Source: Stenotrophomonas maltophilia
GTDB lineage: Bacteria > Pseudomonadota > Gammaproteobacteria > Xanthomonadales > Xanthomonadaceae
Length of the DNA: 64,000 nt
Direction of reading: 5' to 3'
Assembly: GCF_006970445.1 (NCBI RefSeq)
Contig: NZ_CP033877.1
Location: 1,186,750-1,250,749 of the forward strand
The notes beneath the pieces are model-generated. The model was not told where the DNA came from and searched no databases. It worked only from the letters and a program-made list of their open reading frames with translations. Of this stretch, positions 1 to 64,000 are shown one piece after another (the stretch's first letter is position 1; every line of letters begins with the position of its first letter). The position numbers and the translations under genes are program-made.

Positions 1-1
1 C

Positions 2-910
2 ATCCAGAATCCGGACATGGCCTGGCCGATCGCCGCCGACCTGCATTTCCCGCCGGACTTCGACCGCAACCGGGTCTATCCCGCGATCATCAGCATGCAT
101 CCGATCGGCAGCTGCAAGGAGCAGACCGCCGGCAACATCTACGGTGAGGCCCTGGCTCGCGAGGGCTACGTGGTGATCGCCTATGACGCCAGCTTCCAGG
201 GCGCCAGCGGTGGCGAGCCGCGTCGGGTCGAAGACCCGACCCAGCGCGTGGAGGATGTACGCCGCGTGGTCGACCATCTGGTCACCCTGCCGTACGTGGA
301 TGCCGAACGCATCGGCGTACTGGGCATCTGTGGCGGTGGTGGCTACGCGATCAACGCCACCATGACCGAGCGCCGCATCAAGGCGGTCACCAGCATCACC
401 GGTGTCAACTTCGGCCGGCTCAGTCGTGAGGGCTTTGGCGGTTTCGATCCGATCGGCACGCTGGAGGCCATCGCTGCCCAGCGCACCGCCGAGATGCGCG
501 GCGGCGAGGCCCGTGTGGACCTGTTCCTGCCGCCTTCGGTGGAACAGGGGCGCGCCGCCGGCATCACGGATATCGATGTGCTGGAGGCCACGGACTATTA
601 CCGCACGCGCGAGCCGCAGCCCAACGGCGTGGTCAGTGCGCTGTTCTCGCATCGCGGTGCAGCGGTGGGCTGGGATGCCTTCCACCTGGCCGAAGTCCTG
701 CTGACCCAACCGTTGCTGGTGGTGATCGGTGACAAGCCGGGTGGCTTTGGCGCCTACCGCGATGGCCTGGAGATCCATGGCCGTGCGGCGTCGAAGCACA
801 AGCAGTTGAAGGTGGTGGAAGGCTGGTCGCATTACGACCTGTATGACAAGCCGGAGCCGGTGCGCGAGGCCCTGTCAGCGGTCGTTCCCTTCTTCAAGCA
901 GCACCTGTGA
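2..910 (+). CDS. Alpha/beta hydrolase, dienelactone-hydrolase-like (5' end cut off)
   Basis: The reading frame is open from base 2 through the window edge. The first internal ATG is at 17, but the residues before it (IQNPD) run straight on into the fold, so the true start probably lies upstream. The fold shows HPIGSCKEQ near the start, a nucleophile elbow GICGGGG, an acid turn VIGDKPGG and a late histidine in GWSHYDLYD. This gives a Cys-Asp-His type triad like dienelactone hydrolase rather than a serine esterase. There is no signal peptide in the visible part. The substrate is unknown. A short GC-rich hairpin follows the stop. Confidence 0.8.
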   Translation: MQNPDMAWPIAADLHFPPDFDRNRVYPAIISMHPIGSCKEQTAGNIYGEALAREGYVVIAYDASFQGASGGEPRRVEDPTQRVEDVRRVVDHLVTLPYVDAERIGVLGICGGGGYAINATMTERRIKAVTSITGVNFGRLSREGFGGFDPIGTLEAIAAQRTAEMRGGEARVDLFLPPSVEQGRAAGITDIDVLEATDYYRTREPQPNGVVSALFSHRGAAVGWDAFHLAEVLLTQPLLVVIGDKPGGFGAYRDGLEIHGRAASKHKQLKVVEGWSHYDLYDKPEPVREALSAVVPFFKQHL

Positions 911-927
911 GCTGATGTGGCAGGTGG

Positions 928-946
928 TGCCGGCCACGGGCCGGCA
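928..946. terminator. Short hairpin between convergent genes
   Basis: TGCCGGCC and GGCCGGCA pair around a 3-base loop in the 36-base gap between two converging genes. There is no T-tract, so it is either a weak bidirectional terminator or a degenerate GTAG-type repeat core. Confidence 0.4.
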
Positions 947-2341
947 TCATCTGTACGTGGAGTACTCCGCCCAGTCATCGAGATCGGCCAGTTCCGGCGC
1001 CAGCGCATGTTCGACCGCGCGGCGCAGCAGTGCCGGCGCGACGTAGTGCCGGTGCGCGGCATCGATCAGCGCCATGTACAGGCGGCCGAACGCATTGCGG
1101 GTCTGCACGCGTGTGCCGAGGCTGATCTCGATGTGGCCATCGGCACAGCGTTGCACGCGCACGCTGCTGCGGAAGCGCAGGTGGCGATCATCGGCGCCGA
1201 GCAGCACTTCGGCGCGGGTGTCCCCGTCATCGATGTGCGCGTCCAGCACCGGGTAGCGGCCGGCGAACAAGCGGCTGCGGTCGGTCGACAGCAGCGACGA
1301 TACCGGGCAGCCGAGTGGCGACGTACGCAACCGCAACGGCGCCACCAGGCGGTTGCGCAGCGCCATCAGGTGGCCCACGCCGGCAGGTGGATTGCGCAGG
1401 AAGCCTTCCAGCACATCGGCCAGCAGCGCCGACGCGGCGTGATGGGTGACCTGCGCGCTGTCCAGGCGCAGGGTGGTCTGGTCCTGGTAGTGGCTGTGCG
1501 GTAGTGCCGTGGGCAGCAGGCCATCACTGGCGGCAGCCCGTGCATGGATGGGATAGGCCGGCGTGGCACGTTCGACGAAGCCACGCAGCGGCCGCAGCGG
1601 GATCCGCCGCAGCGGACCGAACAGGGCGCGGGTACGCGCGCACAGATGCGCGCACAGGCTGGGGGGCGCTGCCTGCAGTGACAGCTGCAGCAGCGGCGCC
1701 GCCGCGAGTGTGGCGGCCGAGGGCCAGTGCGCTTCCGGCAATACCTCGGTCAGGCTGGGGATATCGGCGGCATTGCGCTGCACCTGCGCACGAGCCTGCT
1801 CGTCCATCGCCCCGGCCAGCTCATTGCTGTGGCAGGACAACGCGAACAGCGCCGGGTGTGCACGATGGTTCGATGCGAACTGATGCCAGGTGCCTCCGCC
1901 GAAGCGCACCGTGAACAGGCAGTCCGGTGGAATGCGGATACGCCGCAGCGTGCGTGCGAAGGCCACGGGATCGCGCGCCAGCTGCGCGTCGGACGCGGTG
2001 GCGAAGCGCAGCTCGGCACCGGCGCTGCCGGCAATGGCGGTGAACATGCGCGGCCCGGCATGGCGATGGAACGGGTGGCCACCGGCGCCGACGGTGAAGC
2101 TGTACAGCGAGGAGGCGTCACCCTGCTGCAGATGCATGCCGCCCAGTCGCGCCGAAGGCTCGTCCAGCGCATCGATGAAGGCCGGGTGGTGGCGCTGGCG
2201 CTGGCTGGCGTCGGTCACCAACGCATCACCGGCGCCGATGCCGAGCTGCGCGATCAAGGTGACTTCGGTCGGGCTGCCACCTTCCAGTGCTGGAAGCTGT
2301 ACCCCTGGAAACGAACGGCGGTCGCGGGTCGAACCAGGCAT
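947..2341 (-). CDS. DUF2867 domain protein with cupin-like N-terminal part
   Basis: The protein has 464 residues. An N-terminal part contains a histidine-bearing segment (HPFHRHAGPRMF) that resembles a cupin metal loop. The C-terminal ~190 residues match the DUF2867 pattern: LMALRNRLVAPL, a segment ending DDRHLRFRSSV, then RVQTRNAFGRLYM and a closing helix. Two ATGs compete. AAGGAG sits only 1 base from the ATG at 2347 but 7 bases from the one at 2341, so 2341 is chosen. It lies 24 bases after an ArsR-type regulator and is probably cotranscribed with it. Function is unknown; in this setting it could be a stress- or metal-responsive accessory protein. Confidence 0.72.
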   Translation of the reverse strand: MPGSTRDRRSFPGVQLPALEGGSPTEVTLIAQLGIGAGDALVTDASQRQRHHPAFIDALDEPSARLGGMHLQQGDASSLYSFTVGAGGHPFHRHAGPRMFTAIAGSAGAELRFATASDAQLARDPVAFARTLRRIRIPPDCLFTVRFGGGTWHQFASNHRAHPALFALSCHSNELAGAMDEQARAQVQRNAADIPSLTEVLPEAHWPSAATLAAAPLLQLSLQAAPPSLCAHLCARTRALFGPLRRIPLRPLRGFVERATPAYPIHARAAASDGLLPTALPHSHYQDQTTLRLDSAQVTHHAASALLADVLEGFLRNPPAGVGHLMALRNRLVAPLRLRTSPLGCPVSSLLSTDRSRLFAGRYPVLDAHIDDGDTRAEVLLGADDRHLRFRSSVRVQRCADGHIEISLGTRVQTRNAFGRLYMALIDAAHRHYVAPALLRRAVEHALAPELADLDDWAEYSTYR

Positions 2342-2365
2342 GGTCATGCTCCTTGGCGGGACGGT

Positions 2366-2677
2366 TCAGCGGGCAGGGGACTTGCGGCGGGCGCGTGCTT
2401 CGCGCTTCAGCGGGCCACCGACCGGACAGACTTCGGCCGCCCACGAGAACAACGTGTTGGCCAGGCGGTCGGGCACCTGCCGGAAGTACACGAACTGGCC
2501 GCGCTTCTCGCGTTCGATCAGGCCGGCTTCCTCAAGGATGCGCAGGTGGCTGGACAGCGCCGGCTTGCTGAAATCAAAGCGTTCGGCCAGTTCCCCCGCG
2601 CTGAGCTCGCCGGCGCTGAGATAGGCCAGGATCTGCCGGCGGGCGGTGGAGGCGAGCGCTTCGAAGATACGGTCCAT
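2366..2677 (-). CDS. ArsR-family winged-helix transcriptional regulator
   Basis: This is a 103-residue single-domain regulator. The winged helix runs from about residue 5 to 85, with ARRQILAYL, a helix-turn-helix in RFDFSKPALSSHLRIL and a wing at REKRGQFVYF. There is no obvious paired-cysteine metal site; the only Cys is in VCPVGGP near the end. It is therefore more like the non-metal SdpR/YdfF branch than ArsR or SmtB proper. It is the first gene of a two-gene operon with the DUF2867 protein. A palindrome 10 bases upstream of its start is the likely autoregulatory operator. Confidence 0.88.
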   Translation of the reverse strand: MDRIFEALASTARRQILAYLSAGELSAGELAERFDFSKPALSSHLRILEEAGLIEREKRGQFVYFRQVPDRLANTLFSWAAEVCPVGGPLKREARARRKSPAR

Positions 2678-2687
2678 GGAGAGCTAA

Positions 2688-2703
2688 TTAACTAATTCGT
2701 TAA
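2688..2703. promoter_or_regulatory. Palindromic operator upstream of the ArsR-type gene
   Basis: TTAACTAATTCGTTAA is a near-perfect palindrome (14 of 16 positions) in an AT-rich patch just upstream of the regulator's ATG. Its place over the promoter or leader fits autorepression by the ArsR-type dimer. This is inference from position and symmetry. Confidence 0.6.
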
Positions 2704-2805
2704 CTGATAGTCCTCCCGCCTGTGCCGGCTGTCAAGCCATGACCGTTGCGCGCCGCGCCCGGGCTTTGCCATCCTCCCTGCTGTTTTCCGTACCGTGGAG
2801 TTCCA

Positions 2806-3387
2806 ATGCGCCCTGCCTCCTGGCTGATCCTCGCCCTGCTGCCTGCCCTGGCGGCGGCGCAGCCTGCGCGTGCACCCAAGGCCAGCGCACAGGCGCAGGA
2901 CCCGTTCAGCGAGTTGTTCGATACCGCCTGCATGCAGCACATCGGCGCGCCGGCGCGGTTGCAGTCGTTGATGGAATCCAACGGGCTGTCACCGCTGCAG
3001 CCTGCCGAGGCGGCAACGTTGCTGCAGGGGCAGTCGGGCGTGGCCTGGATGGTGCCGCTGGCCAGCGGCCGCTATGCGGTCAGCTGGGCCGACGATGGCA
3101 CCTGCTCGGTGTATGCGGAGAAGGCCGATGCGGCGGTGGTGCAGAAGGGCTTCGCACGGCTGGTGCAGGCGGCACCGAAGCCATTGCAGGCACGCTCGCT
3201 GCCGGGACGTGGGCCGTTGTCGGCTGACCAGGTGGCGATCCAGTACGGCTGGGCCACGCCGGGGCAGGCCAAGCTGCAGGTGCGCTTCCGGCTGGTCACG
3301 CGGCAGGCGGCCGAGGCCGGCGTGCAGGCGATGGCCTCGGTGACGCCGGGCGAAGCGATGCGGGAACCGGCTGCGCCCGGGCCTTGA
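2806..3387 (+). CDS. Secreted hypothetical protein
   Basis: The protein has 193 residues and an N-terminal signal peptide (MRPASWLILALLPALAAAQ), probably cut after AAA, so it should be periplasmic. The mature part has two cysteines (DTACMQH and DGTCSVY), which could form one disulfide. The pattern recalls small periplasmic proteins often called NMCC_0638-like, but I do not recognise it securely. The ATG at 2806 is chosen over an in-frame start at 2746 because the signal peptide begins there and GTGGAG precedes it. It is a single gene. Confidence 0.7.
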   Translation: MRPASWLILALLPALAAAQPARAPKASAQAQDPFSELFDTACMQHIGAPARLQSLMESNGLSPLQPAEAATLLQGQSGVAWMVPLASGRYAVSWADDGTCSVYAEKADAAVVQKGFARLVQAAPKPLQARSLPGRGPLSADQVAIQYGWATPGQAKLQVRFRLVTRQAAEAGVQAMASVTPGEAMREPAAPGP

Positions 3388-3441
3388 CCGGGGGAGGGGC
3401 ACGCTTGCGATTCAGCCTTTCACGCAGGTTGTGGTATATCG

Positions 3442-3453
3442 TTTATCGATAAA
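3442..3453. promoter_or_regulatory. Perfect palindrome upstream of the DUF2975 gene
   Basis: TTTATCGATAAA is a perfect 12-base palindrome, preceded by TATATCG, 42 bases before the DUF2975 start. It is a candidate operator for the Xre-type regulator encoded by the second gene of the pair. Confidence 0.5.
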
Positions 3454-3495
3454 TCCACCCCGGGGCGGCGAGGCCACCCCAATGCCGGAGGCCGC

Positions 3496-4044
3496 TTGAC
3501 CGCTCGTCCCGCCCGCGCCAGACCCGCGCGAGGCCTGTTCACCCTGGCCCAGGCCGCCGTACAGGCCGTCCGGGCGATGTGCTGGCTGGGCATCCTGGCC
3601 GCACTGCTGGCCGTGCCGCTGGTCGCCCACGACCGCCGCTGGCTGCTCGACAGCGTCCATGACGCCGGTGCTGCCGCCGCGCACGGCAACGACCTGTTCC
3701 TGCACTTCTGCCTGGGCCTGGGTGCGATCGTCGCGCTGCTGGTGCTGTGCCTGCTGTTCCTGCGCCATCTGCTGCGGCTGCTGAAGTCGGCGGCGCGCGA
3801 GCGGCCGTTCACCCATGCCAACGCGCAGCGCCTGCAACGCATGGCATGGCTGATGCTGGCGATGGAACTGCTGTCGATCCTGATCGGCGCCTACGCGGCC
3901 TGGATGGGCCCGGACTTCACCTGGATGGAGGTGGGCGGCGGCATGTCGATCACCGGCCTGGTGGCGGTGCTGATGCTGTTCGTGCTGGCACGCGTGTTCG
4001 CCGTGGGTGCGGCGATGCGCGATGACCTGGACGGTCTGATCTGA
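3496..4044 (+). CDS. DUF2975 family inner-membrane protein
   Basis: The 182-residue protein has four predicted membrane helices (about residues 33-55, 75-97, 115-135 and 150-170) and a basic N-terminus. This is the usual shape of DUF2975 proteins. The start is a TTG at 3496, supported by CGGAGG just upstream. The next gene, 13 bases on, is a small Xre/Cro-type regulator. DUF2975 genes are very often paired with such a regulator, so the two form one unit. The molecular role of DUF2975 is unknown. Confidence 0.82.
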   Translation: MTARPARARPARGLFTLAQAAVQAVRAMCWLGILAALLAVPLVAHDRRWLLDSVHDAGAAAAHGNDLFLHFCLGLGAIVALLVLCLLFLRHLLRLLKSAARERPFTHANAQRLQRMAWLMLAMELLSILIGAYAAWMGPDFTWMEVGGGMSITGLVAVLMLFVLARVFAVGAAMRDDLDGLI

Positions 4045-4057
4045 TGGGCACGCACTG

Positions 4058-4282
4058 ATGGCGATCGTCATCACCCTGGACCGCATGCTGCAGGAACGGG
4101 GCATGACCCTGTCCGAGCTGGCCGGGCGCATCGACATCACCCTGGCCAACCTGTCGATCCTGAAGACCGGCAAGGCGCGCGCCATCCGTTTTTCCACGCT
4201 GGATGCGATCTGCCGCGAGTTGCAGTGCACGCCCGGCGACCTGCTCGGGCATGACCCGGCGCAGGCGCAGGACGCCGACTGA
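4058..4282 (+). CDS. Small Xre/Cro-type HTH regulator (YozG-like)
   Basis: This 74-residue protein is almost wholly a helix-turn-helix: MLQERGMTLSELAGRIDI, then LANLSILKTGKARAIRF, then LDAICRELQCTPGDLL. It has the length and ending typical of YozG-like regulators paired with DUF2975 membrane proteins. It is probably cotranscribed with the preceding gene and may bind the palindrome at 3442-3453. It has no ligand domain. Confidence 0.88.
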   Translation: MAIVITLDRMLQERGMTLSELAGRIDITLANLSILKTGKARAIRFSTLDAICRELQCTPGDLLGHDPAQAQDAD

Positions 4283-4325
4283 GTGATTGCCCTTTTCCCT
4301 TACCTACTGACGAAACGGACCTGAA

Positions 4326-5864
4326 ATGGAATGGTTGGCTGACCCCTCGATATGGATGGGCCTTGCAACCCTGGTCGTGCTGGAGATCGTTCTCGGCATC
4401 GACAACCTGGTGTTCATCGCGATCCTTGCCGACAAACTGCCGCCGCACCAGCGTGACCGCGCGCGGGTGATCGGCCTGGCGCTGGCGCTGCTGATGCGGC
4501 TGGTGCTGCTGGCCGCGCTGGCCTGGATCATGAAACTGACCGAGCCGCTGCTCACGCTGTTCGACCACAGCTTCTCCGGGCGTGACCTGATCCTGCTGGG
4601 CGGCGGCCTGTTCCTGCTGTTCAAGGGCACCATGGAGCTGCACGAACGGCTGGAAGGCCGCGAGCACCACGAGGATGGCAAGAAGGTCTATGCCAGCTTC
4701 GCGATGGTGGTGGCGCAGATCGTGGTGCTCGACGCGGTGTTCTCGCTCGACTCGGTGATCACCGCGGTCGGCATGGTCGACAACCTGGGCGTGATGTATG
4801 CCGCCGTGACCATCGCGATGGCGCTGATGCTGGTGGCGAGCAAGCCGTTGACCCGCTTCGTCAACAAGCATCCCACGGTGGTGGTGCTGTGCCTGGGCTT
4901 CCTGCTGATGATCGGTTTCAGCCTGGTGGCCGAGGGCCTGGGCTACAAGATTCCGAAGGGCTACCTGTACGCGGCGATCGCCTTCTCGATCCTGGTCGAG
5001 GCGTTCAACCAGTGGGTGCGCTTCAATCGCGAGCGCAACGAGCGCCGCCAGCCGTTCCGCCAGCGTACCGCCGATGCCGTGCTGCGCATGCTGGGCGCGC
5101 GCCCGGCCAACGGCCACGCCGACGAAGGCGTGGACGAGCCGGTGGACGCCGAAGAACGCCTGCAGCCGGCCGAGCACGAAATGATCCGCAGCGTGCTGGG
5201 CCTGGCCGATCGGCCGGTGTCGAGCGTGATGACCGTGCGTGCCGATGTGCAGTGGATCGACCTGGCGCGGGGCCAGGAGGATGTGGTGGCCCGCCTGGTG
5301 GCGTCGCCGCACACCCGCCTGCTGGTGGGCGACGGTGACCTGGACAGCCTGCGTGGCGTGGTGCAGAGCCGCGACCTGCTGGCCGACCTGCTGCAGGGCA
5401 AGCCACTACAGCTGGAAGGCAACCTGCGTGAGCCGCAGTACGTGCTGTCCAGTGCCAGTGCGCTGCAGGCGCTGGAGCTGATCCGCCAGCATCCGGTGCC
5501 GCTGGCGGTGGCCGTGGACGAGTACGGCAGCGTGGAAGGCCTGGTGACCGCCAACGACCTGCTGGCGGCGATTGCCGGCGACCTGGTCGATACCCAGGAC
5601 GAGCGCTATGGCGTGGTCGCGCAGGGTGAGGAGCAGTGGGAGGCCGACGGTGCGCTGACCCTGGACGACCTGCAGCGGCTGGCCGGCATATCGCTGCCGC
5701 GCAGTGCCGACTACATGACCATCTCCGGTCTGGTACTGGAGCGTCTGGGGCGCCTGCCCGACATCGGTGACGCGGTGGAAATTGCGGATGTGCGCATCAC
5801 CGTGCTGGCGATGGAGAAGCGCCGTATCGCCCGCCTGCGGGTGGAGCGCCTGGGCCATCTGTAG
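4326..5864 (+). CDS. TerC-type membrane protein fused to CBS and CorC/HlyC domains
   Basis: The 512-residue inner-membrane protein is of the YoaE/YegH kind. A TerC domain fills residues ~1-235 with about seven helices and the acidic motifs EIVLGIDN and DAVFSLDS, expected to line a metal-ion path. A CBS pair follows (~285-400; [11 protein letters not shown] and [17 protein letters not shown]), then a CorC/HlyC domain (~425-505; [15 protein letters not shown]). TerC proteins are linked to manganese or calcium export and to metalation of secreted enzymes; the exact ion is not shown here. It starts 43 bases after the Xre gene and probably has its own promoter. Confidence 0.9.
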
Positions 5865-5892
5865 GGCCGAGCCCTGCGCGACGGCTTGCTGA

Positions 5893-5918
5893 GCAGCCGG
5901 GCATGGGCCCGGCTCTAC
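5893..5918 (-). repeat. GTAG-type (SMAG-like) hairpin
   Basis: On the minus strand this reads GTAGAGCCGGGC, a 4-base loop, then GCCCGGCTGC. It has the GTAG head and GC-rich stem of the Stenotrophomonas SMAG family, with a diverged stem. It lies between two codirectional genes. Confidence 0.6.
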
Positions 5919-5967
5919 ACAACGCTGCCCGCAGCCGTCACCATGGCGGGCCCGCTTTCTTTCCTGG

Positions 5968-7104
5968 ATGGTTGCAGTGCTGAGTACGATCGGTTTGTTG
6001 ATGGGCCTGTATGTGGCCTGGCGCCTGTTCTGGCCACTGCGCATGCCCACCTGGCTGAAGGTCGTGCTGTCGCTGCTGCTGGTGGGCGTGGGCGTGCAGC
6101 TGCGCATCGTCGCCACCTTCTGGGGCACGATGGCGTCGCCCGAGATTCCGAAACTGGCCATCGCCACGCTGGCGACCGGCTCCACCGCGGTGTTGCTGTT
6201 GGCGTTGCTGATGCTGCCGCTGGACGTGGGCCTGCTTGCTTCCCGCCTGCTGCGCTGGCCACGTACGGTAGGCGCATTGCGCACGCGGAGCCTGCGACCG
6301 GCGGCCGGCATGCTGGCCCTGCTGGTCAGTGGCTATGGCGTCAGCCAGGGCATGGCGGTGCCCAAGCCCCGGCAGATCGAGGTGAGCATCGCCGGGCTGC
6401 CCGCTGCGTTCGACGGCTACCGCGTGCTGCAGCTGACCGACATCCACGCCAGTCGCCTGCTCACCGGCGACTGGGTGCGCAAGGTGGTGGATGAGAGCAA
6501 CGCACTGACGCCGGACCTGATCGTGATCACCGGCGACCTGATCGACGGCAGTGTCGAGGCCCGCCGTGACGACGCGCGTCCACTCGCGGACCTGCGGGCG
6601 CCGGACGGCGTCGTCGCCATCACCGGCAACCACGAGTACTACGCGCAGTACCAGGCGTGGATGCAGGCGTTCCGCGCGCTGCACATGCAGGTGCTGGAGA
6701 ACAGCCACATGCAGGTGCGGCGCGGCGATGCGGCGCTGACCATCGCCGGTGTCACCGATCCGGTGGCCGCACGCTACGGCCTGCCGCTGCCGGATCTGGA
6801 TGCTGCACTGGCCGGTGCCGATCCGTCCGCGCCGGTGATCCTGCTCGATCATCGCCCGCGCAATGCACGCGAGGCGGCGGCGCGTGGGGTGAAGCTGCAG
6901 CTGTCCGGGCATACCCACGGCGGGCAGATCATCGGCATGGACCAGCTGGTGAAGCGAGCCAATGGCGGTTTTGTGTCCGGCCGCTACGACGTGGATGGGA
7001 TGACGCTGTACGTGGGCAACGGTGCGGGCCTCTGGGCCGGTTTCCCGGCGCGCATCGGCGTGCCGTCGGAGATCACCCTGGTAACATTGCGCCGCGCGCC
7101 GTGA
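5968..7104 (+). CDS. Membrane-anchored metallophosphoesterase
   Basis: The 378-residue protein has about four membrane helices in its first ~130 residues and then a calcineurin-like phosphoesterase domain. The full metal-site set is present: LTDIHASRL, ITGDLIDG, ITGNHEYY and SGHTHGGQ. These bind the two catalytic metals. The arrangement matches YaeI/YkuE-type phosphodiesterases that act on membrane lipids such as UDP-diacylglucosamine. The substrate here is not fixed by sequence. The upstream ribosome site is weak, so the exact start is less certain than the family. Confidence 0.88.
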   Translation: MVAVLSTIGLLMGLYVAWRLFWPLRMPTWLKVVLSLLLVGVGVQLRIVATFWGTMASPEIPKLAIATLATGSTAVLLLALLMLPLDVGLLASRLLRWPRTVGALRTRSLRPAAGMLALLVSGYGVSQGMAVPKPRQIEVSIAGLPAAFDGYRVLQLTDIHASRLLTGDWVRKVVDESNALTPDLIVITGDLIDGSVEARRDDARPLADLRAPDGVVAITGNHEYYAQYQAWMQAFRALHMQVLENSHMQVRRGDAALTIAGVTDPVAARYGLPLPDLDAALAGADPSAPVILLDHRPRNAREAAARGVKLQLSGHTHGGQIIGMDQLVKRANGGFVSGRYDVDGMTLYVGNGAGLWAGFPARIGVPSEITLVTLRRAP

Positions 7105-7112
7105 CCTTAGGC

Positions 7113-7154
7113 GGGGTCAGATCCCTTTCCCCTGGGGGAAAGGGATCTGGCCCC
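7113..7154. repeat. GGGGTCAGATCCC-type hairpin
   Basis: The arms GGGGTCAGATCCCTTTCCCC and its near-complement pair around a 2-base turn (one mismatch). This is one of at least four copies in the window. It follows a stop codon and could terminate transcription, but it has no T-tract. Confidence 0.8.
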
Positions 7155-7177
7155 CGACAAACCACATGGAAGGAACC

Positions 7178-7582
7178 ATGGCCCATCCCCGCGCCCCGAT
7201 GGAGCGCCTGATCCGTGCCAATGCTGACGAGATCAACCGGCTGCAGCAGGCCATCCACGAGAGTGCCAGTGCGCGCTGGCGTGGGCCGGAGGAGCGGGAA
7301 CGGCACGCTGCGGCCTGTGCCGAGTTCCACCAGCACTACGAGCGGCTGGCGTTTCCGGGAGGCTATGCCAACGCGTTGAAACGGCTGGCCGAACACGATC
7401 CAGATACGCTGGATGTCGCGCTGACCTTTCTCGAAGTGCGGCCGTATTTCTTCCGATCCGGATATATGTGGAAGACGCTGCTGAAGCGCGTGCAACGGGT
7501 CCCCATGGGGATCAAACAGCGCGCGCGGCTGCAGAAGATCCTTGATGCCTACGCGGCTTATCGCGCCACGCGCGACGGCTGA
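7178..7582 (+). CDS. Hypothetical cytosolic helical protein
   Basis: The protein has 134 residues, no signal or membrane segment, and is rich in charged helices (AEFHQHYERLAFPGG, then LKRLAEHDPDTLDVALTFLEVRPYFFRSG). The ATG at 7178 is chosen over 7166 because GGAAGG sits six bases before it. The gene is bracketed by two hairpins of the GGGGTCAGATCCC family. I do not recognise the family. Confidence 0.72.
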   Translation: MAHPRAPMERLIRANADEINRLQQAIHESASARWRGPEERERHAAACAEFHQHYERLAFPGGYANALKRLAEHDPDTLDVALTFLEVRPYFFRSGYMWKTLLKRVQRVPMGIKQRARLQKILDAYAAYRATRDG

Positions 7583-7599
7583 TAGGGACGGCATGATGA

Positions 7600-7636
7600 G
7601 GTCAGATCCCTTTGCCTTTGGCAAAGGGATCTGACC
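7600..7636. repeat. GGGGTCAGATCCC-type hairpin
   Basis: Two perfect 17-base arms, GGTCAGATCCCTTTGCC and its complement, are separated by a 3-base loop. It lies between convergent genes. Confidence 0.85.
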
Positions 7637-7644
7637 CGGGCCCG

Positions 7645-8283
7645 TCAGGCCGCCCGCAGCGGCGGCCGCGCATGCGCACTTCGGCGCAGCGCCTGCGCCC
7701 GCTTGGCAATCCAGCGCACCACGAAGGCGGTGAACAGCAGCGCCGACGGCACCGCATACCAGAAGTTGCCCGGCACGCGCTTGAAGTACGAGTAGGTGAA
7801 CACCGCCGCGATGATCCACATGCCGGCGACGTGCAGGCGACGCCACGCGGTGGGTCCCATGCGCCGGGCGAGCCCCCGGTGCGAGGTGATGGCCAGTGCC
7901 AGGATGGCGATGTAGCCCACCGTGCCCGGGAGGTTGGCCAGCGCGGATCGTGCTGGCCAGAACGCCGGGTTGAGGATGCCGAAACTGGTGATGGCGATTG
8001 CATGCAGCAGGTGCGAGAACGCGAAGGACAGGCCGATGATGCGCCGTTCGCGCAGCAGGAAATGAGTGAAGGGGCCGGGCAGCAGGGTGGCGAAGGAGGA
8101 TGCTGTGAATGCCGCCAGGAACAGCAGGAACGATGTGCGGGCGGTGAGCCGGATCGCCGCGCGGCTGCCTTCGGCTGCATCGGGATACAGGGCGAAGGCG
8201 ATCAGTGCGAACGCGATCAGGACCACGCCGATGGCTACGAACAGGCGCCAGCCGTGCAGGAAGGACGTCTTGGATACAGTCAT
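7645..8283 (-). CDS. Ferric-reductase-like / YedZ-type haem membrane protein
   Basis: The 212-residue protein has six predicted membrane helices. Histidines sit inside or at the edge of helices (FSHLLHAIAI and RRLHVAGMW), as expected for b-haem ligands in the ferric reductase-like/MsrQ fold. The start at 8283 (MTVSKTS) is chosen because the longer frame runs back into the bufC-like gene and a repeat. It begins 2 bases after that gene's stop and is the last gene of the five-gene metallophore-type operon. It could supply electrons to metal or thiol chemistry at the membrane; this role is inferred. Confidence 0.8.
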   Translation of the reverse strand: MTVSKTSFLHGWRLFVAIGVVLIAFALIAFALYPDAAEGSRAAIRLTARTSFLLFLAAFTASSFATLLPGPFTHFLLRERRIIGLSFAFSHLLHAIAITSFGILNPAFWPARSALANLPGTVGYIAILALAITSHRGLARRMGPTAWRRLHVAGMWIIAAVFTYSYFKRVPGNFWYAVPSALLFTAFVVRWIAKRAQALRRSAHARPPLRAA

Positions 8284-8285
8284 GG

Positions 8286-9071
8286 TCAGGCCTCGAAGAA
8301 TGGAGAGGGGGTAGTGCCGGCCGCTGGCCGGCATTCCCGGGGATCGGTCGACGCAACCAGAACGCCTGCCGTGCAGAGTTCGCGCAGCACGGGAATGCAG
8401 GCCGCACGCAATGCGTCCGTTGCCACGTCATGTGTTTCGGACAGCGCCTGCAGTGCCTCATCCACCGGCGCGCCGTCGTCACCGAAGACCGAAAGCAGCG
8501 CGTAGGCCAGCGGTGACAGTTCCTCGGCCTGCAGGCTGAAATCGGCGAGGCGCTGGATCACCAGCAGCGTGGGCGCTGCGCTCGATACCGGTTCCAGCGC
8601 CTCGTCCTCATGCACCGGCCACTGGTAGCCAAGCACCCGCACCGACGGCGAAACCGCCAGCACATCACTGTCCACGGGAACACGGTGCAGCGGCCTCCCG
8701 GCGTAACGCGCTTCAATGTGCAGCGACTGCAGCGTGCTCTCGTAGTGCGCCAGTTCTGCTGCCCAGCCCGGCAGTACCAGCGCGTCCTGCACCGCCAGCC
8801 AGGTCGCGAACTCGCCGGCGATCCGTGGGAACAACGGGGTCTGGCAGGCGTGGCGGGCGTAGTAGTGCTCCACTGTGTCGCGCCAGCGCGGCGTGCCCAA
8901 CTGGTGTTGCAGTCGCGGCAGGCTGCCGGCCAGGAGGGTGTCCAGGCTGTCGATGCACAGGCGGCGGTACACCGCCAGCCTGCGCGCCTCGACGCCATCG
9001 GGTGCGGCCATTGCAGGGTCGCGCACATGATCGGCCCAGCGCCGTTGCAGGGTAGCCAGCGACTCAGCCAT
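8286..9071 (-). CDS. bufC: DUF2063 family RiPP partner protein (HvfC/BufC-like)
   Basis: The protein has 261 residues. The N-terminal ~90 residues form the helical domain once called a putative DNA-binding domain of DUF2063 ([26 protein letters not shown]). A C-terminal winged-helix-like part follows. In MNIO systems this protein is the partner that brings the precursor peptide to the DUF692 enzyme. It overlaps the end of the DUF692 gene by 8 bases, so translation is probably coupled. The last residues (CRPAAGTT) are encoded by a SMAG repeat at 8311-8333, so the tail is strain-specific. Confidence 0.88.
8311..8333 (+). repeat. SMAG hairpin inside the 3' end of the bufC-like gene
   Basis: This is a canonical copy starting GTAGTGCCGGCCGCTGGCC. 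It lies inside the coding frame of the opposite-strand gene and is read through as its C-terminal residues. Confidence 0.88.
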
Positions 9072-9909
9072 GGGCCACCTCGGGCCAACGTGCCTCGACC
9101 TGCGCCTGGCGGATCTGCGCAACCTCGGCCAGCAGCTCTGGCAGCGGCGGAAAGTTGAAGTCGCGTTCGAGCAGCGTGGGGCGCACGCCCACCCGCGCAT
9201 AGGCCTCGCGCAACAGCGCCCAGACCACGCCTTTCACCGGCGCACCGTGGGTATCGATCTTGAAGCCATCGTCTTCATCGAAGTGGCCCGCTACGTGCAG
9301 CGAGGCGACACGGTGGGACGGCACGAGGGCCAGGAATTCGAAGGCGTCGTAACCGTTGTTGCAGGCGTTGACGAAGACGTTGTTGACGTCCAGCAGCAGG
9401 TCGCAGTCGGCTTCGGCGAGCACGGCGTTGATGAAGTCGATCTCGCTCATGTCCGCGCCGGCAACGGCGTAGTAGGAGATGTTCTCCACGGCGATGCGTC
9501 GGCCGAGCATGTCCTGCACCTGGGCGATGCGACCGGCGACATGGTGTACGGCCTCGGCGGTGAACGGCAGCGGCAGCAGGTCATAGACATGGCCACCGGC
9601 GGCGCAGTAGCTCAGGTGTTCGCTGTACAGCTGCACCTGGTGCAGGTCGAGGAAGGCTCGGGTCTGTGCCAGCAGGGTGCGGTCCAGCGGATCAGGGCCG
9701 CCCAGCGACAGCGACAGGCCGTGGCAGGTCAAGGGGTGGCGCTCGCTGAGTTGGCGCAGCGCTGCGCCGTGTGCACCGCCGACGCCGATCCAGTTGTCGG
9801 GGGAGACTTCGAGGAAGTCGATGGCACCGGCCGGCATTGCCAGCAGTTCGTCGATCAGGCCACGGCGCAGGCCAAGACCGGCGGCATTGGAGGGCAGGGG
9901 CAGGGACAT
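9064..9909 (-). CDS. bufB: DUF692 / MNIO multinuclear iron oxidase (HvfB/BufB-like)
   Basis: The 281-residue protein has a TIM-barrel DUF692 fold. Expected iron ligands are visible: H63 (TCHGLS), E97-H98 (YSEHLS), E142 (ENISYY), D174 (LDVNNVFVN), H205 (SLHVAGH), D219-H221 (IDTHG) and E248 (LLERD). MNIO enzymes use two or three iron atoms and oxygen to rebuild cysteines of a precursor peptide into heterocycles that bind copper. The start at 9909 has GGAG nine bases upstream; the longer frame from 9969 overlaps the precursor gene. It lies directly after the Cys-rich precursor and before the DUF2063 partner, so the modification unit is complete. Confidence 0.93.
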
Positions 9910-9965
9910 GGCGGATGCTCCAGAGAGAGGGCGCCGCCCTGGAGGCGGCGCCGGTTGAACGTCGA

Positions 9966-10442
9966 TCAATCGGCAACGCGGGAGAACAGGCCCTTCGGCA
10001 TCGGCTTGCCGTTGGCGGTGTAGACGCTGCGCAGGTAGTCGTGTGCTTCCTGCTCGCTGATGTAACCATCGTGGTCGGTGTCGATGCGGTCGAACTCGGC
10101 GGCACGCTTGGCGGCCACAGCGTTGAACTCGGCGCGCGAGACCTTGCCGTCGTGGTCACGGTCGGTGCGGGCAAACGAGGCGTCGCCGCACTTGCCTTCG
10201 CCACACTGGCCCTCGGCCACCTTGGCCTTGCCAGCGGGCTTGCCGGTGGTGGCCTTGTTGGCCCCGCACTTGCCTTCACCGCACTTGCCTTCGGCGGCGG
10301 CGCTCATGGCCACCGCGCTGATCGCCAGCGGTTGGATCGCGGCGGCCTGGCCGGCCAGCAGCAGGCCACCGGCCAGGGCGATGCCGATGGCACCGATGCG
10401 CGGCAGGCGGGAGGAGGGGGTGTTCTTGGTCGAGACGGACAT
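9966..10442 (-). CDS. bufA: Bufferin/HvfA-like precursor with EGKCG repeats and two EF hands
   Basis: The 158-residue protein has a signal peptide (hydrophobic core ~17-35). Two Cys blocks follow, [10 protein letters not shown] (51-60) and [10 protein letters not shown] (77-86), giving Cys 54, 59, 80 and 85. Two canonical EF-hand loops end the protein, at 94-105 ([12 protein letters not shown]) and 121-132 ([12 protein letters not shown]). EGKCG repeats are the core of HvfA-type precursors whose Cys residues are modified by MNIO enzymes for copper binding. The fused EF hands suggest calcium binding as well, which is unusual for a precursor. AAGGAG lies upstream of the ATG. The gene sits between doxX and bufB. 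The modified state is inferred. Confidence 0.88.
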
Positions 10443-10538
10443 GGTGGTGACTCCTTGGGAAAGCACGCGGGGCGTGCGGGATGGACGCCGCCGAAGAGGC
10501 GACGGAAAGGGAAACGTTCGGGAACAGGGGGAAGCGGC

Positions 10539-11183
10539 TCAGGCGGTGCGGCGGCGACGCAGCAGATAGCCCAGCAGCAGCACGCCACCGAGCAGGGCGC
10601 CACCGAAGCCGATGCCGGGCAACAGCGCGGCAACCGGCAGCAGCAGGGCGATCAGGCTGACGCCCCAGCCCAGGCCGTCATTGCCGACGGGGGCATGCTG
10701 TGAGCCGGCCAGCAGCCGGTCCACGCTGAGCGCGCCACCGCCGTTGAGGATCAGTGGCAGCAGCATGGCCAGGAACAGCAGCGGCAGCTTGAAGTTGCCG
10801 TAGCCCTGGTCGGTGATCGCATAGCCCTGCCAGAGTTCACCCAGGCCGTTCCATTGGTCGGGCCAGTGCACGGCAGCGATGGCGACCACGGTCAACACCC
10901 AGAAGACGTAGGCCACTGAGCGCGTGGCCAGGCCGAGCAGCAGCATCACCGCACCCACCAGTTCCAGCCAGGTGGCAAGCTGCCAGTTCAACGACGCGGG
11001 CAGGGTGGAGAACGGGAACGGGAAGCGGCCTTCCAGGTCGGCGAACCAGTTCTGGCCGCCCAGCTTCTCGCGGCCGGATTCAAAGAACTCCCAGGCCAGC
11101 AGGGTGCGCAGCGCCAATGGCGAGAGCCAGCGGCCCACGGCGTCCAGGCGGGGGGTATACACGGAAGAGGCGGTGCTGATCAT
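10539..11183 (-). CDS. DoxX family inner-membrane protein (HvfD-like)
   Basis: The 214-residue protein has four to six membrane helices. [19 protein letters not shown] begins the DoxX domain, [16 protein letters not shown] follows in the second helix, and a C-terminal helix ends in RRRRTA. DoxX proteins accompany DUF692/DUF2063 genes in the Hvf-type operons; their role there may be redox or membrane transfer and is not established. The start at 11183 is preceded by CAGGA. It is the first gene of the operon, 96 bases before the precursor gene. Its leader holds a perfect hairpin and an inverted-repeat element. Confidence 0.88.
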
Positions 11184-11239
11184 GGTGGTGTCCTGCGGGC
11201 CAGTGGTCGATGGAGGCCATTTCAGGCGGCGCAGGTATC

Positions 11240-11258
11240 GGCAACGTGTGCCGTTGCC
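11240..11258 (-). promoter_or_regulatory. Leader hairpin of the doxX-buf operon
   Basis: GGCAACG and CGTTGCC form a perfect 7-base stem with a 5-base loop, between the candidate promoter element and the doxX start. It could be an operator or an RNA structure in the leader. Confidence 0.5.
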
Positions 11259-11273
11259 CGGGGTTTTGTCAGC

Positions 11274-11304
11274 GACTGTGGCCGCGGCGGGGTTTCGTAC
11301 AGTC
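11274..11304 (-). promoter_or_regulatory. Inverted-repeat element before doxX (ACTGT-N19-ACAGT)
   Basis: GACTGT and ACAGTC are separated by 19 bases, 91 bases upstream of the doxX start. Read on the minus strand the interior contains GAAACCCCGCC. The same half-sites with the same spacing and a similar interior lie at 11413-11441 in front of the divergent operon. This is either an operator or an ECF-type promoter (GAAACC then GTC). Confidence 0.6.
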
Positions 11305-11412
11305 AGATACAAAGACGATGCGTTGACGCACATCGGGGCGTTGCGCGCCCGCGTGCGGGGAGCGATATCCACCCGGTAGCGCCCAGCCAGGACCGGCGCC
11401 CGAATGTATCCC

Positions 11413-11441
11413 ACTGTAGAAACCCGCCTGCGCCCTACAGT
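11413..11441 (+). promoter_or_regulatory. Inverted-repeat element before the hydrolase operon (ACTGT-N19-ACAGT)
   Basis: ACTGTA and TACAGT flank GAAACCCGCCTGCGCCC. It is 84 bases before the hydrolase start and is the partner of the element at 11274-11304. The two copies point away from each other, each towards the operon it precedes. Confidence 0.6.
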
Positions 11442-11524
11442 CCGGTACAACTCTGGGCCGCGGAGAAACAGCGGTGATACACCGGCAGGCGGAAATGGCC
11501 ACTCCCAACACCGGAGTGCCACCC

Positions 11525-12319
11525 ATGATCCGTACCTCGTTGCTTGCCGCTGCTGTCGCCCTTGCCGGCGCCGCGGCCCCCGCCTTCGCCAGCCAGGCCG
11601 ATACCGCTGCACCGCCCACCGTCATCCTGGTGCACGGCGCCTTCGCCGATGGCTCCAGCTGGAGCAAGGTCATCAGTACCCTGCATGACTGGAAGCTGCC
11701 GGCGGTGGCCGTACAGAATCCGCTCACCTCGTTGGCCGACGATGTCGCCGCCACCCGTCGCGCGATTGCCGCCGCGCCCGGCAAGGTGGTGCTGGTCGGC
11801 CACAGCTGGGGTGGCACGGTCATCACCGAAGCGGGCAATGACCCGAAGGTGCAGGCGCTGGTGTACGTGGCGGCCTTCGCACCGGATGCAGGGCAGTCTT
11901 CGGCGCAACAGGGCGAAGGTTTCCCGGTCGGTCCGGGCCTGGCCCGACTGCAGGAAAGGGATGGCTACCTGACGTTGCCGGCTGATGCCATCGCCCAGGA
12001 CTTCGCGCCGGACGTGATGAAAAAATCGGCCGCACTGCTGTACAGCACGCAGGTCCCGTTGAAGGCCAGCGCGCTGGGCGAGGTGGTGAACGTTGCGGCG
12101 TGGCGCAGCAAGCCGAGCTGGTACGTGCTCAGCCGCGATGACCGCATGCTGTCGCCGCAACTGCAGGCCGCGACCGCACGTCGCATCGGTGCACAGCTGC
12201 AATCGATCGGCAGCAGCCATGTGTCGCTGCTTTCGCATCCGGCGCAGGTGGCCGACAGCATCCTGGAAGCGGCAGGGGTGAAGCCGGCGGAACTGCCGCT
12301 GGCCGAGCAGGGGGGCTGA
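11525..12319 (+). CDS. Secreted alpha/beta hydrolase
   Basis: The 264-residue protein has a signal peptide ([19 protein letters not shown]) and an alpha/beta hydrolase fold. It shows the oxyanion segment [11 protein letters not shown], the nucleophile elbow GHSWGG, the acid SRDDRML and the late histidine [10 protein letters not shown]. It matches the small esterase group often annotated as EstC- or methylesterase-like; the substrate is unknown. The start at 11525 is taken from the signal peptide. It is the first gene of an operon with the thioredoxin-like gene 3 bases downstream. It faces the metallophore operon across a 341-base gap that holds both inverted-repeat elements. Confidence 0.87.
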
Positions 12320-12322
12320 GCG

Positions 12323-12868
12323 ATGGCCGCACTGCGAGGGTACGCATTGCCGCTGTTGCTGGGGCTGCTGGGCGGAGCGGCGTTGCTGCTGGCATGGCCC
12401 GGTGCGGATGCCGGCGCGCAGCCGCTCGATGCCGCACCGATGGCGGGGTTCGACGGTGGCGGGCCCTGGCACAACAGCCCACCGCTCACACTGAAGCAGT
12501 TACAGGGGCAGGTGGTGCTGGTCGAGTTCTGGACCTACACCTGCAGCAACTGCCTCAACGTGGCGCCCTATGTCCACCAGTGGCATGCGCGATACGCGTC
12601 GCAGGGCCTGAGGGTGATCGGCGTGCATACGCCGGAATTCGCCTATGAAGGGCTGCCCGGCAACGTGCGCAAGGCCATCGCACGGTTGGATATCACCTGG
12701 CCGGTGGTGCAGGACAACCAGTACCGGATCTGGAACGCCTGGGGCAACCGCTTCTGGCCCGCGCTGTACCTGCTCGACCGGCAGGGGCGGGTGGTCTACC
12801 GCCATTACGGCGAGGGCGACTACGCACGTACCGAAAGCGAGATCCAGCGCCTGCTGGCCAGCCCCTGA
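12323..12868 (+). CDS. Membrane-anchored thioredoxin-like protein (TlpA/DipZ type)
   Basis: The 181-residue protein has an uncleaved-looking N-terminal helix (~8-25) and then a periplasmic thioredoxin fold. The active site is CSNC at 74-77 in VEFWTYTCSNCLN, which matches the redoxin domain of DipZ-like proteins rather than DsbA. A cis-proline is likely in FWPALYLLD. It starts 3 bases after the hydrolase stop, so the two are cotranscribed. It probably handles thiol redox outside the membrane; a link to cysteines of the divergently encoded metallophore precursor is possible but unproven. Confidence 0.87.
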   Translation: MAALRGYALPLLLGLLGGAALLLAWPGADAGAQPLDAAPMAGFDGGGPWHNSPPLTLKQLQGQVVLVEFWTYTCSNCLNVAPYVHQWHARYASQGLRVIGVHTPEFAYEGLPGNVRKAIARLDITWPVVQDNQYRIWNAWGNRFWPALYLLDRQGRVVYRHYGEGDYARTESEIQRLLASP

Positions 12869-12926
12869 GCCGCGCTACCATGGCCGCGCCGCGCGGCGCT
12901 GTCCCCCTGCCTTCATCGAGAACGCA

Positions 12927-13667
12927 ATGAACCATGTACCGCACATCCTGGTCGTCGACGATGACAGCGAGATTCGCCAGATGCTGGCCGACTACCTGCA
13001 ACGCAACGGCCTGCGCGTGAGCCAGGCCGACGGTGGCCGGGCCATGCGCGCGCTGATGGATACCCATGCCGTGGATCTGGTGGTGCTGGACGTGATGATG
13101 CCGGGCGAGGACGGCCTGAGCCTGTGCCGCAACCTGCGCGCCGGCAAGCATCGTGCGGTGCCGGTGGTGCTGCTGACCGCCCGCGACGACGAGACCGACC
13201 GCATCATCGGCCTGGAAATGGGCGCTGACGACTACGTGACCAAGCCCTTCTCTTCGCGCGAACTGCTGGCACGCATCAATGCGGTGATCCGCCGCACCCG
13301 GATGCTGCCGCCGAATCTGCAGGTGAGCGAAGCAGGTCGCCAGCTGGCCTTCGGCGAGTGGCGCCTGGACACCACCGCACGCCACCTGCTGGATGCGCAG
13401 GACACCGCGTATCCGCTCAGTGGCGCCGAGTTCCGCCTGCTTCGCGTGTTCCTCGATCACGCCAATCGGGTGCTCAGCCGCGACCAGTTGCTCAGCCTCA
13501 CCCAGGGCCGCGATGCCGAACTGTTCGATCGCTCGATCGACCTGCTGGTCAGCCGCGTGCGGCAGCGCCTGGGTGACGACGCACGCGAGCCGACCTACAT
13601 CAAGACCGTGCGCAGCGAAGGCTATGTGTTCAGCGTGCCGGTGCAGTTGCTGGGACCGGACGAATGA
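12927..13667 (+). CDS. OmpR-family response regulator
   Basis: The 246-residue protein has a receiver domain (1-120) with acidic residues D11-D13, the phosphorylation site D55 in VVLDVMMPG and the conserved lysine in DDYVTKPFSSREL. An OmpR/PhoB winged helix (~150-240) follows, with RDQLLSLTQGRDAELFDRSI and a wing at KTVRSEGYVFS. It overlaps the sensor kinase by 4 bases. It follows the thioredoxin-like gene by 58 bases and may be read partly from the same promoter. The target genes are unknown, but the neighbouring operons are candidates. Confidence 0.94.
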   Translation: MNHVPHILVVDDDSEIRQMLADYLQRNGLRVSQADGGRAMRALMDTHAVDLVVLDVMMPGEDGLSLCRNLRAGKHRAVPVVLLTARDDETDRIIGLEMGADDYVTKPFSSRELLARINAVIRRTRMLPPNLQVSEAGRQLAFGEWRLDTTARHLLDAQDTAYPLSGAEFRLLRVFLDHANRVLSRDQLLSLTQGRDAELFDRSIDLLVSRVRQRLGDDAREPTYIKTVRSEGYVFSVPVQLLGPDE

Positions 13668-14977
13668 ACACCACCGCACGCCGTCCACGCTGGCCGCGCA
13701 CGCTGTCGGCGCGGCTGCTGCTGGTGTTGCTGGGCGGACTGGCCCTGGCCCACGCACTGTCCTTCGGCCTGCTGTTCTTCGAACGCTACCAGTCCACCCG
13801 CAGCATGATGCTGCGCAACCTCGATGAAGACGTGGCCGTGAGTGTCGCGCTGCTGGAGCACCTGCCCGAGGACCAGCGCGATGCCTGGGTGCCGCGGCTG
13901 GAGCGGCGCACCTACCGTTACCTGCTGCGCCCCGCCGCGGCCGGACCAGGGCTGCAGACCGATCGTGCACGCCAGGTCACGGCGATCATCGACGACAGCC
14001 TGCAGCACCGCTATCCGTTGCAGGCGCGCCAGGTGGCTCGCCTGCCGGAGCGGTTCGAGGTGGAACTGCGCCTGCACGACGGCACACCCTTGACCATTGA
14101 AGTCACTCCGTCGGGCCTGCCGCTGGCACGTTGGCTGCCCGCCGTGCTGCTGGTGCAGCTGGCGCTGCTGCTGGTGTGCGCGTGGTTGGCGGTGCGCCTG
14201 GCCATGCGCCCGCTGCAGCAGCTGTCGCATGCGGTGGAGCATCTGCAGCCGGGCAAGGACGGGTCTGCACTGCCTGAAGACGGCCCTGCGGAAGTGGGCG
14301 GCGCGGCGGCCGCACTCAATGCACTGCAGGCACGCATTCGTGGCCATGTCAGTGAGCGCCTGCAGATCCTGGCCGCGATCTCGCACGACCTGCAGACCCC
14401 CATCACGCGCATGAAGCTCCGGGTGGAGACCCTGCCTGAAGACAGCACCCAGCAGCGGCTGCTGGCCGACCTCGACCACCTGGGTCAACTGGTGCGTGAG
14501 GGCGTGGCCTATGCGCGCAGCAGCCACGTCGCCAGTGGCGCGCCGGTGTCGATGGACCTGGGCGCGTTCCTGGCCAGTGTGGTCGGCGATTACGAGGACA
14601 TGGGCAAGCCGGTCAGTGGTGGTGCGCCCGCTGGACTGGTCGTGCAGACCTGGCCGCAGCCGCTGCGCCGGGTGGTCGGTAATCTGGTCGACAACGCGTT
14701 GCGCTACGCCGGTGCCGCCGAGATCGAGGCGGGCCGCGATGAGGCCGGAAGGGTGTGGATCGGAATTTCCGACCGTGGCCCCGGCATTCCCGAGGGCCAG
14801 CTGCAGGCGGTGCTGGCGCCGTTCCACCGGCTGGAAAGCTCGCGCAATCGCGATACCGGCGGAACCGGCCTGGGCCTGGCCATCGCGGTGCAGCTGGCGC
14901 AGTCGCTGGGCGGCTCGCTGCGGTTGCACAACCGCGAGGGGGGCGGCTTGCGGGCGGAGCTGCAGCTGCCGGGGTAA
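13664..14977 (+). CDS. Sensor histidine kinase, EnvZ/RstB-like
   Basis: The 437-residue kinase has two membrane helices (~16-38 and ~160-180) around a periplasmic sensor of about 120 residues, then a HAMP linker. The phosphoacceptor H241 lies in ISHDLQTPITRM. The ATP domain shows the N box VGNLVDNALRYA, the G1 box ISDRGPGIP and the G2 box GGTGLGLAIA. It overlaps the regulator gene by 4 bases and is its cognate partner. The signal sensed is unknown. Confidence 0.94.
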   Translation: MNTTARRPRWPRTLSARLLLVLLGGLALAHALSFGLLFFERYQSTRSMMLRNLDEDVAVSVALLEHLPEDQRDAWVPRLERRTYRYLLRPAAAGPGLQTDRARQVTAIIDDSLQHRYPLQARQVARLPERFEVELRLHDGTPLTIEVTPSGLPLARWLPAVLLVQLALLLVCAWLAVRLAMRPLQQLSHAVEHLQPGKDGSALPEDGPAEVGGAAAALNALQARIRGHVSERLQILAAISHDLQTPITRMKLRVETLPEDSTQQRLLADLDHLGQLVREGVAYARSSHVASGAPVSMDLGAFLASVVGDYEDMGKPVSGGAPAGLVVQTWPQPLRRVVGNLVDNALRYAGAAEIEAGRDEAGRVWIGISDRGPGIPEGQLQAVLAPFHRLESSRNRDTGGTGLGLAIAVQLAQSLGGSLRLHNREGGGLRAELQLPG

Positions 14978-15082
14978 TTGGCGCGGTCAGAGCATCCACG
15001 CACGGCGCTGATCTATGGCAATCCTGCCCGGCCCCGGGATCGGCGATCATCTGCAGGGAGTGTCGAAACCAGGAAACACGCA

Positions 15083-16093
15083 ATGCAGGGAACGCAGCAT
15101 TCAATCCGGCGTCCGCGCCACGTCGCGCTGCTGGTCGGTCTACTCGCGCTGGCGGCCTGCCAGCGCACACCGGACGCGTCGACCTTGGCACCCGCAGCGG
15201 GCACACCGCTTGCCGCCCCGGCCACCGCAACAGACCTCTCACCGCTACTCGATGCCTTGCCGACCTGCGCGCTGGACGGCTGGTACATCGATCACCAAAC
15301 CGACCGCCCGGCCCACCCCTGGTTGGCTGCGAACGCGCCGAAACCTTGCAAGGAGGACGGGGAGAACGAGATCGCCACGTTCTGCGTGCAGGGGCAATGG
15401 AAGGGGCTGCCGGTGGAGGAAGTGATCCTGCCGACGATGACGTTCGTTTCGTTCCGGGGGGCCAGGATCGGCCTGCCGCTGGAGAAGGCGCGTCCCATCG
15501 TCCGCCAGCGTTTCGGCCAGGACTTCCCGGGTGGTGCGGCTTACGAGGAGGGCCGAGAGCCGAAGCTGCTGGCCGACCCCGAGGATGCGCAGCGTTCGTG
15601 GCTGCTGTGCAGCACGCCGGAACCGGGAGACGACGTGGGCAGCCAGGCAGGCGTCAGCTACTCGGGCATGAACCTGCCCTACGACCACGACGGTTGCAGC
15701 TACCGCTACAGCCCGGTCGACTTCTGCGATGCGCCGCACCGGGCCGCCATCGACAATGCGCTCCAGCACCAGGAGCCCAATTTCAACCAGCACTACCTGC
15801 TGGTACAGGTCGATGATCGTCCAGAGTACTTCCAGCGCACGCTGGTGCTGGTCGATACCCGCACGGGCAGGGCGACGCCACTGCCGTTCGATGCCTTCAC
15901 CGGGCCGGCGGGGAAGGGCGGTGATGCAACCGGATACGGGACACTGGAAACGGGCGTGGACCAGCAGCAGTTCTGCCTCGATGGCGCGTTGCTGGTCTAC
16001 CGCGTGTTCGAGGAAGGGCGCTTCTGTTTCGGCTTTGACGGTGAGCGTTTCACCGGCCATGAAACCCAGTACATGCAGGCAGCGGATAGCTGA
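15083..16093 (+). CDS. Hypothetical lipoprotein
   Basis: The 336-residue protein starts at ATG 15083 (AGGA upstream). A lipoprotein signal ends in LLALAAC with the lipidated Cys at about residue 26 followed by Q, so outer-membrane sorting is likely. The mature part has several Cys residues (PTCALDG, KPCKEDG, TFCVQG, LLCSTP, DGCSY, DFCDAP, QFCLDG), suggesting multiple disulfides. I do not recognise a domain. It stands alone after the two-component pair. Confidence 0.75.
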   Translation: MQGTQHSIRRPRHVALLVGLLALAACQRTPDASTLAPAAGTPLAAPATATDLSPLLDALPTCALDGWYIDHQTDRPAHPWLAANAPKPCKEDGENEIATFCVQGQWKGLPVEEVILPTMTFVSFRGARIGLPLEKARPIVRQRFGQDFPGGAAYEEGREPKLLADPEDAQRSWLLCSTPEPGDDVGSQAGVSYSGMNLPYDHDGCSYRYSPVDFCDAPHRAAIDNALQHQEPNFNQHYLLVQVDDRPEYFQRTLVLVDTRTGRATPLPFDAFTGPAGKGGDATGYGTLETGVDQQQFCLDGALLVYRVFEEGRFCFGFDGERFTGHETQYMQAADS

Positions 16094-16174
16094 CGACCGG
16101 CATTTCACCCCGTCCATGCCACGCTGCGCGGAACCTGTACATCCGGGATCGAGGCTGTTGAAGGCGAATACGCA

Positions 16175-17434
16175 ATGACCGTGGCGCGGCAGCGCTCGAT
16201 GTGGGTGGCGGGCCTGTCCACGGTGGTGGAGTGGTACGACTTCACCCTGTACCTGTACTTCGCCACGGTGTTGTCGCGGGTGTTCTTCGGCGGCGGCGAA
16301 CAGGCGCTGCTGGTCACCCTGGCCGGCTTCGCGGTGTCCTACCTGATGCGTCCGCTGGGCGCGCTGTGCTTCGGCCACCTGGGCGACCGCCTGGGCCGGC
16401 GCTGGATGCTGCTGGCTTCGATGGCGTTGATGGCGGCGGCAATGCTGGCCACTGCGCTGCTGCCGACCGCGGCCACAGCAGGCACGACGGCGGGCGTGCT
16501 GCTGCTGGTACTGCGCTGCGTGATGGCGTTTTCGGTCGGCGGTGAGTACACCGGCGTGGTGGCGTACCTGCTGGAAAGCGCACCGGCGCGGCGACGTGGC
16601 CTGGTGACCTCGCTGGCCTCGGCCGCCAGCGAAGTAGGCGCACTGCTGGCGGTGGCGATCTCCGCGGTTACCGTGGGGCTGCTCGCGCCCGCACAGCTGG
16701 ACAGCTGGGGCTGGCGTATTCCGTTCTTCGTCGGCGCGGCGCTGGCACTGGTGATCCTGGTCGCGCGCTCGGGCATGCACGAATCGCCGGAGTTCGAGCG
16801 TCAGCGCCGCGAAGGCAGCATTCCGGCTACACCGCTTCGCCACGTACTGCGCAACCATCCGCTGGCGGTGGCACGCACCTTCGCGATCTCGGCGCTGGGC
16901 TCGATCACCTACTACGTGGGCATCACCTATGTGCCTGCGTTCCTGCACGCGCGGGGTCATGACGAGGGCGACGCACTGTGGCTGTCGACGATTGCGGCGG
17001 TGGCAGTGATCGCGATCACGCCGTTGTGTGGCGCATTGTCCGACCGCGTTGGACGACGGCCGGTGTTGCTGGGCCTGACCGTGCTGGCAGCGTTGTTGCC
17101 ACTGTCCCTGTTTGCGTGGATGGCGCAGGCGACGGCGCTGGGCATCGTGCTGGCCGCGGTGCTGCTGGCCTGCGTGGCCGGTGGTGTAAGCGCGGTGGCG
17201 GCCCCGGCCACGGCCGAACAATTCCCGGGCGAGGGCCGGGTCAGCGGGCTGGCACTGGGGGTGACCATGGCCACCGCCTTCTTCGGCGGTGCAACGCCAT
17301 GGCTGGCGCAATGGTGGGTGGAGCGCAGCGGCTGGGCGGCGGCGCCGGGCGCGATGATCGCGCTGGTGGCGGTGCTGGTGTTGCCGGTGCTGTGGACCCT
17401 GCCCGAGACGGTCCCGGGCAGGGCCAAGCGCTAG
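16175..17434 (+). CDS. MFS transporter, metabolite:H+ symporter (MHS) type
   Basis: The 419-residue protein has about 12 membrane helices. The opening VEWYDFTLYLYFATVLSRVF is typical of MHS-family symporters (ProP, KgtP, ShiA relatives). The loop motif GHLGDRLGRRWML and its second-half copy DRVGRRPVLLG are present. The substrate cannot be read from sequence; the family carries organic acids and osmolytes. It converges on a nucleoside hydrolase with only 4 bases between stops. Confidence 0.9.
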   Translation: MTVARQRSMWVAGLSTVVEWYDFTLYLYFATVLSRVFFGGGEQALLVTLAGFAVSYLMRPLGALCFGHLGDRLGRRWMLLASMALMAAAMLATALLPTAATAGTTAGVLLLVLRCVMAFSVGGEYTGVVAYLLESAPARRRGLVTSLASAASEVGALLAVAISAVTVGLLAPAQLDSWGWRIPFFVGAALALVILVARSGMHESPEFERQRREGSIPATPLRHVLRNHPLAVARTFAISALGSITYYVGITYVPAFLHARGHDEGDALWLSTIAAVAVIAITPLCGALSDRVGRRPVLLGLTVLAALLPLSLFAWMAQATALGIVLAAVLLACVAGGVSAVAAPATAEQFPGEGRVSGLALGVTMATAFFGGATPWLAQWWVERSGWAAAPGAMIALVAVLVLPVLWTLPETVPGRAKR

Positions 17435-17438
17435 CGGG

Positions 17439-18386
17439 TCAGACCTTCAGGGTCTGCTCGATGTCGGCCAGTACCGCGGCCGCATCCACGCCGATGGCAA
17501 TCGACTGCACCACGTGGCCGTCCCACACGCTGGGGCCGAACGCCAGGCCTTCCGGCTTGGGAATGGTCATGCCGCGGGCAACGCCGTCGGTGGCCACGCG
17601 CACGCTGGCGCGCTCGAACTGGAACAGTTCCGGGCGGGTCAGCGCGATGCAGGCGCAGCAGTCATGCACCACCATGCCCTTGTGGCCGGCCTGCAGGTAG
17701 AAGTCCACGTAATCCTGCGACAGCGCACGCACCAGCTCGGCATCGGCACCGCCGATAGCGGCCAGCGTGTCCAGACCGTCACGGTTCATTTCAACGCGGG
17801 TGGTCACGTCCAGGCCGATCGCAGTGACCGGCCAGTTGGCGGTGAACACCACGTCGGCCGCTTCGGCATCGCCCCAGATGTTGGCCTCGGCGGCCGGGGT
17901 GATGTTGCCGTTGACGTGGAAGGCGCCGCCCATGATCACCACGCCGCGCACCAGACCGGCAATGTCCGGGGCCTGCTGCAGGGCCAGGGCCAGGTTGGTC
18001 ATGCGACCGACCGCGACCAGGGTCACTTCGCCCGGATGGGTGCGGACCAGATCGATGATCAGCTGATGGGCCGGGCGGGCATCAGCGGCCACGTCCAGTT
18101 CGGCCGGCACCGGGTGGTTGCCCAGTCCGTTGTGGCCGTGGATGTGTACCGGCCAGGCTTCCGGGGTGGCTTCCGGCTGCAGCGGGCCTGCGGCGCCGCG
18201 CGCGACCGGGGCGGCAAAGCCCCAGGCCTGCTTCAGGTACAGCGCGTTGTGCGTGGTCGACTCCACCGAGGCATTGCCGAAGGTGGTGGTGACGCCGATC
18301 AGGTCGATCTGGGCGTGCTTGTGCAGGTACAGCAGCGCCAGGGCGTCGTCGACGCCCGGGTCGGTATCAAAAATGACTTTCAGCAT
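17439..18386 (-). CDS. Nucleoside hydrolase (IUNH family)
   Basis: The 315-residue protein has the calcium-binding signature FDTDPGVDDALALLYL at its start. The other family landmarks are GVTTTFGNAS, IHGHNGLGN, VAVGRMTNLALAL, a segment beginning IMGGAFHVNGNI and the late VWDGHVVQS. It splits the N-glycosidic bond of ribonucleosides, releasing a base and ribose for salvage. It has no signal peptide and acts in the cytosol. The length matches the family. Base preference cannot be told. Confidence 0.93.
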   Translation of the reverse strand: MLKVIFDTDPGVDDALALLYLHKHAQIDLIGVTTTFGNASVESTTHNALYLKQAWGFAAPVARGAAGPLQPEATPEAWPVHIHGHNGLGNHPVPAELDVAADARPAHQLIIDLVRTHPGEVTLVAVGRMTNLALALQQAPDIAGLVRGVVIMGGAFHVNGNITPAAEANIWGDAEAADVVFTANWPVTAIGLDVTTRVEMNRDGLDTLAAIGGADAELVRALSQDYVDFYLQAGHKGMVVHDCCACIALTRPELFQFERASVRVATDGVARGMTIPKPEGLAFGPSVWDGHVVQSIAIGVDAAAVLADIEQTLKV

Positions 18387-18539
18387 GTTGTTGTTCTTCT
18401 TCTTCCGTGTGGTGCGGGGGGCGCCGGCGGCCTGGAAGCAGGCCGGCGCGCCCTACATTGTCCCATCTTCATGACAGGCAGGGCCATTGCCGGGCTGGCA
18501 GGCCCATAATGCCCTCCAGTCCAGGCATGGAGCCGCCGA

Positions 18540-18866
18540 ATGCTGATCGTTGCCCTTCTGCTGGTCCTGCTGGTGCTGGGCCTGAACGTGGTGGCCACCG
18601 TGGTGGTTGCCCAGCGCGATGGCCTGTCGGCGGGCGGTCGCGCGGTGCAGCTGCTGCTGGTCTGGCTGCTGCCGCTGGTTGGCGCCATCCTGTGCCTGGC
18701 AGTGGCCACGGCCGATGGCTCGGGCAGCCGGGGGGATGGCGGCGGAACCCATGACACCTCCGTTGGCTATTCCAGTGACAACCACAGCCATCACAGCTAC
18801 AGCAGCTCCGACTGCAGCAGTGATGGTGGCAGCAGCGACGGCGGCAGCTGCGGTGGCGGCGATTGA
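18540..18866 (+). CDS. Small membrane protein with Ser/Gly/His-rich tail
   Basis: The 108-residue protein has two membrane helices (~2-23 and ~36-56; LLLVWLLPLVGAILCLAVA resembles a PLDc_N-type hairpin). A low-complexity tail of ~50 residues follows, made of Gly, Ser, Asp and His with two Cys (SSSDCSSDGG and GGSCGGGD). The codon pattern is regular, so it looks like a real gene. Its function is unknown. The tail could bind metal, but nothing proves it. Confidence 0.65.
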   Translation: MLIVALLLVLLVLGLNVVATVVVAQRDGLSAGGRAVQLLLVWLLPLVGAILCLAVATADGSGSRGDGGGTHDTSVGYSSDNHSHHSYSSSDCSSDGGSSDGGSCGGGD

Positions 18867-18903
18867 TGAGACGTTCCGGGGGGCCGGCCAAGGTCACGTC
18901 CTG

Positions 18904-18926
18904 GTAGTGCCGGCCGCTGGCCGGCA
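18904..18926 (+). repeat. SMAG hairpin
   Basis: A canonical copy (GTAGTGCCGGCCGCTGGCC core) followed by AACCTCAT, an extension shared with the copies at 61767 and 63924. It lies between convergent genes. Confidence 0.88.
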
Positions 18927-18937
18927 ACCTCATCCGC

Positions 18938-19657
18938 TCAGCCGCCACCTTCGGTGGGCAACGGCGCCGGTACGTTCAGCAGTCCGCCCGACGCCACATA
19001 GGCGGCCAGGGCCTGGCCCTGGCTCAGCAGATGGCGCTCCATGGTGCGTTCGGCAGCCTGTGCGTCGCGGCGGCGGAAGCACTCCATCAGCTCGCGGTGT
19101 TCGGCCAGCGACTGCGCGGTGCGGCCGGGCGTCAACAGCTGGCGGCCACGGTGCATCTTCAGGATGCGGTGCAGGTCGTGGGTGATGCGGATCAGCCACG
19201 GATTGCCTGCGTAGTGCTGCACGGTTTCGTGGATCAGGTAGTTGTTGCGGTAATACTCGGCAATGTTGCCTTCGGCGGCCGCGGTTTCCATCGCTGCGTG
19301 CAGCTCTTCCAGCTGTCGCACGCCGGCTTCGTCGATGTGCTTCACCGCCTCATGCGCGCAGCGACCTTCCAGCATGGCCATTACCGGGAACAGCTGGTTG
19401 AGGTCTTCCAGCGTCAGCCGGGTGACCCGGCAGCCACGGCCGGCATCGATCTGCACCAGGCCTTCGGCTGCCAGCAGCTTCAACGCCTCGCGCAGGGGCG
19501 TGCGGCTGATGCCCAGTTCTTCGCACAGCGCGGGCTCGTCGATCCACTCGCCCGGCGGCAGCCGGTAGTCGTAGATGCGCTCGCGCACGTGCTCGGCCAC
19601 CTCTTCATACAGAGGCGCGCGCTTCTTCGGTGACCGCGGGGCAGGGGCAATGGCCAT
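18938..19657 (-). CDS. GntR-family regulator (FadR/FCD type), probably of malonate genes
   Basis: The 239-residue protein has a GntR winged helix (~15-80; EWIDEPALCEELGISRTPL) and a helical FCD ligand domain (~90-220). FCD-domain metal histidines are visible in YLIHETVQHY and SLAEHRELME. It lies just after the matC-like gene and at the end of the mdc cluster. In several bacteria a GntR protein (MdcY) represses malonate decarboxylase genes until malonate or its product is present. Its likely operator is the palindrome at 27203-27221. The role is inferred from context. Confidence 0.88.
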   Translation of the reverse strand: MAIAPAPRSPKKRAPLYEEVAEHVRERIYDYRLPPGEWIDEPALCEELGISRTPLREALKLLAAEGLVQIDAGRGCRVTRLTLEDLNQLFPVMAMLEGRCAHEAVKHIDEAGVRQLEELHAAMETAAAEGNIAEYYRNNYLIHETVQHYAGNPWLIRITHDLHRILKMHRGRQLLTPGRTAQSLAEHRELMECFRRRDAQAAERTMERHLLSQGQALAAYVASGGLLNVPAPLPTEGGG

Positions 19658-19680
19658 GCGCAGAGTGTAACGCCAGGTCG

Positions 19681-19700
19681 CGCCGGCCAGCGGCCGGCAC
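19681..19700 (-). repeat. SMAG-type core without GTAG head
   Basis: The minus strand reads GTGCCGGCCGCTGGCCGGCG. The stem is intact but the GTAG head is missing. It lies between the GntR gene and the carrier gene. Confidence 0.6.
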
Positions 19701-19713
19701 GTCCCGATGGCGG

Positions 19714-21081
19714 TTACATCCAGCCTGGCACCACGAACACCAGCCAGGCCAGCAGCGGCCCAAGCGCCACCACCAGTCCGCTGTAGACCAGGAAGCGGCG
19801 GAACAGGGTCTCGCGTTCTTCCTTGGCTGCCGAGGCCACCACCAGTGCGCCATTGGTTGAGAACGGGCTGACATCGACGATGGTGGACGACACCGCCAGC
19901 GCGCAGATCACGCCGGCTGCGCTGAGGTGGCCCTGCATCAGGAACGGCACCGCCAGCGGAATGGTCGCGCCCAGCACCGCCGCCGACGAAGCAAAGGCGG
20001 ACACGATGCCGCCGACATAGCAGACCAGCAGCGCACCCAGCAGCGGAATGCCGATGCTGGAAACACCGTGGCCGATGAAGTCGACCGCGCCGGCATGTTC
20101 CAGCACGCCGATGTAGGTCACCACACCGCAGATCAGCAGCACGGTGGACCAGCTGATGCCATCGACCGCACCCTTCTGGCTCTGCGGCGACAGCAGCGCC
20201 AGCGCCACCGCCACGGTGATCGAGACCAGGCCCACGTTGAGGTTGTAGATCAGCGCGGCCACGCCCAGGCCCAGCAGGCCGATCAGGGTGAACAGACGCT
20301 CGCGGGTGAAGCCCACCGCTTCCAGCGCCGCCGGGTCGTTGGACAGGGTGCCGCCGCCAGCGGCGACCAGCGCGCCATGGCCTTCGATCGCGAACTGCCG
20401 CGACGACGCCTGTGGGCCGCCGGCCATCGCCAGATCGGCAGTGCCGACGCCGTCGGCCACGCTGATCGAGCCACGGCGCAGCAGGGCGATGCCACCGAAG
20501 GCGAAGAAGCAGATGATCGCCATCATGAAGTTGAAGCCGAGGCTGGTCAGGAACACCGCCATCTCGGTCACTTCCAGCCCGGCCTTCTGCACCACGCCAT
20601 TGGTGATGCTGCCGTACACACTGATGGGCGAGAAGCCGCCCGCCTGGGCGCCATGGATGACCAGCAGGCCCATCATCAGCGGGTTGATGTTGTACTGCTT
20701 GGCAAAGCGCAGGGCGACCGGGCCGATGATCGCGACCGCCGCCGGGCCCAGCGCACCGAACGCGGTGAGGACCGCGGTGATCACGAACATCACCCATGGA
20801 ATGGCCACGATATGGCCACGCACCGCTTTCACTGCCCAGTGCACCAGCAGGTCGATGGTGCCGTTCTTCTGCGCGATGGCGAACAGGTAGGTGATGCCGA
20901 CCAGGGTCAGGAACAGATCGCCGGGGAACCCGGCCAGGACCTCCTTGCCGCCCATGTCGACCCACAGCCCGCCGATGATGAAGGCCAGTGCGAAGGCGAC
21001 CGCGCCCATGTTGATCGGCATCGCCGTGGCGACGATGAACATGATCACCAGACCGATGATCGTTGCGATTTGTGGACTCAT
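19714..21081 (-). CDS. matC: MatC-like malonate/dicarboxylate carrier
   Basis: The 455-residue integral membrane protein has 11 to 13 helices. It opens MSPQIATIIGLVIMFIV and carries GALGPAAVAIIGPVALRFA and IHGAQAGGFSPISVYG, features of the MatC N-terminal domain of dicarboxylate carriers. It sits 104 bases after mdcH, so it very likely imports malonate for the decarboxylase. Pseudomonas clusters use the two-gene carrier MdcLM instead; no such pair is present here. Direction and coupling ion are inferred. Confidence 0.88.
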   Translation of the reverse strand: MSPQIATIIGLVIMFIVATAMPINMGAVAFALAFIIGGLWVDMGGKEVLAGFPGDLFLTLVGITYLFAIAQKNGTIDLLVHWAVKAVRGHIVAIPWVMFVITAVLTAFGALGPAAVAIIGPVALRFAKQYNINPLMMGLLVIHGAQAGGFSPISVYGSITNGVVQKAGLEVTEMAVFLTSLGFNFMMAIICFFAFGGIALLRRGSISVADGVGTADLAMAGGPQASSRQFAIEGHGALVAAGGGTLSNDPAALEAVGFTRERLFTLIGLLGLGVAALIYNLNVGLVSITVAVALALLSPQSQKGAVDGISWSTVLLICGVVTYIGVLEHAGAVDFIGHGVSSIGIPLLGALLVCYVGGIVSAFASSAAVLGATIPLAVPFLMQGHLSAAGVICALAVSSTIVDVSPFSTNGALVVASAAKEERETLFRRFLVYSGLVVALGPLLAWLVFVVPGWM

Positions 21082-21185
21082 GCGCCCTCCCAGACACGTG
21101 ACTCACGTACAGCGCGGATGGAGACCCGCCATCCCGGGGTAAGGCGACGTACGGCGTGGTGCGTGATACGTACTGCTCGAACCCG

Positions 21186-22106
21186 TTACTGCAGCCGCTC
21201 CAGCGCGCTGCGGACCCAGGCCGCGGCGCCTTCAAGGCTCTGGAACTCTTCCACCGCGCGCACTTCGCAGCACGGATAGGCCGGCGCGACCATGCGCGCC
21301 AATGCGTTGCCCGGGCCCAGCTGCAGGAATACCCGCGCGCCACGCTCGAAGGCCTGGCGCATCACCTGCGCCCATTCGATGGTCTGTGCCAGCTGCGCCG
21401 ACAGCGTGTGCACCACGGCGGCGCGATCCCGCACAGGGCGCGCATCGATGCCGGCCAGCAGCGGCAGGCGCGGCGCCTGCAGCGACGAAGCATCAAGCGC
21501 GGTGGCAAACGGTGCCACCGCACTGGCCAGCAGCGGCGTGTGTGCCGGCACATGCACCGGCAACGGGCGGACCTCCGCACCCTGTGCGCGTGCTGGCTCG
21601 GCCAGCGCCTGCAGGGACGCCTGCGTACCGCCAACGATGAAATGATCCTGCCCGTTGGCAATGGCCACATGCGCGCCGTGTGCATCGCACAGTGGCTGCA
21701 GGGTGTGGCGCTGCAGCCCCAGCACCGCCTGCATGCCCGCATCGGCAGGGCTGGCGGCATCCATCAGCCGCGCGCGCTGTGCGGCCAGGGCCAGGCAGGT
21801 TGCGGCGTCGACGCTGCCGGCAACCGAATGCGCGGCCAGTTCACCAATGCTGTAGCCCGCCACGACCACCGGCGCCGGCAGGCCGTCGCGCAGGCCCAGC
21901 CAGTGCGCCAGCGTAGCCGCACACAGCAGCGGTTGCGCCAGCACATTGTCGAAGCGCGCTTCGTCGGCAGCGGCCGCGAAGACATCACGGTCCAGTACCG
22001 CGCTCGCGGCCTGCAGGACATCGCGGGCCGCGGGCAGATCGCGCACGCGGTCGAACATCGCCGCATGCTGAGCACCTTGGCCGGGGCAGAGCAGGGCAAG
22101 GCTCAT
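21186..22106 (-). CDS. mdcH: Malonate decarboxylase epsilon subunit (malonyl transacylase)
   Basis: The 306-residue protein is a malonyl-CoA:ACP transacylase fold with LLCPGQGAQHAAMFD at the start, the nucleophile elbow GYSIGELAAH and the histidine-bearing segment LPVHVPAHTPLLA. In malonate decarboxylase it transfers the first malonyl unit onto the acetylated carrier protein to start catalysis. It overlaps mdcB by 4 bases and closes the enzyme operon. The length fits MdcH. Confidence 0.93.
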   Translation of the reverse strand: MSLALLCPGQGAQHAAMFDRVRDLPAARDVLQAASAVLDRDVFAAAADEARFDNVLAQPLLCAATLAHWLGLRDGLPAPVVVAGYSIGELAAHSVAGSVDAATCLALAAQRARLMDAASPADAGMQAVLGLQRHTLQPLCDAHGAHVAIANGQDHFIVGGTQASLQALAEPARAQGAEVRPLPVHVPAHTPLLASAVAPFATALDASSLQAPRLPLLAGIDARPVRDRAAVVHTLSAQLAQTIEWAQVMRQAFERGARVFLQLGPGNALARMVAPAYPCCEVRAVEEFQSLEGAAAWVRSALERLQ

Positions 22107-22960
22107 GCGCCCTCCTGCTGCAGCAGGAACCAGGCGCAGGCCAGCAGGTCGGCACTCCCACCGGGGCTCAGGCGACGGGCGATGAAGCCCTCGCCAAGGA
22201 CGTGCAGGCGTGCCTGCCAGCCGGGTGCGAACGCGCCGCCCTCGGCCAGGAAACGGTGGGCCTGCTGCTGCGCCCAGCGCAGGCCTTCAGCGCCGCCGCG
22301 ATGCAGCAGGTTCAGGTCATCCACCTGCGCAACCAGCTGCATCAAGGTCTGGCTCATGGCCGCATCGCGCGCAAGGCCATGGTGCAGGGCGTGGCGCAGG
22401 GTGGGTACGGCCAGTTCGCGCAGCAGGGGGTAGCCGGCGGCGGCCTGCTCGCGGACACCCGCGACACCGTGGCGCAGGCGCGCGCGCTGGCCGGGGCTGG
22501 ATGCATCCAGCGGCGCAGCGGCGAAGTCATCGGCCCAGTGCTGCACGCCAAGACAGACCTGCGCGGCGGGCGGGGCGTGGCCCTGCTGGCGGCGGCAGCG
22601 TGCGGCGGCGGCTACCAGCAGGCCCAGGCTGAAGATGGCACCGCGATGGGTATTGATGCCGCCGGTGGCGCGCAGCATCGCGCTCTCGGCGGCAAGGCCG
22701 TGCGCGCGCAGGGCGGCGAACGGTGCATCGTCGGCACCGGCGCAGGCAATCGCGGTGAAGTAGTGGCGCAGTGCGAACAGGCTGCGCAGGAACGTGCCGG
22801 CATCCATGTCGTGATGGCTGCCGGTATCGAACGGAGTGACCAGGCCTGGCTTCGGTGCCAGCGCCAGTTCCGCATGCAGGCTGGCGACGGCAAGGCGCCC
22901 CAGACGCGCGCTGTCGACGCGATGCGCAACCGACCGGGCGGCCTGCGCGAAGGCGTTCAT
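22103..22960 (-). CDS. mdcB: Triphosphoribosyl-dephospho-CoA synthase
   Basis: The 285-residue CitG/MdcB family protein shows ELALAPKPGLVTPFDTGSH and, later, a GGINTHRGAIFSLG segment. It makes 2'-(5''-triphosphoribosyl)-3'-dephospho-CoA from dephospho-CoA and ATP, the precursor of the prosthetic group carried by MdcC. It overlaps mdcG by 4 bases upstream and mdcH by 4 bases downstream, so the two cofactor genes and the transacylase are tightly coupled. Confidence 0.94.
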   Translation of the reverse strand: MNAFAQAARSVAHRVDSARLGRLAVASLHAELALAPKPGLVTPFDTGSHHDMDAGTFLRSLFALRHYFTAIACAGADDAPFAALRAHGLAAESAMLRATGGINTHRGAIFSLGLLVAAAARCRRQQGHAPPAAQVCLGVQHWADDFAAAPLDASSPGQRARLRHGVAGVREQAAAGYPLLRELAVPTLRHALHHGLARDAAMSQTLMQLVAQVDDLNLLHRGGAEGLRWAQQQAHRFLAEGGAFAPGWQARLHVLGEGFIARRLSPGGSADLLACAWFLLQQEGA

Positions 22961-23598
22961 GCGGCGACTCCGGTGGCCACGAACAGCCGTTCGCGGGTTT
23001 CCAGCGCAGCACCGTGCAGGCGCTTGACCAGCACCTGGCGGCTACCACCGGCGTACTCGCGCCAGTTCACTGCGCCGCCGTCGGCCAGGCACAGTTCGCC
23101 ATCGACCCGCCGGCCGTGCTCGGCTTCCCACTGCTGCAGGCGCACCACCAGGGCATCGGCCTGCGCGATGGTGTCGATCCGCCACAGCAGATCGATGTCC
23201 GAGCGCGCGTGCACATAGTGCAGTCCAGTGAGGTGCTGCCAGGCAAACGCTCCGAATACGCGTGCCGCTGCGATGTCCTGCAGTGCCTGCAAGGGGCGCT
23301 GCCAATCCTGCACAAGGTCGCTTTCCAGTACCGTCTGAAGTGCCGGTGGCGGCGCGGTGCGCAGCACATCGTGTGCCGGCACGCGCAGGGCCAGGCGCAG
23401 TTTGCCCTCAGCGGGCGGCAGCGGTACGCCGAGGCGCAGGCGGGGATCGGCATCGTCGGCGGCACGCCGGGCGACGATGGCCGGCAGACCCTGCGCAAAC
23501 CAGTCGGCCAGGCGCGGCTCATGCGCGGCGATGTCCGCCTGCCAGCGGGCGTGCGCTGACAACCAGACCAGCGTATGGCGGGGCAGCCGCTCAGGCAT
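22957..23598 (-). CDS. mdcG: Malonate decarboxylase holo-ACP synthase
   Basis: The 213-residue protein attaches the phosphoribosyl-dephospho-CoA group made by MdcB to the serine of MdcC. The nucleotidyltransferase-like motif HARSDIDLLWRID is visible, with its pair of aspartates. It overlaps mdcE by 8 bases and mdcB by 4. Length and order match MdcG of other clusters. Confidence 0.92.
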   Translation of the reverse strand: MPERLPRHTLVWLSAHARWQADIAAHEPRLADWFAQGLPAIVARRAADDADPRLRLGVPLPPAEGKLRLALRVPAHDVLRTAPPPALQTVLESDLVQDWQRPLQALQDIAAARVFGAFAWQHLTGLHYVHARSDIDLLWRIDTIAQADALVVRLQQWEAEHGRRVDGELCLADGGAVNWREYAGGSRQVLVKRLHGAALETRERLFVATGVAA

Positions 23599-24301
23599 CG
23601 CCCTGGCTCACGGCTGCAGCCACGCGTGCGGCCAGCATGCGACCGCCACGTTCGGCGCCGCGCACGGCACGGCGGTCGCCATCGGCGGGCGTGCGCAGCG
23701 CCTGCAGCAGGCATGCGGCCAGGTCGCCGTTCCAGATCGAATCGACCGCGCCCATCGCCACGTAGTTGGCCACGCCCGGTGCGAACACCGGCGAGGTCTG
23801 GCTGAGCGCCTGCAGTTTCTCCAATGGCTGCTTGGTCACCCGGGCCATCGCGCGCAGGTCCATCACCCGCACCTGTGCATCGGGCAGGGCGTGGATGTGG
23901 TCGGCCATCAAGCCGAACGACAGGAAGCCGCCGCTGACCGACTCGCCATAGACCAGCGTCACCAGCCGCGCACCGCGTCGGCGTGCCAGATCCAGCGTCT
24001 GCGCCAGGTGCGCGAAGTAACCGTTGATGCCGAGCAGTTCGTCACGGCGTGCCAGGCGTTGGCCGGCGGTGTCGACCAGCATCACGATCGGACGCTGTGG
24101 ATGCGCGGCGGTGCTGGCCAGCACGGTTTCGGCCAGGACGAGTGCATGGTCGACGCCGACCTCGACACGGTCGGTGGTGCCGATCACCGTCACTTCGCCA
24201 TCGACGGTGGTGGCCGTGCCGGTCACTACCGAATCGCGCACGTCGATAGCGTGCCCACGCGGGAACAGCGCGTCGAGAAGGGTCTGCAGCGGTGCACTCA
24301 T
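23591..24301 (-). CDS. mdcE: Malonate decarboxylase gamma subunit
   Basis: The 236-residue subunit is a carboxyltransferase-like crotonase fold with DTAGQRLARRDELLGING and YGESVSGGFLSFGLMADHI. With MdcD it forms the part that decarboxylates malonyl-S-ACP to acetyl-S-ACP and CO2. The start at 24301 overlaps the mdcD stop by 4 bases; the longer frame back to 24610 runs inside mdcD and is discarded. Confidence 0.93.
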   Translation of the reverse strand: MSAPLQTLLDALFPRGHAIDVRDSVVTGTATTVDGEVTVIGTTDRVEVGVDHALVLAETVLASTAAHPQRPIVMLVDTAGQRLARRDELLGINGYFAHLAQTLDLARRRGARLVTLVYGESVSGGFLSFGLMADHIHALPDAQVRVMDLRAMARVTKQPLEKLQALSQTSPVFAPGVANYVAMGAVDSIWNGDLAACLLQALRTPADGDRRAVRGAERGGRMLAARVAAAVSQGDA

Positions 24302-25206
24302 GGCAGGCTCCGGCCATCGGTGGCGGCGAGGAAGGCATCGGTATCCAGCAAGGGCATTCGCTCGGGCTCGGCAATGCCCTGACGGGTCCAGATCTCCAGC
24401 CCGTCGCGGCAATCGCCCCAGGCCTGCACGCGTGCCTTCAGCGCGGTGTGGCGGGCCTGCAGGGCGCTCAGTGCGGTGCCGGTATCGCTGCTGGCTGCAT
24501 CGGGCTGCAGTGCATCGGCGGCGGCGTGGGCGAAGGCGTCGATGGCGTCGGGTACCAGCACCTGGGCCTCGTCGATCAGGTAACGGTGCTTGCCACCGGT
24601 CACGCGCCACACCAGCGCGCGATCGCGTGAGTCGAACTCTTCCACGCCACGCACGGTCTCGATCACTTCCGGGCCGGACAGCGACAGGCGCCCCTCTTCG
24701 GACATGATGACCGTGGTGCAGCAGCGGGCGACGATGCCCATGCCACCGAAGGCGCCGTTGCCGCTGCCGATCAGGGCGACCACCGGCACGCCGGCAGCGC
24801 GTGCGCCCAGCGTGGCGCGCATGATTTCGGAAATCGCGATCAGCCCGGCATTGGCTTCATGCAGGCGCACGCCGCCGGTGTCCAGCAGCAGCAGTACGCC
24901 GTCGGGGCGTGTTTCGGCCGCGCGGCGCAGCAGGCCGGTCAGCTTGGCGCCGTGCACCTCGCCCACGCCGCCGCCCATGAACTCACCCTGCTGTGCGGCC
25001 AGCAGCACGCGCTTGCCCTGCAGCGTGGCTTCGCCGACCACGATGCCATCATCGAATGCGGCCGGCTGGTCGAGCTGGGCCAGGTGCGGGCTCATCATCC
25101 TCCGCGCCGGGCCGAGGAATTCGCGGAACGAACCGGCGTCGACCAGCCCGGCAATGCGCTCGCGTGCATCGGCTTCGTAATAGCTGTGGCGTCGAGCGTG
25201 GCTCAT
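24298..25206 (-). CDS. mdcD: Malonate decarboxylase beta subunit
   Basis: The 302-residue subunit is a carboxyltransferase-type protein partnering MdcE. It opens YYEADARERIAGLVDAGSF and carries LLLDTGGVRLHEANAGL and ALIGSGNGAFGGMGIV, the latter forming the oxyanion and thioester pocket. It decarboxylates the carrier-bound malonyl group. It overlaps mdcC and mdcE by 4 bases each. Confidence 0.94.
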   Translation of the reverse strand: MSHARRHSYYEADARERIAGLVDAGSFREFLGPARRMMSPHLAQLDQPAAFDDGIVVGEATLQGKRVLLAAQQGEFMGGGVGEVHGAKLTGLLRRAAETRPDGVLLLLDTGGVRLHEANAGLIAISEIMRATLGARAAGVPVVALIGSGNGAFGGMGIVARCCTTVIMSEEGRLSLSGPEVIETVRGVEEFDSRDRALVWRVTGGKHRYLIDEAQVLVPDAIDAFAHAAADALQPDAASSDTGTALSALQARHTALKARVQAWGDCRDGLEIWTRQGIAEPERMPLLDTDAFLAATDGRSLP

Positions 25207-25523
25207 GGCGTGCCTCCGGCCAGCAATGTTTCCACCGCCTGGTCCAGGCGCAGGCTGACCACCGCCGGGGTGGCACCGGCGTCGTTGATCGACACGCGTA
25301 CATCGCGCAGCGGATGGCGATGGGCAAAGTCGGTGATCACTGCCTGCCAGATGCTGCCGAACCCCTGCGCGGCGGTGATGATGCGCACCGTCATCGCACC
25401 GTCCAGCGCAGCGGGCTCCAGCAGGATTTCCAGGTTGCCCGAGGCGAGCACGCCTACCAGCACCACATCGCGCGGGAACTGCACGCGGGTGCGGCCGTCG
25501 AATCGATAGTCGAGGGTTTCCAT
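25203..25523 (-). CDS. mdcC: Malonate decarboxylase acyl-carrier protein (delta subunit)
   Basis: The 106-residue carrier protein bears the phosphoribosyl-dephospho-CoA arm. The attachment serine is probably the one in VRVSINDAGATP, the conserved segment of the family. It shuttles acetyl and malonyl groups between MdcA, MdcH and MdcDE. It starts 10 bases after mdcA and overlaps mdcD by 4 bases. Confidence 0.93.
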   Translation of the reverse strand: METLDYRFDGRTRVQFPRDVVLVGVLASGNLEILLEPAALDGAMTVRIITAAQGFGSIWQAVITDFAHRHPLRDVRVSINDAGATPAVVSLRLDQAVETLLAGGTP

Positions 25524-25533
25524 GCTCTGTCCC

Positions 25534-27177
25534 TTACCAGTTGCGGAAGCGCTTGGGCGGGTCGTACAGGCCGCCGGACCAGCGCACCAGGTCCTTCACC
25601 GAACGTGCGGCCAGCAGGTCGCGACTGGCATCGCGCGGCGAAATGTCGAGGTCCTCAGGGCGCCGGATCACGCCGCGGTCGCGCAGGTTCTCCACCATCG
25701 CGCGGTCGCGGCCCAGGCCAACCGCGGTATAGCCGGAGACGCCGCGGATCGCCTGTTCGCGCTCCTCGGCAGTGCGGCACAGCAGCAGGTTGGCGATGCC
25801 TTCCTCGGTGAGCACGTGGCTGACGTCGTCGCCGTAGATCATCACCGGCGGCAGCGGCATGTCCGCGCGCTCGGCAAGTTCCCAGGCATCGAGTCGTTCA
25901 ACGAAGGCCGGCGCCATGTGTTCGCGGAAGGTTTCCACCATCTGCACCACCAGCTTGCGCCCGCGCGGCATTTCGCCGGGGCGTGCGGCCTGCTGCCCGG
26001 CCTTGATCCAGGCATCGCTGGCGTGGCGCCGGCCGCGTGCATCGGAACCCATGTTCGGCGCGCCACCGAAGCCGGCGATGCGGTCACGGGTGGCAGTGGA
26101 ACTGTTGCCCTGCAGGTCGATCTGCAGGGTGGAGCCGATGAACATGTCACAGGCATACAGGCCGGCGGTCTGCGAGAACGCGCGGTTGGAGCGCATCGAG
26201 CCATCGGCACCGGTGAAGAACACATCACTACGCGCGGCGATGTACTTCTCCATGCCCAGTTCCGAACCGAACGAGTGCACCGATCTGACGAAGCCCGATT
26301 CGATGGCGGGTATCAGCGCCGGGTGCGGATTGAGCGCCCAGTGCTGGCAGATCTTTCCCTTCAGCCCCAGCGATTCAGCGTAGGTCGGCAGCAGCAGTTC
26401 GATGGCGGCGGTGTCGAAGCCGATGCCATGGTTGAGGCGGTTGACGCCGTATTCGGCATAGATACCCTTGATGGCCATCATCGCCATCAGCACCTGGATC
26501 TCGGAGATCTGCGCTGGGTCGCGGGTGAACAGCGGCTCGATATGGTTGGGGCGCGGCGCCTGCACCACGAAGTTGACCCAGTCGGCGGGGATATCGACGC
26601 GGGGGAGGGTGTCGACGATCTCGTTGACCTGGGCGATGACGATGCCACCTCCGAAGGCGGTGGCTTCGACGATCACCGGGGTGTCTTCGGTATTCGGCCC
26701 GGTGTACAGGTTGCCGTGCCGATCTGCGGCCTGTGCTGCGACCAGGGCCACGCGCGGGGTCAGGTCGATGAAGTAGCGGCCGAACAGTTCCAGGTAGGTG
26801 TGGATGGCGCCGATCTGGATGCGGCCCTCGGCCACCAGGTTGGCCAGGCGCACCGATTGCGGGCCGGAGAACGAGAAGTCCAGCTTCGAGGCGACGCCGC
26901 GCTCGAACACGTCCAGGTGCGAGGGCAGCGACAGCACCGACTGCACCATGTGCAGGTCATGCACGCGGGCGGGGTCGAGGTCGGCCAACGCCTGGGCGAG
27001 GAAGTCGGCCTGCTTCTGGTTGTTGCCTTCCAGGCAGACCTTGTCGCCGGGCTCCAGCAGCGCATGCAGCAGTTCGCCCACATCACTGGCGGCAACGTCG
27101 CGGCCCCTGGCCCATGGCGCGGCCCGTTGCAGGCGGGCCTGGCGGCTGCGTTCCAACGTGTCCCAGCTCGGGTTCAT
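25534..27177 (-). CDS. mdcA: Malonate decarboxylase alpha subunit
   Basis: The 547-residue subunit is a CoA-transferase-type protein that exchanges acetyl-ACP and malonate to give malonyl-ACP and acetate. Family features include GDKVCLEGNNQKQADFL, a segment beginning FGGGIVIAQVNEI and GFGGAPNMGSDARGRRH. The start at 27177 (MNPSWDTL) is supported by GGAAG upstream and by family length. It is the first gene of the operon mdcACDEGBH-matC. A palindrome 25 bases upstream is the likely control site. Confidence 0.95.
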   Translation of the reverse strand: MNPSWDTLERSRQARLQRAAPWARGRDVAASDVGELLHALLEPGDKVCLEGNNQKQADFLAQALADLDPARVHDLHMVQSVLSLPSHLDVFERGVASKLDFSFSGPQSVRLANLVAEGRIQIGAIHTYLELFGRYFIDLTPRVALVAAQAADRHGNLYTGPNTEDTPVIVEATAFGGGIVIAQVNEIVDTLPRVDIPADWVNFVVQAPRPNHIEPLFTRDPAQISEIQVLMAMMAIKGIYAEYGVNRLNHGIGFDTAAIELLLPTYAESLGLKGKICQHWALNPHPALIPAIESGFVRSVHSFGSELGMEKYIAARSDVFFTGADGSMRSNRAFSQTAGLYACDMFIGSTLQIDLQGNSSTATRDRIAGFGGAPNMGSDARGRRHASDAWIKAGQQAARPGEMPRGRKLVVQMVETFREHMAPAFVERLDAWELAERADMPLPPVMIYGDDVSHVLTEEGIANLLLCRTAEEREQAIRGVSGYTAVGLGRDRAMVENLRDRGVIRRPEDLDISPRDASRDLLAARSVKDLVRWSGGLYDPPKRFRNW

Positions 27178-27202
27178 CGACCGGCTTCCGATTGGCATTG
27201 AA

Positions 27203-27221
27203 ATAATTACGGCATAATTAT
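27203..27221. promoter_or_regulatory. Palindromic operator of the malonate decarboxylase operon
   Basis: ATAATTACGGCATAATTAT has two perfect 7-base arms around a 5-base centre, within an AT-rich island 25 bases before mdcA. It fits a site for the GntR-type regulator at the far end of the cluster. The -10 region probably overlaps it. Confidence 0.65.
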
Positions 27222-27373
27222 GATGGGTGTGCAATCCGCGCTGCAGCAAATCCGGGACTGGTGATCCACGCCATGCGTGGGTGTGCTGATGGGCGCATTC
27301 AGTTTTAGGCTCGGCCTCTGTACGCTTGGTCTCGACGCGGGCGCCGCCCGCCGTCCAGGGAAAGGAGACCCGC

Positions 27374-27850
27374 ATGGATCTACGGACATTGGCCGCCGGC
27401 ATGGCACGCCTGCGCAGGCTCACCCGCGTAGTGGCCTTCGCACTGCTGGGGCTCCATGTGTTGGGAATGCTGGTGGGGCAATTGGTGAAGGGCGCACCGC
27501 CACCGCTGTGGGCATGGGGTCTACCCCTGCTGTTCGCGGGCGTGATCTGGTTCGATGTGCGCCACCTGTTGGCGCGCAGCGATGCAGTGCGCGCGGTCAG
27601 CGCTTTCGACCAGGCCAGGGAGAAACTGTCAACGCTGGACGAGGCCGCGCGCGTTGCGCACCTGCTGCGTCTGAAGCGGCGGACGTTGTTGGCCGGCGTG
27701 TCATTGATCGCCAGCGTCGTCACGCTGCTGTTCGTCCCCGACGATCACCCGCGTGCGGTTGCCTGGACGTGGCTGTGGCTGTTCGTCAGTGGGTTCATGA
27801 CGTTCACCTACTGCGGCGGACTCCTGCTGGCGCGCCGCTGGCTGCGGTGA
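27374..27850 (+). CDS. Hypothetical four-helix membrane protein
   Basis: The 158-residue protein has membrane helices at about 18-38, 46-60, 105-122 and 128-152, with a soluble helical loop between the second and third (AFDQAREKLSTLDEAARVAHLLRL, read in part). The start at 27374 is set by AAAGGAG 7 bases upstream. It is divergent from mdcA and monocistronic. I do not recognise the family. Confidence 0.72.
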   Translation: MDLRTLAAGMARLRRLTRVVAFALLGLHVLGMLVGQLVKGAPPPLWAWGLPLLFAGVIWFDVRHLLARSDAVRAVSAFDQAREKLSTLDEAARVAHLLRLKRRTLLAGVSLIASVVTLLFVPDDHPRAVAWTWLWLFVSGFMTFTYCGGLLLARRWLR

Positions 27851-27964
27851 GTCACCGCCGGGAATGGCCCGGCGCCAGCGCCAGGCCATTGAATCCACGC
27901 ATTTCATGCATCTACCGTGTCGGCCAAGCTCGACACGTACCGACAGCGCCGCACATCTGTCGGA

Positions 27965-28066
27965 GGCGGGGCACTGCGGGTGTGCGGGGTGTGAGCCGCA
28001 TGGATGCGGCGACCAAGCCCCCATGGACGGGTTCACGGCGTCCCCGCACACCCACAGTGCCCCGCC
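27965..28066. repeat. Large 25-base-arm hairpin element
   Basis: The 25-base arms at 27965-27989 and 28042-28066 match at 24 of 25 positions when paired (outer bases GGCGGGGCACTG / CAGTGCCCCGCC). The 52-base loop holds a second stem GCCGCAT/ATGCGGC. It fills most of the gap between two converging genes. The upstream part of the gap (27890-27945) has two further short hairpins of GGTAGATGCATG and GTGTCG type. No gene is seen in 27851-28142. Confidence 0.8.
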
Positions 28067-28142
28067 GCTACCCAGGAAACCTGCATGTGACCTTGATGTT
28101 GCTTCGGCGGGTGCCGGGCGCAGCCCGGCAACCCTGCCTGCC

Positions 28143-30338
28143 TCAGAACTTCCAGCGCAGGCTGGCCGACACGAAGCGCGGCTCGCCGAAGTTGTTGTAG
28201 TCCAGGTTGGCCCAGTAGGTCTTGTCCAGCGCGTTGCGCACGCTCAGCGTCGCGGTCCAGTTGTCGCTGATGCGGTAGTTGGCGTTGAACTGCACCAGTG
28301 AGTAGGCCGGCTGGTTCACCGTCACCGTGCCTCCCAGCGGGTAGGCGATGTTGTAGCCCTGCACCTTGCTCTGCCACTGCAGGCCACCGCCGATGCTCAG
28401 GCGCTCCAGCGCGCCGCGCAGCTGCAGCTGGGTGTTGAGCTGCAGCAGGTCCTTGGGCGGATTGGCGTACAGCAGGTCGGTGGCGGCGCGGGTCACCTTG
28501 ACGCGGGTGTAGCCGGCATTGACCGTCCAGCCCGGCAGGATCTCGCCGTTGACGTCCATCTCCCAACCACGTGCCTTGGTGCCGTTGATGCCGATGTAGG
28601 CCGAGCTGCCGTCGCTCAGCGTGCCTTCCGGCACGCTCATGTCGCGCACCGCGTAGTTGTCCTGCTTGGCCTCGAACACTGCCGCATTGGCGGTCAGGCG
28701 GCCATCGAACCACTGCGTCTTGATGCCCGCTTCCAGGTTCGAGCCCTGCACCGGTGCCAGCAGGTTCTCGTTGCGGTCCTTGTAGTTCTGCGGATTGAAG
28801 ATCTCGGTGTAGCTGGCATACGCCGAGACGTTCGGGGTGATCTCGTAGACCAGGCCCACGTACGGGGTGACTTCATCGCTCACCTTGTACGCACCGCTGG
28901 TGCCGGTATAAGCACCGGCGGCGTTGTACGAGCGGCTGAGCGTTTCCCAGCGGCTCAGGCGTGCACCGGCAATCAGGGACAGCGGCTCGGCCAGGCGCAG
29001 GCGGGTGGCCAGATAGACGCCGCTCTGCGTGGTCTTGGCCACGCGACGTGCGCCGGTGCGGGTGTAGGTCACCTCGGAAATGTCGCCGTTCCAGTTGAAC
29101 ACGTTGGGGATGTAGTAGCAGCGCTCACGCCCGCAGGTCGCCCAGTCGCCCGGGAAGTTCAGTGCCACGGTATTGGTGGTGCCTTCCAGGTCCGACCACT
29201 GCGCGCCGACGGTGAGATCGTGGTCGCGGCCGAACAGCGGGAAGGTGCCGGTCAGGTAGGCATCGACATTGCGGCGGGTGTCCTTCGAATCACCGGCGGC
29301 CGCGCGCAGGTAGATGCCCGAGCCGGTCACCGGGTCCGGGTTGCCGGTGCCGTACAGGCGCACGTTCTGCACGTTGCCGCGGGTGTAGGCGGTGTTGATC
29401 TTCAACAGCCAGTTGTCGCCGAAACGCTGCTCCAGGTTGGCGAAGGCGGTGTTGCTCTCGCGCTTCCAGTAGCTCCACTTCGGCGACAGGTTGGTCGAGC
29501 GCGCCAGATGGGCGAAGTTGCCCTGGTTGTCGAAGAACGCCACGGTGCCCCAGGTCGAACCGGTGGGGTTGTTGTCCTGGGTCTGGTAGCCGACGGTGAC
29601 GGTGGTGCTGTCGGTGACATCGCCTTCCAGCACCGCCATGCCGGCCATCTTGTTTTCCTTGTAGCGGTCGTAGTACAGGCCGCGGTCGGTGTAGGCGGCG
29701 ACCACGCGGCTGCGGAAGCGGCCGTCGGCGGTCAGCGGCGCGGTCACGTCGGCTTCCATGCGGCGGTAGTCCCAGCTGCCGGCGCTGACCGCGAACGACG
29801 CATCGAATTCCTTGCCGGGGCGCTTGCGCAGCAGGTTGACCGTGGCCGATGGCACGCCGGCGCCGCTGAGCAGGCCGTTGGCGCCGCGGATCACTTCGAT
29901 GCGGTCGTAGAAGGCGGTGTCGTATTCCTGGTTGGTGGAGCCGCTGTAGGTGGGAATGCCATCGACCTGGAAGTCGGTGATGGCAAAGCCGCGCGCGTAG
30001 TACAGCGGGCGCTGCGTGTCATAGAAGGACACGCTGACGCCGGTCACGTTGCGCATCACATCGTTGATGCTGAACAGTGATTCGTCCTGCAGGCGCTTCA
30101 GGATGATCGCGGTGGCCGACTGCGGCGTTTCCTGCAGGGTGATCGGCAGGCGCGTGGTGCTGGCCGGCGGAGCCGACTGCTCGGCACGCACGCTCACCCT
30201 GTCCAGGGTTTTGGCATCGGCATCGGCAGCGCCATCGGCGGCGAACGCGCTGGGCGCGGCCAGCAGTGTCAACGACGAAAGCAGGGCGGCCGGCAGCAGC
30301 GCGCGGCGGGGCAGGCGGTTACGGAGGGGCAGGGACAT
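28143..30338 (-). CDS. TonB-dependent siderophore receptor
   Basis: The 731-residue outer-membrane receptor has a signal peptide (core RRALLPAALLSSLTLLAAP). A plug domain covers ~45-170, with LPITLQETPQSATAII, YYARGFAITDFQVDGIP and YDRIEVIRGANGLLSGAG. A 22-strand barrel follows, ending in a terminal phenylalanine (ASLRWKF). It imports a ferric siderophore with energy from TonB; which one is unknown. The start at 30338 is chosen at the signal peptide. A Fur-like site lies upstream. No synthesis or permease genes are adjacent. Confidence 0.93.
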   Translation of the reverse strand: MSLPLRNRLPRRALLPAALLSSLTLLAAPSAFAADGAADADAKTLDRVSVRAEQSAPPASTTRLPITLQETPQSATAIILKRLQDESLFSINDVMRNVTGVSVSFYDTQRPLYYARGFAITDFQVDGIPTYSGSTNQEYDTAFYDRIEVIRGANGLLSGAGVPSATVNLLRKRPGKEFDASFAVSAGSWDYRRMEADVTAPLTADGRFRSRVVAAYTDRGLYYDRYKENKMAGMAVLEGDVTDSTTVTVGYQTQDNNPTGSTWGTVAFFDNQGNFAHLARSTNLSPKWSYWKRESNTAFANLEQRFGDNWLLKINTAYTRGNVQNVRLYGTGNPDPVTGSGIYLRAAAGDSKDTRRNVDAYLTGTFPLFGRDHDLTVGAQWSDLEGTTNTVALNFPGDWATCGRERCYYIPNVFNWNGDISEVTYTRTGARRVAKTTQSGVYLATRLRLAEPLSLIAGARLSRWETLSRSYNAAGAYTGTSGAYKVSDEVTPYVGLVYEITPNVSAYASYTEIFNPQNYKDRNENLLAPVQGSNLEAGIKTQWFDGRLTANAAVFEAKQDNYAVRDMSVPEGTLSDGSSAYIGINGTKARGWEMDVNGEILPGWTVNAGYTRVKVTRAATDLLYANPPKDLLQLNTQLQLRGALERLSIGGGLQWQSKVQGYNIAYPLGGTVTVNQPAYSLVQFNANYRISDNWTATLSVRNALDKTYWANLDYNNFGEPRFVSASLRWKF

Positions 30339-30454
30339 GGTGGGCTCGAGGCTCGGAAGCGGGGAAGGGCGGCAACAGTCGTCCAGCACCCGGGGCGGCG
30401 GCTTCGGGCACAGCAGGTCCATCTGGGAGGGGCGCGGTCACTGCGCAGGACGCA

Positions 30455-30479
30455 AATGTAAATAATTCTTAACAACATT
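30455..30479 (-). promoter_or_regulatory. Fur-like AT-rich site before the siderophore receptor
   Basis: AATGT and ACATT form the ends of a 25-base AT-rich symmetric stretch containing AAGAATTATT, about 115 bases before the receptor start. It resembles a degenerate Fur box. This is inference from composition and gene type. Confidence 0.45.
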
Positions 30480-30531
30480 ACAATTCGCGTCATTGTGCAT
30501 CGCCTTTCCGGCACTGGGCATCGCCTGGGCC

Positions 30532-30627
30532 GGGGTCGGATCCCGTTGCTGCAGGCAATGGGCCCTGACCCCACCATCGGCGCCCAGGCGCAGGTCAGGG
30601 CCCTCCCGCGCGGGAGGAATCCGACCC
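30532..30627. repeat. Nested inverted-repeat element related to the GGGGTCAGATCCC family
   Basis: Outer arms GGGTCGGAT / ATCCGACCC and inner arms GGGCCCTGACC / GGTCAGGGCCC pair perfectly over 96 bases. Each half can also fold alone into a GGGGTC...GACCCC hairpin. The gap 30339-30694 otherwise holds only the receptor promoter; I see no gene in it. Confidence 0.75.
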
Positions 30628-30694
30628 GCCCTGCACAAAAACAAACGGCCACCGGAAGGTGGCCGTTCGTCTGCATCGAAAGGAACGCGCAGGC

Positions 30695-32395
30695 TTACAG
30701 CGCCTGCAGTTCCTCGTTGGCGTTGCGCTTTTCCTTGGCCGGCGCCGGAACCGCTGCCGGCACCGCTACCGGAGCGGGCGATGCTGCATTCGCGTCCACC
30801 GGCACATCCAGGTACGGCAACTGCAGGGTCTGGCTGGTCAGCGTGCGGATCTCGTTGACCAGCGCGGCGCTGTCGTTGAGCTTGCGCCCGTACGACGGCA
30901 CGATCTCGCGCAGGCGGGTTTCCCAGCCGGCCTTCATCTGGTCCGGGAAGGCCTTGGCCATCAGGTCCAGCATGATCGGCGGCGAGGTCGACGCACCCGG
31001 CGAGGCGCCGAGCAGGGCGGCGATGGTGTGATCCTTGTCGGTCACGATCTCGGTACCGAACTGCAGCACCGGGCCCTTCAGCGGATCACGCTTGATGATC
31101 TGCACGCGCTGGCCGGCGGTGACCAGCTTCCAGTCACCCGGCTTGGCATTGGGGAAGTACTTGACCAGCTCGGCCTGGCGGTCGGCATCGTTCAGGCGTG
31201 CCTGGCCCATCAGGTACTGCACCAGGTCCAGGTTGTCCTTGCCCACTTCCAGCATCGGGCCGACGTTGTTGTGGTTCACCGACGAATACAGGTCCCACCA
31301 CGAGCCGTGCTTGAGGAACTTGGTGCTGTACAGCGCGAACGGCCCGAACAGGACCACCGGCTTGCCGTCCAGCTTGCGCGCATCCAGGTGCGGCACCGAC
31401 ATCGGCGGCGAACCGGTCTCGGCCATGCCGTAGGCCTTCACGCCGTGGCGCGAGGTCACGTCCTGGCCCTGGAAGGCGAGGAACTGGCCACCGACCGGGA
31501 AGCCGGCGTAGTCCTTCGATTCCGGAATGCCGGACATCTGCAGCAGCTTCAGCGCGGCGCCACCGGCACCGATGAACACGAAGCGGGCGTGGGTGGTGGA
31601 CTCGGTGCCGGCCTTGAGGTCCTTCACCGTCACGTTCCAGCTCTTGTCGGCGTTCTGCCGCAGCGCGCTCACCTCATGGTTGAGGTGCAGGCTGAAGTTC
31701 GGGCTGCGCTGCAGGCCGGTGGTCAGCTGGCGGGTGATCACACCGAAGTTGACGTCGGTGCCCAGCGGCATCCAGGTCGCGGCGACCTTCTGCTTCGGGT
31801 CACGGCCTTCCATCAGCAGCGGTGCCCACTGCTTGATCTGTGCCGGATCCTCGGAGTACTGCATGCCGTAGAACAACGGGTTCTTGACCAGAGCCTGCTG
31901 GCGCTTGTGCAGGTAGGCGATGTTGTCATCGCCCCAGACGAAGCTCATGTGCGGGGTCGGGTTGATGAAGTCGCTGGGCTGGCTCAGCCGGCCTTCCTTC
32001 ACCTGGTGCGACCAGAACTGGCGCGAGACCTCGAACGATTCGGCAATGCCGACCGCGCGCTTGGTCTCGATGCTGCCGTCGGGCAGCTCCGGGGTGTAGT
32101 TCAGTTCGGCGAAGGCCGAGTGGCCGGTACCGGCATTGTTCCAGCCGTCGGAGCTTTCACCGGCGACGCCGTCGAGGCGTTCGTAGACCTGGATGTTCCA
32201 GTCCGGCTGCAGTTCCTGCAGGTAGGTGGCCAGGGTGATGCTCATGATGCCGGCGCCAACCAGCACAACATCGACGGGCTTGTCGTTGCTGGCGGCGGGC
32301 ACGGAACGCTGGGTCAGCGGCCAGTACAGGAACAGCGCGGCGGCCAGCAACAGCAGCACGAGCAGGGCGAGCAGGGCCTTGCCAAATTTCTTCAT
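30695..32395 (-). CDS. mqo: Malate:quinone oxidoreductase, N-terminally anchored
   Basis: The 566-residue FAD enzyme oxidises malate to oxaloacetate and passes electrons to quinone, replacing or bypassing NAD malate dehydrogenase in the citric acid cycle. An FAD-binding motif [20 protein letters not shown] begins at ~residue 43, and Mqo landmarks such as [17 protein letters not shown] and [13 protein letters not shown] follow. A membrane segment ([20 protein letters not shown]) precedes the enzyme, a longer N-terminus than cytosolic-face Mqo usually has. The tail is Ala/Pro-rich. The start at 32395 is set by that segment. Confidence 0.93.
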
Positions 32396-32587
32396 GGGGG
32401 CGGGATCGTTGGCGGAGGGGAGGAGTTCAGGATGCGCATGGGGCAGGGAAAGGGCGTGAAGAAACAACGCCTTGCAACATCCTGGCGCGATTCTAACCGG
32501 TTCCGGTCCTTTTTTGATGCAACGCAGCATCCGACGTTTCGCGGCACCGTCACCAGTAGCGCAGGCTAGGCTTGGCGACGCCTTCAA

Positions 32588-33034
32588 TCAGACCAGCTCA
32601 AGGATCTCGTCACCGGCCTCGTCGACCCCGCCGGTCGGGCGCCAGCCCAGGCGGCGGTAGAAGCCATGCGAGCGCGAACGCGGGTCGGCCGAGCAGGCCA
32701 GGAACAGCCGCCGGTGGCCGGCATCGCGGGTCAGGCTGACCACTTCCTGCAGCAGCTGGCGGCCGATGCCGCGGCCCTCGTACTCCGGCAGCAGCGCCAG
32801 CACCAGCACCTCGCCGCTGTCGCGGTCGGCGAAGCAATAGCCGGCCATGCGCTCCCCATCCCAGGCGACGCGGCCAATCGAATCGCCCTGGGCAATGCCG
32901 GCCGCCCAGCTGTCCACGGTGATGCCCAGCCGCGCCAGCTGCTCGGCACTGAAGGCGTTCTCGCGGGTGCGCCCGCGCAGGTCGATGCAGGCGGCGGCAT
33001 CTTCGGGGCGGGCGTCGCGTACGAACACGGGCAT
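32588..33034 (-). CDS. GNAT family N-acetyltransferase
   Basis: The 148-residue acetyltransferase has the acetyl-CoA loop motif LPEYEGRGIGRQLLQEV and the strand GEVLVLALLP before it. The end (RSHGFYRRLGWRPTGG) is the usual GNAT C-terminus. Of two ATGs, AAGG abuts the one at 33043 but lies 9 bases before the one at 33034, so 33034 is taken. The acceptor is unknown. Confidence 0.87.
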   Translation of the reverse strand: MPVFVRDARPEDAAACIDLRGRTRENAFSAEQLARLGITVDSWAAGIAQGDSIGRVAWDGERMAGYCFADRDSGEVLVLALLPEYEGRGIGRQLLQEVVSLTRDAGHRRLFLACSADPRSRSHGFYRRLGWRPTGGVDEAGDEILELV

Positions 33035-33123
33035 GCCGGACATCCTTGTAGTGATCGGCCCGCCAGTATCCGCATCGCGCATGGACCCGGTGTGTAGGCT
33101 CGATGGAGATCCGATGGAGCCCC

Positions 33124-33209
33124 AAAAAAGGGGACAGAGGGGATTAAGTCGTATTTGCCTTGGATGTCGTACTGGCCTTAAACGACTTAATCCCCTCCGT
33201 CCCCTTTTT
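33124..33209. repeat. GGGGACGGAGGGGATTAAG-type hairpin (long loop)
   Basis: Arms at ~33124-33152 and ~33180-33209 (AAAAAGGGGAC and GTCCCCTTTTT outer ends, GATTAAGTCG/CGACTTAATC inner ends) flank a ~27-base loop. The left arm has ACAGAGG where other copies have ACGGAGG. It lies between two minus-strand genes and ends in a T-tract. Confidence 0.85.
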
Positions 33210-33219
33210 GCGCTGTGCG

Positions 33220-34125
33220 TCAGCGCTTGCGCCGGATCAATGCCGAGGAAGCATCCAGCACCGCGCGGGTCAGCAGCGCCATGGTCTGCACGTCGCCCTT
33301 CCAGTGCTGCCAGTACAGCGGCACGTCTTCCCATGCGCGCTGGCGCACGTAGACCAGCCGGCCGGCGTCCAGGTGCCGCTTGACCAGCGGCAGCGGGTTC
33401 ATGGTCCAGCCCATGCCACCGAGGTTGGCCTGCACGAAGGCGCGGGTGGAGGGAATCCACCAGGTCGGCGCGGTGCTGGGCAGGTCGTCGCCGGCCATGC
33501 GCCGGGCGAAGCGCGACTGCATTTCGTCCTTGCGGTTGAACACCAGTACCGGCGCCTGTGCCAGCGCCTGCGCGGTCACGCCCTTGGCGAAGTGGCGCTC
33601 GCGGAACTCGGGGGTACAGGTGGCGGCGTAGCGGATGCTGCCCAGCGCATGGATCTGGCAGCCCTGCACCGGCTCGTCCAGCGTGGTCACTGCGCCGAGT
33701 ACCGTGCCTTGGCGCAGCAGCTCCACGGTGTGGTCCTGATCCTCCACGCGCAGGTCCAGGGTGGTGCCGGTGCTCTGTGCGAACTGCGAGGCCGCCTGCG
33801 GGAACCAGGTTTCCAGGCTGTCGTGGTTTACCGCCACCGGGATGCTGGCCTGGGGCAGGTCTTCGTCGGCCAGACCCATCCGGTGCAGCGCATCGTGTTC
33901 GAGCAGGGCGGTCTGTTCGGCCAGCTGCACCAGCACCTGGCCTTCGGCGGTGGCGGTGGCCGGGGTACCGCGCTTGACCAGCAGGCGCCCGACCCGGTCC
34001 TCCAGTGCCTTGACCCGCTGCGAGATGGCCGAGGGCGTGACATTCAGCGACTGCGCGGCGCGGTCGAAGCTGCCTTCGCGGATCACCGCGGCCAGGGCGC
34101 GCAGCTGGGCATGGTCGATACGCAT
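33220..34125 (-). CDS. argP: LysR-family regulator, ArgP/LysG type
   Basis: The 301-residue protein has an N-terminal helix-turn-helix (QLRALAAVIREGSFDRAAQ, then TPSAISQRVKALEDRVG) and a LysR ligand domain with ArgP-like signatures (GGMGWTMNPLPLVK). ArgP/LysG proteins sense lysine or arginine and switch on a basic amino-acid exporter. The divergent neighbour is exactly such an exporter, 137 bases away, with the shared control region between them. This pairing makes the assignment strong. Confidence 0.92.
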   Translation of the reverse strand: MRIDHAQLRALAAVIREGSFDRAAQSLNVTPSAISQRVKALEDRVGRLLVKRGTPATATAEGQVLVQLAEQTALLEHDALHRMGLADEDLPQASIPVAVNHDSLETWFPQAASQFAQSTGTTLDLRVEDQDHTVELLRQGTVLGAVTTLDEPVQGCQIHALGSIRYAATCTPEFRERHFAKGVTAQALAQAPVLVFNRKDEMQSRFARRMAGDDLPSTAPTWWIPSTRAFVQANLGGMGWTMNPLPLVKRHLDAGRLVYVRQRAWEDVPLYWQHWKGDVQTMALLTRAVLDASSALIRRKR

Positions 34126-34262
34126 CGAATTAAGTTCCGCTAATGTTGGTTTAGGAAGTTTAGCTCGTCTTTTTCATGTTGCGGCGCGACAATGGCGCTC
34201 GTTCCGGTGCTGTCCGCCTTCGCGAGGCACCGTCCCCCCAGCAATACAAGGCAGTGAATCCC

Positions 34263-34898
34263 ATGTTCTCGGTCATCTCCGCCAGCACCGGCCTCGGTGC
34301 CTGGTTCTCTGGTGCAGCCACCGGCATCGGCCTGTTCGCCGTGGTCGGGGCCCAGAGCGCCTTCATTCTGCGCCAGGGCATCCTGCGCAAGCACATCGTG
34401 CCGGTGGTCGCCACCTGCGCGGCCATCGATGCCATCTTCATCTTCGCCAGCGTGGCTGGCCTGCGCACGCTCACCTCGGCGCTGCCGTGGCTGACCACCG
34501 CCGTGCTGTGGACCGGTGTCGCGTTCCTGGCCTGGTATGCGATGAAGTCGGCACGCCGTGCGATCGCCGGCGGCGGTGGCATGGGCGAGGCCGACAGCGA
34601 TGACGGCAGCCGCCGTGCGGTGCTGATGGCTGCGGTCGGCTTCTCGCTGATCAATCCGCACTTCTGGCTGGACATGATGGTGATCGGCTCCATCGCCGAG
34701 AACTTCGGCAACGCCCGCATGGCTTTCGCCGCCGGTGTGGTCACCGCCAGCTGCCTGTGGCTGACCGCGCAGGGCCTCGGTGCCCGCCTGCTGGCGCCGC
34801 TGTTCACCAAGCCCAGCACCTGGCGCGTGCTCGATGGCACCATCGCCGTGATCCTCAGCATCCTGGCCCTCATGTTGGCGGTGCGCGGGGTCCATTGA
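34263..34898 (+). CDS. lysE: LysE/ArgO-family amino-acid exporter
   Basis: The 211-residue protein has six membrane helices. It carries the LysE opening GIGLFAVVGAQSAFILRQG and the later SLINPHFWLDMMVIG. It exports lysine and/or arginine and protects against overload from peptide breakdown, which fits the peptidases and peptide carriers that follow. The start at 34263 is set by family length. It is regulated by the divergent ArgP-type gene. A strong terminator follows. Confidence 0.93.
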   Translation: MFSVISASTGLGAWFSGAATGIGLFAVVGAQSAFILRQGILRKHIVPVVATCAAIDAIFIFASVAGLRTLTSALPWLTTAVLWTGVAFLAWYAMKSARRAIAGGGGMGEADSDDGSRRAVLMAAVGFSLINPHFWLDMMVIGSIAENFGNARMAFAAGVVTASCLWLTAQGLGARLLAPLFTKPSTWRVLDGTIAVILSILALMLAVRGVH

Positions 34899-34952
34899 CC
34901 CGGCGCACGCCCCCCGAACCCACGTCCTGACTCTCTCTCCAAGGTAGTGGCA

Positions 34953-34984
34953 ACGACGGCACCGGCAACGGTGCCGTCGTCTTT
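34953..34984 (+). terminator. Rho-independent terminator after lysE
   Basis: A perfect 12-base stem (ACGACGGCACCG and its complement) with loop GCAA is followed by CTTTT. Confidence 0.88.
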
Positions 34985-35061
34985 TCCGGCTCTGGCGGGA
35001 AACGCATGGCCCTGCCTAGAATCGGCCACCAGGACAAGGTGTCCACAGGAGCAGGGGAAGG

Positions 35062-37050
35062 ATGCACAAGACGATTCTGGCGGCCGCACTGGCTGTCATC
35101 GGGGGCGTTGCCGCAGGCAGCGTAGGGGCGGTGGACCTGACGCAGTACCTGCGTCGCGAGACCTTCACCGACATCAAGATTTCGCCGGGGGGCGAGTACG
35201 TGGCGGCGACGGTGCCGATGGAGGACGCCACCGCGATCGCCGTGCTGCGGTTGAAGGACAAGCAGATGGTCGGCAGTTTCCGGCCACCCAGCCGCAACCA
35301 CGCGCAGGAATTCGACTGGGTCAGCAACGAGCGCCTGCTGATCGGCCTGGCCCAGAAGTGGGGCTCGCTCGACCAGCCCAATCCCACCGGCGAACTCTAT
35401 GCCATCGATGCCAACGGCAATCGCGGCGAACTGCTGGTCGGCTACCGCGTGGAGAGCAACGGCCCGGGAACCCGCATCCAGCCGAAGAAGGTCGAAGCAG
35501 TAGCCGCCTTCCTGGCCGACGACCTGCCGGGCGACGAGCGCAACGTGCTGGTCACCGTGTGGCCGCTCGCCGAGGATCCGTTCACCCGCGTCGATCGCAT
35601 GGATGTGACCACGGGCCGTCGCTCGCGGGTGGCGTCTTCGCCGGTACGGCGTGGTGAGTTCACCACCGACGGCGCCGGCGAGGTCCGCTTCGTGCACGGC
35701 TCGGGCAGCGACAACATCAACAAGCTGTATTTCCGCGAACGCAGCGGCGACAGCTGGAAGCTGATCAACGATGAGGCGGTCAGCAAGCGCATCGAAACCG
35801 CCCTCGGCTTCTCGGCCGATGACAGCCTGGCCTATCTCAACGTCGAGCAGACCCAGGGCCCGGATGCGATCGTCAGCTGGAACCCGCAGACCGGCGAACG
35901 CGCGACCCTGCTGCGCGACGAGGTGGTCAATCCGTACCGCATCATCCACCGGCCCGGCACCCATGTGCCGGTAGGCGCGCTGTACCTGGGGGACAAACCG
36001 CGCACGCGCTTCTTCGATGAAGGCTCGGCCGATGCGCGGCTGTATCGCAGCCTGGAGGCGGCCTTCGGCGGCGCGGTCTACATCACCTCCAGCACCCGCG
36101 ATGGCCGCGTCGTGCTGGTGGAAACCTGGTCGGGCACCAATCCCGGCGACTTCTACGTGTACGACACGGTGGCGCGCAAGGCCGACCACCTGATCAGTCG
36201 CAGTGACTGGATCGACGTGGAGCGCAGTGCCAGCGTGAAGCCGATTGCACTGAAGGCGCGCGACGGCCTGCCATTGCATGGCTTCCTGACCCTGCCGGCG
36301 GGCAGCAACGGGCGCAACCTGCCGATGGTGGTGTTGCCGCATGGCGGCCCGTTCGACATCTTCGATTCCGGCCAGTACGACCGCGAAACGCAGATGCTGG
36401 CCGCCGCCGGCTATGCCGTGCTGCAGGTCAACTTCCGCGGGTCGGGCAACTACGGCCGGGCCCACACCCAGGCCGGCGCGCAGCAGTGGGGCGCGGCGAT
36501 GCAGGACGACGTCACTGATGCCACCCGCTGGGCGATCAGCGAGGGCATCGCCGACGCCCGCCGCATCTGCATCTATGGCGCCAGCTACGGGGCCTACTCG
36601 GCGATGATGGGGGCCGCCCGCGAACCCGGGTTGTACCAGTGCGCGGCCGGCTATGTCGGGGTCTACGACCTGCCGATGATGTATACCCGGGGCGACATCC
36701 AGGACCGCGGTTCAGGCGTGACCTACCTGCGCGAATGGCTGGGGGATCCGGCCAGGCTGGGCGCGGTGTCGCCGGTGAACCTGGCCGAACGGATCAAGGT
36801 GCCGGTGTTCCTCGCGGCCGGTGGCGAAGACAAGCGTGCGCCGATCCAGCACACCGAACGCATGGAAGCGGCGCTCAAGCGCGCCGGCACGCCGGTGGAA
36901 AGCCTGTACTACAAGACCGAAGGCCACGGTTTCTACACCGAGGCCCATCGCAGCGAGTACTACGACAAGCTGCTGGCGTTCCTGGCGCGCAGCCTCGGCG
37001 GCAAGACCGCGACGACCGCACCGGCGGCCGGCAAGGACAAGGCGCCCTGA
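35062..37050 (+). CDS. Secreted S9-family prolyl-oligopeptidase-like peptidase
   Basis: The 662-residue protein has a signal peptide (TILAAALAVIGGVAAGSVGA), a beta-propeller (~35-390) and a C-terminal alpha/beta hydrolase domain. The catalytic serine is about residue 508 in YGASYGAYSAMMG, the acid is in GGEDKRAPIQH and the histidine in TEGHGFYTEAH. It should trim oligopeptides in the periplasm. It converges with a POT peptide carrier gene, consistent with a peptide-scavenging role. Confidence 0.91.
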   Translation: MHKTILAAALAVIGGVAAGSVGAVDLTQYLRRETFTDIKISPGGEYVAATVPMEDATAIAVLRLKDKQMVGSFRPPSRNHAQEFDWVSNERLLIGLAQKWGSLDQPNPTGELYAIDANGNRGELLVGYRVESNGPGTRIQPKKVEAVAAFLADDLPGDERNVLVTVWPLAEDPFTRVDRMDVTTGRRSRVASSPVRRGEFTTDGAGEVRFVHGSGSDNINKLYFRERSGDSWKLINDEAVSKRIETALGFSADDSLAYLNVEQTQGPDAIVSWNPQTGERATLLRDEVVNPYRIIHRPGTHVPVGALYLGDKPRTRFFDEGSADARLYRSLEAAFGGAVYITSSTRDGRVVLVETWSGTNPGDFYVYDTVARKADHLISRSDWIDVERSASVKPIALKARDGLPLHGFLTLPAGSNGRNLPMVVLPHGGPFDIFDSGQYDRETQMLAAAGYAVLQVNFRGSGNYGRAHTQAGAQQWGAAMQDDVTDATRWAISEGIADARRICIYGASYGAYSAMMGAAREPGLYQCAAGYVGVYDLPMMYTRGDIQDRGSGVTYLREWLGDPARLGAVSPVNLAERIKVPVFLAAGGEDKRAPIQHTERMEAALKRAGTPVESLYYKTEGHGFYTEAHRSEYYDKLLAFLARSLGGKTATTAPAAGKDKAP

Positions 37051-37056
37051 GCTGAC

Positions 37057-37089
37057 AGGGCGGCGGATGATCGTTCCGCCGCCCTGGTT
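37057..37089. terminator. Bidirectional terminator between S9 peptidase and POT carrier genes
   Basis: An 11-base stem AGGGCGGCGGA / TCCGCCGCCCT with a 7-base loop is followed by GGTTTT on the plus strand. It lies between two converging genes. Confidence 0.8.
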
Positions 37090-37106
37090 TTCCGCATGCG
37101 CGGGGT

Positions 37107-38861
37107 CTACTTCACCCCGTGCATCATCCGCTTCAGCAGCGGCGCTGCGATGAAGGCGGCCAGCGCACAGCCCAGGCCGATCCACATCAGCAGCCAGAAC
37201 AGGTGCGCGTAGGCGCCGGCGGCAGCCACCATGTCCAGCGATTCGCCTTCCGGCACCTCGATCGCGGCCAGCTTGCCGAACAGCGCGGCCAGCGTTTCCG
37301 AAAACGCGGTGGCCAGGAACCAGGTGCCCATCATCAGGCTCATCACCCGCGGCACGGCCAGCTGGGTCACTGCCGACAGGCCGACCGGCGACAGGCACAT
37401 CTCGCCGCTGGCCAGCAGGAAGTAGGCCAGCACCAGCCACCACACGCTGGCCATCTCACCGGTGGCGCCGACCTGCTGAGCAGCCAGCGCCAGCGGCACG
37501 AACGACAGCGCGCCGATCACCAGGCCCCAGGCCGACTTCACCGGCTTGCCCGGTTCCCAGCCACGGCGGTCCATCCACGTCCACAGCGCGGCAAAAGCCG
37601 GAGCGAGCAGTACCAGGAACAGGCCGCCGAGGTAGGTCAGCGAGCCGGCGGTCTGCGGAATCACTAGGCAGTCGCGCACCAGCAGTACCAGCATCAGCAC
37701 GACGATGGCGGCGAAGAACGTGCGCGGTGCAGCCGAACCCGGGCGCCGTTCGGACAGGCGCGCGCTGACCACGAAGCCCAGCGGTGCCAGCAGCAGCGAG
37801 ATGATCGACCACGGCAGCGGGGTACCGCCGGTGATCACCAGTGAGGGCACGATGTCCTTGGTCAGCAGGCGGTCGGTGAAGGTCACCCACGAGCCGTAGG
37901 ACTGCTCGTACATGGTGAAGAACACCAGCGCCATGAAGATCAGCACCATCAGCGCGATCATCTGCTGGCGTTGTACTGGCGTGCACTTGCTGCCGGTGAA
38001 CCAGGCGAACCAGACCAGCACGCCGCCCAGCACCACCAGCATCAGCATCAGCGCCAGGCTGATTTCACCGCCCAGCGCGAACGCGCCGTTGCCGGCGGCC
38101 CACATCAGCCACGCCACCGGCAGTACACCGAGCACCGCGCACAGATAGATGAGCCATTCGCGCGGCAGGCCCAGCACCTTCTGCTTCAGCGCCGCCGGTT
38201 GCGGCGGTTCGGCGTGGCCCTGCAGGTACTTCTGGCCCCACAGGAACATCGCCAGGCCGGCCAGCATGCCGATGCCGGCTGCACCGAAACCGTACTTCCA
38301 GCCGTAGGCCTCGCCGAGGAAGCCGCACACCAGCGAAGAGAACAGGGCACCGAGGTTGATGCCGGCGTAGAACAGCGAGAAGCCAGAATCACGTCGCGGG
38401 TCATCCTTGGCGTACAGCTTGCCGACGATGGTGGAGATGTTCGGCTTGAGGAAGCCGACGCCCATGATGATCAACGCCAGCGACAGGTAGGTCACCGCCA
38501 GCGCCGAGGTGTCGCGCACCACTTCGCCGTTCACCCGGTACGCCGCGTGGCCCTCGAAGGCCATGCCGAGGTGGCCGAGCACCAGCAGGATGCCGCCGAA
38601 CAGCACCGCCCGGCGCATGCCCAGCCAGCGGTCGGCCAGCATGCCGCCGAACACCGGGATGCAGTACACCAGGCCACCGTAGGCACCGAGCAGGTCCAGG
38701 CCGGCCTTGTCGCCGAACAGGTGGTACTTGGTCAGGTACAGCAGCAGCAGCGCCTTCATGCCGTAGAAGGAGAAGCGCTCCCACATTTCGGTGAAGAAGC
38801 AGACATAGACGCCCTTGGGGTGGCCCAGGAAGTCGTCGGAAGCGGTAGCGGCAACGGTCAT
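37107..38861 (-). CDS. POT/PTR2-family proton-coupled di-/tripeptide transporter
   Basis: The 584-residue protein has 12 to 14 helices. The family signature FFTEMWERFSFYGMKALLLL (ExxERFxxYG) is in helix 1, with the PTR2 motif FSLFYAGINLGALFSSLVCG further on. It takes up di- and tripeptides with protons. A hydrophilic loop between helices 6 and 7 is as in bacterial DtpT-like proteins. It sits between an S9 peptidase and an OPT carrier. Confidence 0.93.
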   Translation of the reverse strand: MTVAATASDDFLGHPKGVYVCFFTEMWERFSFYGMKALLLLYLTKYHLFGDKAGLDLLGAYGGLVYCIPVFGGMLADRWLGMRRAVLFGGILLVLGHLGMAFEGHAAYRVNGEVVRDTSALAVTYLSLALIIMGVGFLKPNISTIVGKLYAKDDPRRDSGFSLFYAGINLGALFSSLVCGFLGEAYGWKYGFGAAGIGMLAGLAMFLWGQKYLQGHAEPPQPAALKQKVLGLPREWLIYLCAVLGVLPVAWLMWAAGNGAFALGGEISLALMLMLVVLGGVLVWFAWFTGSKCTPVQRQQMIALMVLIFMALVFFTMYEQSYGSWVTFTDRLLTKDIVPSLVITGGTPLPWSIISLLLAPLGFVVSARLSERRPGSAAPRTFFAAIVVLMLVLLVRDCLVIPQTAGSLTYLGGLFLVLLAPAFAALWTWMDRRGWEPGKPVKSAWGLVIGALSFVPLALAAQQVGATGEMASVWWLVLAYFLLASGEMCLSPVGLSAVTQLAVPRVMSLMMGTWFLATAFSETLAALFGKLAAIEVPEGESLDMVAAAGAYAHLFWLLMWIGLGCALAAFIAAPLLKRMMHGVK

Positions 38862-38931
38862 CGACGGCGGGGACAGCGGAAAGGGCGCGATTATAGAAGG
38901 GGAGGGGCCGGATCACGGCGCTTATGACAAA

Positions 38932-38963
38932 TACGACTTAATCCCCTCCGTCCCCCTTTTTGC
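38932..38963. repeat. Solitary arm of the GGGGACGGAGGGGATTAAG-type repeat
   Basis: ACGACTTAATCCCCTCCG followed by TCCCCCTTTTT matches one arm of the hairpins at 33124, 56048 and 60181. No complementary arm is seen nearby. The gap 38862-39117 shows nothing else except likely promoters of the flanking divergent genes. Confidence 0.75.
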
Positions 38964-39117
38964 GGCAAGTGCTGCGTGGCTTTGCGGGATCGGTTGGTTG
39001 GCCTTGCCGCACTGGCCGGGCGGCAGGGTGGACCGGGGCCGGCGGTGACCAACCGCACTGGACTTGCCGCCCCCTGAACGCTAGCGTGCAAGGGATTTTT
39101 TGCCAGCAGGGGCTTCC

Positions 39118-41082
39118 ATGAACCACGACGCTGCGCCCAAGCAGCTCACCTTCCGCGCAGTGGCCCTGGCCATCGTGCTGGCGGTGGTGCTGTCGGCCGC
39201 AAACGCCTACCTCGGTCTGTTCGCAGGCCTGACCATCGCCACCGCCATTCCCGCCGCGGTGATTTCCATGGGCGTGCTGCGCCTACTGGGCGGTGGCTCC
39301 ATCCTCGAGAACAACATCGTGCAGACCGGCGCCTCGGCCGGTTCGTCGATCGCCGCCGGTGTGATCTTCACCATCCCGGCGCTGGTGATCATGGGCTACT
39401 GGCCGGACTTCAAGTACTGGTGGGTGCTGGGCATCGCCGGTCTCGGCGGCCTGCTGGGCGTGCTGTTCTCGGTGCCGCTGCGCCGTTCGATGATCGTCGA
39501 AGACCCGCTTCCGTTCCCGGAAGGCAAGGCTGCGGCCGAAGTGCTCAAGGCCGGTGAGAATCCTGGCCCGGGCCTGAAGATCCTCGGCCTGTCGGCGGTG
39601 ATCGGCGCCTTCGTCAAGCTGGCCGCGGAAAGCGGCATGCGCCTGATTCCCGATGCCTGGGCCACCTCGGCCTACGTCGGCAGCTCCAAGGTCACCGCCT
39701 TCATCGGCACCAACCTGTCGCCGGCGCTGCTGGGCGTGGGCTACATCGTCGGCCTCAACGTCGGCATCGTGGTGGTGTCCGGCTCGATCCTGACCTGGCA
39801 CATCGCCATTCCGATCTACCAGGCGTTCTTCATGAACACCGATCCGGCATTGGCCGCGTCGGTTGCCGCAGCTTCCTCCACCGAAGCCGCGTTCGCCATC
39901 TGGGGCGCGAAGATGCGCTATCTGGGCGTCGGCGCAATGCTGATCGGTGGCATCTGGACCCTGATCTCGCTGCGCAAGTCGCTGCTCAACGGCGTCAAGA
40001 GTGGCTTTGCCGCCGCCCGCAAGAGCGGCGGCCCGGTGCTGGCGCACACCGAGCGCGACCTGCCGATGAAGTGGATGCTGGTCGCCCTGGTGGTGTTCGT
40101 GCTGCCGCTGCTGGCCCTGTACCAGGCCATCGTGGGCCAGTGGCACGTGTCGATCCCGATGACCATCATCATGATCGTCGCCGGCTTCCTGTTCGTTTCG
40201 GTTTCGGCTTACCTGGCCGGCCTGATCGGTTCGTCCAACAACCCGGTCTCGGGCATCACCATCTCCACCATCCTGTTCGCCTCGGCCGTGCTGGTCGTGC
40301 TGCTGGGTGCCGACGGCCTCAAGCCGGTCGGTGCCGGCGGTGCGCCGCTGGGTGCGGTGGCCGCGATCATGATCGGTGCGGTGGTGTGCTGCGCCGCAGC
40401 GGTCGGCGGTGACAACCTGCAGGACCTCAAGGCCGGTTACATCGTCGGTGCCACCCCGTGGAAGCAGCAGCTGATGCTGGGCATCGGTGCGTTCTCGTGC
40501 GCGCTGATCATGGCCCCGGTGCTGAACCTGCTGGCCACCGCCTACGGTATCGGCGTGAAGTCCGAGCTGCACCCGAACGCACTGGCCGCGCCGCAGGCCA
40601 ACCTGATGGCCTCGGTGGCCAAGGGCCTATTCGGCGGTGAACTGCCGTGGACCTTCATCGGCATCGGTGCCGTGGTCGGTGCCGCCATCATCGCCTTCGA
40701 CAGCTGGCTGAAGTCGCGCAACGCCCGCTTCCGCGTGCCGGTGCTGGCCGCCGCCATCGGTATCTACCTGCCGTTGGAGCTGATGGTGCCGATCTTCCTC
40801 GGTGGCCTGATCGCCTACCTGGTCGAGCGCTTCCACAAGGTGCGTGCCGATGACGAAGAAGGCCGCGACCGCGTGCACAAGCCGGGCGTGCTGTTTGCTG
40901 CCGGCCTGATCACCGGTGAGGCACTGATGGGCATCGCCATCGCGATTCCGATCGTGGTCAGCAGCCGCGCAGACGTGCTGGCCGTGCCGTTCCACCTGCC
41001 GGGCGCACAGTGGATCGGCCTGGCCGTGCTGTTCCTGGTTGGCTGGCTGATCTACCGCACAGGCAAGCGCGCCGTGGCGTAA
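39118..41082 (+). CDS. OPT-family oligopeptide transporter
   Basis: The 654-residue protein has about 15 helices. It opens TFRAVALAIVLAVVLSAAN and carries NIVQTGASAGSSIAAGVIFT and DNLQDLKAGYIVGATPW, hallmarks of bacterial OPT carriers. These take up oligopeptides or metal chelates. The start at 39118 has AGGGG upstream. It is divergent from the POT gene. Confidence 0.92.
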   Translation: MNHDAAPKQLTFRAVALAIVLAVVLSAANAYLGLFAGLTIATAIPAAVISMGVLRLLGGGSILENNIVQTGASAGSSIAAGVIFTIPALVIMGYWPDFKYWWVLGIAGLGGLLGVLFSVPLRRSMIVEDPLPFPEGKAAAEVLKAGENPGPGLKILGLSAVIGAFVKLAAESGMRLIPDAWATSAYVGSSKVTAFIGTNLSPALLGVGYIVGLNVGIVVVSGSILTWHIAIPIYQAFFMNTDPALAASVAAASSTEAAFAIWGAKMRYLGVGAMLIGGIWTLISLRKSLLNGVKSGFAAARKSGGPVLAHTERDLPMKWMLVALVVFVLPLLALYQAIVGQWHVSIPMTIIMIVAGFLFVSVSAYLAGLIGSSNNPVSGITISTILFASAVLVVLLGADGLKPVGAGGAPLGAVAAIMIGAVVCCAAAVGGDNLQDLKAGYIVGATPWKQQLMLGIGAFSCALIMAPVLNLLATAYGIGVKSELHPNALAAPQANLMASVAKGLFGGELPWTFIGIGAVVGAAIIAFDSWLKSRNARFRVPVLAAAIGIYLPLELMVPIFLGGLIAYLVERFHKVRADDEEGRDRVHKPGVLFAAGLITGEALMGIAIAIPIVVSSRADVLAVPFHLPGAQWIGLAVLFLVGWLIYRTGKRAVA

Positions 41083-41090
41083 CACCCACG

Positions 41091-41127
41091 GGGTCGGATC
41101 CCTTCCCACAGGGAAGGGCGCTGACCC
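41091..41127. repeat. GGGGTCAGATCCC-type hairpin (variant)
   Basis: GGGTCGGATCCCTTCCC pairs imperfectly with GGGAAGGGCGCTGACCC. It lies 8 bases after the OPT stop and directly abuts a SMAG pair. Confidence 0.75.
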
Positions 41128-41128
41128 G

Positions 41129-41185
41129 GTAGCGCCGGCCGCTGGCCGGCAACCAGACAGATTGCCGGCCAGCGGCCGGCACTAC
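41129..41185. repeat. Inverted pair of SMAG hairpins
   Basis: A plus copy (41129-41151, GTAGCGCCGGCC head) and a minus copy (41163-41185) face each other with 11 bases between. Each folds alone, or the two can pair with each other into one long stem. Confidence 0.88.
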
Positions 41186-41318
41186 CGCAAACCGCGCTAC
41201 GGCGCGGTTTGCCTTTTCTGGCGAAGGCATCGACCCGTCCCCAGCCATGACCGATGGCCTTGGCAGCCCCGGTCATGCGGGCCTACCATCGGTTTTTTGC
41301 CGTCCTGCGGAGACCTCG

Positions 41319-43397
<2,079 letters not shown>

Positions 43398-43405
43398 GCC
43401 GGTCC

Positions 43406-43434
43406 AGCGCCGCCCTCCGGGGCGGCGCTTCTTT
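43406..43434 (+). terminator. Rho-independent terminator after the second S9 peptidase
   Basis: A perfect 10-base stem AGCGCCGCCC / GGGCGGCGCT with loop TCCG is followed by TCTTTT. Confidence 0.88.
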
Positions 43435-43441
43435 TCCAACC

Positions 43442-43515
43442 GGTGGGTGCCGACCGTTGGTCGGCACGCCTTCCTGATCTGCCGCCTACAGCAGCCGGCC
43501 AGCGGCCGGTTCTAC
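43442..43515. repeat. Two variant GTAG-type hairpins
   Basis: The first (43442-43470) is GTGCCGACC-gtt-GGTCGGCAC, a subtype also seen at 63965. The second (43486-43515, minus) reads GTAGAACCGGCCGCTGGCC with an extended end. They lie between a terminator and the DUF819 start. Confidence 0.7.
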
Positions 43516-43528
43516 CCAGAGCGCCTGC

Positions 43529-44773
43529 ATGCCCTCGACCGCCCTGATCCAGAACGACATCGTCGTCTTCGGTTTGATCGCCGCCACCCTTGGCGCCGTG
43601 TTCTGGACCGCCTCGCGCGAGCAGGGGCTGTGGAAGCGCTTCTATACCTTCGTGCCGGCACTGTTGCTGTGCTACCTGATTCCCGGCATCTACAACACCG
43701 TCGGCCTGATCGACGGCCAGAACACCAAGCTCTACAACCCGATCGCGCGCGACATCCTGTTGCCGGCGGCGCTGATCCTGCTGACCCTGGCAGTGGACAT
43801 CAAGGGCATCCTGCGGCTCGGCCCGAAGCTGGTGCTGATGTACCTGGGCGCCTCGGCCAGCATCATGCTTGGCGCGGTGGTGGCGTTCCTGGTGATGCGC
43901 GCGATCCATCCCGACACCGTGGCTGGTGATACCTGGGCCGGCATGGCCGCGCTGGCCGGCAGCTGGATCGGCGGCGGTGCCAACATGCTGGCGATGCGCG
44001 AAGTGTTCGACGTCAATGCGACCACCTTCGGCCAGTTCGCGGTGGTCGATGTCGGCGTCGGTTACGTGTGGATGGCCGCGCTGATCTTCCTGGCCGGACG
44101 TGCGGCGAAGATCGACGCACGCAGTGGCGCTGACACCTCGGCCATCGATGAACTGAAGGAGCGCATCGCGCGCTTCCAGGCCGAGCACGAACGCATTCCC
44201 AGCCTGACCGACCTGATGCTGATCGTGGCGGTGGCTTTCGGTGGCGTCGGCCTGTCGCATGCGATCGGTGCGCCGCTGGCGGCATGGTTCAAGGCCAACG
44301 TCAGCTGGGCGTCGCAGTTCAGCCTGGACGCGCCGTTCGTGTGGGTGGTGGTGCTGTCGACCACGCTGGGCCTGAGCATGAGCTTCACCCGTGCACGCAA
44401 TCTGGAAGGCGCAGGCGCGTCGCGGCTGGGCTCGCTGCTGCTGTACTTCCTGATCGCCTGCATCGGCATGCAGATGGATCTGCTGGCGCTGCTGGACCGC
44501 CCGTGGCTGTTCCTGCTCGGCATCATCTGGATCGCCGTGCACATCGTGCTGCTGTGGTGCCTGGGCAAGCTGCTGAAGGTGCCGTTCTTCTATTTCGCCA
44601 TCGGTTCGCAGTCGAACATCGGTGGCCCGGCCTCGGCGCCGGTAGTGGCGGCTGCGTTTCATCCGGCCCTGGCGCCGGTGGGCGTGCTGCTGGGCACGAT
44701 GGGCTATGCCACCGGCACGTACCTGGCCTACATCGTCGGCATCACCCTGCGCGCGCTGGCCGGGCAGGGCTGA
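43529..44773 (+). CDS. DUF819 family membrane protein
   Basis: The 414-residue protein has about ten helices, typical of DUF819 (YjcL-like). Landmarks are WKRFYTFVPALLLCYLIPG, SWIGGGANMLAMREVF and a segment beginning IGSQSNIGGPASAPVVAA. The fold resembles ion-coupled transporters, but no substrate is known. It follows the peptidase by 131 bases, with a terminator between, so it is a separate unit. Confidence 0.9.
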   Translation: MPSTALIQNDIVVFGLIAATLGAVFWTASREQGLWKRFYTFVPALLLCYLIPGIYNTVGLIDGQNTKLYNPIARDILLPAALILLTLAVDIKGILRLGPKLVLMYLGASASIMLGAVVAFLVMRAIHPDTVAGDTWAGMAALAGSWIGGGANMLAMREVFDVNATTFGQFAVVDVGVGYVWMAALIFLAGRAAKIDARSGADTSAIDELKERIARFQAEHERIPSLTDLMLIVAVAFGGVGLSHAIGAPLAAWFKANVSWASQFSLDAPFVWVVVLSTTLGLSMSFTRARNLEGAGASRLGSLLLYFLIACIGMQMDLLALLDRPWLFLLGIIWIAVHIVLLWCLGKLLKVPFFYFAIGSQSNIGGPASAPVVAAAFHPALAPVGVLLGTMGYATGTYLAYIVGITLRALAGQG

Positions 44774-44790
44774 TGCGGCGATGGGGTGAC

Positions 44791-44831
44791 GGGGTCAGAT
44801 CCCTTTTGCGACGCAAAAGGGATCTGACCCC
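44791..44831. repeat. Near-perfect 41-base GGGGTCAGATCCC palindrome
   Basis: Two perfect 20-base arms (GGGGTCAGATCCCTTTTGCG and its complement) surround a single base. It lies between converging genes. This is the most symmetric copy of the family here. Confidence 0.92.
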
Positions 44832-44844
44832 GGTTCCCGGTGAA

Positions 44845-45324
44845 TCACGCCACCGGCAACCCGCGTTCGACCAGCCACGCTTTCGCGTCTTCGGCGTCCT
44901 CTTCAAACCACGCTTTCGTAGATCCCAGCCGATACGTATACCCCCAGGCATCCATATCGGCCATCAGCCGCTGGCTGCCTACGCCAGGCAGCTGCCCGGC
45001 CAGCACGATCTGCAGGTAGCAGGTCGCGTCTTCCTCGGCCACCGAGTCGGTGGCATCGGTGTGCACCTGCGCCCGCCGCTCCGGCGGCAGTACGATCAGG
45101 TGGCAGGCCTCATGCAGCATCGAATGCACCGGCGTGTCATCGCGCACGTACACGTTGCTGGCGATGATGCCCGCCTCGGGCTCGCCCCAGTAGCTGCCGG
45201 GAATCGGTTCTCCGGCCGCCACGTGGTGCAGCCGAAGGCCATGCGCGGCGAGCAGGCGCTGCGCATCGGCGAAGGCGATGTCGCCCACGCAGGTGATGTC
45301 CACGGCGGTTGTCGTATCGGTCAT
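44845..45324 (-). CDS. Hypothetical protein with HExxH zinc-peptidase-like motif
   Basis: The 159-residue cytosolic protein contains HEACH (MLHEACHLIVLPPERR, ~residues 68-83). An acidic pair downstream (SVAEEDATCYLQIVL) could supply the third zinc ligand, as in gluzincin- or ImmA-like peptidases. The start at 45324 follows from the reading frame and the minE gap. It lies 46 bases after minE and may be read through with the min operon. The family is not recognised. Confidence 0.7.
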   Translation of the reverse strand: MTDTTTAVDITCVGDIAFADAQRLLAAHGLRLHHVAAGEPIPGSYWGEPEAGIIASNVYVRDDTPVHSMLHEACHLIVLPPERRAQVHTDATDSVAEEDATCYLQIVLAGQLPGVGSQRLMADMDAWGYTYRLGSTKAWFEEDAEDAKAWLVERGLPVA

Positions 45325-45370
45325 GCGGGTCGGGCAGCCCCGCCCATGCAGGCACGGGCGGGGCAGGGGA

Positions 45371-45631
45371 TCAGGGTTTGTCCGGGCCTTCCGGCAGCGC
45401 CACGGAGATGTCCAGCACGTCGTGCTGGCCATCCTTCACCAGGTCGACCTTCACCGCATCGACGTCGATGTTCACGTACTTCTTGATCACTTCCAGCAGC
45501 TCGCGCTGCAGCAGCGGCAGGTAGTCCGGGCCACCGCGGTGGCTGCGTTCCTGCGCAATGATGATCTGCAGGCGGTTCTTGGCGGTTTCGGCGGTGGTCT
45601 TCTTCGCTTTGAGGAAATCAAACAGGCCCAT
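45371..45631 (-). CDS. minE: Cell division topological specificity factor MinE
   Basis: The 86-residue protein has the amphipathic membrane-targeting start [11 protein letters not shown], the MinD-binding segment [16 protein letters not shown] and the dimerising beta region ([18 protein letters not shown]). It drives MinD off the membrane, producing the pole-to-pole oscillation that keeps the division ring at midcell. It is separated from minD by 2 bases. Confidence 0.97.
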
Positions 45632-45633
45632 GC

Positions 45634-46443
45634 TTACCCTCCGAACAGCTTGCTGAAGAAGCCCTTCTTCTCGACGCTGGTGAAGCGCATCGGGCGTTCT
45701 TCGCCGAGGATGCGCGCGACGGCGTCTTCATAGGCCTGGCCGGCAGCGGATTCGACATCCAGGATGACCGGCTCGCCCTTGTTGGAGGCGTTGAGTACGT
45801 CGCCGGATTCCGGAATCACGCCGATCGCCTTCAGGCCGAGGACTTCCTCGACGTCGGCGATGCTCAGCATCTCGCCGCTTTCCACGCGCACCGGGGTGTA
45901 GCGGGTCAGCAGCAGGAAGGCCGGCACGTCCTGGCCGGACTCGGCCTTGTGGGTCTTCGAGTCGAGCAGGCCGATGATGCGGTCCGAGTCGCGCACTGAA
46001 GACACTTCCGGGTTCACCACCACCACTGCACGGTCGGCGAAGTACATCGCCAGGAAGGCGCCCTTCTCGATGCCGGCCGGGGAGTCGCAGATGATGTAGT
46101 CGAAGCCGTCGGCAGCCAGGTCCTTCAGGACCTTGCCCACGCCTTCCTGGGTCAGTGCATCCTTGTCGCGGGTCTGCGAGGCAGCCAGCACGTACAGGTT
46201 GTCGAAGCGCTTGTCCTTGATCAGGGCCTGCTTGAGGGTGGCTTCGCCGTGCACGACGTTGACGAAGTCATACACCACGCGGCGTTCGCAGCCCATGATC
46301 AGGTCGAGGTTGCGCAGGCCGACGTCGAAGTCGATCACCGCCACCTTCTTGCCGCGCCGCGCCAGGCCGCAGGCCAGGCTCGCGCTGGAAGTGGTCTTGC
46401 CGACGCCGCCCTTGCCGGAGGTGACTACGATGATTTCAGCCAA
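45634..46443 (-). CDS. minD: Septum-site determining ATPase MinD
   Basis: The 269-residue ParA/MRP-type ATPase has the deviant Walker A motif [12 protein letters not shown] and a C-terminal amphipathic helix ([12 protein letters not shown]) for membrane binding. ATP-bound MinD recruits MinC to the membrane. The start codon is TTG at 46443: AGGAG lies 7 bases upstream and no ATG fits the family length. It sits between minC and minE in the usual order. Confidence 0.97.
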
Positions 46444-46478
46444 AGGACTTCTCCTGATGATTCTGTTTGGGTGCTGCG

Positions 46479-47267
46479 TCAGTCCAGCGCAGCGATCTTG
46501 ATCTGGTCCTGTTCCAGCCACACCTGGACGGCCTTGCCGCGCAGGTTGTCCGGGACATCGTCCAGTACCTTGTAATGGCCTGCAATGGCGACCAGTTCCG
46601 CATGGAAATCACGGCAGAAAATGCGTGCCGCGGTGTTGCCCTGGGCCCCTGCCAGCGCGCGGCCGCGCAGGGTGCCGTAGATATGGATGCTGCCATCGGC
46701 GATGACCTCGGCGCCGGCGCCGACGGTGGCCATCACGGTCAGGTCGCAGTTCTCCGCGTACAGCTGCTGGCCCGAACGCACGTTGCCCAGCTGCATGCGG
46801 CCCGGCTGCGGTGCAGCAGCGTCGGCCACCTTGGCCACCGGCGTCGCCGGGGCCGGCTTCGGTTCGGCACGGGCTGCCCGGCGCGGTTCCGGTGCGGGCG
46901 GCGGCGGGGCCGGCTCGGCCTCGGCACGCTCGTACTGCGCGCGGAACTTGGCCAACAGCGGCAGGCCGAGCTGCTGCGAGAGCAGATCGACCGCGCTGGT
47001 GCCGTAGGCCAGGGCCACCGGCAGCACGCCCGCGCTGCGCAGGCCGTCGACCAGCGCCTGCGCGGTGGACGCGTCCGGCACCTGGCTCAGGCCGCCGAAG
47101 TCGAGGATCACCGCGGCGCGGCCGAACAGCTTCGGTGCACGGGTCACGCGCTCGCGCATTTCCTGCACGAGGCGTTCGACATCAAGGGTACGGATGCGCA
47201 GGTTGGCGATGCCCACCTGGCCGATCTTCAGTTCACCCGCCTGTTCGTAATCGAAATTCACCGCCAC
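46479..47267 (-). CDS. minC: Septum-site determining protein MinC
   Basis: The 262-residue division inhibitor has an N-terminal FtsZ-inhibiting domain (~1-105), an Ala/Pro linker (EPAPPPPAPEPRRAARAEPK) and a C-terminal beta-helix that binds MinD (RSGQQLYAENCDLTV, IHIYGTLRGRALAG). No ATG fits. The start is taken as GTG at 47267 (MAVNFDYEQ), with a second GTG 6 bases on as the alternative. It lies 2 bases after a GNAT gene and 35 bases before minD. Confidence 0.94.
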   Translation of the reverse strand: MAVNFDYEQAGELKIGQVGIANLRIRTLDVERLVQEMRERVTRAPKLFGRAAVILDFGGLSQVPDASTAQALVDGLRSAGVLPVALAYGTSAVDLLSQQLGLPLLAKFRAQYERAEAEPAPPPPAPEPRRAARAEPKPAPATPVAKVADAAAPQPGRMQLGNVRSGQQLYAENCDLTVMATVGAGAEVIADGSIHIYGTLRGRALAGAQGNTAARIFCRDFHAELVAIAGHYKVLDDVPDNLRGKAVQVWLEQDQIKIAALD

Positions 47268-47269
47268 GC

Positions 47270-47866
47270 TCAGGTCCCCGTCGGCCGCTGTGCCTGCGCC
47301 GGCAGCTGCCTGGCGCGTGTCCATGCCACATCCGGCAGCTTGTCGCCGTAGGTCTCCTGGACCCACGGGTAGCTGCACAGTTCCTTGGCCAGCATGCTGG
47401 CGCGCACATCGACCTGCGGCATGGTGTTCTGGCCCAGCTCGCGGAAGCCGAAGCTGCCGTGGAAGAGCAGGGCGGCATCGGCGCCATGGTCGAGGAAGAC
47501 TTCGCAGGTCATCTGCGGGTAGCGCAGCTCGGCGAAGCTCTGCGCGTCGGCATAGAACGCACGGCCGACGCCACCGCCACGACGGCGGCTGGCGACCACG
47601 ATGCGGTCGATGTAGAAGAACGGGGTGTCCAGCTGCTGCTTGAACCAGGCGAAATTGCTGCTGTCGTGCTGGCTGTCGCTGCCGAAGCCGATCAGGAAGC
47701 CGGCCAGGTTGCCGTCGCGCTCGGCGACGCGGAAATACTCAGCGGTTTCATAGAACAGGCGCAGGCGGGCCGCATCCAGGGGAAGGATGGCCAGGCCAGC
47801 GTTGTTGTTCAAAGCCAGGACGGAATCGAGCTCGTGCTCGCGCACGTCGCGGATGACAATCGACAT
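47270..47866 (-). CDS. GNAT family N-acetyltransferase
   Basis: The 198-residue protein has a GNAT fold with the acetyl-CoA loop ASRRRGGGVGRAFYAD and the strand FFYIDRIVV before it, and a late FHGSFGFRELGQ. It starts the operon leading to minCDE, with only 2 bases before minC. The link to cell division is positional only. The acceptor is unknown. Confidence 0.88.
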   Translation of the reverse strand: MSIVIRDVREHELDSVLALNNNAGLAILPLDAARLRLFYETAEYFRVAERDGNLAGFLIGFGSDSQHDSSNFAWFKQQLDTPFFYIDRIVVASRRRGGGVGRAFYADAQSFAELRYPQMTCEVFLDHGADAALLFHGSFGFRELGQNTMPQVDVRASMLAKELCSYPWVQETYGDKLPDVAWTRARQLPAQAQRPTGT

Positions 47867-48017
47867 TGTGACTCCGTGGGGTAACGCGGTTGGTCCATCA
47901 AGGGACCCTGCGCACGATTATTGCATGCCCGGGGTGGGCTGCGGCATGAACAGGCGACCGCGGAGGCATGACTTCCGTGGGAGTGCGCGACGCAGGCCGG
48001 CCCCGTAGAGTGCTGGC

Positions 48018-49214
48018 ATGTTGGGAGTCCTCAGCCATACCCGCGTCCTCCGCCTGGCCGGCCTGTTCACCTGGGTCATGGTCGGCCTGCCCCTGGCGTA
48101 TTCGCAGTTCGAGAACCTGCACAGCCGCAGCGACATGGGCGGCTGGGCGATCCTGCTGTTCGTCGCCTACCTGTCCTTCGGTACGTCCTACTACTGGTTG
48201 ACCCGCATCCTGCGCAGCGACAGCCACACCAGCTGGCTGGACCGCGGCCTGCTGCTGTTGCTGACGGCCTCGGCGCTGGGGGTCAGCTTCCTCAGCGGTT
48301 CGGGCCTGGGCAGCATCCTGATGATGGTGGCCGCCGGGGTCATTCCGTGGATGCTGTCGGTACGGCTGGGGGTGCTATGGCTGCTGGTCAGCCAGCTGGC
48401 GGTTGCTCCGGTCTATTACATGCTGCTGCGCTTCCCGCTGTTTGAAGCGGTGATGCAGTCGCTGCTGTACGGCGGCTTCTCCATGTTCATCTTCGTGACC
48501 AGCCTGGTCGCGCGGCAGCAGACCGAGGCGCGCGACGAGCAGCGCCGGCTCAATTCGGAACTGCGCGCTACCCGCGCCCTGCTGGCCGAGAGCGCGCGGG
48601 TCAACGAGCGCACCCGCATTTCGCGCGAGCTGCATGATCTGCTGGGCCACCAGCTGACCGCGCTGACCCTGAACCTGGAGGTCGCCGGGCACCTGGCCGA
48701 GGGCCAGGCGCTGGATCACGTGAAGCGCTCGCACGCGCTGGCCAAGCTGCTGCTGGGCAATGTGCGCGAGGTGGTCAGCCAGCTGCGCGAGACCGGCGCC
48801 ATCGATCTGGCCGCGGCGCTGCGCCCGCTGACCGAGAACGTGCCCTCGCTGGACATCCAGCTGGAGATCGAGGATCCGCTGAACGTGGAGGACCCGCAGC
48901 GGGCCCACGTCCTGCTGCGCTGTACCCAGGAGATCATCACCAACGCGGTGCGCCACGCCGGCGCCCGCCACCTGTGGATCAAGGTGTACCGTGAAGCCCC
49001 TGACCGGGTGGTGGTGGAGGCCCGCGACGACGGCGTCGGCGCGGATATGGTCAATGTAGGCAATGGCTTGCGCGGCATGCGCGAGCGCCTGCAACAATGT
49101 GGTGGCCAGCTGCAGATCGAAACCCGTCCCGGTGAAGGCTTCCGGCTGCGGGCGACGGTGCCGGCAACGGTGCTGGTGGCGGCCCTTACCAAGGTTCCTG
49201 AAGGAGTGCGTTGA
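48018..49214 (+). CDS. DesK-type sensor histidine kinase
   Basis: The 398-residue kinase has five or six membrane helices in the first ~170 residues, then a coiled coil and a HisKA_3 dimerisation domain with the phosphoacceptor histidine in ISRELHDLLGHQLTAL. The ATPase end shows the N box ITNAVRHAGARHLW and the G1 box ARDDGVGAD. The membrane architecture suggests sensing of a bilayer property or small lipophilic signal. It overlaps the response regulator by one base. Confidence 0.93.
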   Translation: MLGVLSHTRVLRLAGLFTWVMVGLPLAYSQFENLHSRSDMGGWAILLFVAYLSFGTSYYWLTRILRSDSHTSWLDRGLLLLLTASALGVSFLSGSGLGSILMMVAAGVIPWMLSVRLGVLWLLVSQLAVAPVYYMLLRFPLFEAVMQSLLYGGFSMFIFVTSLVARQQTEARDEQRRLNSELRATRALLAESARVNERTRISRELHDLLGHQLTALTLNLEVAGHLAEGQALDHVKRSHALAKLLLGNVREVVSQLRETGAIDLAAALRPLTENVPSLDIQLEIEDPLNVEDPQRAHVLLRCTQEIITNAVRHAGARHLWIKVYREAPDRVVVEARDDGVGADMVNVGNGLRGMRERLQQCGGQLQIETRPGEGFRLRATVPATVLVAALTKVPEGVR

Positions 49215-49855
49215 TGATTCGCGTCTGCCTGGTCGACGACCAAACCCTGGTGCGGCAGGGAATCCGCTCCCTGCTTGCGCTCGACGACGGCATCGAGGTG
49301 GTGGCCGAGGCCGGCGACGGCCGGCAGGCGGTCGAGCTGATACCGCAGGTGCGCCCCGACGTAGTGCTGATGGACATGCGCATGCCGGTGATGTCCGGCC
49401 TGGAGGCACTGCAGGTGCTGTCGCGGCAGGAACAGCTGCCGCCGACCATCATCCTCACCACCTTCGACGACGATCAGCTGGTGCTGGCCGGGCTCAAGGC
49501 CGGTGCCAAGGGCTACCTGCTCAAGGATGTCACCCTGGCGCAGCTGGTCGGTGCCATCCGCACCGTGGCCGACGGCGGTTCGCTGGTGCAGCCGGCGGTG
49601 ACCCAGCGCCTGTTGTCCGGCCTGGAGCACATGCGCAACGAGTTCGTCAGCCTGGACCGCCCGGACCCGCTGACCGACCGCGAGACCGAGATCCTGCGGC
49701 TGATGGCCAGTGGTTTCTCCAACAAGGAGATCGCCAACTCGCTGGGCGTGGCCGAAGGCACCATCAAGAACCACGTGTCCAACATCCTCTCCAAGCTGGG
49801 CGTGCGCGACCGTACGCGTGCCGTACTGAAGGCGTTCGAACTCCAGCTGGTCTGA
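49214..49855 (+). CDS. NarL/LuxR-family response regulator
   Basis: The 213-residue regulator has a receiver domain (phosphorylation site in VVLMDMRMPV, conserved lysine in KGYLLKDVTLAQL) and a LuxR helix-turn-helix (~145-205; LTDRETEILRLMASG, then NSLGVAEGTIKNHVSNILS). AAGGAG lies upstream of ATG 49214, and the ATG overlaps the kinase stop. The DesK/DesR pairing suggests control of membrane-related genes; targets are unknown. Confidence 0.94.
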   Translation: MIRVCLVDDQTLVRQGIRSLLALDDGIEVVAEAGDGRQAVELIPQVRPDVVLMDMRMPVMSGLEALQVLSRQEQLPPTIILTTFDDDQLVLAGLKAGAKGYLLKDVTLAQLVGAIRTVADGGSLVQPAVTQRLLSGLEHMRNEFVSLDRPDPLTDRETEILRLMASGFSNKEIANSLGVAEGTIKNHVSNILSKLGVRDRTRAVLKAFELQLV

Positions 49856-49925
49856 GGAAAATCGTTCAAGTACAAAGACTTGGATCGAGGTTGGGGGTTC
49901 CCGCCAAGGTTGCCCCCTACTTGCC

Positions 49926-49946
49926 GGGTAGCGGTATGCGTTACCC
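49926..49946. promoter_or_regulatory. Imperfect palindrome in the gap before the SRPBCC gene
   Basis: GGGTAGCGGTATGCGTTACC and one more C form an inverted repeat (stem GGGTAxCG / CGxTACCC). It lies in a 234-base gap after the response regulator. It may be an operator; nothing else identifiable is seen in the gap. Confidence 0.35.
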
Positions 49947-50089
49947 TTCGAATTCTTTGTCCATACAAATACGCAGCCGGCAGGGAAACCGGTGCGCCAA
50001 TCCCGATAAACAATGCCCGCGAAGCCTGCTAGGATTGGCGCTTCGCTTCAATCAACCCGGCCGTGGGATCGGCCCCGGAGACTCTCTGA

Positions 50090-51163
50090 ATGACCCGTAT
50101 TATCGAGTTCCTGATCGCCTTGGGGATCGTGGCTGGCCTGTTCGTCATTATTGGCGTATGTCTGCCGGGCGAGCGTCACATCACCGAAAGCATCGAGACC
50201 AACCGCAAGATGACGATCGTGTACGACACGGTCAGCAGCCTGCGCCGCTTCAAGGACTGGAACCCGCTGGTACTGCGCGATCCCGCCGTTGAACTGAAGC
50301 TGTCCGGCCCGGCCTCCGGTACCGGTGCCACCCTCGACTTCACCTCCAAGGACCTGGGCACCGGTTCCTGGAAGATCACCGAAGCCGAAGAGAACAAGCG
50401 TGTTGTGATCGCCATCGAAGACGCCACCAAGGGTCACGACAAGGTCACCACCTTCAGCCTGGAGCCGACCGGCAAGGGCGGTCGCAACGTCAAGATCACC
50501 CAGGACTACTCGGTGAAGTACGGCTTCGACCTGTTCGGCCGTTACGCAGGCCTGTATGTCAGCCGCCAGATCGGCGACGACATCAAGATGGGTCTGTCGC
50601 GCATGGCCAACATGCTCGCCAGCGTTCCGAACGTCGACTACCGCACGCCGGAAGCCCCGCTGACCGACCTGGCCATTGTTGAAGTGCCGGCCGAGAACCT
50701 GCTGGTCGTCAACGCCGGCAACGTCGATCGCGGTCAGGACACCATCACCAAGTCCATCAAGGACAACCAGGAGTGGATCAAGCGCGTGATGGAGGCCAAT
50801 GGCCTTGAAGCCGCCGGTCCGTTCCGCATCATCACCACCGACTTCGGTCAGGAGAAGTACGCCTTCGATATCGCCCAGCCGGTGAAGAAGAAGGGTGCTG
50901 AAGGTGCTGCTGCCGACGAGCTGACCGTCAAGATCGACGGCGGCGCTCCGGTCAAGTACGTGCACGTTGCTCCGCACCGTTCGGCACATGCGGCCTACAC
51001 CGGCCACATGGCGGGTCTGGACGTGGCCCGCAACGGCCTGCGTGCCTGGGCCGTGACTTCGGGCAACGAAGTCATCGATCGTCCGTACGAAACCTGGAAG
51101 GACGGCATCGACAAGTCGTTCACCCCGGAAGCGACCTACGACATCTACTGGGCCGTCAAGTAA
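50090..51163 (+). CDS. SRPBCC (polyketide-cyclase-like) protein with GyrI-like C-terminus
   Basis: The 357-residue protein has an N-terminal membrane helix (IIEFLIALGIVAGLFVIIGVC). An SRPBCC/START-like domain follows (~35-185; SSLRRFKDWNPLVLRDPAV, then the GSWKITEAEENKRVVIAIE region). The C-terminal ~150 residues resemble a GyrI-type small-molecule binding domain (DNQEWIKRVMEANGLEAAG). It is probably anchored facing the periplasm. Ligand and function are unknown. It is monocistronic with a strong terminator. Confidence 0.82.
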   Translation: MTRIIEFLIALGIVAGLFVIIGVCLPGERHITESIETNRKMTIVYDTVSSLRRFKDWNPLVLRDPAVELKLSGPASGTGATLDFTSKDLGTGSWKITEAEENKRVVIAIEDATKGHDKVTTFSLEPTGKGGRNVKITQDYSVKYGFDLFGRYAGLYVSRQIGDDIKMGLSRMANMLASVPNVDYRTPEAPLTDLAIVEVPAENLLVVNAGNVDRGQDTITKSIKDNQEWIKRVMEANGLEAAGPFRIITTDFGQEKYAFDIAQPVKKKGAEGAAADELTVKIDGGAPVKYVHVAPHRSAHAAYTGHMAGLDVARNGLRAWAVTSGNEVIDRPYETWKDGIDKSFTPEATYDIYWAVK

Positions 51164-51194
51164 GCCTCGGCTGACCCATGTAATGTTGGACACG

Positions 51195-51228
51195 AAAACG
51201 CGCCGCTTATTGCGGCGCGTTTTTTTTC
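51195..51228 (+). terminator. Rho-independent terminator after the SRPBCC gene
   Basis: AAAACGCGCCGC and its complement form a 12-base stem with loop TTATT and a run of eight Ts. Confidence 0.95.
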
Positions 51229-51267
51229 ATCTGGCGCCCGGCAAGGGGCGCTGCGCAAGGAGCCCTC

Positions 51268-51639
51268 ATGTTCAATCTGGAACGTCGCGCGCGTAAGCCT
51301 TCCCTTCTGGCCTGCCTGGGCGCGCTGTTGGCCGCCGCCTCGATCGGCCTGTCTGCCTACGCATCGCATGGCGTGGCCGATCCGTTGGCGCAGCAGCACC
51401 TGAACATGGCGGCGCTGTATGCGTTCGCGCATGGCGCGGTGCTGGTGGCGCTTGGCCCGCGTGCACAGGGTGCAATCGCACACCTGGCGCTGTATGTGCT
51501 GCTGCTGGGCGTGTTGTTGTTTTCCGGCAGCCTGGTGGGTGGGGCGCTGTGGCAGTGGCCGACGCGGATGGCGCCGATCGGTGGCACCAGCATGATGGCC
51601 GGATGGGTGCTGCTGGCGATCAATGCGTTGAGGCGGTGA
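51268..51639 (+). CDS. DUF423 family small membrane protein
   Basis: The 123-residue protein has four membrane helices. The DUF423 (YgdD-like) pattern is present: LGALLAAASIGLSAYASHG, then LNMAALYAFAHGAVLVALG, then LFSGSLVGGALWQWPTRMAPIGG (read in part) and a closing helix. Its function is unknown. It starts 39 bases after a strong terminator. Confidence 0.92.
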   Translation: MFNLERRARKPSLLACLGALLAAASIGLSAYASHGVADPLAQQHLNMAALYAFAHGAVLVALGPRAQGAIAHLALYVLLLGVLLFSGSLVGGALWQWPTRMAPIGGTSMMAGWVLLAINALRR

Positions 51640-51690
51640 GGGTCGCAGGGCTGTCGCTCCGATCCATACCGATGCGATCGTGATGGTTCA

Positions 51691-52015
51691 TGGGCGTTAC
51701 TTTTCTTTTCGCGCGAAAAGAAAAGTAACCAAAAGAAACGCGCCGCCGACCGCGAGCCGGTGCTGCGCACCGGTCCCCTGCGCTCCTCGGCCCGTCGAGG
51801 GACGGTGCGGGAACTCGCTGCGCTCAGACACCCGCACCTCTTCGCCCTCGCCGGACCTGCGGTGCTCGGCTCGCTTGAAGGCGGACCCAACAGCTGCACG
51901 CTGATCCGTTGTTGAGGCTTCGAGCTTTGCCTTTGCCTTCTTGTCCCATTTCGTGGCGGACGCACGCGGAATCCGCCCGGACAGCTCCATGAATTTCGCC
52001 GTGCAGCCGCCACGA
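51691..52015. repeat. Dispersed repeat region headed by a 34-base perfect palindrome
   Basis: The palindrome at 51696-51729 has 17-base arms GTTACTTTTCTTTTCGC. The ~290 bases after it contain CGAGCCGGTGCTGCGCACCG and further GC-rich text. Short frames cross it (for example 51697-51990 minus), but they lack ribosome sites and have the look of repeat-encoded spurious frames. The pattern matches a repeat I recall as common in Xanthomonadaceae. No gene is called in 51640-52020. Confidence 0.65.
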
Positions 52016-52020
52016 GGGGC

Positions 52021-52830
52021 TCAGCCGTTGGCCGGTCTCCAGCACCAGTGCCACGGTTCGTAGACGATCCCGTGCGGGTTGTCGCGTGGGTAGCTCAGAT
52101 GGAAGCCGTGCGTGCTGGCATGAGTCTGCAGCCACGCGAAGGCGTCTGTGGCTTCGAACGATTCCTCGGCCGGGGCATCGTCCGGTGTACCGATGTCCAG
52201 TGCATGGCCGCTGTGGTGTTCGCTGAAACCCGGCGCGGCATTGACCTTCAGGATCTCCGTCACGCTCAGCCCGCGTGCAAGCTTCCGTTCGAAGATGCCC
52301 AACTGGTAGGCATGGCTGCGGAAACCGGAGATTGCATCCAGTGCGATGCCATCCCGCGCGGCGTGCAGGCGCATCCGTCGCCAGCCCTGTGCGGCACCAC
52401 GGCGCAGCCATAGCGGGCGGGCGAAGCGGTCGCGGCCAGCGAAGTGCAGCAGGCACGGTTCGGGTTCCAGGGGCAGGCCGCTGTCATCGGCATAGCGCTG
52501 CACATCCAGGCCAAGCTGCTGTAGCCGCTGCTGCAGCCCGGTCAGCGGAAGCCATTGTTCTTCCAGCGCAGCGCCAAACGGGCGCGACGCCGCTGCATCC
52601 AGCAGCGCCAGTGCTTCCTCGACCCCGGGCTCGCGCGGCAGGCGCGGCACCATCGAATGCACGCCGTGCGGCAGTACGGCCGCCAGATAGCGGCCATCGC
52701 GCTTGCGTCGCAGTACCCAACGCGCCTGCGACAGCAGGCGTGCATCCAGGTTGCTGCGTGCACGCAGCAGGTGGGCGGGCCACAGCTCGATGGCCTCGGT
52801 ATTGATCAGCAGGGGCGGGCGTCGTTGCAT
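52021..52830 (-). CDS. M15-family (VanY/DacB-like) D,D-/L,D-carboxypeptidase
   Basis: The 269-residue protein has the M15 zinc-site motifs SEHHSGHALDIG and EPWHWCW plus the upstream ISGFRSHAYQL. The family trims peptidoglycan stem peptides. No signal peptide is visible: the N-terminus is MQRRPPLLINTEAIELWPAH. Either the protein acts in the cytosol on recycled muropeptides, or it is exported some other way. It is the last gene of the SPFH operon, 9 bases after the PH-like gene. Confidence 0.87.
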   Translation of the reverse strand: MQRRPPLLINTEAIELWPAHLLRARSNLDARLLSQARWVLRRKRDGRYLAAVLPHGVHSMVPRLPREPGVEEALALLDAAASRPFGAALEEQWLPLTGLQQRLQQLGLDVQRYADDSGLPLEPEPCLLHFAGRDRFARPLWLRRGAAQGWRRMRLHAARDGIALDAISGFRSHAYQLGIFERKLARGLSVTEILKVNAAPGFSEHHSGHALDIGTPDDAPAEESFEATDAFAWLQTHASTHGFHLSYPRDNPHGIVYEPWHWCWRPANG

Positions 52831-52839
52831 CGCCGCAGC

Positions 52840-53433
52840 TTACTGCCGTGGCGCCGGCGCGGCCACTTTGCGCAGTGCGTCCAGCAGCACCTGCGGCCGG
52901 TCCAGGCTGAGCAGCAGCGTGCTGCCATCGCTGACCGGCAAGGCGAGAACGCGCGTGCGGTCGGTGACCAGCGCAAACCCCTTGCCGCCGCCCTGCAGGC
53001 GGAAGTGGCCGGAATAGAAACCCGGCATCGCATAGCCGTTGGTCTTGAAGCGGATGCCATAGCGGGAGTCACGCTGCAGGTCGACCACCTCGGCCTGGTC
53101 CAGCCGCAGCTGTGCCACCGGCACGCGACGGCGGTACATCGTCGAGCGCACGTCCAGTACGTCGTCGGCCAACTCCACCCGGCGACGGAAGAACGCCGCG
53201 CCCAGCCCGATGCCGAGCGCGGCGATCACCAGCAGGCTCCAGGCGGCACTGCCACCCATCCGGAACCAGGGCGGCGACAGCGTTACTTCGATCCAGGGCG
53301 CGGTCGCCGGTGCCTTGTACAACTGCGCATAGAGACAGGCCACGAACGCGGCGAGCAGGGGCAGCACGATCCACAGCACGCGCAACGGCGAGCTCTCGGC
53401 CACCTCGTACTGTTTCGGATCGCTGGCGCCCAT
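52840..53433 (-). CDS. PH-like domain membrane protein
   Basis: The 197-residue protein has two membrane helices (~19-38 and ~62-84), then a soluble domain that looks like the bacterial PH fold (VELADDVLDVRSTMYRRRVP, then RLDQAEVVDL, then GFALVTDRTRVLALP). It lies 3 bases after the DUF4177 gene and 9 before the M15 peptidase. The function is unknown; in the operon it may couple the SPFH assembly to other partners. Confidence 0.78.
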   Translation of the reverse strand: MGASDPKQYEVAESSPLRVLWIVLPLLAAFVACLYAQLYKAPATAPWIEVTLSPPWFRMGGSAAWSLLVIAALGIGLGAAFFRRRVELADDVLDVRSTMYRRRVPVAQLRLDQAEVVDLQRDSRYGIRFKTNGYAMPGFYSGHFRLQGGGKGFALVTDRTRVLALPVSDGSTLLLSLDRPQVLLDALRKVAAPAPRQ

Positions 53434-53436
53434 GGC

Positions 53437-53616
53437 TCAGGCCTCCTTCTTGAACACCAGCATCGCCGGGCGCATCGGTGCGGGGATGATGATGTTGACC
53501 AGCTCCCAGCCCAGTTGGCCCTGGCGGCTCAGTTCGCTCTGGATGTCCTCGGCCTTGAGCAGGCCCATCATGGACGTCTTGACCTCGATCGTCTGGTAGC
53601 TCCAGCGCTTGCTCAT
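53437..53616 (-). CDS. DUF4177 family small protein
   Basis: The 59-residue protein reads [20 protein letters not shown] at its start, then [13 protein letters not shown] and a lysine-rich end (VFKKEA). This is the DUF4177 pattern (Y-x-x-x-x-K ... G-W-E-L-V). GGAGG lies 7 bases upstream. Its ATG overlaps the stop of the ribbon-helix-helix gene (ATGA), so translation is coupled. Its function is unknown. Confidence 0.82.
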
Positions 53617-53792
53617 TCCTTGTCCTCCGAAGATGGCGTGGGTTTCGGCAGGCGTCCTGCCTTGCGCAGGGCGTCGCGCAGCACGTATTCGATCTGTGCG
53701 TTGAGGCTGCGCAGCTCGTCGTCAGCCCAGCGTTGCGCGGCGGCCAGGACGTCGGCATTGATGCGCAGCGGGTAGGCTTTCTTCTCACTCAT
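53613..53792 (-). CDS. Arc-type ribbon-helix-helix protein
   Basis: The 59-residue protein has the ribbon-helix-helix pattern: [20 protein letters not shown], then [19 protein letters not shown]. This is the Arc/MetJ class of small DNA-binding dimers. CAGGAG lies 5 bases before the ATG. It sits between the SPFH gene and DUF4177 and probably autoregulates the operon through the TGATATC sites upstream of the SPFH gene. No toxin gene is adjacent, so this is not a typical toxin-antitoxin pair. Confidence 0.85.
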
Positions 53793-53837
53793 GCAAGCTC
53801 CTGGCGGGGCGGTGGGGCGCCCCGTTGCGAGGGTGGT

Positions 53838-54719
53838 TCAGTACAGCGAACCGGCGTTGACGATCGGCTGGGTACCGCGGTCCGAGCACAGCACGGTCAG
53901 CAGGTTGCTGACCATGTGTGCCTTGCGTTCCTCGTCCAGCTGCACCACGCCGTTCTTCTGCAGTTCGGCCAGGGCCATTTCGACCATGCCCACCGCACCG
54001 GCCACGATGCGCGTGCGTGCGGCGATCACCGCGTTGGCCTGCTGCCGCTGCAGCATCGCCTGGGCGATTTCGGCGGCGTAGGCGAGATGGCTGATGCGCG
54101 CGTCGATCACCTGCACGCCGGCATCGGCCAGGCGCTCGGCCAGTTCGTTCTTCAGGTGCTGGGAGATCTCGCTGGCATGGCTGCGCAGGGCCAGCTGGCC
54201 GTCCTCGTGCTGATCGTAGGGATAGCTGGTGGCCATCGCGCGCAGCGCCGATTCGGACTGGATGTGCACGAAGCTCTCATAGTCGTCCACGTTGTAGACG
54301 GCCTCGGAGGCATCGACCACCTGCCAGACGATCACTGCGGCGATTTCGATCGGGCTGCCGTCCAGCTCGTTGACCTTCAGCTTGCCGCTCTCGAAGTTGC
54401 GCACGCGCTGGCTGACCCGGCGCTTGGCGAAGAAGGGGTTGTTCCAGCGCAGGCCGTTGTCCTTCACGGTACCCACGTACTTGCCGAACAGGCTCAGTAC
54501 CGCCGCCTGGTTGGGCTGGATGGTGTACAGGCCGGCCAGGATGAACACGCCCAGCGCCACCAGCAGTGCGCCCAGCAGCATCAGCAGCAGGTTGGGCGAG
54601 CCGGTGCTGGCCTTGGCTGCCACGCCCACCACGAACAGGGCGGCGCCGGCGAGGCCGACGAGCAGGGCGCCGGCCAGCGTGCCGAGGCCGTTGAGGGAAG
54701 ACAGTGACTTCTCTTTCAT
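53838..54719 (-). CDS. SPFH/band-7 domain membrane protein
   Basis: The 293-residue protein has two membrane helices (~12-33 and ~45-65) and an SPFH domain (~66-230; [19 protein letters not shown], then [19 protein letters not shown]). A coiled-coil-like end follows ([17 protein letters not shown]). SPFH proteins form ring-like scaffolds in the membrane, often with proteases or lipid partners. It is the first gene of a five-gene operon. AAGGA lies 9 bases upstream of the ATG. Confidence 0.91.
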
Positions 54720-54749
54720 GGCGGTACGTCCTTGAGGGTTCGGAGAAAA

Positions 54750-54770
54750 GATATCAAAGTGATATCACTT
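54750..54770. promoter_or_regulatory. Alternating TGATATC half-sites before the SPFH operon
   Basis: GATATCA-aag-TGATATC is a perfect inverted repeat, and AAGTGATATCACTT (54757-54770) is an overlapping perfect palindrome. Together they make three alternating half-sites, about 31 bases before the SPFH ATG. This suits cooperative binding by ribbon-helix-helix dimers such as the one encoded in this operon. Confidence 0.7.
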
Positions 54771-54856
54771 GTCCACTACCGTTCGTCGGATGCCATGGCC
54801 GGGGTGCCCGGCCAGCTAGAATGCCCACCCGCCTTCAGATAGCTGCTGGAACCGCC

Positions 54857-56044
54857 ATGGCCAAGCTCGGAACTCCGTTGTCCCCCACCGCCACCCGCGT
54901 GCTGCTGCTGGGCTCGGGCGAACTTGGCAAGGAGGTGGCCATCGAGCTGCAGCGGCTGGGCGTGGAAGTGATCGCCGCTGACCGTTATGCCGATGCGCCG
55001 GCCATGCAGGTTGCGCACCGCTCGCACGTGATCGACATGCTCGATGCGATGGCCCTGCGCGCGCTGATTGCCCAGGAGCAGCCGCATCTGGTGGTGCCGG
55101 AGATCGAGGCCATCCACACCGAAACCCTGGTCCAGCTGGAACAGGAGCAGGGCCTGCGGGTGATCCCGACCGCGCGCGCCGCACGCCTGACCATGGATCG
55201 CGAAGGCATCCGCCGCCTCGCCGCCGAAACCCTGGGCCTGCCGACCTCGCCCTACCGCTTCGTCGATACCGAGGCCGAATACCGCGCTGCCGTGGCTGCC
55301 ATCGGGCTGCCGTGCGTGGTCAAGCCGGTGATGTCGTCCTCGGGCAAGGGCCAGAGCACGCTGCGCAGCGAAGCGGATATCGCCCCGGCCTGGGACTACG
55401 CACAGACCGGTGGCCGCGCCGGTGCCGGTCGCTGCATCGTCGAGGGCTTCATCGATTTCGATTACGAGATCACCCTGCTGACCGTGCGCCATGCCGGCGG
55501 CACCTCGTTCTGTGCGCCGATCGGGCATCTGCAGAAGGATGGCGACTACCGTGAAAGCTGGCAGCCGCAGCCGATGTCGGGCGCGGCACTGGCGCGTGCC
55601 GAAGAGATTTCGCGCGCGATCACCGACGACCTCGGCGGCTGGGGCCTGTTCGGTGTCGAGCTGTTCGTGAAGGGCGACGAGGTGTGGTTCAGCGAAGTGT
55701 CGCCGCGCCCGCACGATACCGGCCTGGTGACCCTGGTTTCGCAGGAACTGAGCGAGTTCGCGCTGCACGCGCGCGCCATCCTCGGCCTGCCGATTCCGGT
55801 GATCCGCCAGAGCGGGCCGTCTGCCTCGTGTGCGCTGCTGGCACACGGTGAGGGCGTGCCGTACTTCAACAACGTCGCCGCCGCCCTGCAGGTGCCGGAC
55901 ACCGCCGTGCGCCTGTTCGGCAAGCCGAGCGTGCATGGCCACCGCCGCGTCGGCGTGACCCTCGCGCGCGCGGAAACCATCGACGAAGCACGCGCCATCG
56001 CGCGTGATGCAGCCGACGCCATCGGCGTCGAACTGCGCCCGTAA
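54857..56044 (+). CDS. purT: Formate-dependent phosphoribosylglycinamide formyltransferase
   Basis: The 395-residue ATP-grasp enzyme converts glycinamide ribonucleotide, formate and ATP to formyl-GAR, the folate-free route of the third purine step. Landmarks are [46 protein letters not shown] and [14 protein letters not shown]. Length matches E. coli PurT (392). The start at 54857 is set by homology; the frame runs further upstream without conserved text. A long hairpin follows. Confidence 0.96.
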
Positions 56045-56047
56045 AGC

Positions 56048-56113
56048 AAAAAGGGGACGGAGGGGATTAAGTCGTTTTTCCACAAACGACTTAATCCCCT
56101 CCGTCCCCTTTTT
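56048..56113. repeat. GGGGACGGAGGGGATTAAG-type hairpin after purT
   Basis: The arms AAAAAGGGGACGGAGGGG... and their complement pair over about 28 bases with an ~8-base loop, ending in TTTTT. It begins 3 bases after the purT stop and lies between converging genes. It can serve as a bidirectional terminator. Confidence 0.92.
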
Positions 56114-56121
56114 GTGTGGGG

Positions 56122-57339
56122 TTACGGCTTCACGTCCACCCACACCAGGTGGTGGTCGCTGCCGTCGGCGATCTTCGCTTCCGGGCTTTCATTGGCCGGC
56201 CAGAAGATGCCGCTGCCCACGTATTCGAAACCGGTCGAGGGCAGCACGTAGTCCAGGCGCATGGTGCCGGACTTCGGGCCGAAATCGCCGGTGGCGTGGA
56301 ACGGTGCGCCCTTGCGCTCGATGCCCTTGGCCGCATAGGCCAGGCTGGTCTGCTCGCCGCCGACGCTGCGCGGGGTGGGGTAGCGCAGCACGCGGGCGTT
56401 CTCGATCAGCTCGACGATCGCCTCATGGCGGCCATCGCCATCGACCGGGTCGTTGTTGAGGTCGCCGAGGATCACGAAGCGCGCGTCCTGCGCCAGGCCG
56501 CCGCACTGGCCCTTGTCGTCGCACAGCCACGGCTTGTCACCCTTGGACAGGTATTCCTGCCACAGGCGCAGTTCGTCGTGGTTGCGCGCCGCGTTGCGCT
56601 TCTCCGGGCCGTCGAACACCGGCGGGGTCGGGTGCGAGACCAGCGCGTGCACCACACCGGCCGGGGTCTTCACCGGCACGTCCCAATGCGACTTCGACGA
56701 CAGCCGCAGCTGCGACCACACGTGGTCGTTGTAGAAGCTCTTGCCGGTGCGCGGGTCGACCGGGCGGATGGCACCGGGCATCGCACTCCACTTCAGCAGC
56801 TGGAAGCTGCGTACCTTGGCTTCATCGATCGGGTAGCGCGACAGCACCAGCATGCCGTACTGGCCCGGGTGCAGGCCGTAGCCCCATGCATCATTGCCGC
56901 GGCTGCGGCCTTCGCCGCCGACCACGCCGTTGTTGTCCAGGTCCAGGCCGCTGGGCACGCCGGTATTGACCGGCGCCAGGTAGCGGTAGGCGAAGTGCAG
57001 CGGCTTGCCGCCGCCGGGCTGGGCGACTTCCAGGTAGCGCTTCTGGAACAGGTCGGCGGCGCGATGGGCGTCGTCGAAGTCGAATTCGTTCAGCAGCACC
57101 AGGTCCGGGCGCACCTGCTGCAGCACCGCGGCGATCTTGCGCGCGTGCTCGCTGTCGCCTTCCAGTTCCTTGATCAGGCCACCAGCATCGTCGGAGTACA
57201 GTGAGGTGTTGTAGGTGGCCAAGCGCAGCGCAGCGGACGGCTTTTCGGTCATCGCAGGGGATTTGGCGAAGGCAGGGGCGGTGGCGCCGCAGAGCAGGGC
57301 CAGGGCGAGGATCAGGGGATGGCGGCGGGTCATGTTCAT
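56122..57339 (-). CDS. Secreted endonuclease/exonuclease/phosphatase (EEP) family protein
   Basis: The 405-residue protein has a signal peptide (RHPLILALALLCGATAPAFA) and an EEP fold. Metal and catalytic residues are visible in LATYNTSLY, VLLNEFDFDD, SHPTPPVFDG, ILGDLNNDPVDG, LDYVLPS and GSDHHLVWVD. It is a periplasmic or secreted phosphodiesterase or nuclease of unknown substrate. ATG 57339 and 57333 are both possible; neither has a clear ribosome site. Confidence 0.9.
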   Translation of the reverse strand: MNMTRRHPLILALALLCGATAPAFAKSPAMTEKPSAALRLATYNTSLYSDDAGGLIKELEGDSEHARKIAAVLQQVRPDLVLLNEFDFDDAHRAADLFQKRYLEVAQPGGGKPLHFAYRYLAPVNTGVPSGLDLDNNGVVGGEGRSRGNDAWGYGLHPGQYGMLVLSRYPIDEAKVRSFQLLKWSAMPGAIRPVDPRTGKSFYNDHVWSQLRLSSKSHWDVPVKTPAGVVHALVSHPTPPVFDGPEKRNAARNHDELRLWQEYLSKGDKPWLCDDKGQCGGLAQDARFVILGDLNNDPVDGDGRHEAIVELIENARVLRYPTPRSVGGEQTSLAYAAKGIERKGAPFHATGDFGPKSGTMRLDYVLPSTGFEYVGSGIFWPANESPEAKIADGSDHHLVWVDVKP

Positions 57340-57377
57340 GGACCGTATTGTGCACCCGGCCCGGTGTCAGCGGTTTG

Positions 57378-58133
57378 TCAGCGCCCGTCCAGATCCTTGT
57401 CGAAATCGTGCCAGCGGCGGCCATCGTAGGCTTCCAGCGGATGGAAGCGACGCTTGTAGTCCATCTTCTGGTGGCCGCGGATCCAGTAGCCCAGGTACAC
57501 GTGCGGCAGGCCCTCGCGGCGCGCCCACTCGATCTGCTGCAGGATCGCGAAGGTGCCCAGCCCGCGAGCGGCGTGGTCCGGGTCGAAGAAGGTGTAGACC
57601 GCCGACAGGCCGTGCTCGGTGACGTCGGTCACCGCCACCCCCAGCAGCTGGCTGGGCTGGCCGTCGTGGCCGGGCAGGCGCATTTCCATGAAGCGGGTGT
57701 GCGACCAGCTGCCGATCAGGAACTGCTCGAACTCGTGCGGGCCGTGATCGTCCATGCCGCCATTGGCGTGGCGGTGGGTGAGGTAGCGGTGGTACAGCGC
57801 GAACAGGTCGTCGCGGGCGGTGGCGGCAGTGATCCGCACCTCCAGGTCGTCATTGCGGGCGGCACAGCGGCGCTGGCTGCGGTCCGGGGCGAAGCGCGCC
57901 ACCGGAATGCGCACCGCCACGCAGGCCTGGCAGTGCGCGCAATGCGGCCGGTAGACCAGGTCGCCGCTGCGGCGGAAGCCCCAGCTCAATGCCAGCGGGT
58001 ACAGGCCGCCAAGGCGCCGATCGTGCGGGTCCAACACCAGATCGCGCGCCACCCGGTCCGACCAGTACCCGCAGGGGTGCTCGCCGGTCTGGAAAAGTCG
58101 CAGTTCGTCGTCTCTGTCGCCATGCATCGCCAT
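57378..58133 (-). CDS. bpt: Aspartate/glutamate leucyltransferase (Bpt)
   Basis: The 251-residue enzyme transfers leucine from Leu-tRNA to proteins with N-terminal Asp or Glu, marking them for ClpS/ClpAP breakdown (N-degron pathway). Landmarks are [38 protein letters not shown] and [15 protein letters not shown]. The paired cysteines fit the ATE N-terminal domain. The start is ATG 58133 (MAMHGDRD), with an in-frame ATG 2 codons on as the alternative. Confidence 0.95.
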
Positions 58134-58289
58134 GGGCACAGCATAGCCCCAGCCTGTCGCAGTGGCGGCGACTGTCCGCCGGATGAATGGAACTGGCGGC
58201 GGCGTCAACCGATGTCGCGCCCGGGCGTTGTTGTCCCCCGAGGGTGAACTGATCACCCCGACGCTGTTCCCATCCCCAGGAGTGACCTC

Positions 58290-58850
58290 ATGATCCGTAC
58301 CCCCCTGCTGCTGGCCCTGCTGCTCGGCACCTCCGCTTCCGGTATCGCGCTGGCGGCCGATACCCCGGCCACGCCGGCGCAGCGCCCGGCCAAGCTGGAC
58401 ACCAATGGCGACGGCGTGATCGACCGCAGCGAGGCGGCTGCCAATCCGCGCCTGGCCGCGAAGTTCGACGAGCTGGACAAGAACAAGGACGGCAAGCTCT
58501 CGCGCGATGAACTGCCGCGCTGGCAGCATGGCCGCCGTGGCCACGGCGGTGAGCGCTGGGCAAAGCTGGATGTCAACAAGGACGGCCGCATCAGCCGCGA
58601 GGAAGCCAAGGCCGATCCGCGCCTGGCCGCGCGCTTCGACCAGCTTGATCTGAACAAGGATGGCTACCTGGACAAGGCCGACCGCGAGCTGCGCATGAAG
58701 CAGCGTCGTGACGCCTGGTTCGCTGCCGCCGACACCAACAAGGATGGCCAGCTGAGCAAGGCCGAGTTCGACGCCGCCAAGGGCCCGATGCACGGTGGCC
58801 CGCGCCATGGCGGTCCGCGCGACGGCGGCGCACCGAAGCCGCAGCACTGA
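58290..58850 (+). CDS. Periplasmic protein with five EF-hand loops
   Basis: The 186-residue protein has a signal peptide ([17 protein letters not shown]) and five 12-residue EF-hand loops at 37-48, 63-74, 94-105, 120-131 and 148-159, all with D-x-N-x-D-G starts. The tail is Gly/His/Pro-rich ([13 protein letters not shown]). The fourth loop ends in D instead of E. It probably binds calcium outside the cytoplasm. GGAG precedes the ATG. It resembles the EF-hand half of the metallophore precursor at 9966 but has no Cys. Confidence 0.87.
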
Positions 58851-58870
58851 GGTTCAACACAATGATTGAT

Positions 58871-58897
58871 GACAACGCCGGCGCACTGCCGGCGTTG
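58871..58897. terminator. Hairpin between the EF-hand gene and the sigma-factor gene
   Basis: ACAACGCCGGC and GCCGGCGTTGT pair perfectly over 11 bases with a 5-base loop. There is only a weak T-run (CCGTT). It lies between convergent genes. Confidence 0.65.
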
Positions 58898-58901
58898 TCC
58901 G

Positions 58902-60119
58902 TTACAGGCCGCCGCCGCGTAGCAGTGAGTACAGCACCAGCGCGATGACCATCAGGTTCATGGCGATGATGCCGGTGCGGCCGTACATGGACTCGTACTT
59001 CCAGTTGGTCCCGCTGCGTCCGCGACGCGCCGAGTCGCGCACGATCATCGGTGCCATCACCCGTTGCAGCGTCACCAGGCATTGGTAGTTGACCACGACC
59101 AGGCCGACCGCCAGCGCCAGCAGCTGCCCCCAGACCGGCGCCCGCAGCATCACCGCCAGCAGGATCGCCAGGCACCAGACCATGCCGGTGATGATGTTGA
59201 GGTAGAGGAAGCGACGGACCTGGCTGCGCTCACCTTCGGTCTCGGTGTACGACATCAGGAAGCGCCCGCCGAGATAGCTGCCGATCGCGCCACCGACCAC
59301 ACCGCCGATCACCGCCCCCCAGCTTTCAGCCGGCAGCACATGCAGCTGGCCCAGGGTGGCGGTCAACGAGCCCATCGCGGTGCCACCGGCAACGCTGGCG
59401 CCGCCGAGGCCGAGCTTGCTGCCGCCGAGGCCGACGCCGGTGCCGAGCAGGATCGCGGCACTTGCGGTTCCGGGCGCGGCCACCAGCACCATCGACACCA
59501 CAGCGGTGGCGAATGCGGCGCTCGGCGCGCTGCTGCGCGCGAATTCGCCGAAGCGCTGCAGCAGGCCTTCGCGCACCAGGGCACGTGCACGCGACAGGCG
59601 CTTGCGCACGGCCGCATCGCTGAGCCCGAGCAGGTCGGCGACCTGTTGCGAGCGCTGTCCTTCGCGGTAGTACAGCAACAGGACTTCGCGGCTGTCGGCG
59701 GGCAGGGTGGAGATGATGTCCTCGGCGGCAATCTCCTCTTCCACCCGCTGCAGGCGATCGGCCGCCCCTGGGCTCGGGTCGGCGGCCATGCCCATCGCGA
59801 CCTCGGCCGCCTCGCCGGTCAGCGGCCGGCCACGTTGCGCACGCAGCCAGTCACGGGCCAGGTTGCGGGTGATCTGCCGCAGCCACGGCAGGAAGCTGGT
59901 CGCGCTGCGCAGCTGGTGCAGCTGCTGCCAGCCCTTCACGAAGGCTTCCTGGGCGATGTCCTCGCTGGCCTGGCGGTCGCGGGTGATGGCCAGGGCGATG
60001 GCGGTAACCGTGTTCTGGCAGGCCAGCACGATGCGGCCATAGGCGTGCTGGCAACCGCTGGCAGCGGCAGGCAGTTCGCGTTCCAGGGTCTGGTCGATCG
60101 ATGCGGCGAACGTCGTCAT
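58902..60119 (-). CDS. ECF-type sigma factor fused to a membrane C-terminal domain
   Basis: The 405-residue protein starts as a sigma-70 family ECF factor (~1-190). Region 2 has AIALAITRDRQASEDIAQEA and FLPWLRQITRNLARDWLR; region 4 has STLPADSREVLLLYYREGQR and LGLSDAAVRKRLSRARALV. After ~residue 210 come several membrane helices (a Gly-rich pair, then LNIITGMVWCLAILLAVML and LLALAVGLVVVNYQCLV) and a final helix. No anti-sigma gene is adjacent. The membrane half may serve as the built-in control. The start at 60119 is chosen because the longer frame adds nothing conserved. Confidence 0.88.
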   Translation of the reverse strand: MTTFAASIDQTLERELPAAASGCQHAYGRIVLACQNTVTAIALAITRDRQASEDIAQEAFVKGWQQLHQLRSATSFLPWLRQITRNLARDWLRAQRGRPLTGEAAEVAMGMAADPSPGAADRLQRVEEEIAAEDIISTLPADSREVLLLYYREGQRSQQVADLLGLSDAAVRKRLSRARALVREGLLQRFGEFARSSAPSAAFATAVVSMVLVAAPGTASAAILLGTGVGLGGSKLGLGGASVAGGTAMGSLTATLGQLHVLPAESWGAVIGGVVGGAIGSYLGGRFLMSYTETEGERSQVRRFLYLNIITGMVWCLAILLAVMLRAPVWGQLLALAVGLVVVNYQCLVTLQRVMAPMIVRDSARRGRSGTNWKYESMYGRTGIIAMNLMVIALVLYSLLRGGGL

Positions 60120-60180
60120 GGCGGCGGCTCTCCTGCTGGGATTGTGTCCCAAGACGGAGCTGAGTTCCCGATGTGACCAG

Positions 60181-60247
60181 AAAAAAGGGGACGGAGGGGA
60201 TTAAGTCGTTTGTGCCACAAACGACTTAATCCCCTCCGTCCCCTTTT
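60181..60247. repeat. GGGGACGGAGGGGATTAAG-type hairpin
   Basis: Perfectly paired arms of ~30 bases (AAAAGGGGACGGAGGGG... to ...CCCCTCCGTCCCCTTTT) have a short loop. It lies between the sigma-factor start and the DUF2007 gene and abuts a SMAG copy. Confidence 0.92.
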
Positions 60248-60253
60248 GGAGAC

Positions 60254-60276
60254 TGCCGGCCAGCGGCCGGCACTAC
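60254..60276 (-). repeat. SMAG hairpin
   Basis: A canonical copy on the minus strand, 6 bases from the neighbouring long hairpin and 7 bases from the end of the DUF2007 gene. Confidence 0.88.
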
Positions 60277-60283
60277 CCGTGTG

Positions 60284-60793
60284 TCATTTCGAGGGCTGGA
60301 TGCGGACCCGGACTTCTTCCTCTTCCGGCGCTGCCTGCGGGGCCGGTTGCGCCTGCTGCGGCTGTGCCTGCGGGGCAGGGGCCGGTACGGCCGGAGCCGG
60401 AGCGCCGCGATGGCGCAGGCCGATCACCAGCGCCACGCCGGCGATCACCACCAGCAACGCGATGCGGATGCGCCAGGCCCAGCCGCGGCCGCCGCCCGTG
60501 GTTTCCTGCGTGTCGCGGAAGGCGAATTCGGCCGTCGGGTGGTCGCGGCGGGTGGTGTCGAGCAGGCGTGCCTCACGCAGGATCTCGCGTGCGCGCGGCT
60601 GGTCGTCAGCGCGCACGATCCACACCGCCGGGTAGGCGTTGGCGTTGCCCAGGTCGGTATAGCTGAACTGACCGCGGCGGCGGGTCTTGTACGAGCGCCC
60701 ATTGGTCACCTTGACGTCGATGCCATGCCCGCGCAGGAGCTCGGCCACGCCTTCGACGGTTTCCACGCGCTGGCTGCTGAAAATCTGGCGCAT
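60284..60793 (-). CDS. DUF2007 (putative signal-transducing) domain protein
   Basis: The 169-residue protein has an N-terminal DUF2007 ferredoxin-like domain (~1-75; IFSSQRVETVEGVAELLRGH, VWIVRADDQPRAREILRE). A membrane helix (~107-125) and an Ala/Pro/Gln/Glu-rich tail follow (PAPAPQAQPQQAQPAPQAAP). The tail should lie on the periplasmic side or be a linker. It starts 4 bases after tesB and is probably in one operon with it. Function unknown. Confidence 0.85.
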   Translation of the reverse strand: MRQIFSSQRVETVEGVAELLRGHGIDVKVTNGRSYKTRRRGQFSYTDLGNANAYPAVWIVRADDQPRAREILREARLLDTTRRDHPTAEFAFRDTQETTGGGRGWAWRIRIALLVVIAGVALVIGLRHRGAPAPAVPAPAPQAQPQQAQPAPQAAPEEEEVRVRIQPSK

Positions 60794-60797
60794 CGGA

Positions 60798-61718
60798 TCA
60801 ATCCTTGGCCGGCACGGCTGCCGCCGCTGCCTGGTCGGGAACCACGCGGATCAGGCCTTCCTGCGCAGTGCTGGCCACCAGCACGCCATTGCGGGTGAAG
60901 AACTGGCCGCGGGCCAGGCCGCGCGAATCCTGCGCGCTGGGACTGTCCAGCGAGTACAGCAGCCAGTCGTCGGCGCGGAACGGGCGGTGGAACCAGATCG
61001 CGTGGTCGAGCGAGGCCATCTGCACGTGCGGGTGGTAGTAGCTGATGCCATGCGGGAACGTTGCCGTGCCCAGCAGGTGGAAGTCGGAGGCATAGGCCAG
61101 CAGCGCCTGGTGCAGCTCGGGCGCATCGCCGACCGGCTCGCTCAGGCGCAGCCACACCTGGTGGTAGGGCGGGCGCTTGGGCGGGTTCAGTTCGTCGCGC
61201 GGGTAGACGTGGCGGAACTCGAACGGACCACCGCGCGACAGCCAGCGCTGCACCTTGATCGGCAGCCGCTCCAGCACTTCGGCCGGCAGCGGACGGTTCG
61301 GTTCGATGTCTTCCGGCTGCGGCACTTCAGGCATCTTGTGCTGGTGCTCGGCGCCGGTCTCGGCCTGCTGGAACGAGGCCGCGCAGAAGAAGATCACCTT
61401 GCCGTGCTGGATCGCGGTGACCCGGCGCACCGAGAAGCTGCCGCCATCGCGGGTGCGGTCCACGTCGTAGACGATCGGGTGGTCGATGTTGCCGGCGCGC
61501 AGGAAGTAGGCGTGCAGCGAGTGCACGTGGCGGCCGTTGTCGACCGTGGCCTGTGCCGCAGCCAGCGCCTGGCCCAGCACCTGCCCGCCGAACACGTACT
61601 TGGTGCCGATGTCGCGGCTCTGCCCGCGGAACAGGTTGTCCTCCAGCCGCTCCAGGGTGAGCAGGTCGATCAGCTCGGAGACGACGGGTTCGGGCGTGTC
61701 GTTCAAGGGGGCGGCCAC
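60798..61718 (-). CDS. tesB: Acyl-CoA thioesterase II
   Basis: The 306-residue double-hotdog enzyme hydrolyses medium- and long-chain acyl-CoA. Landmarks are LERLEDNLFRGQSRD, VFGGQVLGQALAAAQATV, HSLHAYFLRAGN, YDVDRTRDGGSFSVRRV and, near the end, SLDHAIWFHRPFRADDWLLY. Length matches TesB. It is followed by the DUF2007 gene 4 bases on. A SMAG pair lies upstream. Confidence 0.95.
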   Translation of the reverse strand: MAAPLNDTPEPVVSELIDLLTLERLEDNLFRGQSRDIGTKYVFGGQVLGQALAAAQATVDNGRHVHSLHAYFLRAGNIDHPIVYDVDRTRDGGSFSVRRVTAIQHGKVIFFCAASFQQAETGAEHQHKMPEVPQPEDIEPNRPLPAEVLERLPIKVQRWLSRGGPFEFRHVYPRDELNPPKRPPYHQVWLRLSEPVGDAPELHQALLAYASDFHLLGTATFPHGISYYHPHVQMASLDHAIWFHRPFRADDWLLYSLDSPSAQDSRGLARGQFFTRNGVLVASTAQEGLIRVVPDQAAAAAVPAKD

Positions 61719-61766
61719 AGCAATGAAGAGGCCCCGATTATACCGTTGCAGCCCAGTCCATCATTG

Positions 61767-61842
61767 GTAGTGCCGGCCGCTGGCCGGCAACCTCATGATC
61801 CTCCTGGGGTGCCTGCGGCTGCCGGCCAGCGGCCGGCACTAC
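61767..61842. repeat. Inverted pair of SMAG hairpins
   Basis: A plus copy (61767-61789, followed by AACCTCAT) and a minus copy (61820-61842) face each other with 30 bases between, in the gap between the crotonase stop and tesB start. Confidence 0.88.
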
Positions 61843-61845
61843 CGT

Positions 61846-62622
61846 TTACTTGCCCAGCCGGGCCACCAGCGCCTGCAGCGCATTCTGGGCGTCCGGGGCA
61901 AACCAGGCTTCGACGAAGCGGTCGAGCTGGATCAGGTCCGGCTGCAGCGCCACATGCAGGTCGGCACGAGCGATGGCGCGGGTCAGCAGCATCGGCTGCC
62001 GCGGCTGCTTGAGCAGGTTCTGCAGCCAGGCCACGGCACGCGCGACCACCAGGTCACCCTCGGCCAGTTCATCGACCAGGCCGATCTGCACCGCCTGTTC
62101 GGCCGGCACCAGCGAACCGGTGGTCAGCAGGACGCCGGCGCGGTGCACGCCCACCGCACGGCGCAGCAGGCGCTGGATGCCCTCCGGTGCGATCAGGCCG
62201 ACCTGCACTTCGTTCAGACCGATGGCATACGGCCGCGACGGATCGGCGCTGCGCGCCATCACCCGGTAGTCGCAGCACAGGGCCAGTACGCAACCGCCGG
62301 CCGGGGCGTGGCCGGTGATCGCCGCGACCACCGGGATCCGGCTCTCGGCCAGTGTGCGCACGGCGCCAAAGAAGGCGTTCCAGGTGTCCAACAGCTTGTG
62401 CTTGTCATCGCCATGCGAGAGCAGGTGCGGCACGTCCATGCCACCGGTGAAGATGCGCTCGCTGCCCGACAGCACGATGCCGTGCGCGTCTTCGGCCATG
62501 GCCAGCTCGATGGCATGGATCAACTGTCGGCACAGTTCGGTGTCCAGTGCGTTGACCGGCGGCCGCGCCAGGCGCAGTTCGCGGATGGGGCCATGGTTGA
62601 TCACCTCGATGAGCGTCGTCAT
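61846..62622 (-). CDS. Enoyl-CoA hydratase/isomerase (crotonase) family protein
   Basis: The 258-residue protein has the crotonase fold with oxyanion-hole segments SERIFTGGMDVPHL and GHAPAGGCVLALCCD and a likely catalytic glutamate in EVQVGLIAPEG. The substrate is unknown; a fatty-acid or aromatic-acid breakdown step is likely. The start is 62622 (MTTLIEV). It is divergent from the copper chaperone gene, 34 bases away. Confidence 0.9.
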   Translation of the reverse strand: MTTLIEVINHGPIRELRLARPPVNALDTELCRQLIHAIELAMAEDAHGIVLSGSERIFTGGMDVPHLLSHGDDKHKLLDTWNAFFGAVRTLAESRIPVVAAITGHAPAGGCVLALCCDYRVMARSADPSRPYAIGLNEVQVGLIAPEGIQRLLRRAVGVHRAGVLLTTGSLVPAEQAVQIGLVDELAEGDLVVARAVAWLQNLLKQPRQPMLLTRAIARADLHVALQPDLIQLDRFVEAWFAPDAQNALQALVARLGK

Positions 62623-62656
62623 GCTGCGGTCTCGTTGCGAAGAAGGAACCTGGGCG

Positions 62657-63103
62657 ATGATAACCAAACCATTCGTTGGCGTATTGTTGGTTCTGTGTGC
62701 GGCCGCAGCATCGGCCTCGGCTGCGGAATCGGGCTGCGTCACGGTGGAGCAGGGCTGGGCGCGGTTGCCACCGAATCCGGCGATGCCGATGACCGCCGGC
62801 TACGGCGTGATCCACAACGGCTGCAGCAAGGCGGTGGTGATCACCGGCGCGGCCAGCAGTGGCTTCGGGGATGTGTCGCTGCACGAGACCACGATCGTCG
62901 ACGGGGTCAGCCGCATGCGGGCGATCGAGCGCATGCCACTGGCACCGGGTGCGCGCGCCGAGCTCAAGCCCGGTGGCCTGCACCTGATGCTGATGCAGGG
63001 CAAGGGCGCATTGAAGGAAGGGCAGGCGCTGCCACTGCGGCTGCAGCTGGAAGGCGGTGGCGAAGCGAGTACGACGTTGACCGTGCGCAAGGCTGCGAAA
63101 TGA
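62657..63103 (+). CDS. PCuAC-type periplasmic copper chaperone
   Basis: The 148-residue protein has a signal peptide (VGVLLVLCAAAASASA) and the PCuAC (DUF461) fold. Copper ligands are expected in DVSLHETTIV, SRMRAIERM and GGLHLMLMQG, the H-x-M pattern of the family. It delivers Cu(I) to cytochrome oxidase in the periplasm. AAGGA lies upstream of the ATG. No oxidase or Sco gene is adjacent. It complements the copper-related metallophore operon at 7.6-11.2 kb in theme, not in position. Confidence 0.9.
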   Translation: MITKPFVGVLLVLCAAAASASAAESGCVTVEQGWARLPPNPAMPMTAGYGVIHNGCSKAVVITGAASSGFGDVSLHETTIVDGVSRMRAIERMPLAPGARAELKPGGLHLMLMQGKGALKEGQALPLRLQLEGGGEASTTLTVRKAAK

Positions 63104-63110
63104 CGGTCGG

Positions 63111-63166
63111 GTAGTGCCGGCCGCTGGCCGGCAACACAGGAAATGCCGGCCAGCGGCCGGCACTAC
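63111..63166. repeat. Inverted pair of SMAG hairpins
   Basis: A plus copy (63111-63133) and a minus copy (63144-63166), 10 bases apart, lie between converging genes. The distance and flanking bases (AACACAGGAAA) resemble the pair at 41129-41185. Confidence 0.88.
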
Positions 63167-63175
63167 CAAAGGGGC

Positions 63176-63901
63176 TTAGGTCCAGTCGTACGAGAACAGC
63201 ACCGTGCGGCTTTCCGGCTCGTACAGCATCACGATCGCATCGGCGCCGGTGGCGCACCAGTTGTATCCGGCAACGTCGGCCACGGCGAAGAACTTGCTGC
63301 CATTGCGGGTGATGATCACCGTTTCGGCATCGTCCGCAGCGTTGGGGTCATCGGCAGCGTCGGTGAAGCCCAGCTCGAAGGCGGCGGGGATCTCCGCGGT
63401 CTCGGTCCAGTTGCCGAAACCAATCGGTCCCCCCAGCGTATCCAGGTAATCGCGCTCGCTGGCCTCACCCTTGCCATAGCGCGAGTAGCAGGCGAGGCGA
63501 CCGTGTGCGGCATGGTAATCGCGGGCCTTGGCGTAGCTCTCGCGCATCTGCGCGATGTGCTCCTGCGCGTCCTTGTCCTGCGCCGCGTCGCCGATGAAAT
63601 AGCCCTCGTTGCCGAGGAAACGCATCTCGTTGCCGGCGGTCAGTTCGAAGGCGATCCAGTTGGTGCCGGTGAAGTCGTTGTGGTGTTCTTCGGTTGTCTC
63701 GCCGATGCAGCCGTCATACGGCTCGATCGGGCACAGCATCGTCGCCACCTGGCCGGCCAGTTCCGGGCGCAGCACCCCAAGGTCGATCTTCAGCAGCGGC
63801 AGCAGGTGCTGGCCGAGCCAGGCCTGGTCTGCGGGGAAGACGTCGGTGGGGAAGGGGACCATGCCTGGCAGCAGGTCGCTCAGTTCAGTCTGGTGGATCA
63901 T
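63176..63901 (-). CDS. Hypothetical cytosolic protein
   Basis: The 241-residue protein is acidic, without signal or membrane segments. It contains DVFPADQAWLGQHLLPLLKI, EEHHNDFTGTNWIAFELTAG and an aspartate-rich stretch (GFTDAADDPNAADDAETV). I do not recognise the family. It lies between SMAG repeats on both sides and is a single gene. Confidence 0.72.
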   Translation of the reverse strand: MIHQTELSDLLPGMVPFPTDVFPADQAWLGQHLLPLLKIDLGVLRPELAGQVATMLCPIEPYDGCIGETTEEHHNDFTGTNWIAFELTAGNEMRFLGNEGYFIGDAAQDKDAQEHIAQMRESYAKARDYHAAHGRLACYSRYGKGEASERDYLDTLGGPIGFGNWTETAEIPAAFELGFTDAADDPNAADDAETVIITRNGSKFFAVADVAGYNWCATGADAIVMLYEPESRTVLFSYDWT

Positions 63902-63923
63902 GTCAGTCCTTTGAATTGGATCG

Positions 63924-63990
63924 GTAGTGCCGGCCGCTGGCCGGCAACCTCATTGCCGCCGAAGCGTGCCGACCAAGGTCGGCACCTACC
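63924..63990. repeat. SMAG hairpin plus a GTGCCGACC-type variant
   Basis: The plus copy at 63924-63946 is followed by AACCTCAT. A minus-strand variant at 63965-63990 reads GGTAGGTGCCGACCTTGG then CGGCACG. The mixture of subtypes is the same as at 43442-43515. The window ends 10 bases later with no gene begun. Confidence 0.82.
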
Positions 63991-64000
63991 AGAGCGCGTC

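Follow-up and report, generated by a model that had tools for sequence, protein, structure and literature searches.

The fusion of an EGKCG-type peptide with EF hands belongs to a described protein class, Buf_EGKCG|EF-hand_5 (Leprevost 2025, PMC12452194), and a claim of novelty for the fusion itself was discarded on the accessible text of that paper, which cites EfhP of Pseudomonas aeruginosa and rare ferric-reductase genes. EfhP, the P. aeruginosa member of the class, was published in 2014 (PMC4053335) and has been reported as a Ca2+ and iron-uptake factor whose EGKCG repeats were proposed to serve iron sensing, not copper (PMC11559002). In captophorins the EGKCG modification is reported as a 5-thiooxazole (PMC12668002, PMC13419390). 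The peptide FonA loses 8 Da for two repeats and thus about 4 Da per Cys. In P. aeruginosa, PA4101-PA4107 is listed as a regulator, a kinase, a ferric-reductase-like protein, a DoxX-like protein, DUF2063 and DUF692 proteins and an EF-hand protein, so that the position of bfmRS beside DUF 692 and DUF 2063 genes is already in print (PMC4918941). BfmR is reported to bind P. aeruginosa promoters directly and to activate them (PMC4148453, PMC8025907); its motif is given as TACAA-N3-GATACA, its top targets as bfmRS, PA4103-04 and PA4107-05, and efhP as the gene most strongly activated (11,268-fold; PMC8025907). The main text of PMC12452194 contains none of the terms two-component, response regulator, histidine kinase or BfmR, and our literature search, with subscription journals mostly outside its coverage, found no published report that ties BfmRS to an MNIO or RiPP reading. 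Within that coverage, the connection of BfmRS with an MNIO peptide proposed here is absent from print, whereas the EF-hand protein class itself is already described.

In this study, we analysed a window of 64,000 nucleotides from Stenotrophomonas maltophilia, which carries one minus-strand operon at 7645-11183:

10539..11183, minus strand: doxX/hvfX, operon gene 1, 214 aa (PF07681 68.7 bits; NF050144 133.2 vs cut-off 80)
9966..10442 (stop included), minus strand: precursor, 158 aa, signal-peptide-like N terminus (NF050137 and EF-hand models above cut-off)
9064..9909, minus strand: MNIO enzyme of HvfB type, 281 aa (NF003818 409.7 vs cut-off 360; PF05114 339.7)
8286..9071, minus strand: HvfC/DUF2063 partner with NGO1945-type C-terminal domain, 261 aa (NF050145 182.5 vs cut-off 142; PF09836, PF22106)
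7645..8283, minus strand: Ferric_reduct-family membrane protein, 212 aa, with His91, His94 and His151 (PF01794 33.0 vs cut-off 28)

All five frames are open at the coordinates given by the initial annotation, and its assignment to the Hvf-type gene set holds, since the EGKCG-domain, HvfB, HvfC and HvfX models all score above their curated cut-offs. The reading frames of MNIO and DUF2063 share 8 bp; the DUF2063 stop is followed after 2 bp by the fifth gene. An HvfB-type MNIO, for which a relative has a solved structure (3bww), adjacent to a DUF2063/RRE partner places the locus in the captophorin/HvfA-type MNIO-PME1 cluster. dN/dS is well under 1 for all five genes among Stenotrophomonas orthologues; locus L160, whose doxX is interrupted by a gap of about 283 bp, was left out of the doxX value and of the upstream alignment. 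Elsewhere in the same genome a second, EGKCG-only set (L001) is of the plain captophorin type.

The precursor carries two canonical EF hands after its Cys blocks, as had been proposed (EF-hand_1, 38.6 bits vs cut-off 25.4), with loops at residues 94-105 and 121-132. Four Cys lie in two ten-residue blocks (residues 51-60 and 77-86), matched by NF050137 KCGExKCG_twice at 35.2 bits (cut-off 19.5); one of the four pentamers reads EGQCG, not EGKCG. Both blocks are unchanged in 20 of 20 aligned Stenotrophomonas orthologues, L166 having one extra EGKCG, and the median pairwise dN/dS of the precursor is 0.136; the pattern is thus not due to chance. Substitutions in the EF loops of these 20 orthologues preserve the canonical pattern. 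Among relatives of the precursor the number of Cys varies. Repeated EGKCG-type motifs and a signal peptide, the latter judged by eye, make the protein captophorin-like, and, with two EF hands behind a short EGKCG domain, it is assigned to the Buf_EGKCG|EF-hand_5 class by domain order rather than by the authors' own profile. With 32 bits against a cut-off of 95 for the HvfA equivalog NF050188, it is not the Haemophilus-type protein itself. It is about 60% identical to P. aeruginosa homologues. The AlphaFold2 model is reliable for the EF-hand part only (pLDDT <50 over residues 20-90). Judged from the motifs, the Cys are probably converted to copper-binding rings, and the product would bind metal. 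Carriage of the precursor on plasmids was considered and rejected, as tblastn against 72,556 plasmid records gave no match at E 1e-5.

The initial annotation regarded the operon as complete. This holds for the five genes, but not for the view of them as a stand-alone set, because a BfmRS-type two-component system, absent from that annotation, and BfmR-like boxes adjoin them. The divergent genes and predicted boxes are:

11298..11312, minus strand: BfmR-like box, core TGTATCTGACTGTA (motif pattern search)
11404..11418, plus strand: BfmR-like box, core TGTATCCCACTGTA (motif pattern search)
11436..11450, minus strand: BfmR-like box, core TGTACCGGACTGTA (motif pattern search)
11525..12319, plus strand: alpha/beta hydrolase, divergent neighbour (PF12697 79.3 bits)
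12323..12868, plus strand: ResA/TlpA-like thioredoxin-fold protein, TCSNC motif (PF08534 51.9 bits; ResA NF002854 58.5, below cut-off 170)
12927..13667, plus strand: OmpR-family response regulator, BfmR-type (PF00072, PF00486)
13664..14977, plus strand: sensor histidine kinase, BfmS-type (PF00672, PF00512, PF02518)

The regulator pair (12927-14977) belongs with the operon, and perhaps the thioredoxin-like gene too, a homologue of which also adjoins loci L058, L091 and L095; a part of the hydrolase in the module is doubtful. When the pair that adjoins the Pseudomonas delhiensis locus was compared with this genome, the window regulator was the top match of its regulator (73% identity, 399 bits; next 246) and the window kinase that of its kinase (460 bits, 54% over almost the entire length; next 229). 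By this sequence comparison the window pair and its Pseudomonas counterpart at that locus are orthologues. All three boxes lie in the intergenic region shared by the operon and the divergent genes. They differ from TACAA-N3-GATACA in having G instead of A at the fifth position, and one of the three reads GGTACA. In the one genome counted, the exact pattern has no other occurrence. Across the Stenotrophomonas loci, 54 predicted sites, counted with a pattern tuned on these same sites, occur in 19 of 20 loci (the exact pattern is missing at L167), each of them in the gap that separates doxX from the divergent gene and none outside it in about 173 kb. Beyond this genus, 72 named loci were scanned: the 400 bp ahead of the precursor (28.8 kb in total) contain 10 sites, spread over 10 loci, against four in the remaining 808 kb, of which three sit directly upstream of the fifth gene.

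Precursor (E <= 3e-73), fifth gene (E <= 1.6e-102) and kinase (at least 637 bits, with 28 candidates scored in each genome) occur in the identical 20 of 61 genomes and are located together. All 61 belong to one genus and were sampled evenly out of a larger set; their counts are not independent events, and the complete co-occurrence may reflect one inherited block. Kinase matches of 511-541 bits were seen in three more genomes (G002, G015, G042) that have no precursor orthologue. The figure of 20 refers to precursor orthologues, not to every EF-hand precursor, with MNIO loci in the remaining genomes read in part; G024, which has no orthologous operon, carries a divergent EF-hand EGKCG precursor adjoining an MNIO gene. 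Absence from related strains together with decay had been named beforehand as counter-evidence: the outcome is mixed, as the orthologous operon is absent from 41 of 61 genomes, while all five genes are open in 19 of 20 copies and doxX is damaged in the remaining one, L160. A search for EGKCG-plus-EF-hand proteins near MNIO genes, which had also been suggested, gave 43 EF-hand loci containing an MNIO gene among 80 named loci (scored with profiles derived from this operon, at least 330 bits being required of regulator and kinase, and EF hands by regular expression). The fifth gene is present in 10 of the 80, in three gene orders and each time with DoxX, MNIO and the regulator pair. Because flanks extended up to 6 kb and some were cut at contig ends, absences in this set are upper bounds: of the 43 loci, 33 lack the fifth gene and 28 the regulator pair, and in a further 30 of the 80 the flanks of an EF-hand EGKCG protein contain no MNIO. 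Thus, neither fifth gene nor regulator pair is required for the core function, and a strict need of EF-hand precursors for the fifth gene was rejected. Together with the 41 genomes that lack the operon, the 30 loci suggest that the fused protein may also act apart from it.

Three near-invariant His in the fifth gene (107 of 117 homologues aligned, those of 180-270 residues) make a capacity for haem plausible. Its predicted structure is closest, weakly, to STEAP metalloreductases; Foldseek with this model gave nothing at E <= 0.001. PDB sequence searches with P0004 and with alignment A2 gave 0 matches each. In a class-wide search of 369 genomes (at most eight candidates scored in each), matches were found in five genomes, with close copies in G000 and G006; the distant copies in G220 and G376 (128-130 bits) have no MNIO, DUF2063 or DoxX within 1.5 kb. 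The same search gave MsrQ-like matches of 36 bits in G079 and G220.

The fifth gene might alternatively encode an MsrQ-type haem subunit for methionine sulfoxide repair. MsrQ NF003831 is its top NCBIfam match, the length is similar and several homologues are annotated as YedZ or MsrQ-like, but the match of 31.7 bits is far below the cut-off of 130. MsrQ has three haem His; in the alignment the third is missing from the fifth gene, which has an additional near-invariant His, and the neighbouring genes read at 7166-14977 include none that resembles MsrP. MsrQ identity was therefore rejected, and a repair role is very improbable. Another reading is that the precursor is no more than an EF-hand captophorin which buffers copper, with the regulator pair and the fifth gene as neighbours without common function. 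The class is indeed reported with the core precursor-MNIO-DUF2063-DoxX genes (PMC12452194), and 21 of the 43 EF-hand and MNIO loci show no DoxX, fifth gene or regulator pair in flanks of up to 6 kb. However, DoxX and the regulator pair stand beside the precursor in differing orders in Stenotrophomonas, Pseudomonas, Rheinheimera, Lysobacter and Steroidobacter, the fifth gene recurs there in the first three of these genera, and BfmR is reported to activate the P. aeruginosa promoters by direct binding, all of which makes mere neighbourhood improbable.

Potentially, the protein might be a calcium sensor first, with Ca2+ on the EF hands as the signal and the modified Cys as a metal-dependent anchor or redox switch; by analogy with proposals for EfhP, the output would then be signalling (iron uptake, virulence). 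EfhP is reported to bind Ca2+, its deletion changes Ca2+-dependent iron-uptake genes (PMC9132961, PMC11559002), and the intact EF-loop pattern of the 20 orthologues is in line with this. If only the EF hands mattered, it would be hard to account for the MNIO pair that directly follows the precursor and for Cys blocks unchanged in all 20 orthologues, and we regard a primary calcium sensor as unlikely, if less so than the plain captophorin.

We consider it likely that the Stenotrophomonas locus is the counterpart of P. aeruginosa bfmRS-efhP, a regulated EF-hand captophorin module. In such a module a BfmS-type kinase would detect an envelope signal, and the regulator would bind the three boxes, switch on doxX-precursor-MNIO-DUF2063-Ferric_reduct and probably also activate its own divergent transcript. 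HvfC would hold the precursor while HvfB turns the Cys of both blocks into 5-thiooxazoles before Sec export, giving a periplasmic product with a soft metal (copper) on the rings and calcium on the EF hands. The fifth gene and DoxX might form a haem-b membrane electron conduit, which would most likely reduce Cu(II) to Cu(I) or maintain reduced thiol groups at the periplasmic face. Electron transfer by the fifth gene is the weakest step and is put forward tentatively. It is tempting to speculate further that BfmRS is fundamentally a dedicated switch for an EF-hand captophorin, a single secreted modified protein that would act as sensor and store and couple calcium with copper, with a STEAP-like single-haem reductase supplying Cu(I), a rather doubtful proposal at present. 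If it holds, the breadth of the BfmR regulon in P. aeruginosa would have been added later to a switch for metal homeostasis. Judged by the gene comparison made here, efhP and its neighbours amount to a full pathway for a RiPP metallophore, together with a haem-type protein, and the gene set is shared with the strongest target set of the BfmRS virulence switch in P. aeruginosa. Joining both literatures would give the core BfmR regulon a concrete function, suggest envelope copper, calcium or redox state as a candidate class of BfmS signals, and make it possible to test if calcium gates the binding of copper by a modified protein.

Compared with known systems, the precursor resembles the Buf_EGKCG|EF-hand_5 class in that a hydrophobic N-terminal helix precedes a short EGKCG domain, in its two EF hands and in its core genes; ferric-reductase genes, in small numbers, are only mentioned in the accessible text of PMC12452194. 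HvfA/oxazolin, fontiphorin and gonophorin (captophorins) share the EGKCG repeats and the HvfB- and HvfC-type genes, with HvfX in the hvf operon; the term EF-hand does not occur in the text of PMC12668002 or PMC13419390, and their product chemistry was measured, whereas that of the Stenotrophomonas product is predicted from genes. The likeness to human STEAP metalloreductases, nearest in fold to the fifth-gene model, is a weak match, and haem binding and metal reduction are predictions only. The PA4101-PA4107 locus is reported with the same seven kinds of genes (PMC4918941), but PA4103-04 and PA4107-06-05 are described as separate operons (PMC4148453), whereas in Stenotrophomonas the precursor genes share one operon with DoxX and Ferric_reduct, which lie on either side of them, and the hydrolase and the thioredoxin-like gene separate this operon from the divergent regulator pair.

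The proposal that a complete five-gene set occupies 7645-11183 on the minus strand held exactly. There, doxX is followed after a 96-bp gap by the gene of a 158-residue precursor and, 56 bp further on, by the MNIO gene; the MNIO and DUF2063 genes overlap by 8 bp, and the gene of a Ferric_reduct membrane protein (the fifth gene) comes 2 bp after DUF2063. Curated models for HvfX, the KCGExKCG precursor domain, HvfB and HvfC all scored above cut-off, and the HvfA equivalog model stayed below it on the precursor (32 bits, 95 needed). The fifth protein is above cut-off for PF01794 and below for MsrQ, and its gene is the sole PF01794 match in the genome. Median pairwise dN/dS was 0.136 for the precursor, 0.113 for MNIO, 0.167 for the fifth gene, 0.320 for DUF2063 and 0.135 for doxX (19 sequences). 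The following features, absent from the initial annotation, accompany the operon.

Candidate regulatory features near the MNIO operon
11298-11312, upstream of doxX, BfmR-like box 1 (pattern match)
11404-11418, upstream of doxX, BfmR-like box 2 (pattern match)
11436-11450, upstream of doxX, BfmR-like box 3 (pattern match)
12927-13667, end of the divergent transcript, OmpR-family response regulator (domain models)
13664-14977, end of the divergent transcript, sensor kinase (domain models)

In P. aeruginosa, PA4101-PA4107 comprise bfmRS, a ferric-reductase-like gene, a DoxX-like gene, DUF 2063, DUF 692 and efhP (PMC4918941). The pair at the Pseudomonas delhiensis locus L047 finds the window proteins as best matches in the window genome, both the kinase (54% identity over nearly full length, 460 vs 229 bits) and the regulator (73%, 399 vs 246 bits). 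In L047 and five further loci (L050, L055, L094, L103, L105) regulator, kinase, fifth gene and DoxX share one strand, which is convergent with precursor-MNIO-DUF2063. Between a hydrolase gene and the regulator, the window also encodes a ResA/TlpA-like protein with a TCSNC motif (12323-12868), and homologues of it occur in L058, L091 and L095.

The region upstream of doxX carries TGTAYC-N3-CTGTA three times. The reverse complement of this sequence, TACAG-N3-GRTACA, closely resembles the BfmR motif of P. aeruginosa, TACAA-N3-GATACA (PMC8025907). The pattern TGTAYCNNACTGTA, picked after seeing the sites, occurs at these three places and nowhere else in the 4.55-Mb genome; its reversed control has no match. 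Relaxed to TGTAYC-N3-YTGTA, the pattern gave 54 sites in 19 of 20 Stenotrophomonas loci, every one within the interval that separates doxX from the divergent gene, with none elsewhere in ~173 kb; 51 fall in 18 loci and three, placed after allowing for a gap in doxX, in L160, where their mutual spacing is as in other loci. L167 has no exact site. The L160 copy (also L045; S. maltophilia EA1, G008) has a doxX gap of ~283 bp relative to other copies; its remaining four genes are open and its boxes are kept. Among 72 named loci of other genera, ten sites in ten loci lie within the 400 bp that precede the precursor match (28.8 kb in all), and four were found elsewhere (808 kb). Three of these four precede the aligned start of a fifth-gene homologue by 103-129 bp, the same kind of promoter as that of PA4103, which is bound by BfmR in P. 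aeruginosa (PMC4148453). Among the Pseudomonas loci with no MNIO in their flanks, L052, L053 and L075 have a BfmR-like box upstream.

The precursor has a signal-peptide-like N terminus (by eye) and two ten-residue Cys blocks, unchanged across 20 Stenotrophomonas orthologues (L166 has one additional EGKCG); the spacer between the blocks varies, and the canonical residues of the EF loops are kept. DASFARTD links Cys block 2 directly to EF loop 1. When 20 homologues were aligned, no lettered position of EGxCGEGxCGDAxFxxTD varied; in these proteins the last Cys pair thus sits immediately before the EF hand at a constant distance. AlphaFold2 predicts the EF-hand pair with confidence and leaves the Cys region uncertain, as also reported for the class (PMC12452194). 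FonBC tolerate Ala, Arg and Thr at the K position of EGKCG, and not Phe or Glu (PMC12668002); EGQCG, with a Gln outside these reported substitutions, is probably acceptable to the enzyme as well. Two other arrangements were observed: in G024, of the same genus, a divergent precursor (L023/L040) adjoining MNIO and DUF2063 has two EF hands between two EGKCG pairs, and in Lysobacter prati (L092, 5548-8707) two EF-hand EGKCG precursors surround a single MNIO-DUF2063 pair.

Precursor orthologues (E <= 3e-73) occur in 20 of 61 genomes of the genus, and the fifth gene (E <= 1.6e-102) and the kinase (at least 637 bits) in the identical 20; the kinase reaches 511-541 bits in three more. MNIO is present in 51 of the 61 genomes; two MNIO loci were found in 19 of the 20 operon carriers (G003 has one) and in no other genome. 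These counts may reflect a single gain or loss. The second locus of the window genome (L001, G000:C1:1490193-1493975) encodes, from the frames read, a 117-residue EGKCG-only precursor lacking EF hands, MNIO, and DUF2063-type and DoxX-type proteins; the genome pattern count placed no exact BfmR-like box there. It adjoins a PhoU-like gene (by eye).

Eighty named loci were drawn by similarity to the precursor, with partners sought in the flanks only. EF-hand precursor and MNIO are combined in 43, accompanied by DoxX in 22, the regulator pair in 15 and the fifth gene in ten; wherever the fifth gene occurs, DoxX and the regulator pair are there too. A further thirty loci, each titled Pseudomonas, show the EF-hand precursor without any of these partners; in this group (within L052-L089, e.g. 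L060), 15 carry only two EGKCG-type motifs. Of the loci scored without EF hands, four have MNIO and DoxX and neither fifth gene nor regulator pair, and three have no partner. All 29 genomes searched contain MNIO genes. Among these are 23 whose precursor loci lack MNIO in the flanks (the EF-less L093 and L110 included); here the MNIO genes lie elsewhere. When the genomes that house 30 of these 80 loci were searched for the fifth gene, 13 had a close copy and one a weak match; DoxX lies within 1.5 kb of 12 of the 17 fifth-gene matches and is lacking there for three strong and two weak ones. Relatives in Cystobacter fuscus (precursor 54%; fifth gene 78% over 59% of its length; P0017, P0159) suggest that this myxobacterium carries both, and such Myxococcota relatives suggest transfer of the module between phyla. 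Archangium lansingense (P0135) has a further relative in Myxococcota. A record titled Bacillus subtilis (L121) holds an EGKCG-MNIO-DUF2063-DoxX set of proteobacterial type; our guess is contamination or mislabelling.

The EGKCG product is now thought to be a 5-thiooxazole rather than an oxazolone/thioamide (PMC12668002, PMC13419390). By homology to measured systems, the regulator pair would most likely sense an envelope condition and switch the operon on, HvfBC would most likely modify the precursor ahead of export, and the periplasmic product would most likely hold copper on its thiooxazole rings and calcium on its EF hands. It is tempting to speculate that electrons come from the putative haem protein with DoxX, perhaps also from the ResA-like protein. 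Because the spacing between last Cys pair and EF hand 1 is fixed in EfhP-like members, a possible mutual influence of Ca2+ and copper binding is worth testing.

The initial annotation was right about the MNIO/EGKCG gene set, and its interpretation holds in part; the EF-hand fusion is not new. Two EF-hand_5 domains behind a short Buf_EGKCG domain were described by Leprevost et al. (2025), who point to P. aeruginosa EfhP as one case and note that a small number of clusters include ferric-reductase genes (PMC12452194). EfhP, with its DUF692 and DUF2063 neighbours, has been on record since 2014 (PMC4053335), its four EGKCG repeats have been noted as well (PMC11559002), and P. aeruginosa proteins of ~60% identity are among the best matches of the window precursor. 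Since class, EfhP and neighbours are published, the fusion is of a known kind. The adjacency of bfmRS to DUF 692 and DUF 2063 genes is likewise in print (PMC4918941). Regulator terms are absent from the text of PMC12452194, and among the papers listed in the literature search none combined BfmR with MNIO, DUF692 (as one word) or captophorin. In summary, this study adds to these known systems a connection between the operon of an MNIO peptide, a BfmRS-type system and a probable single-haem protein.
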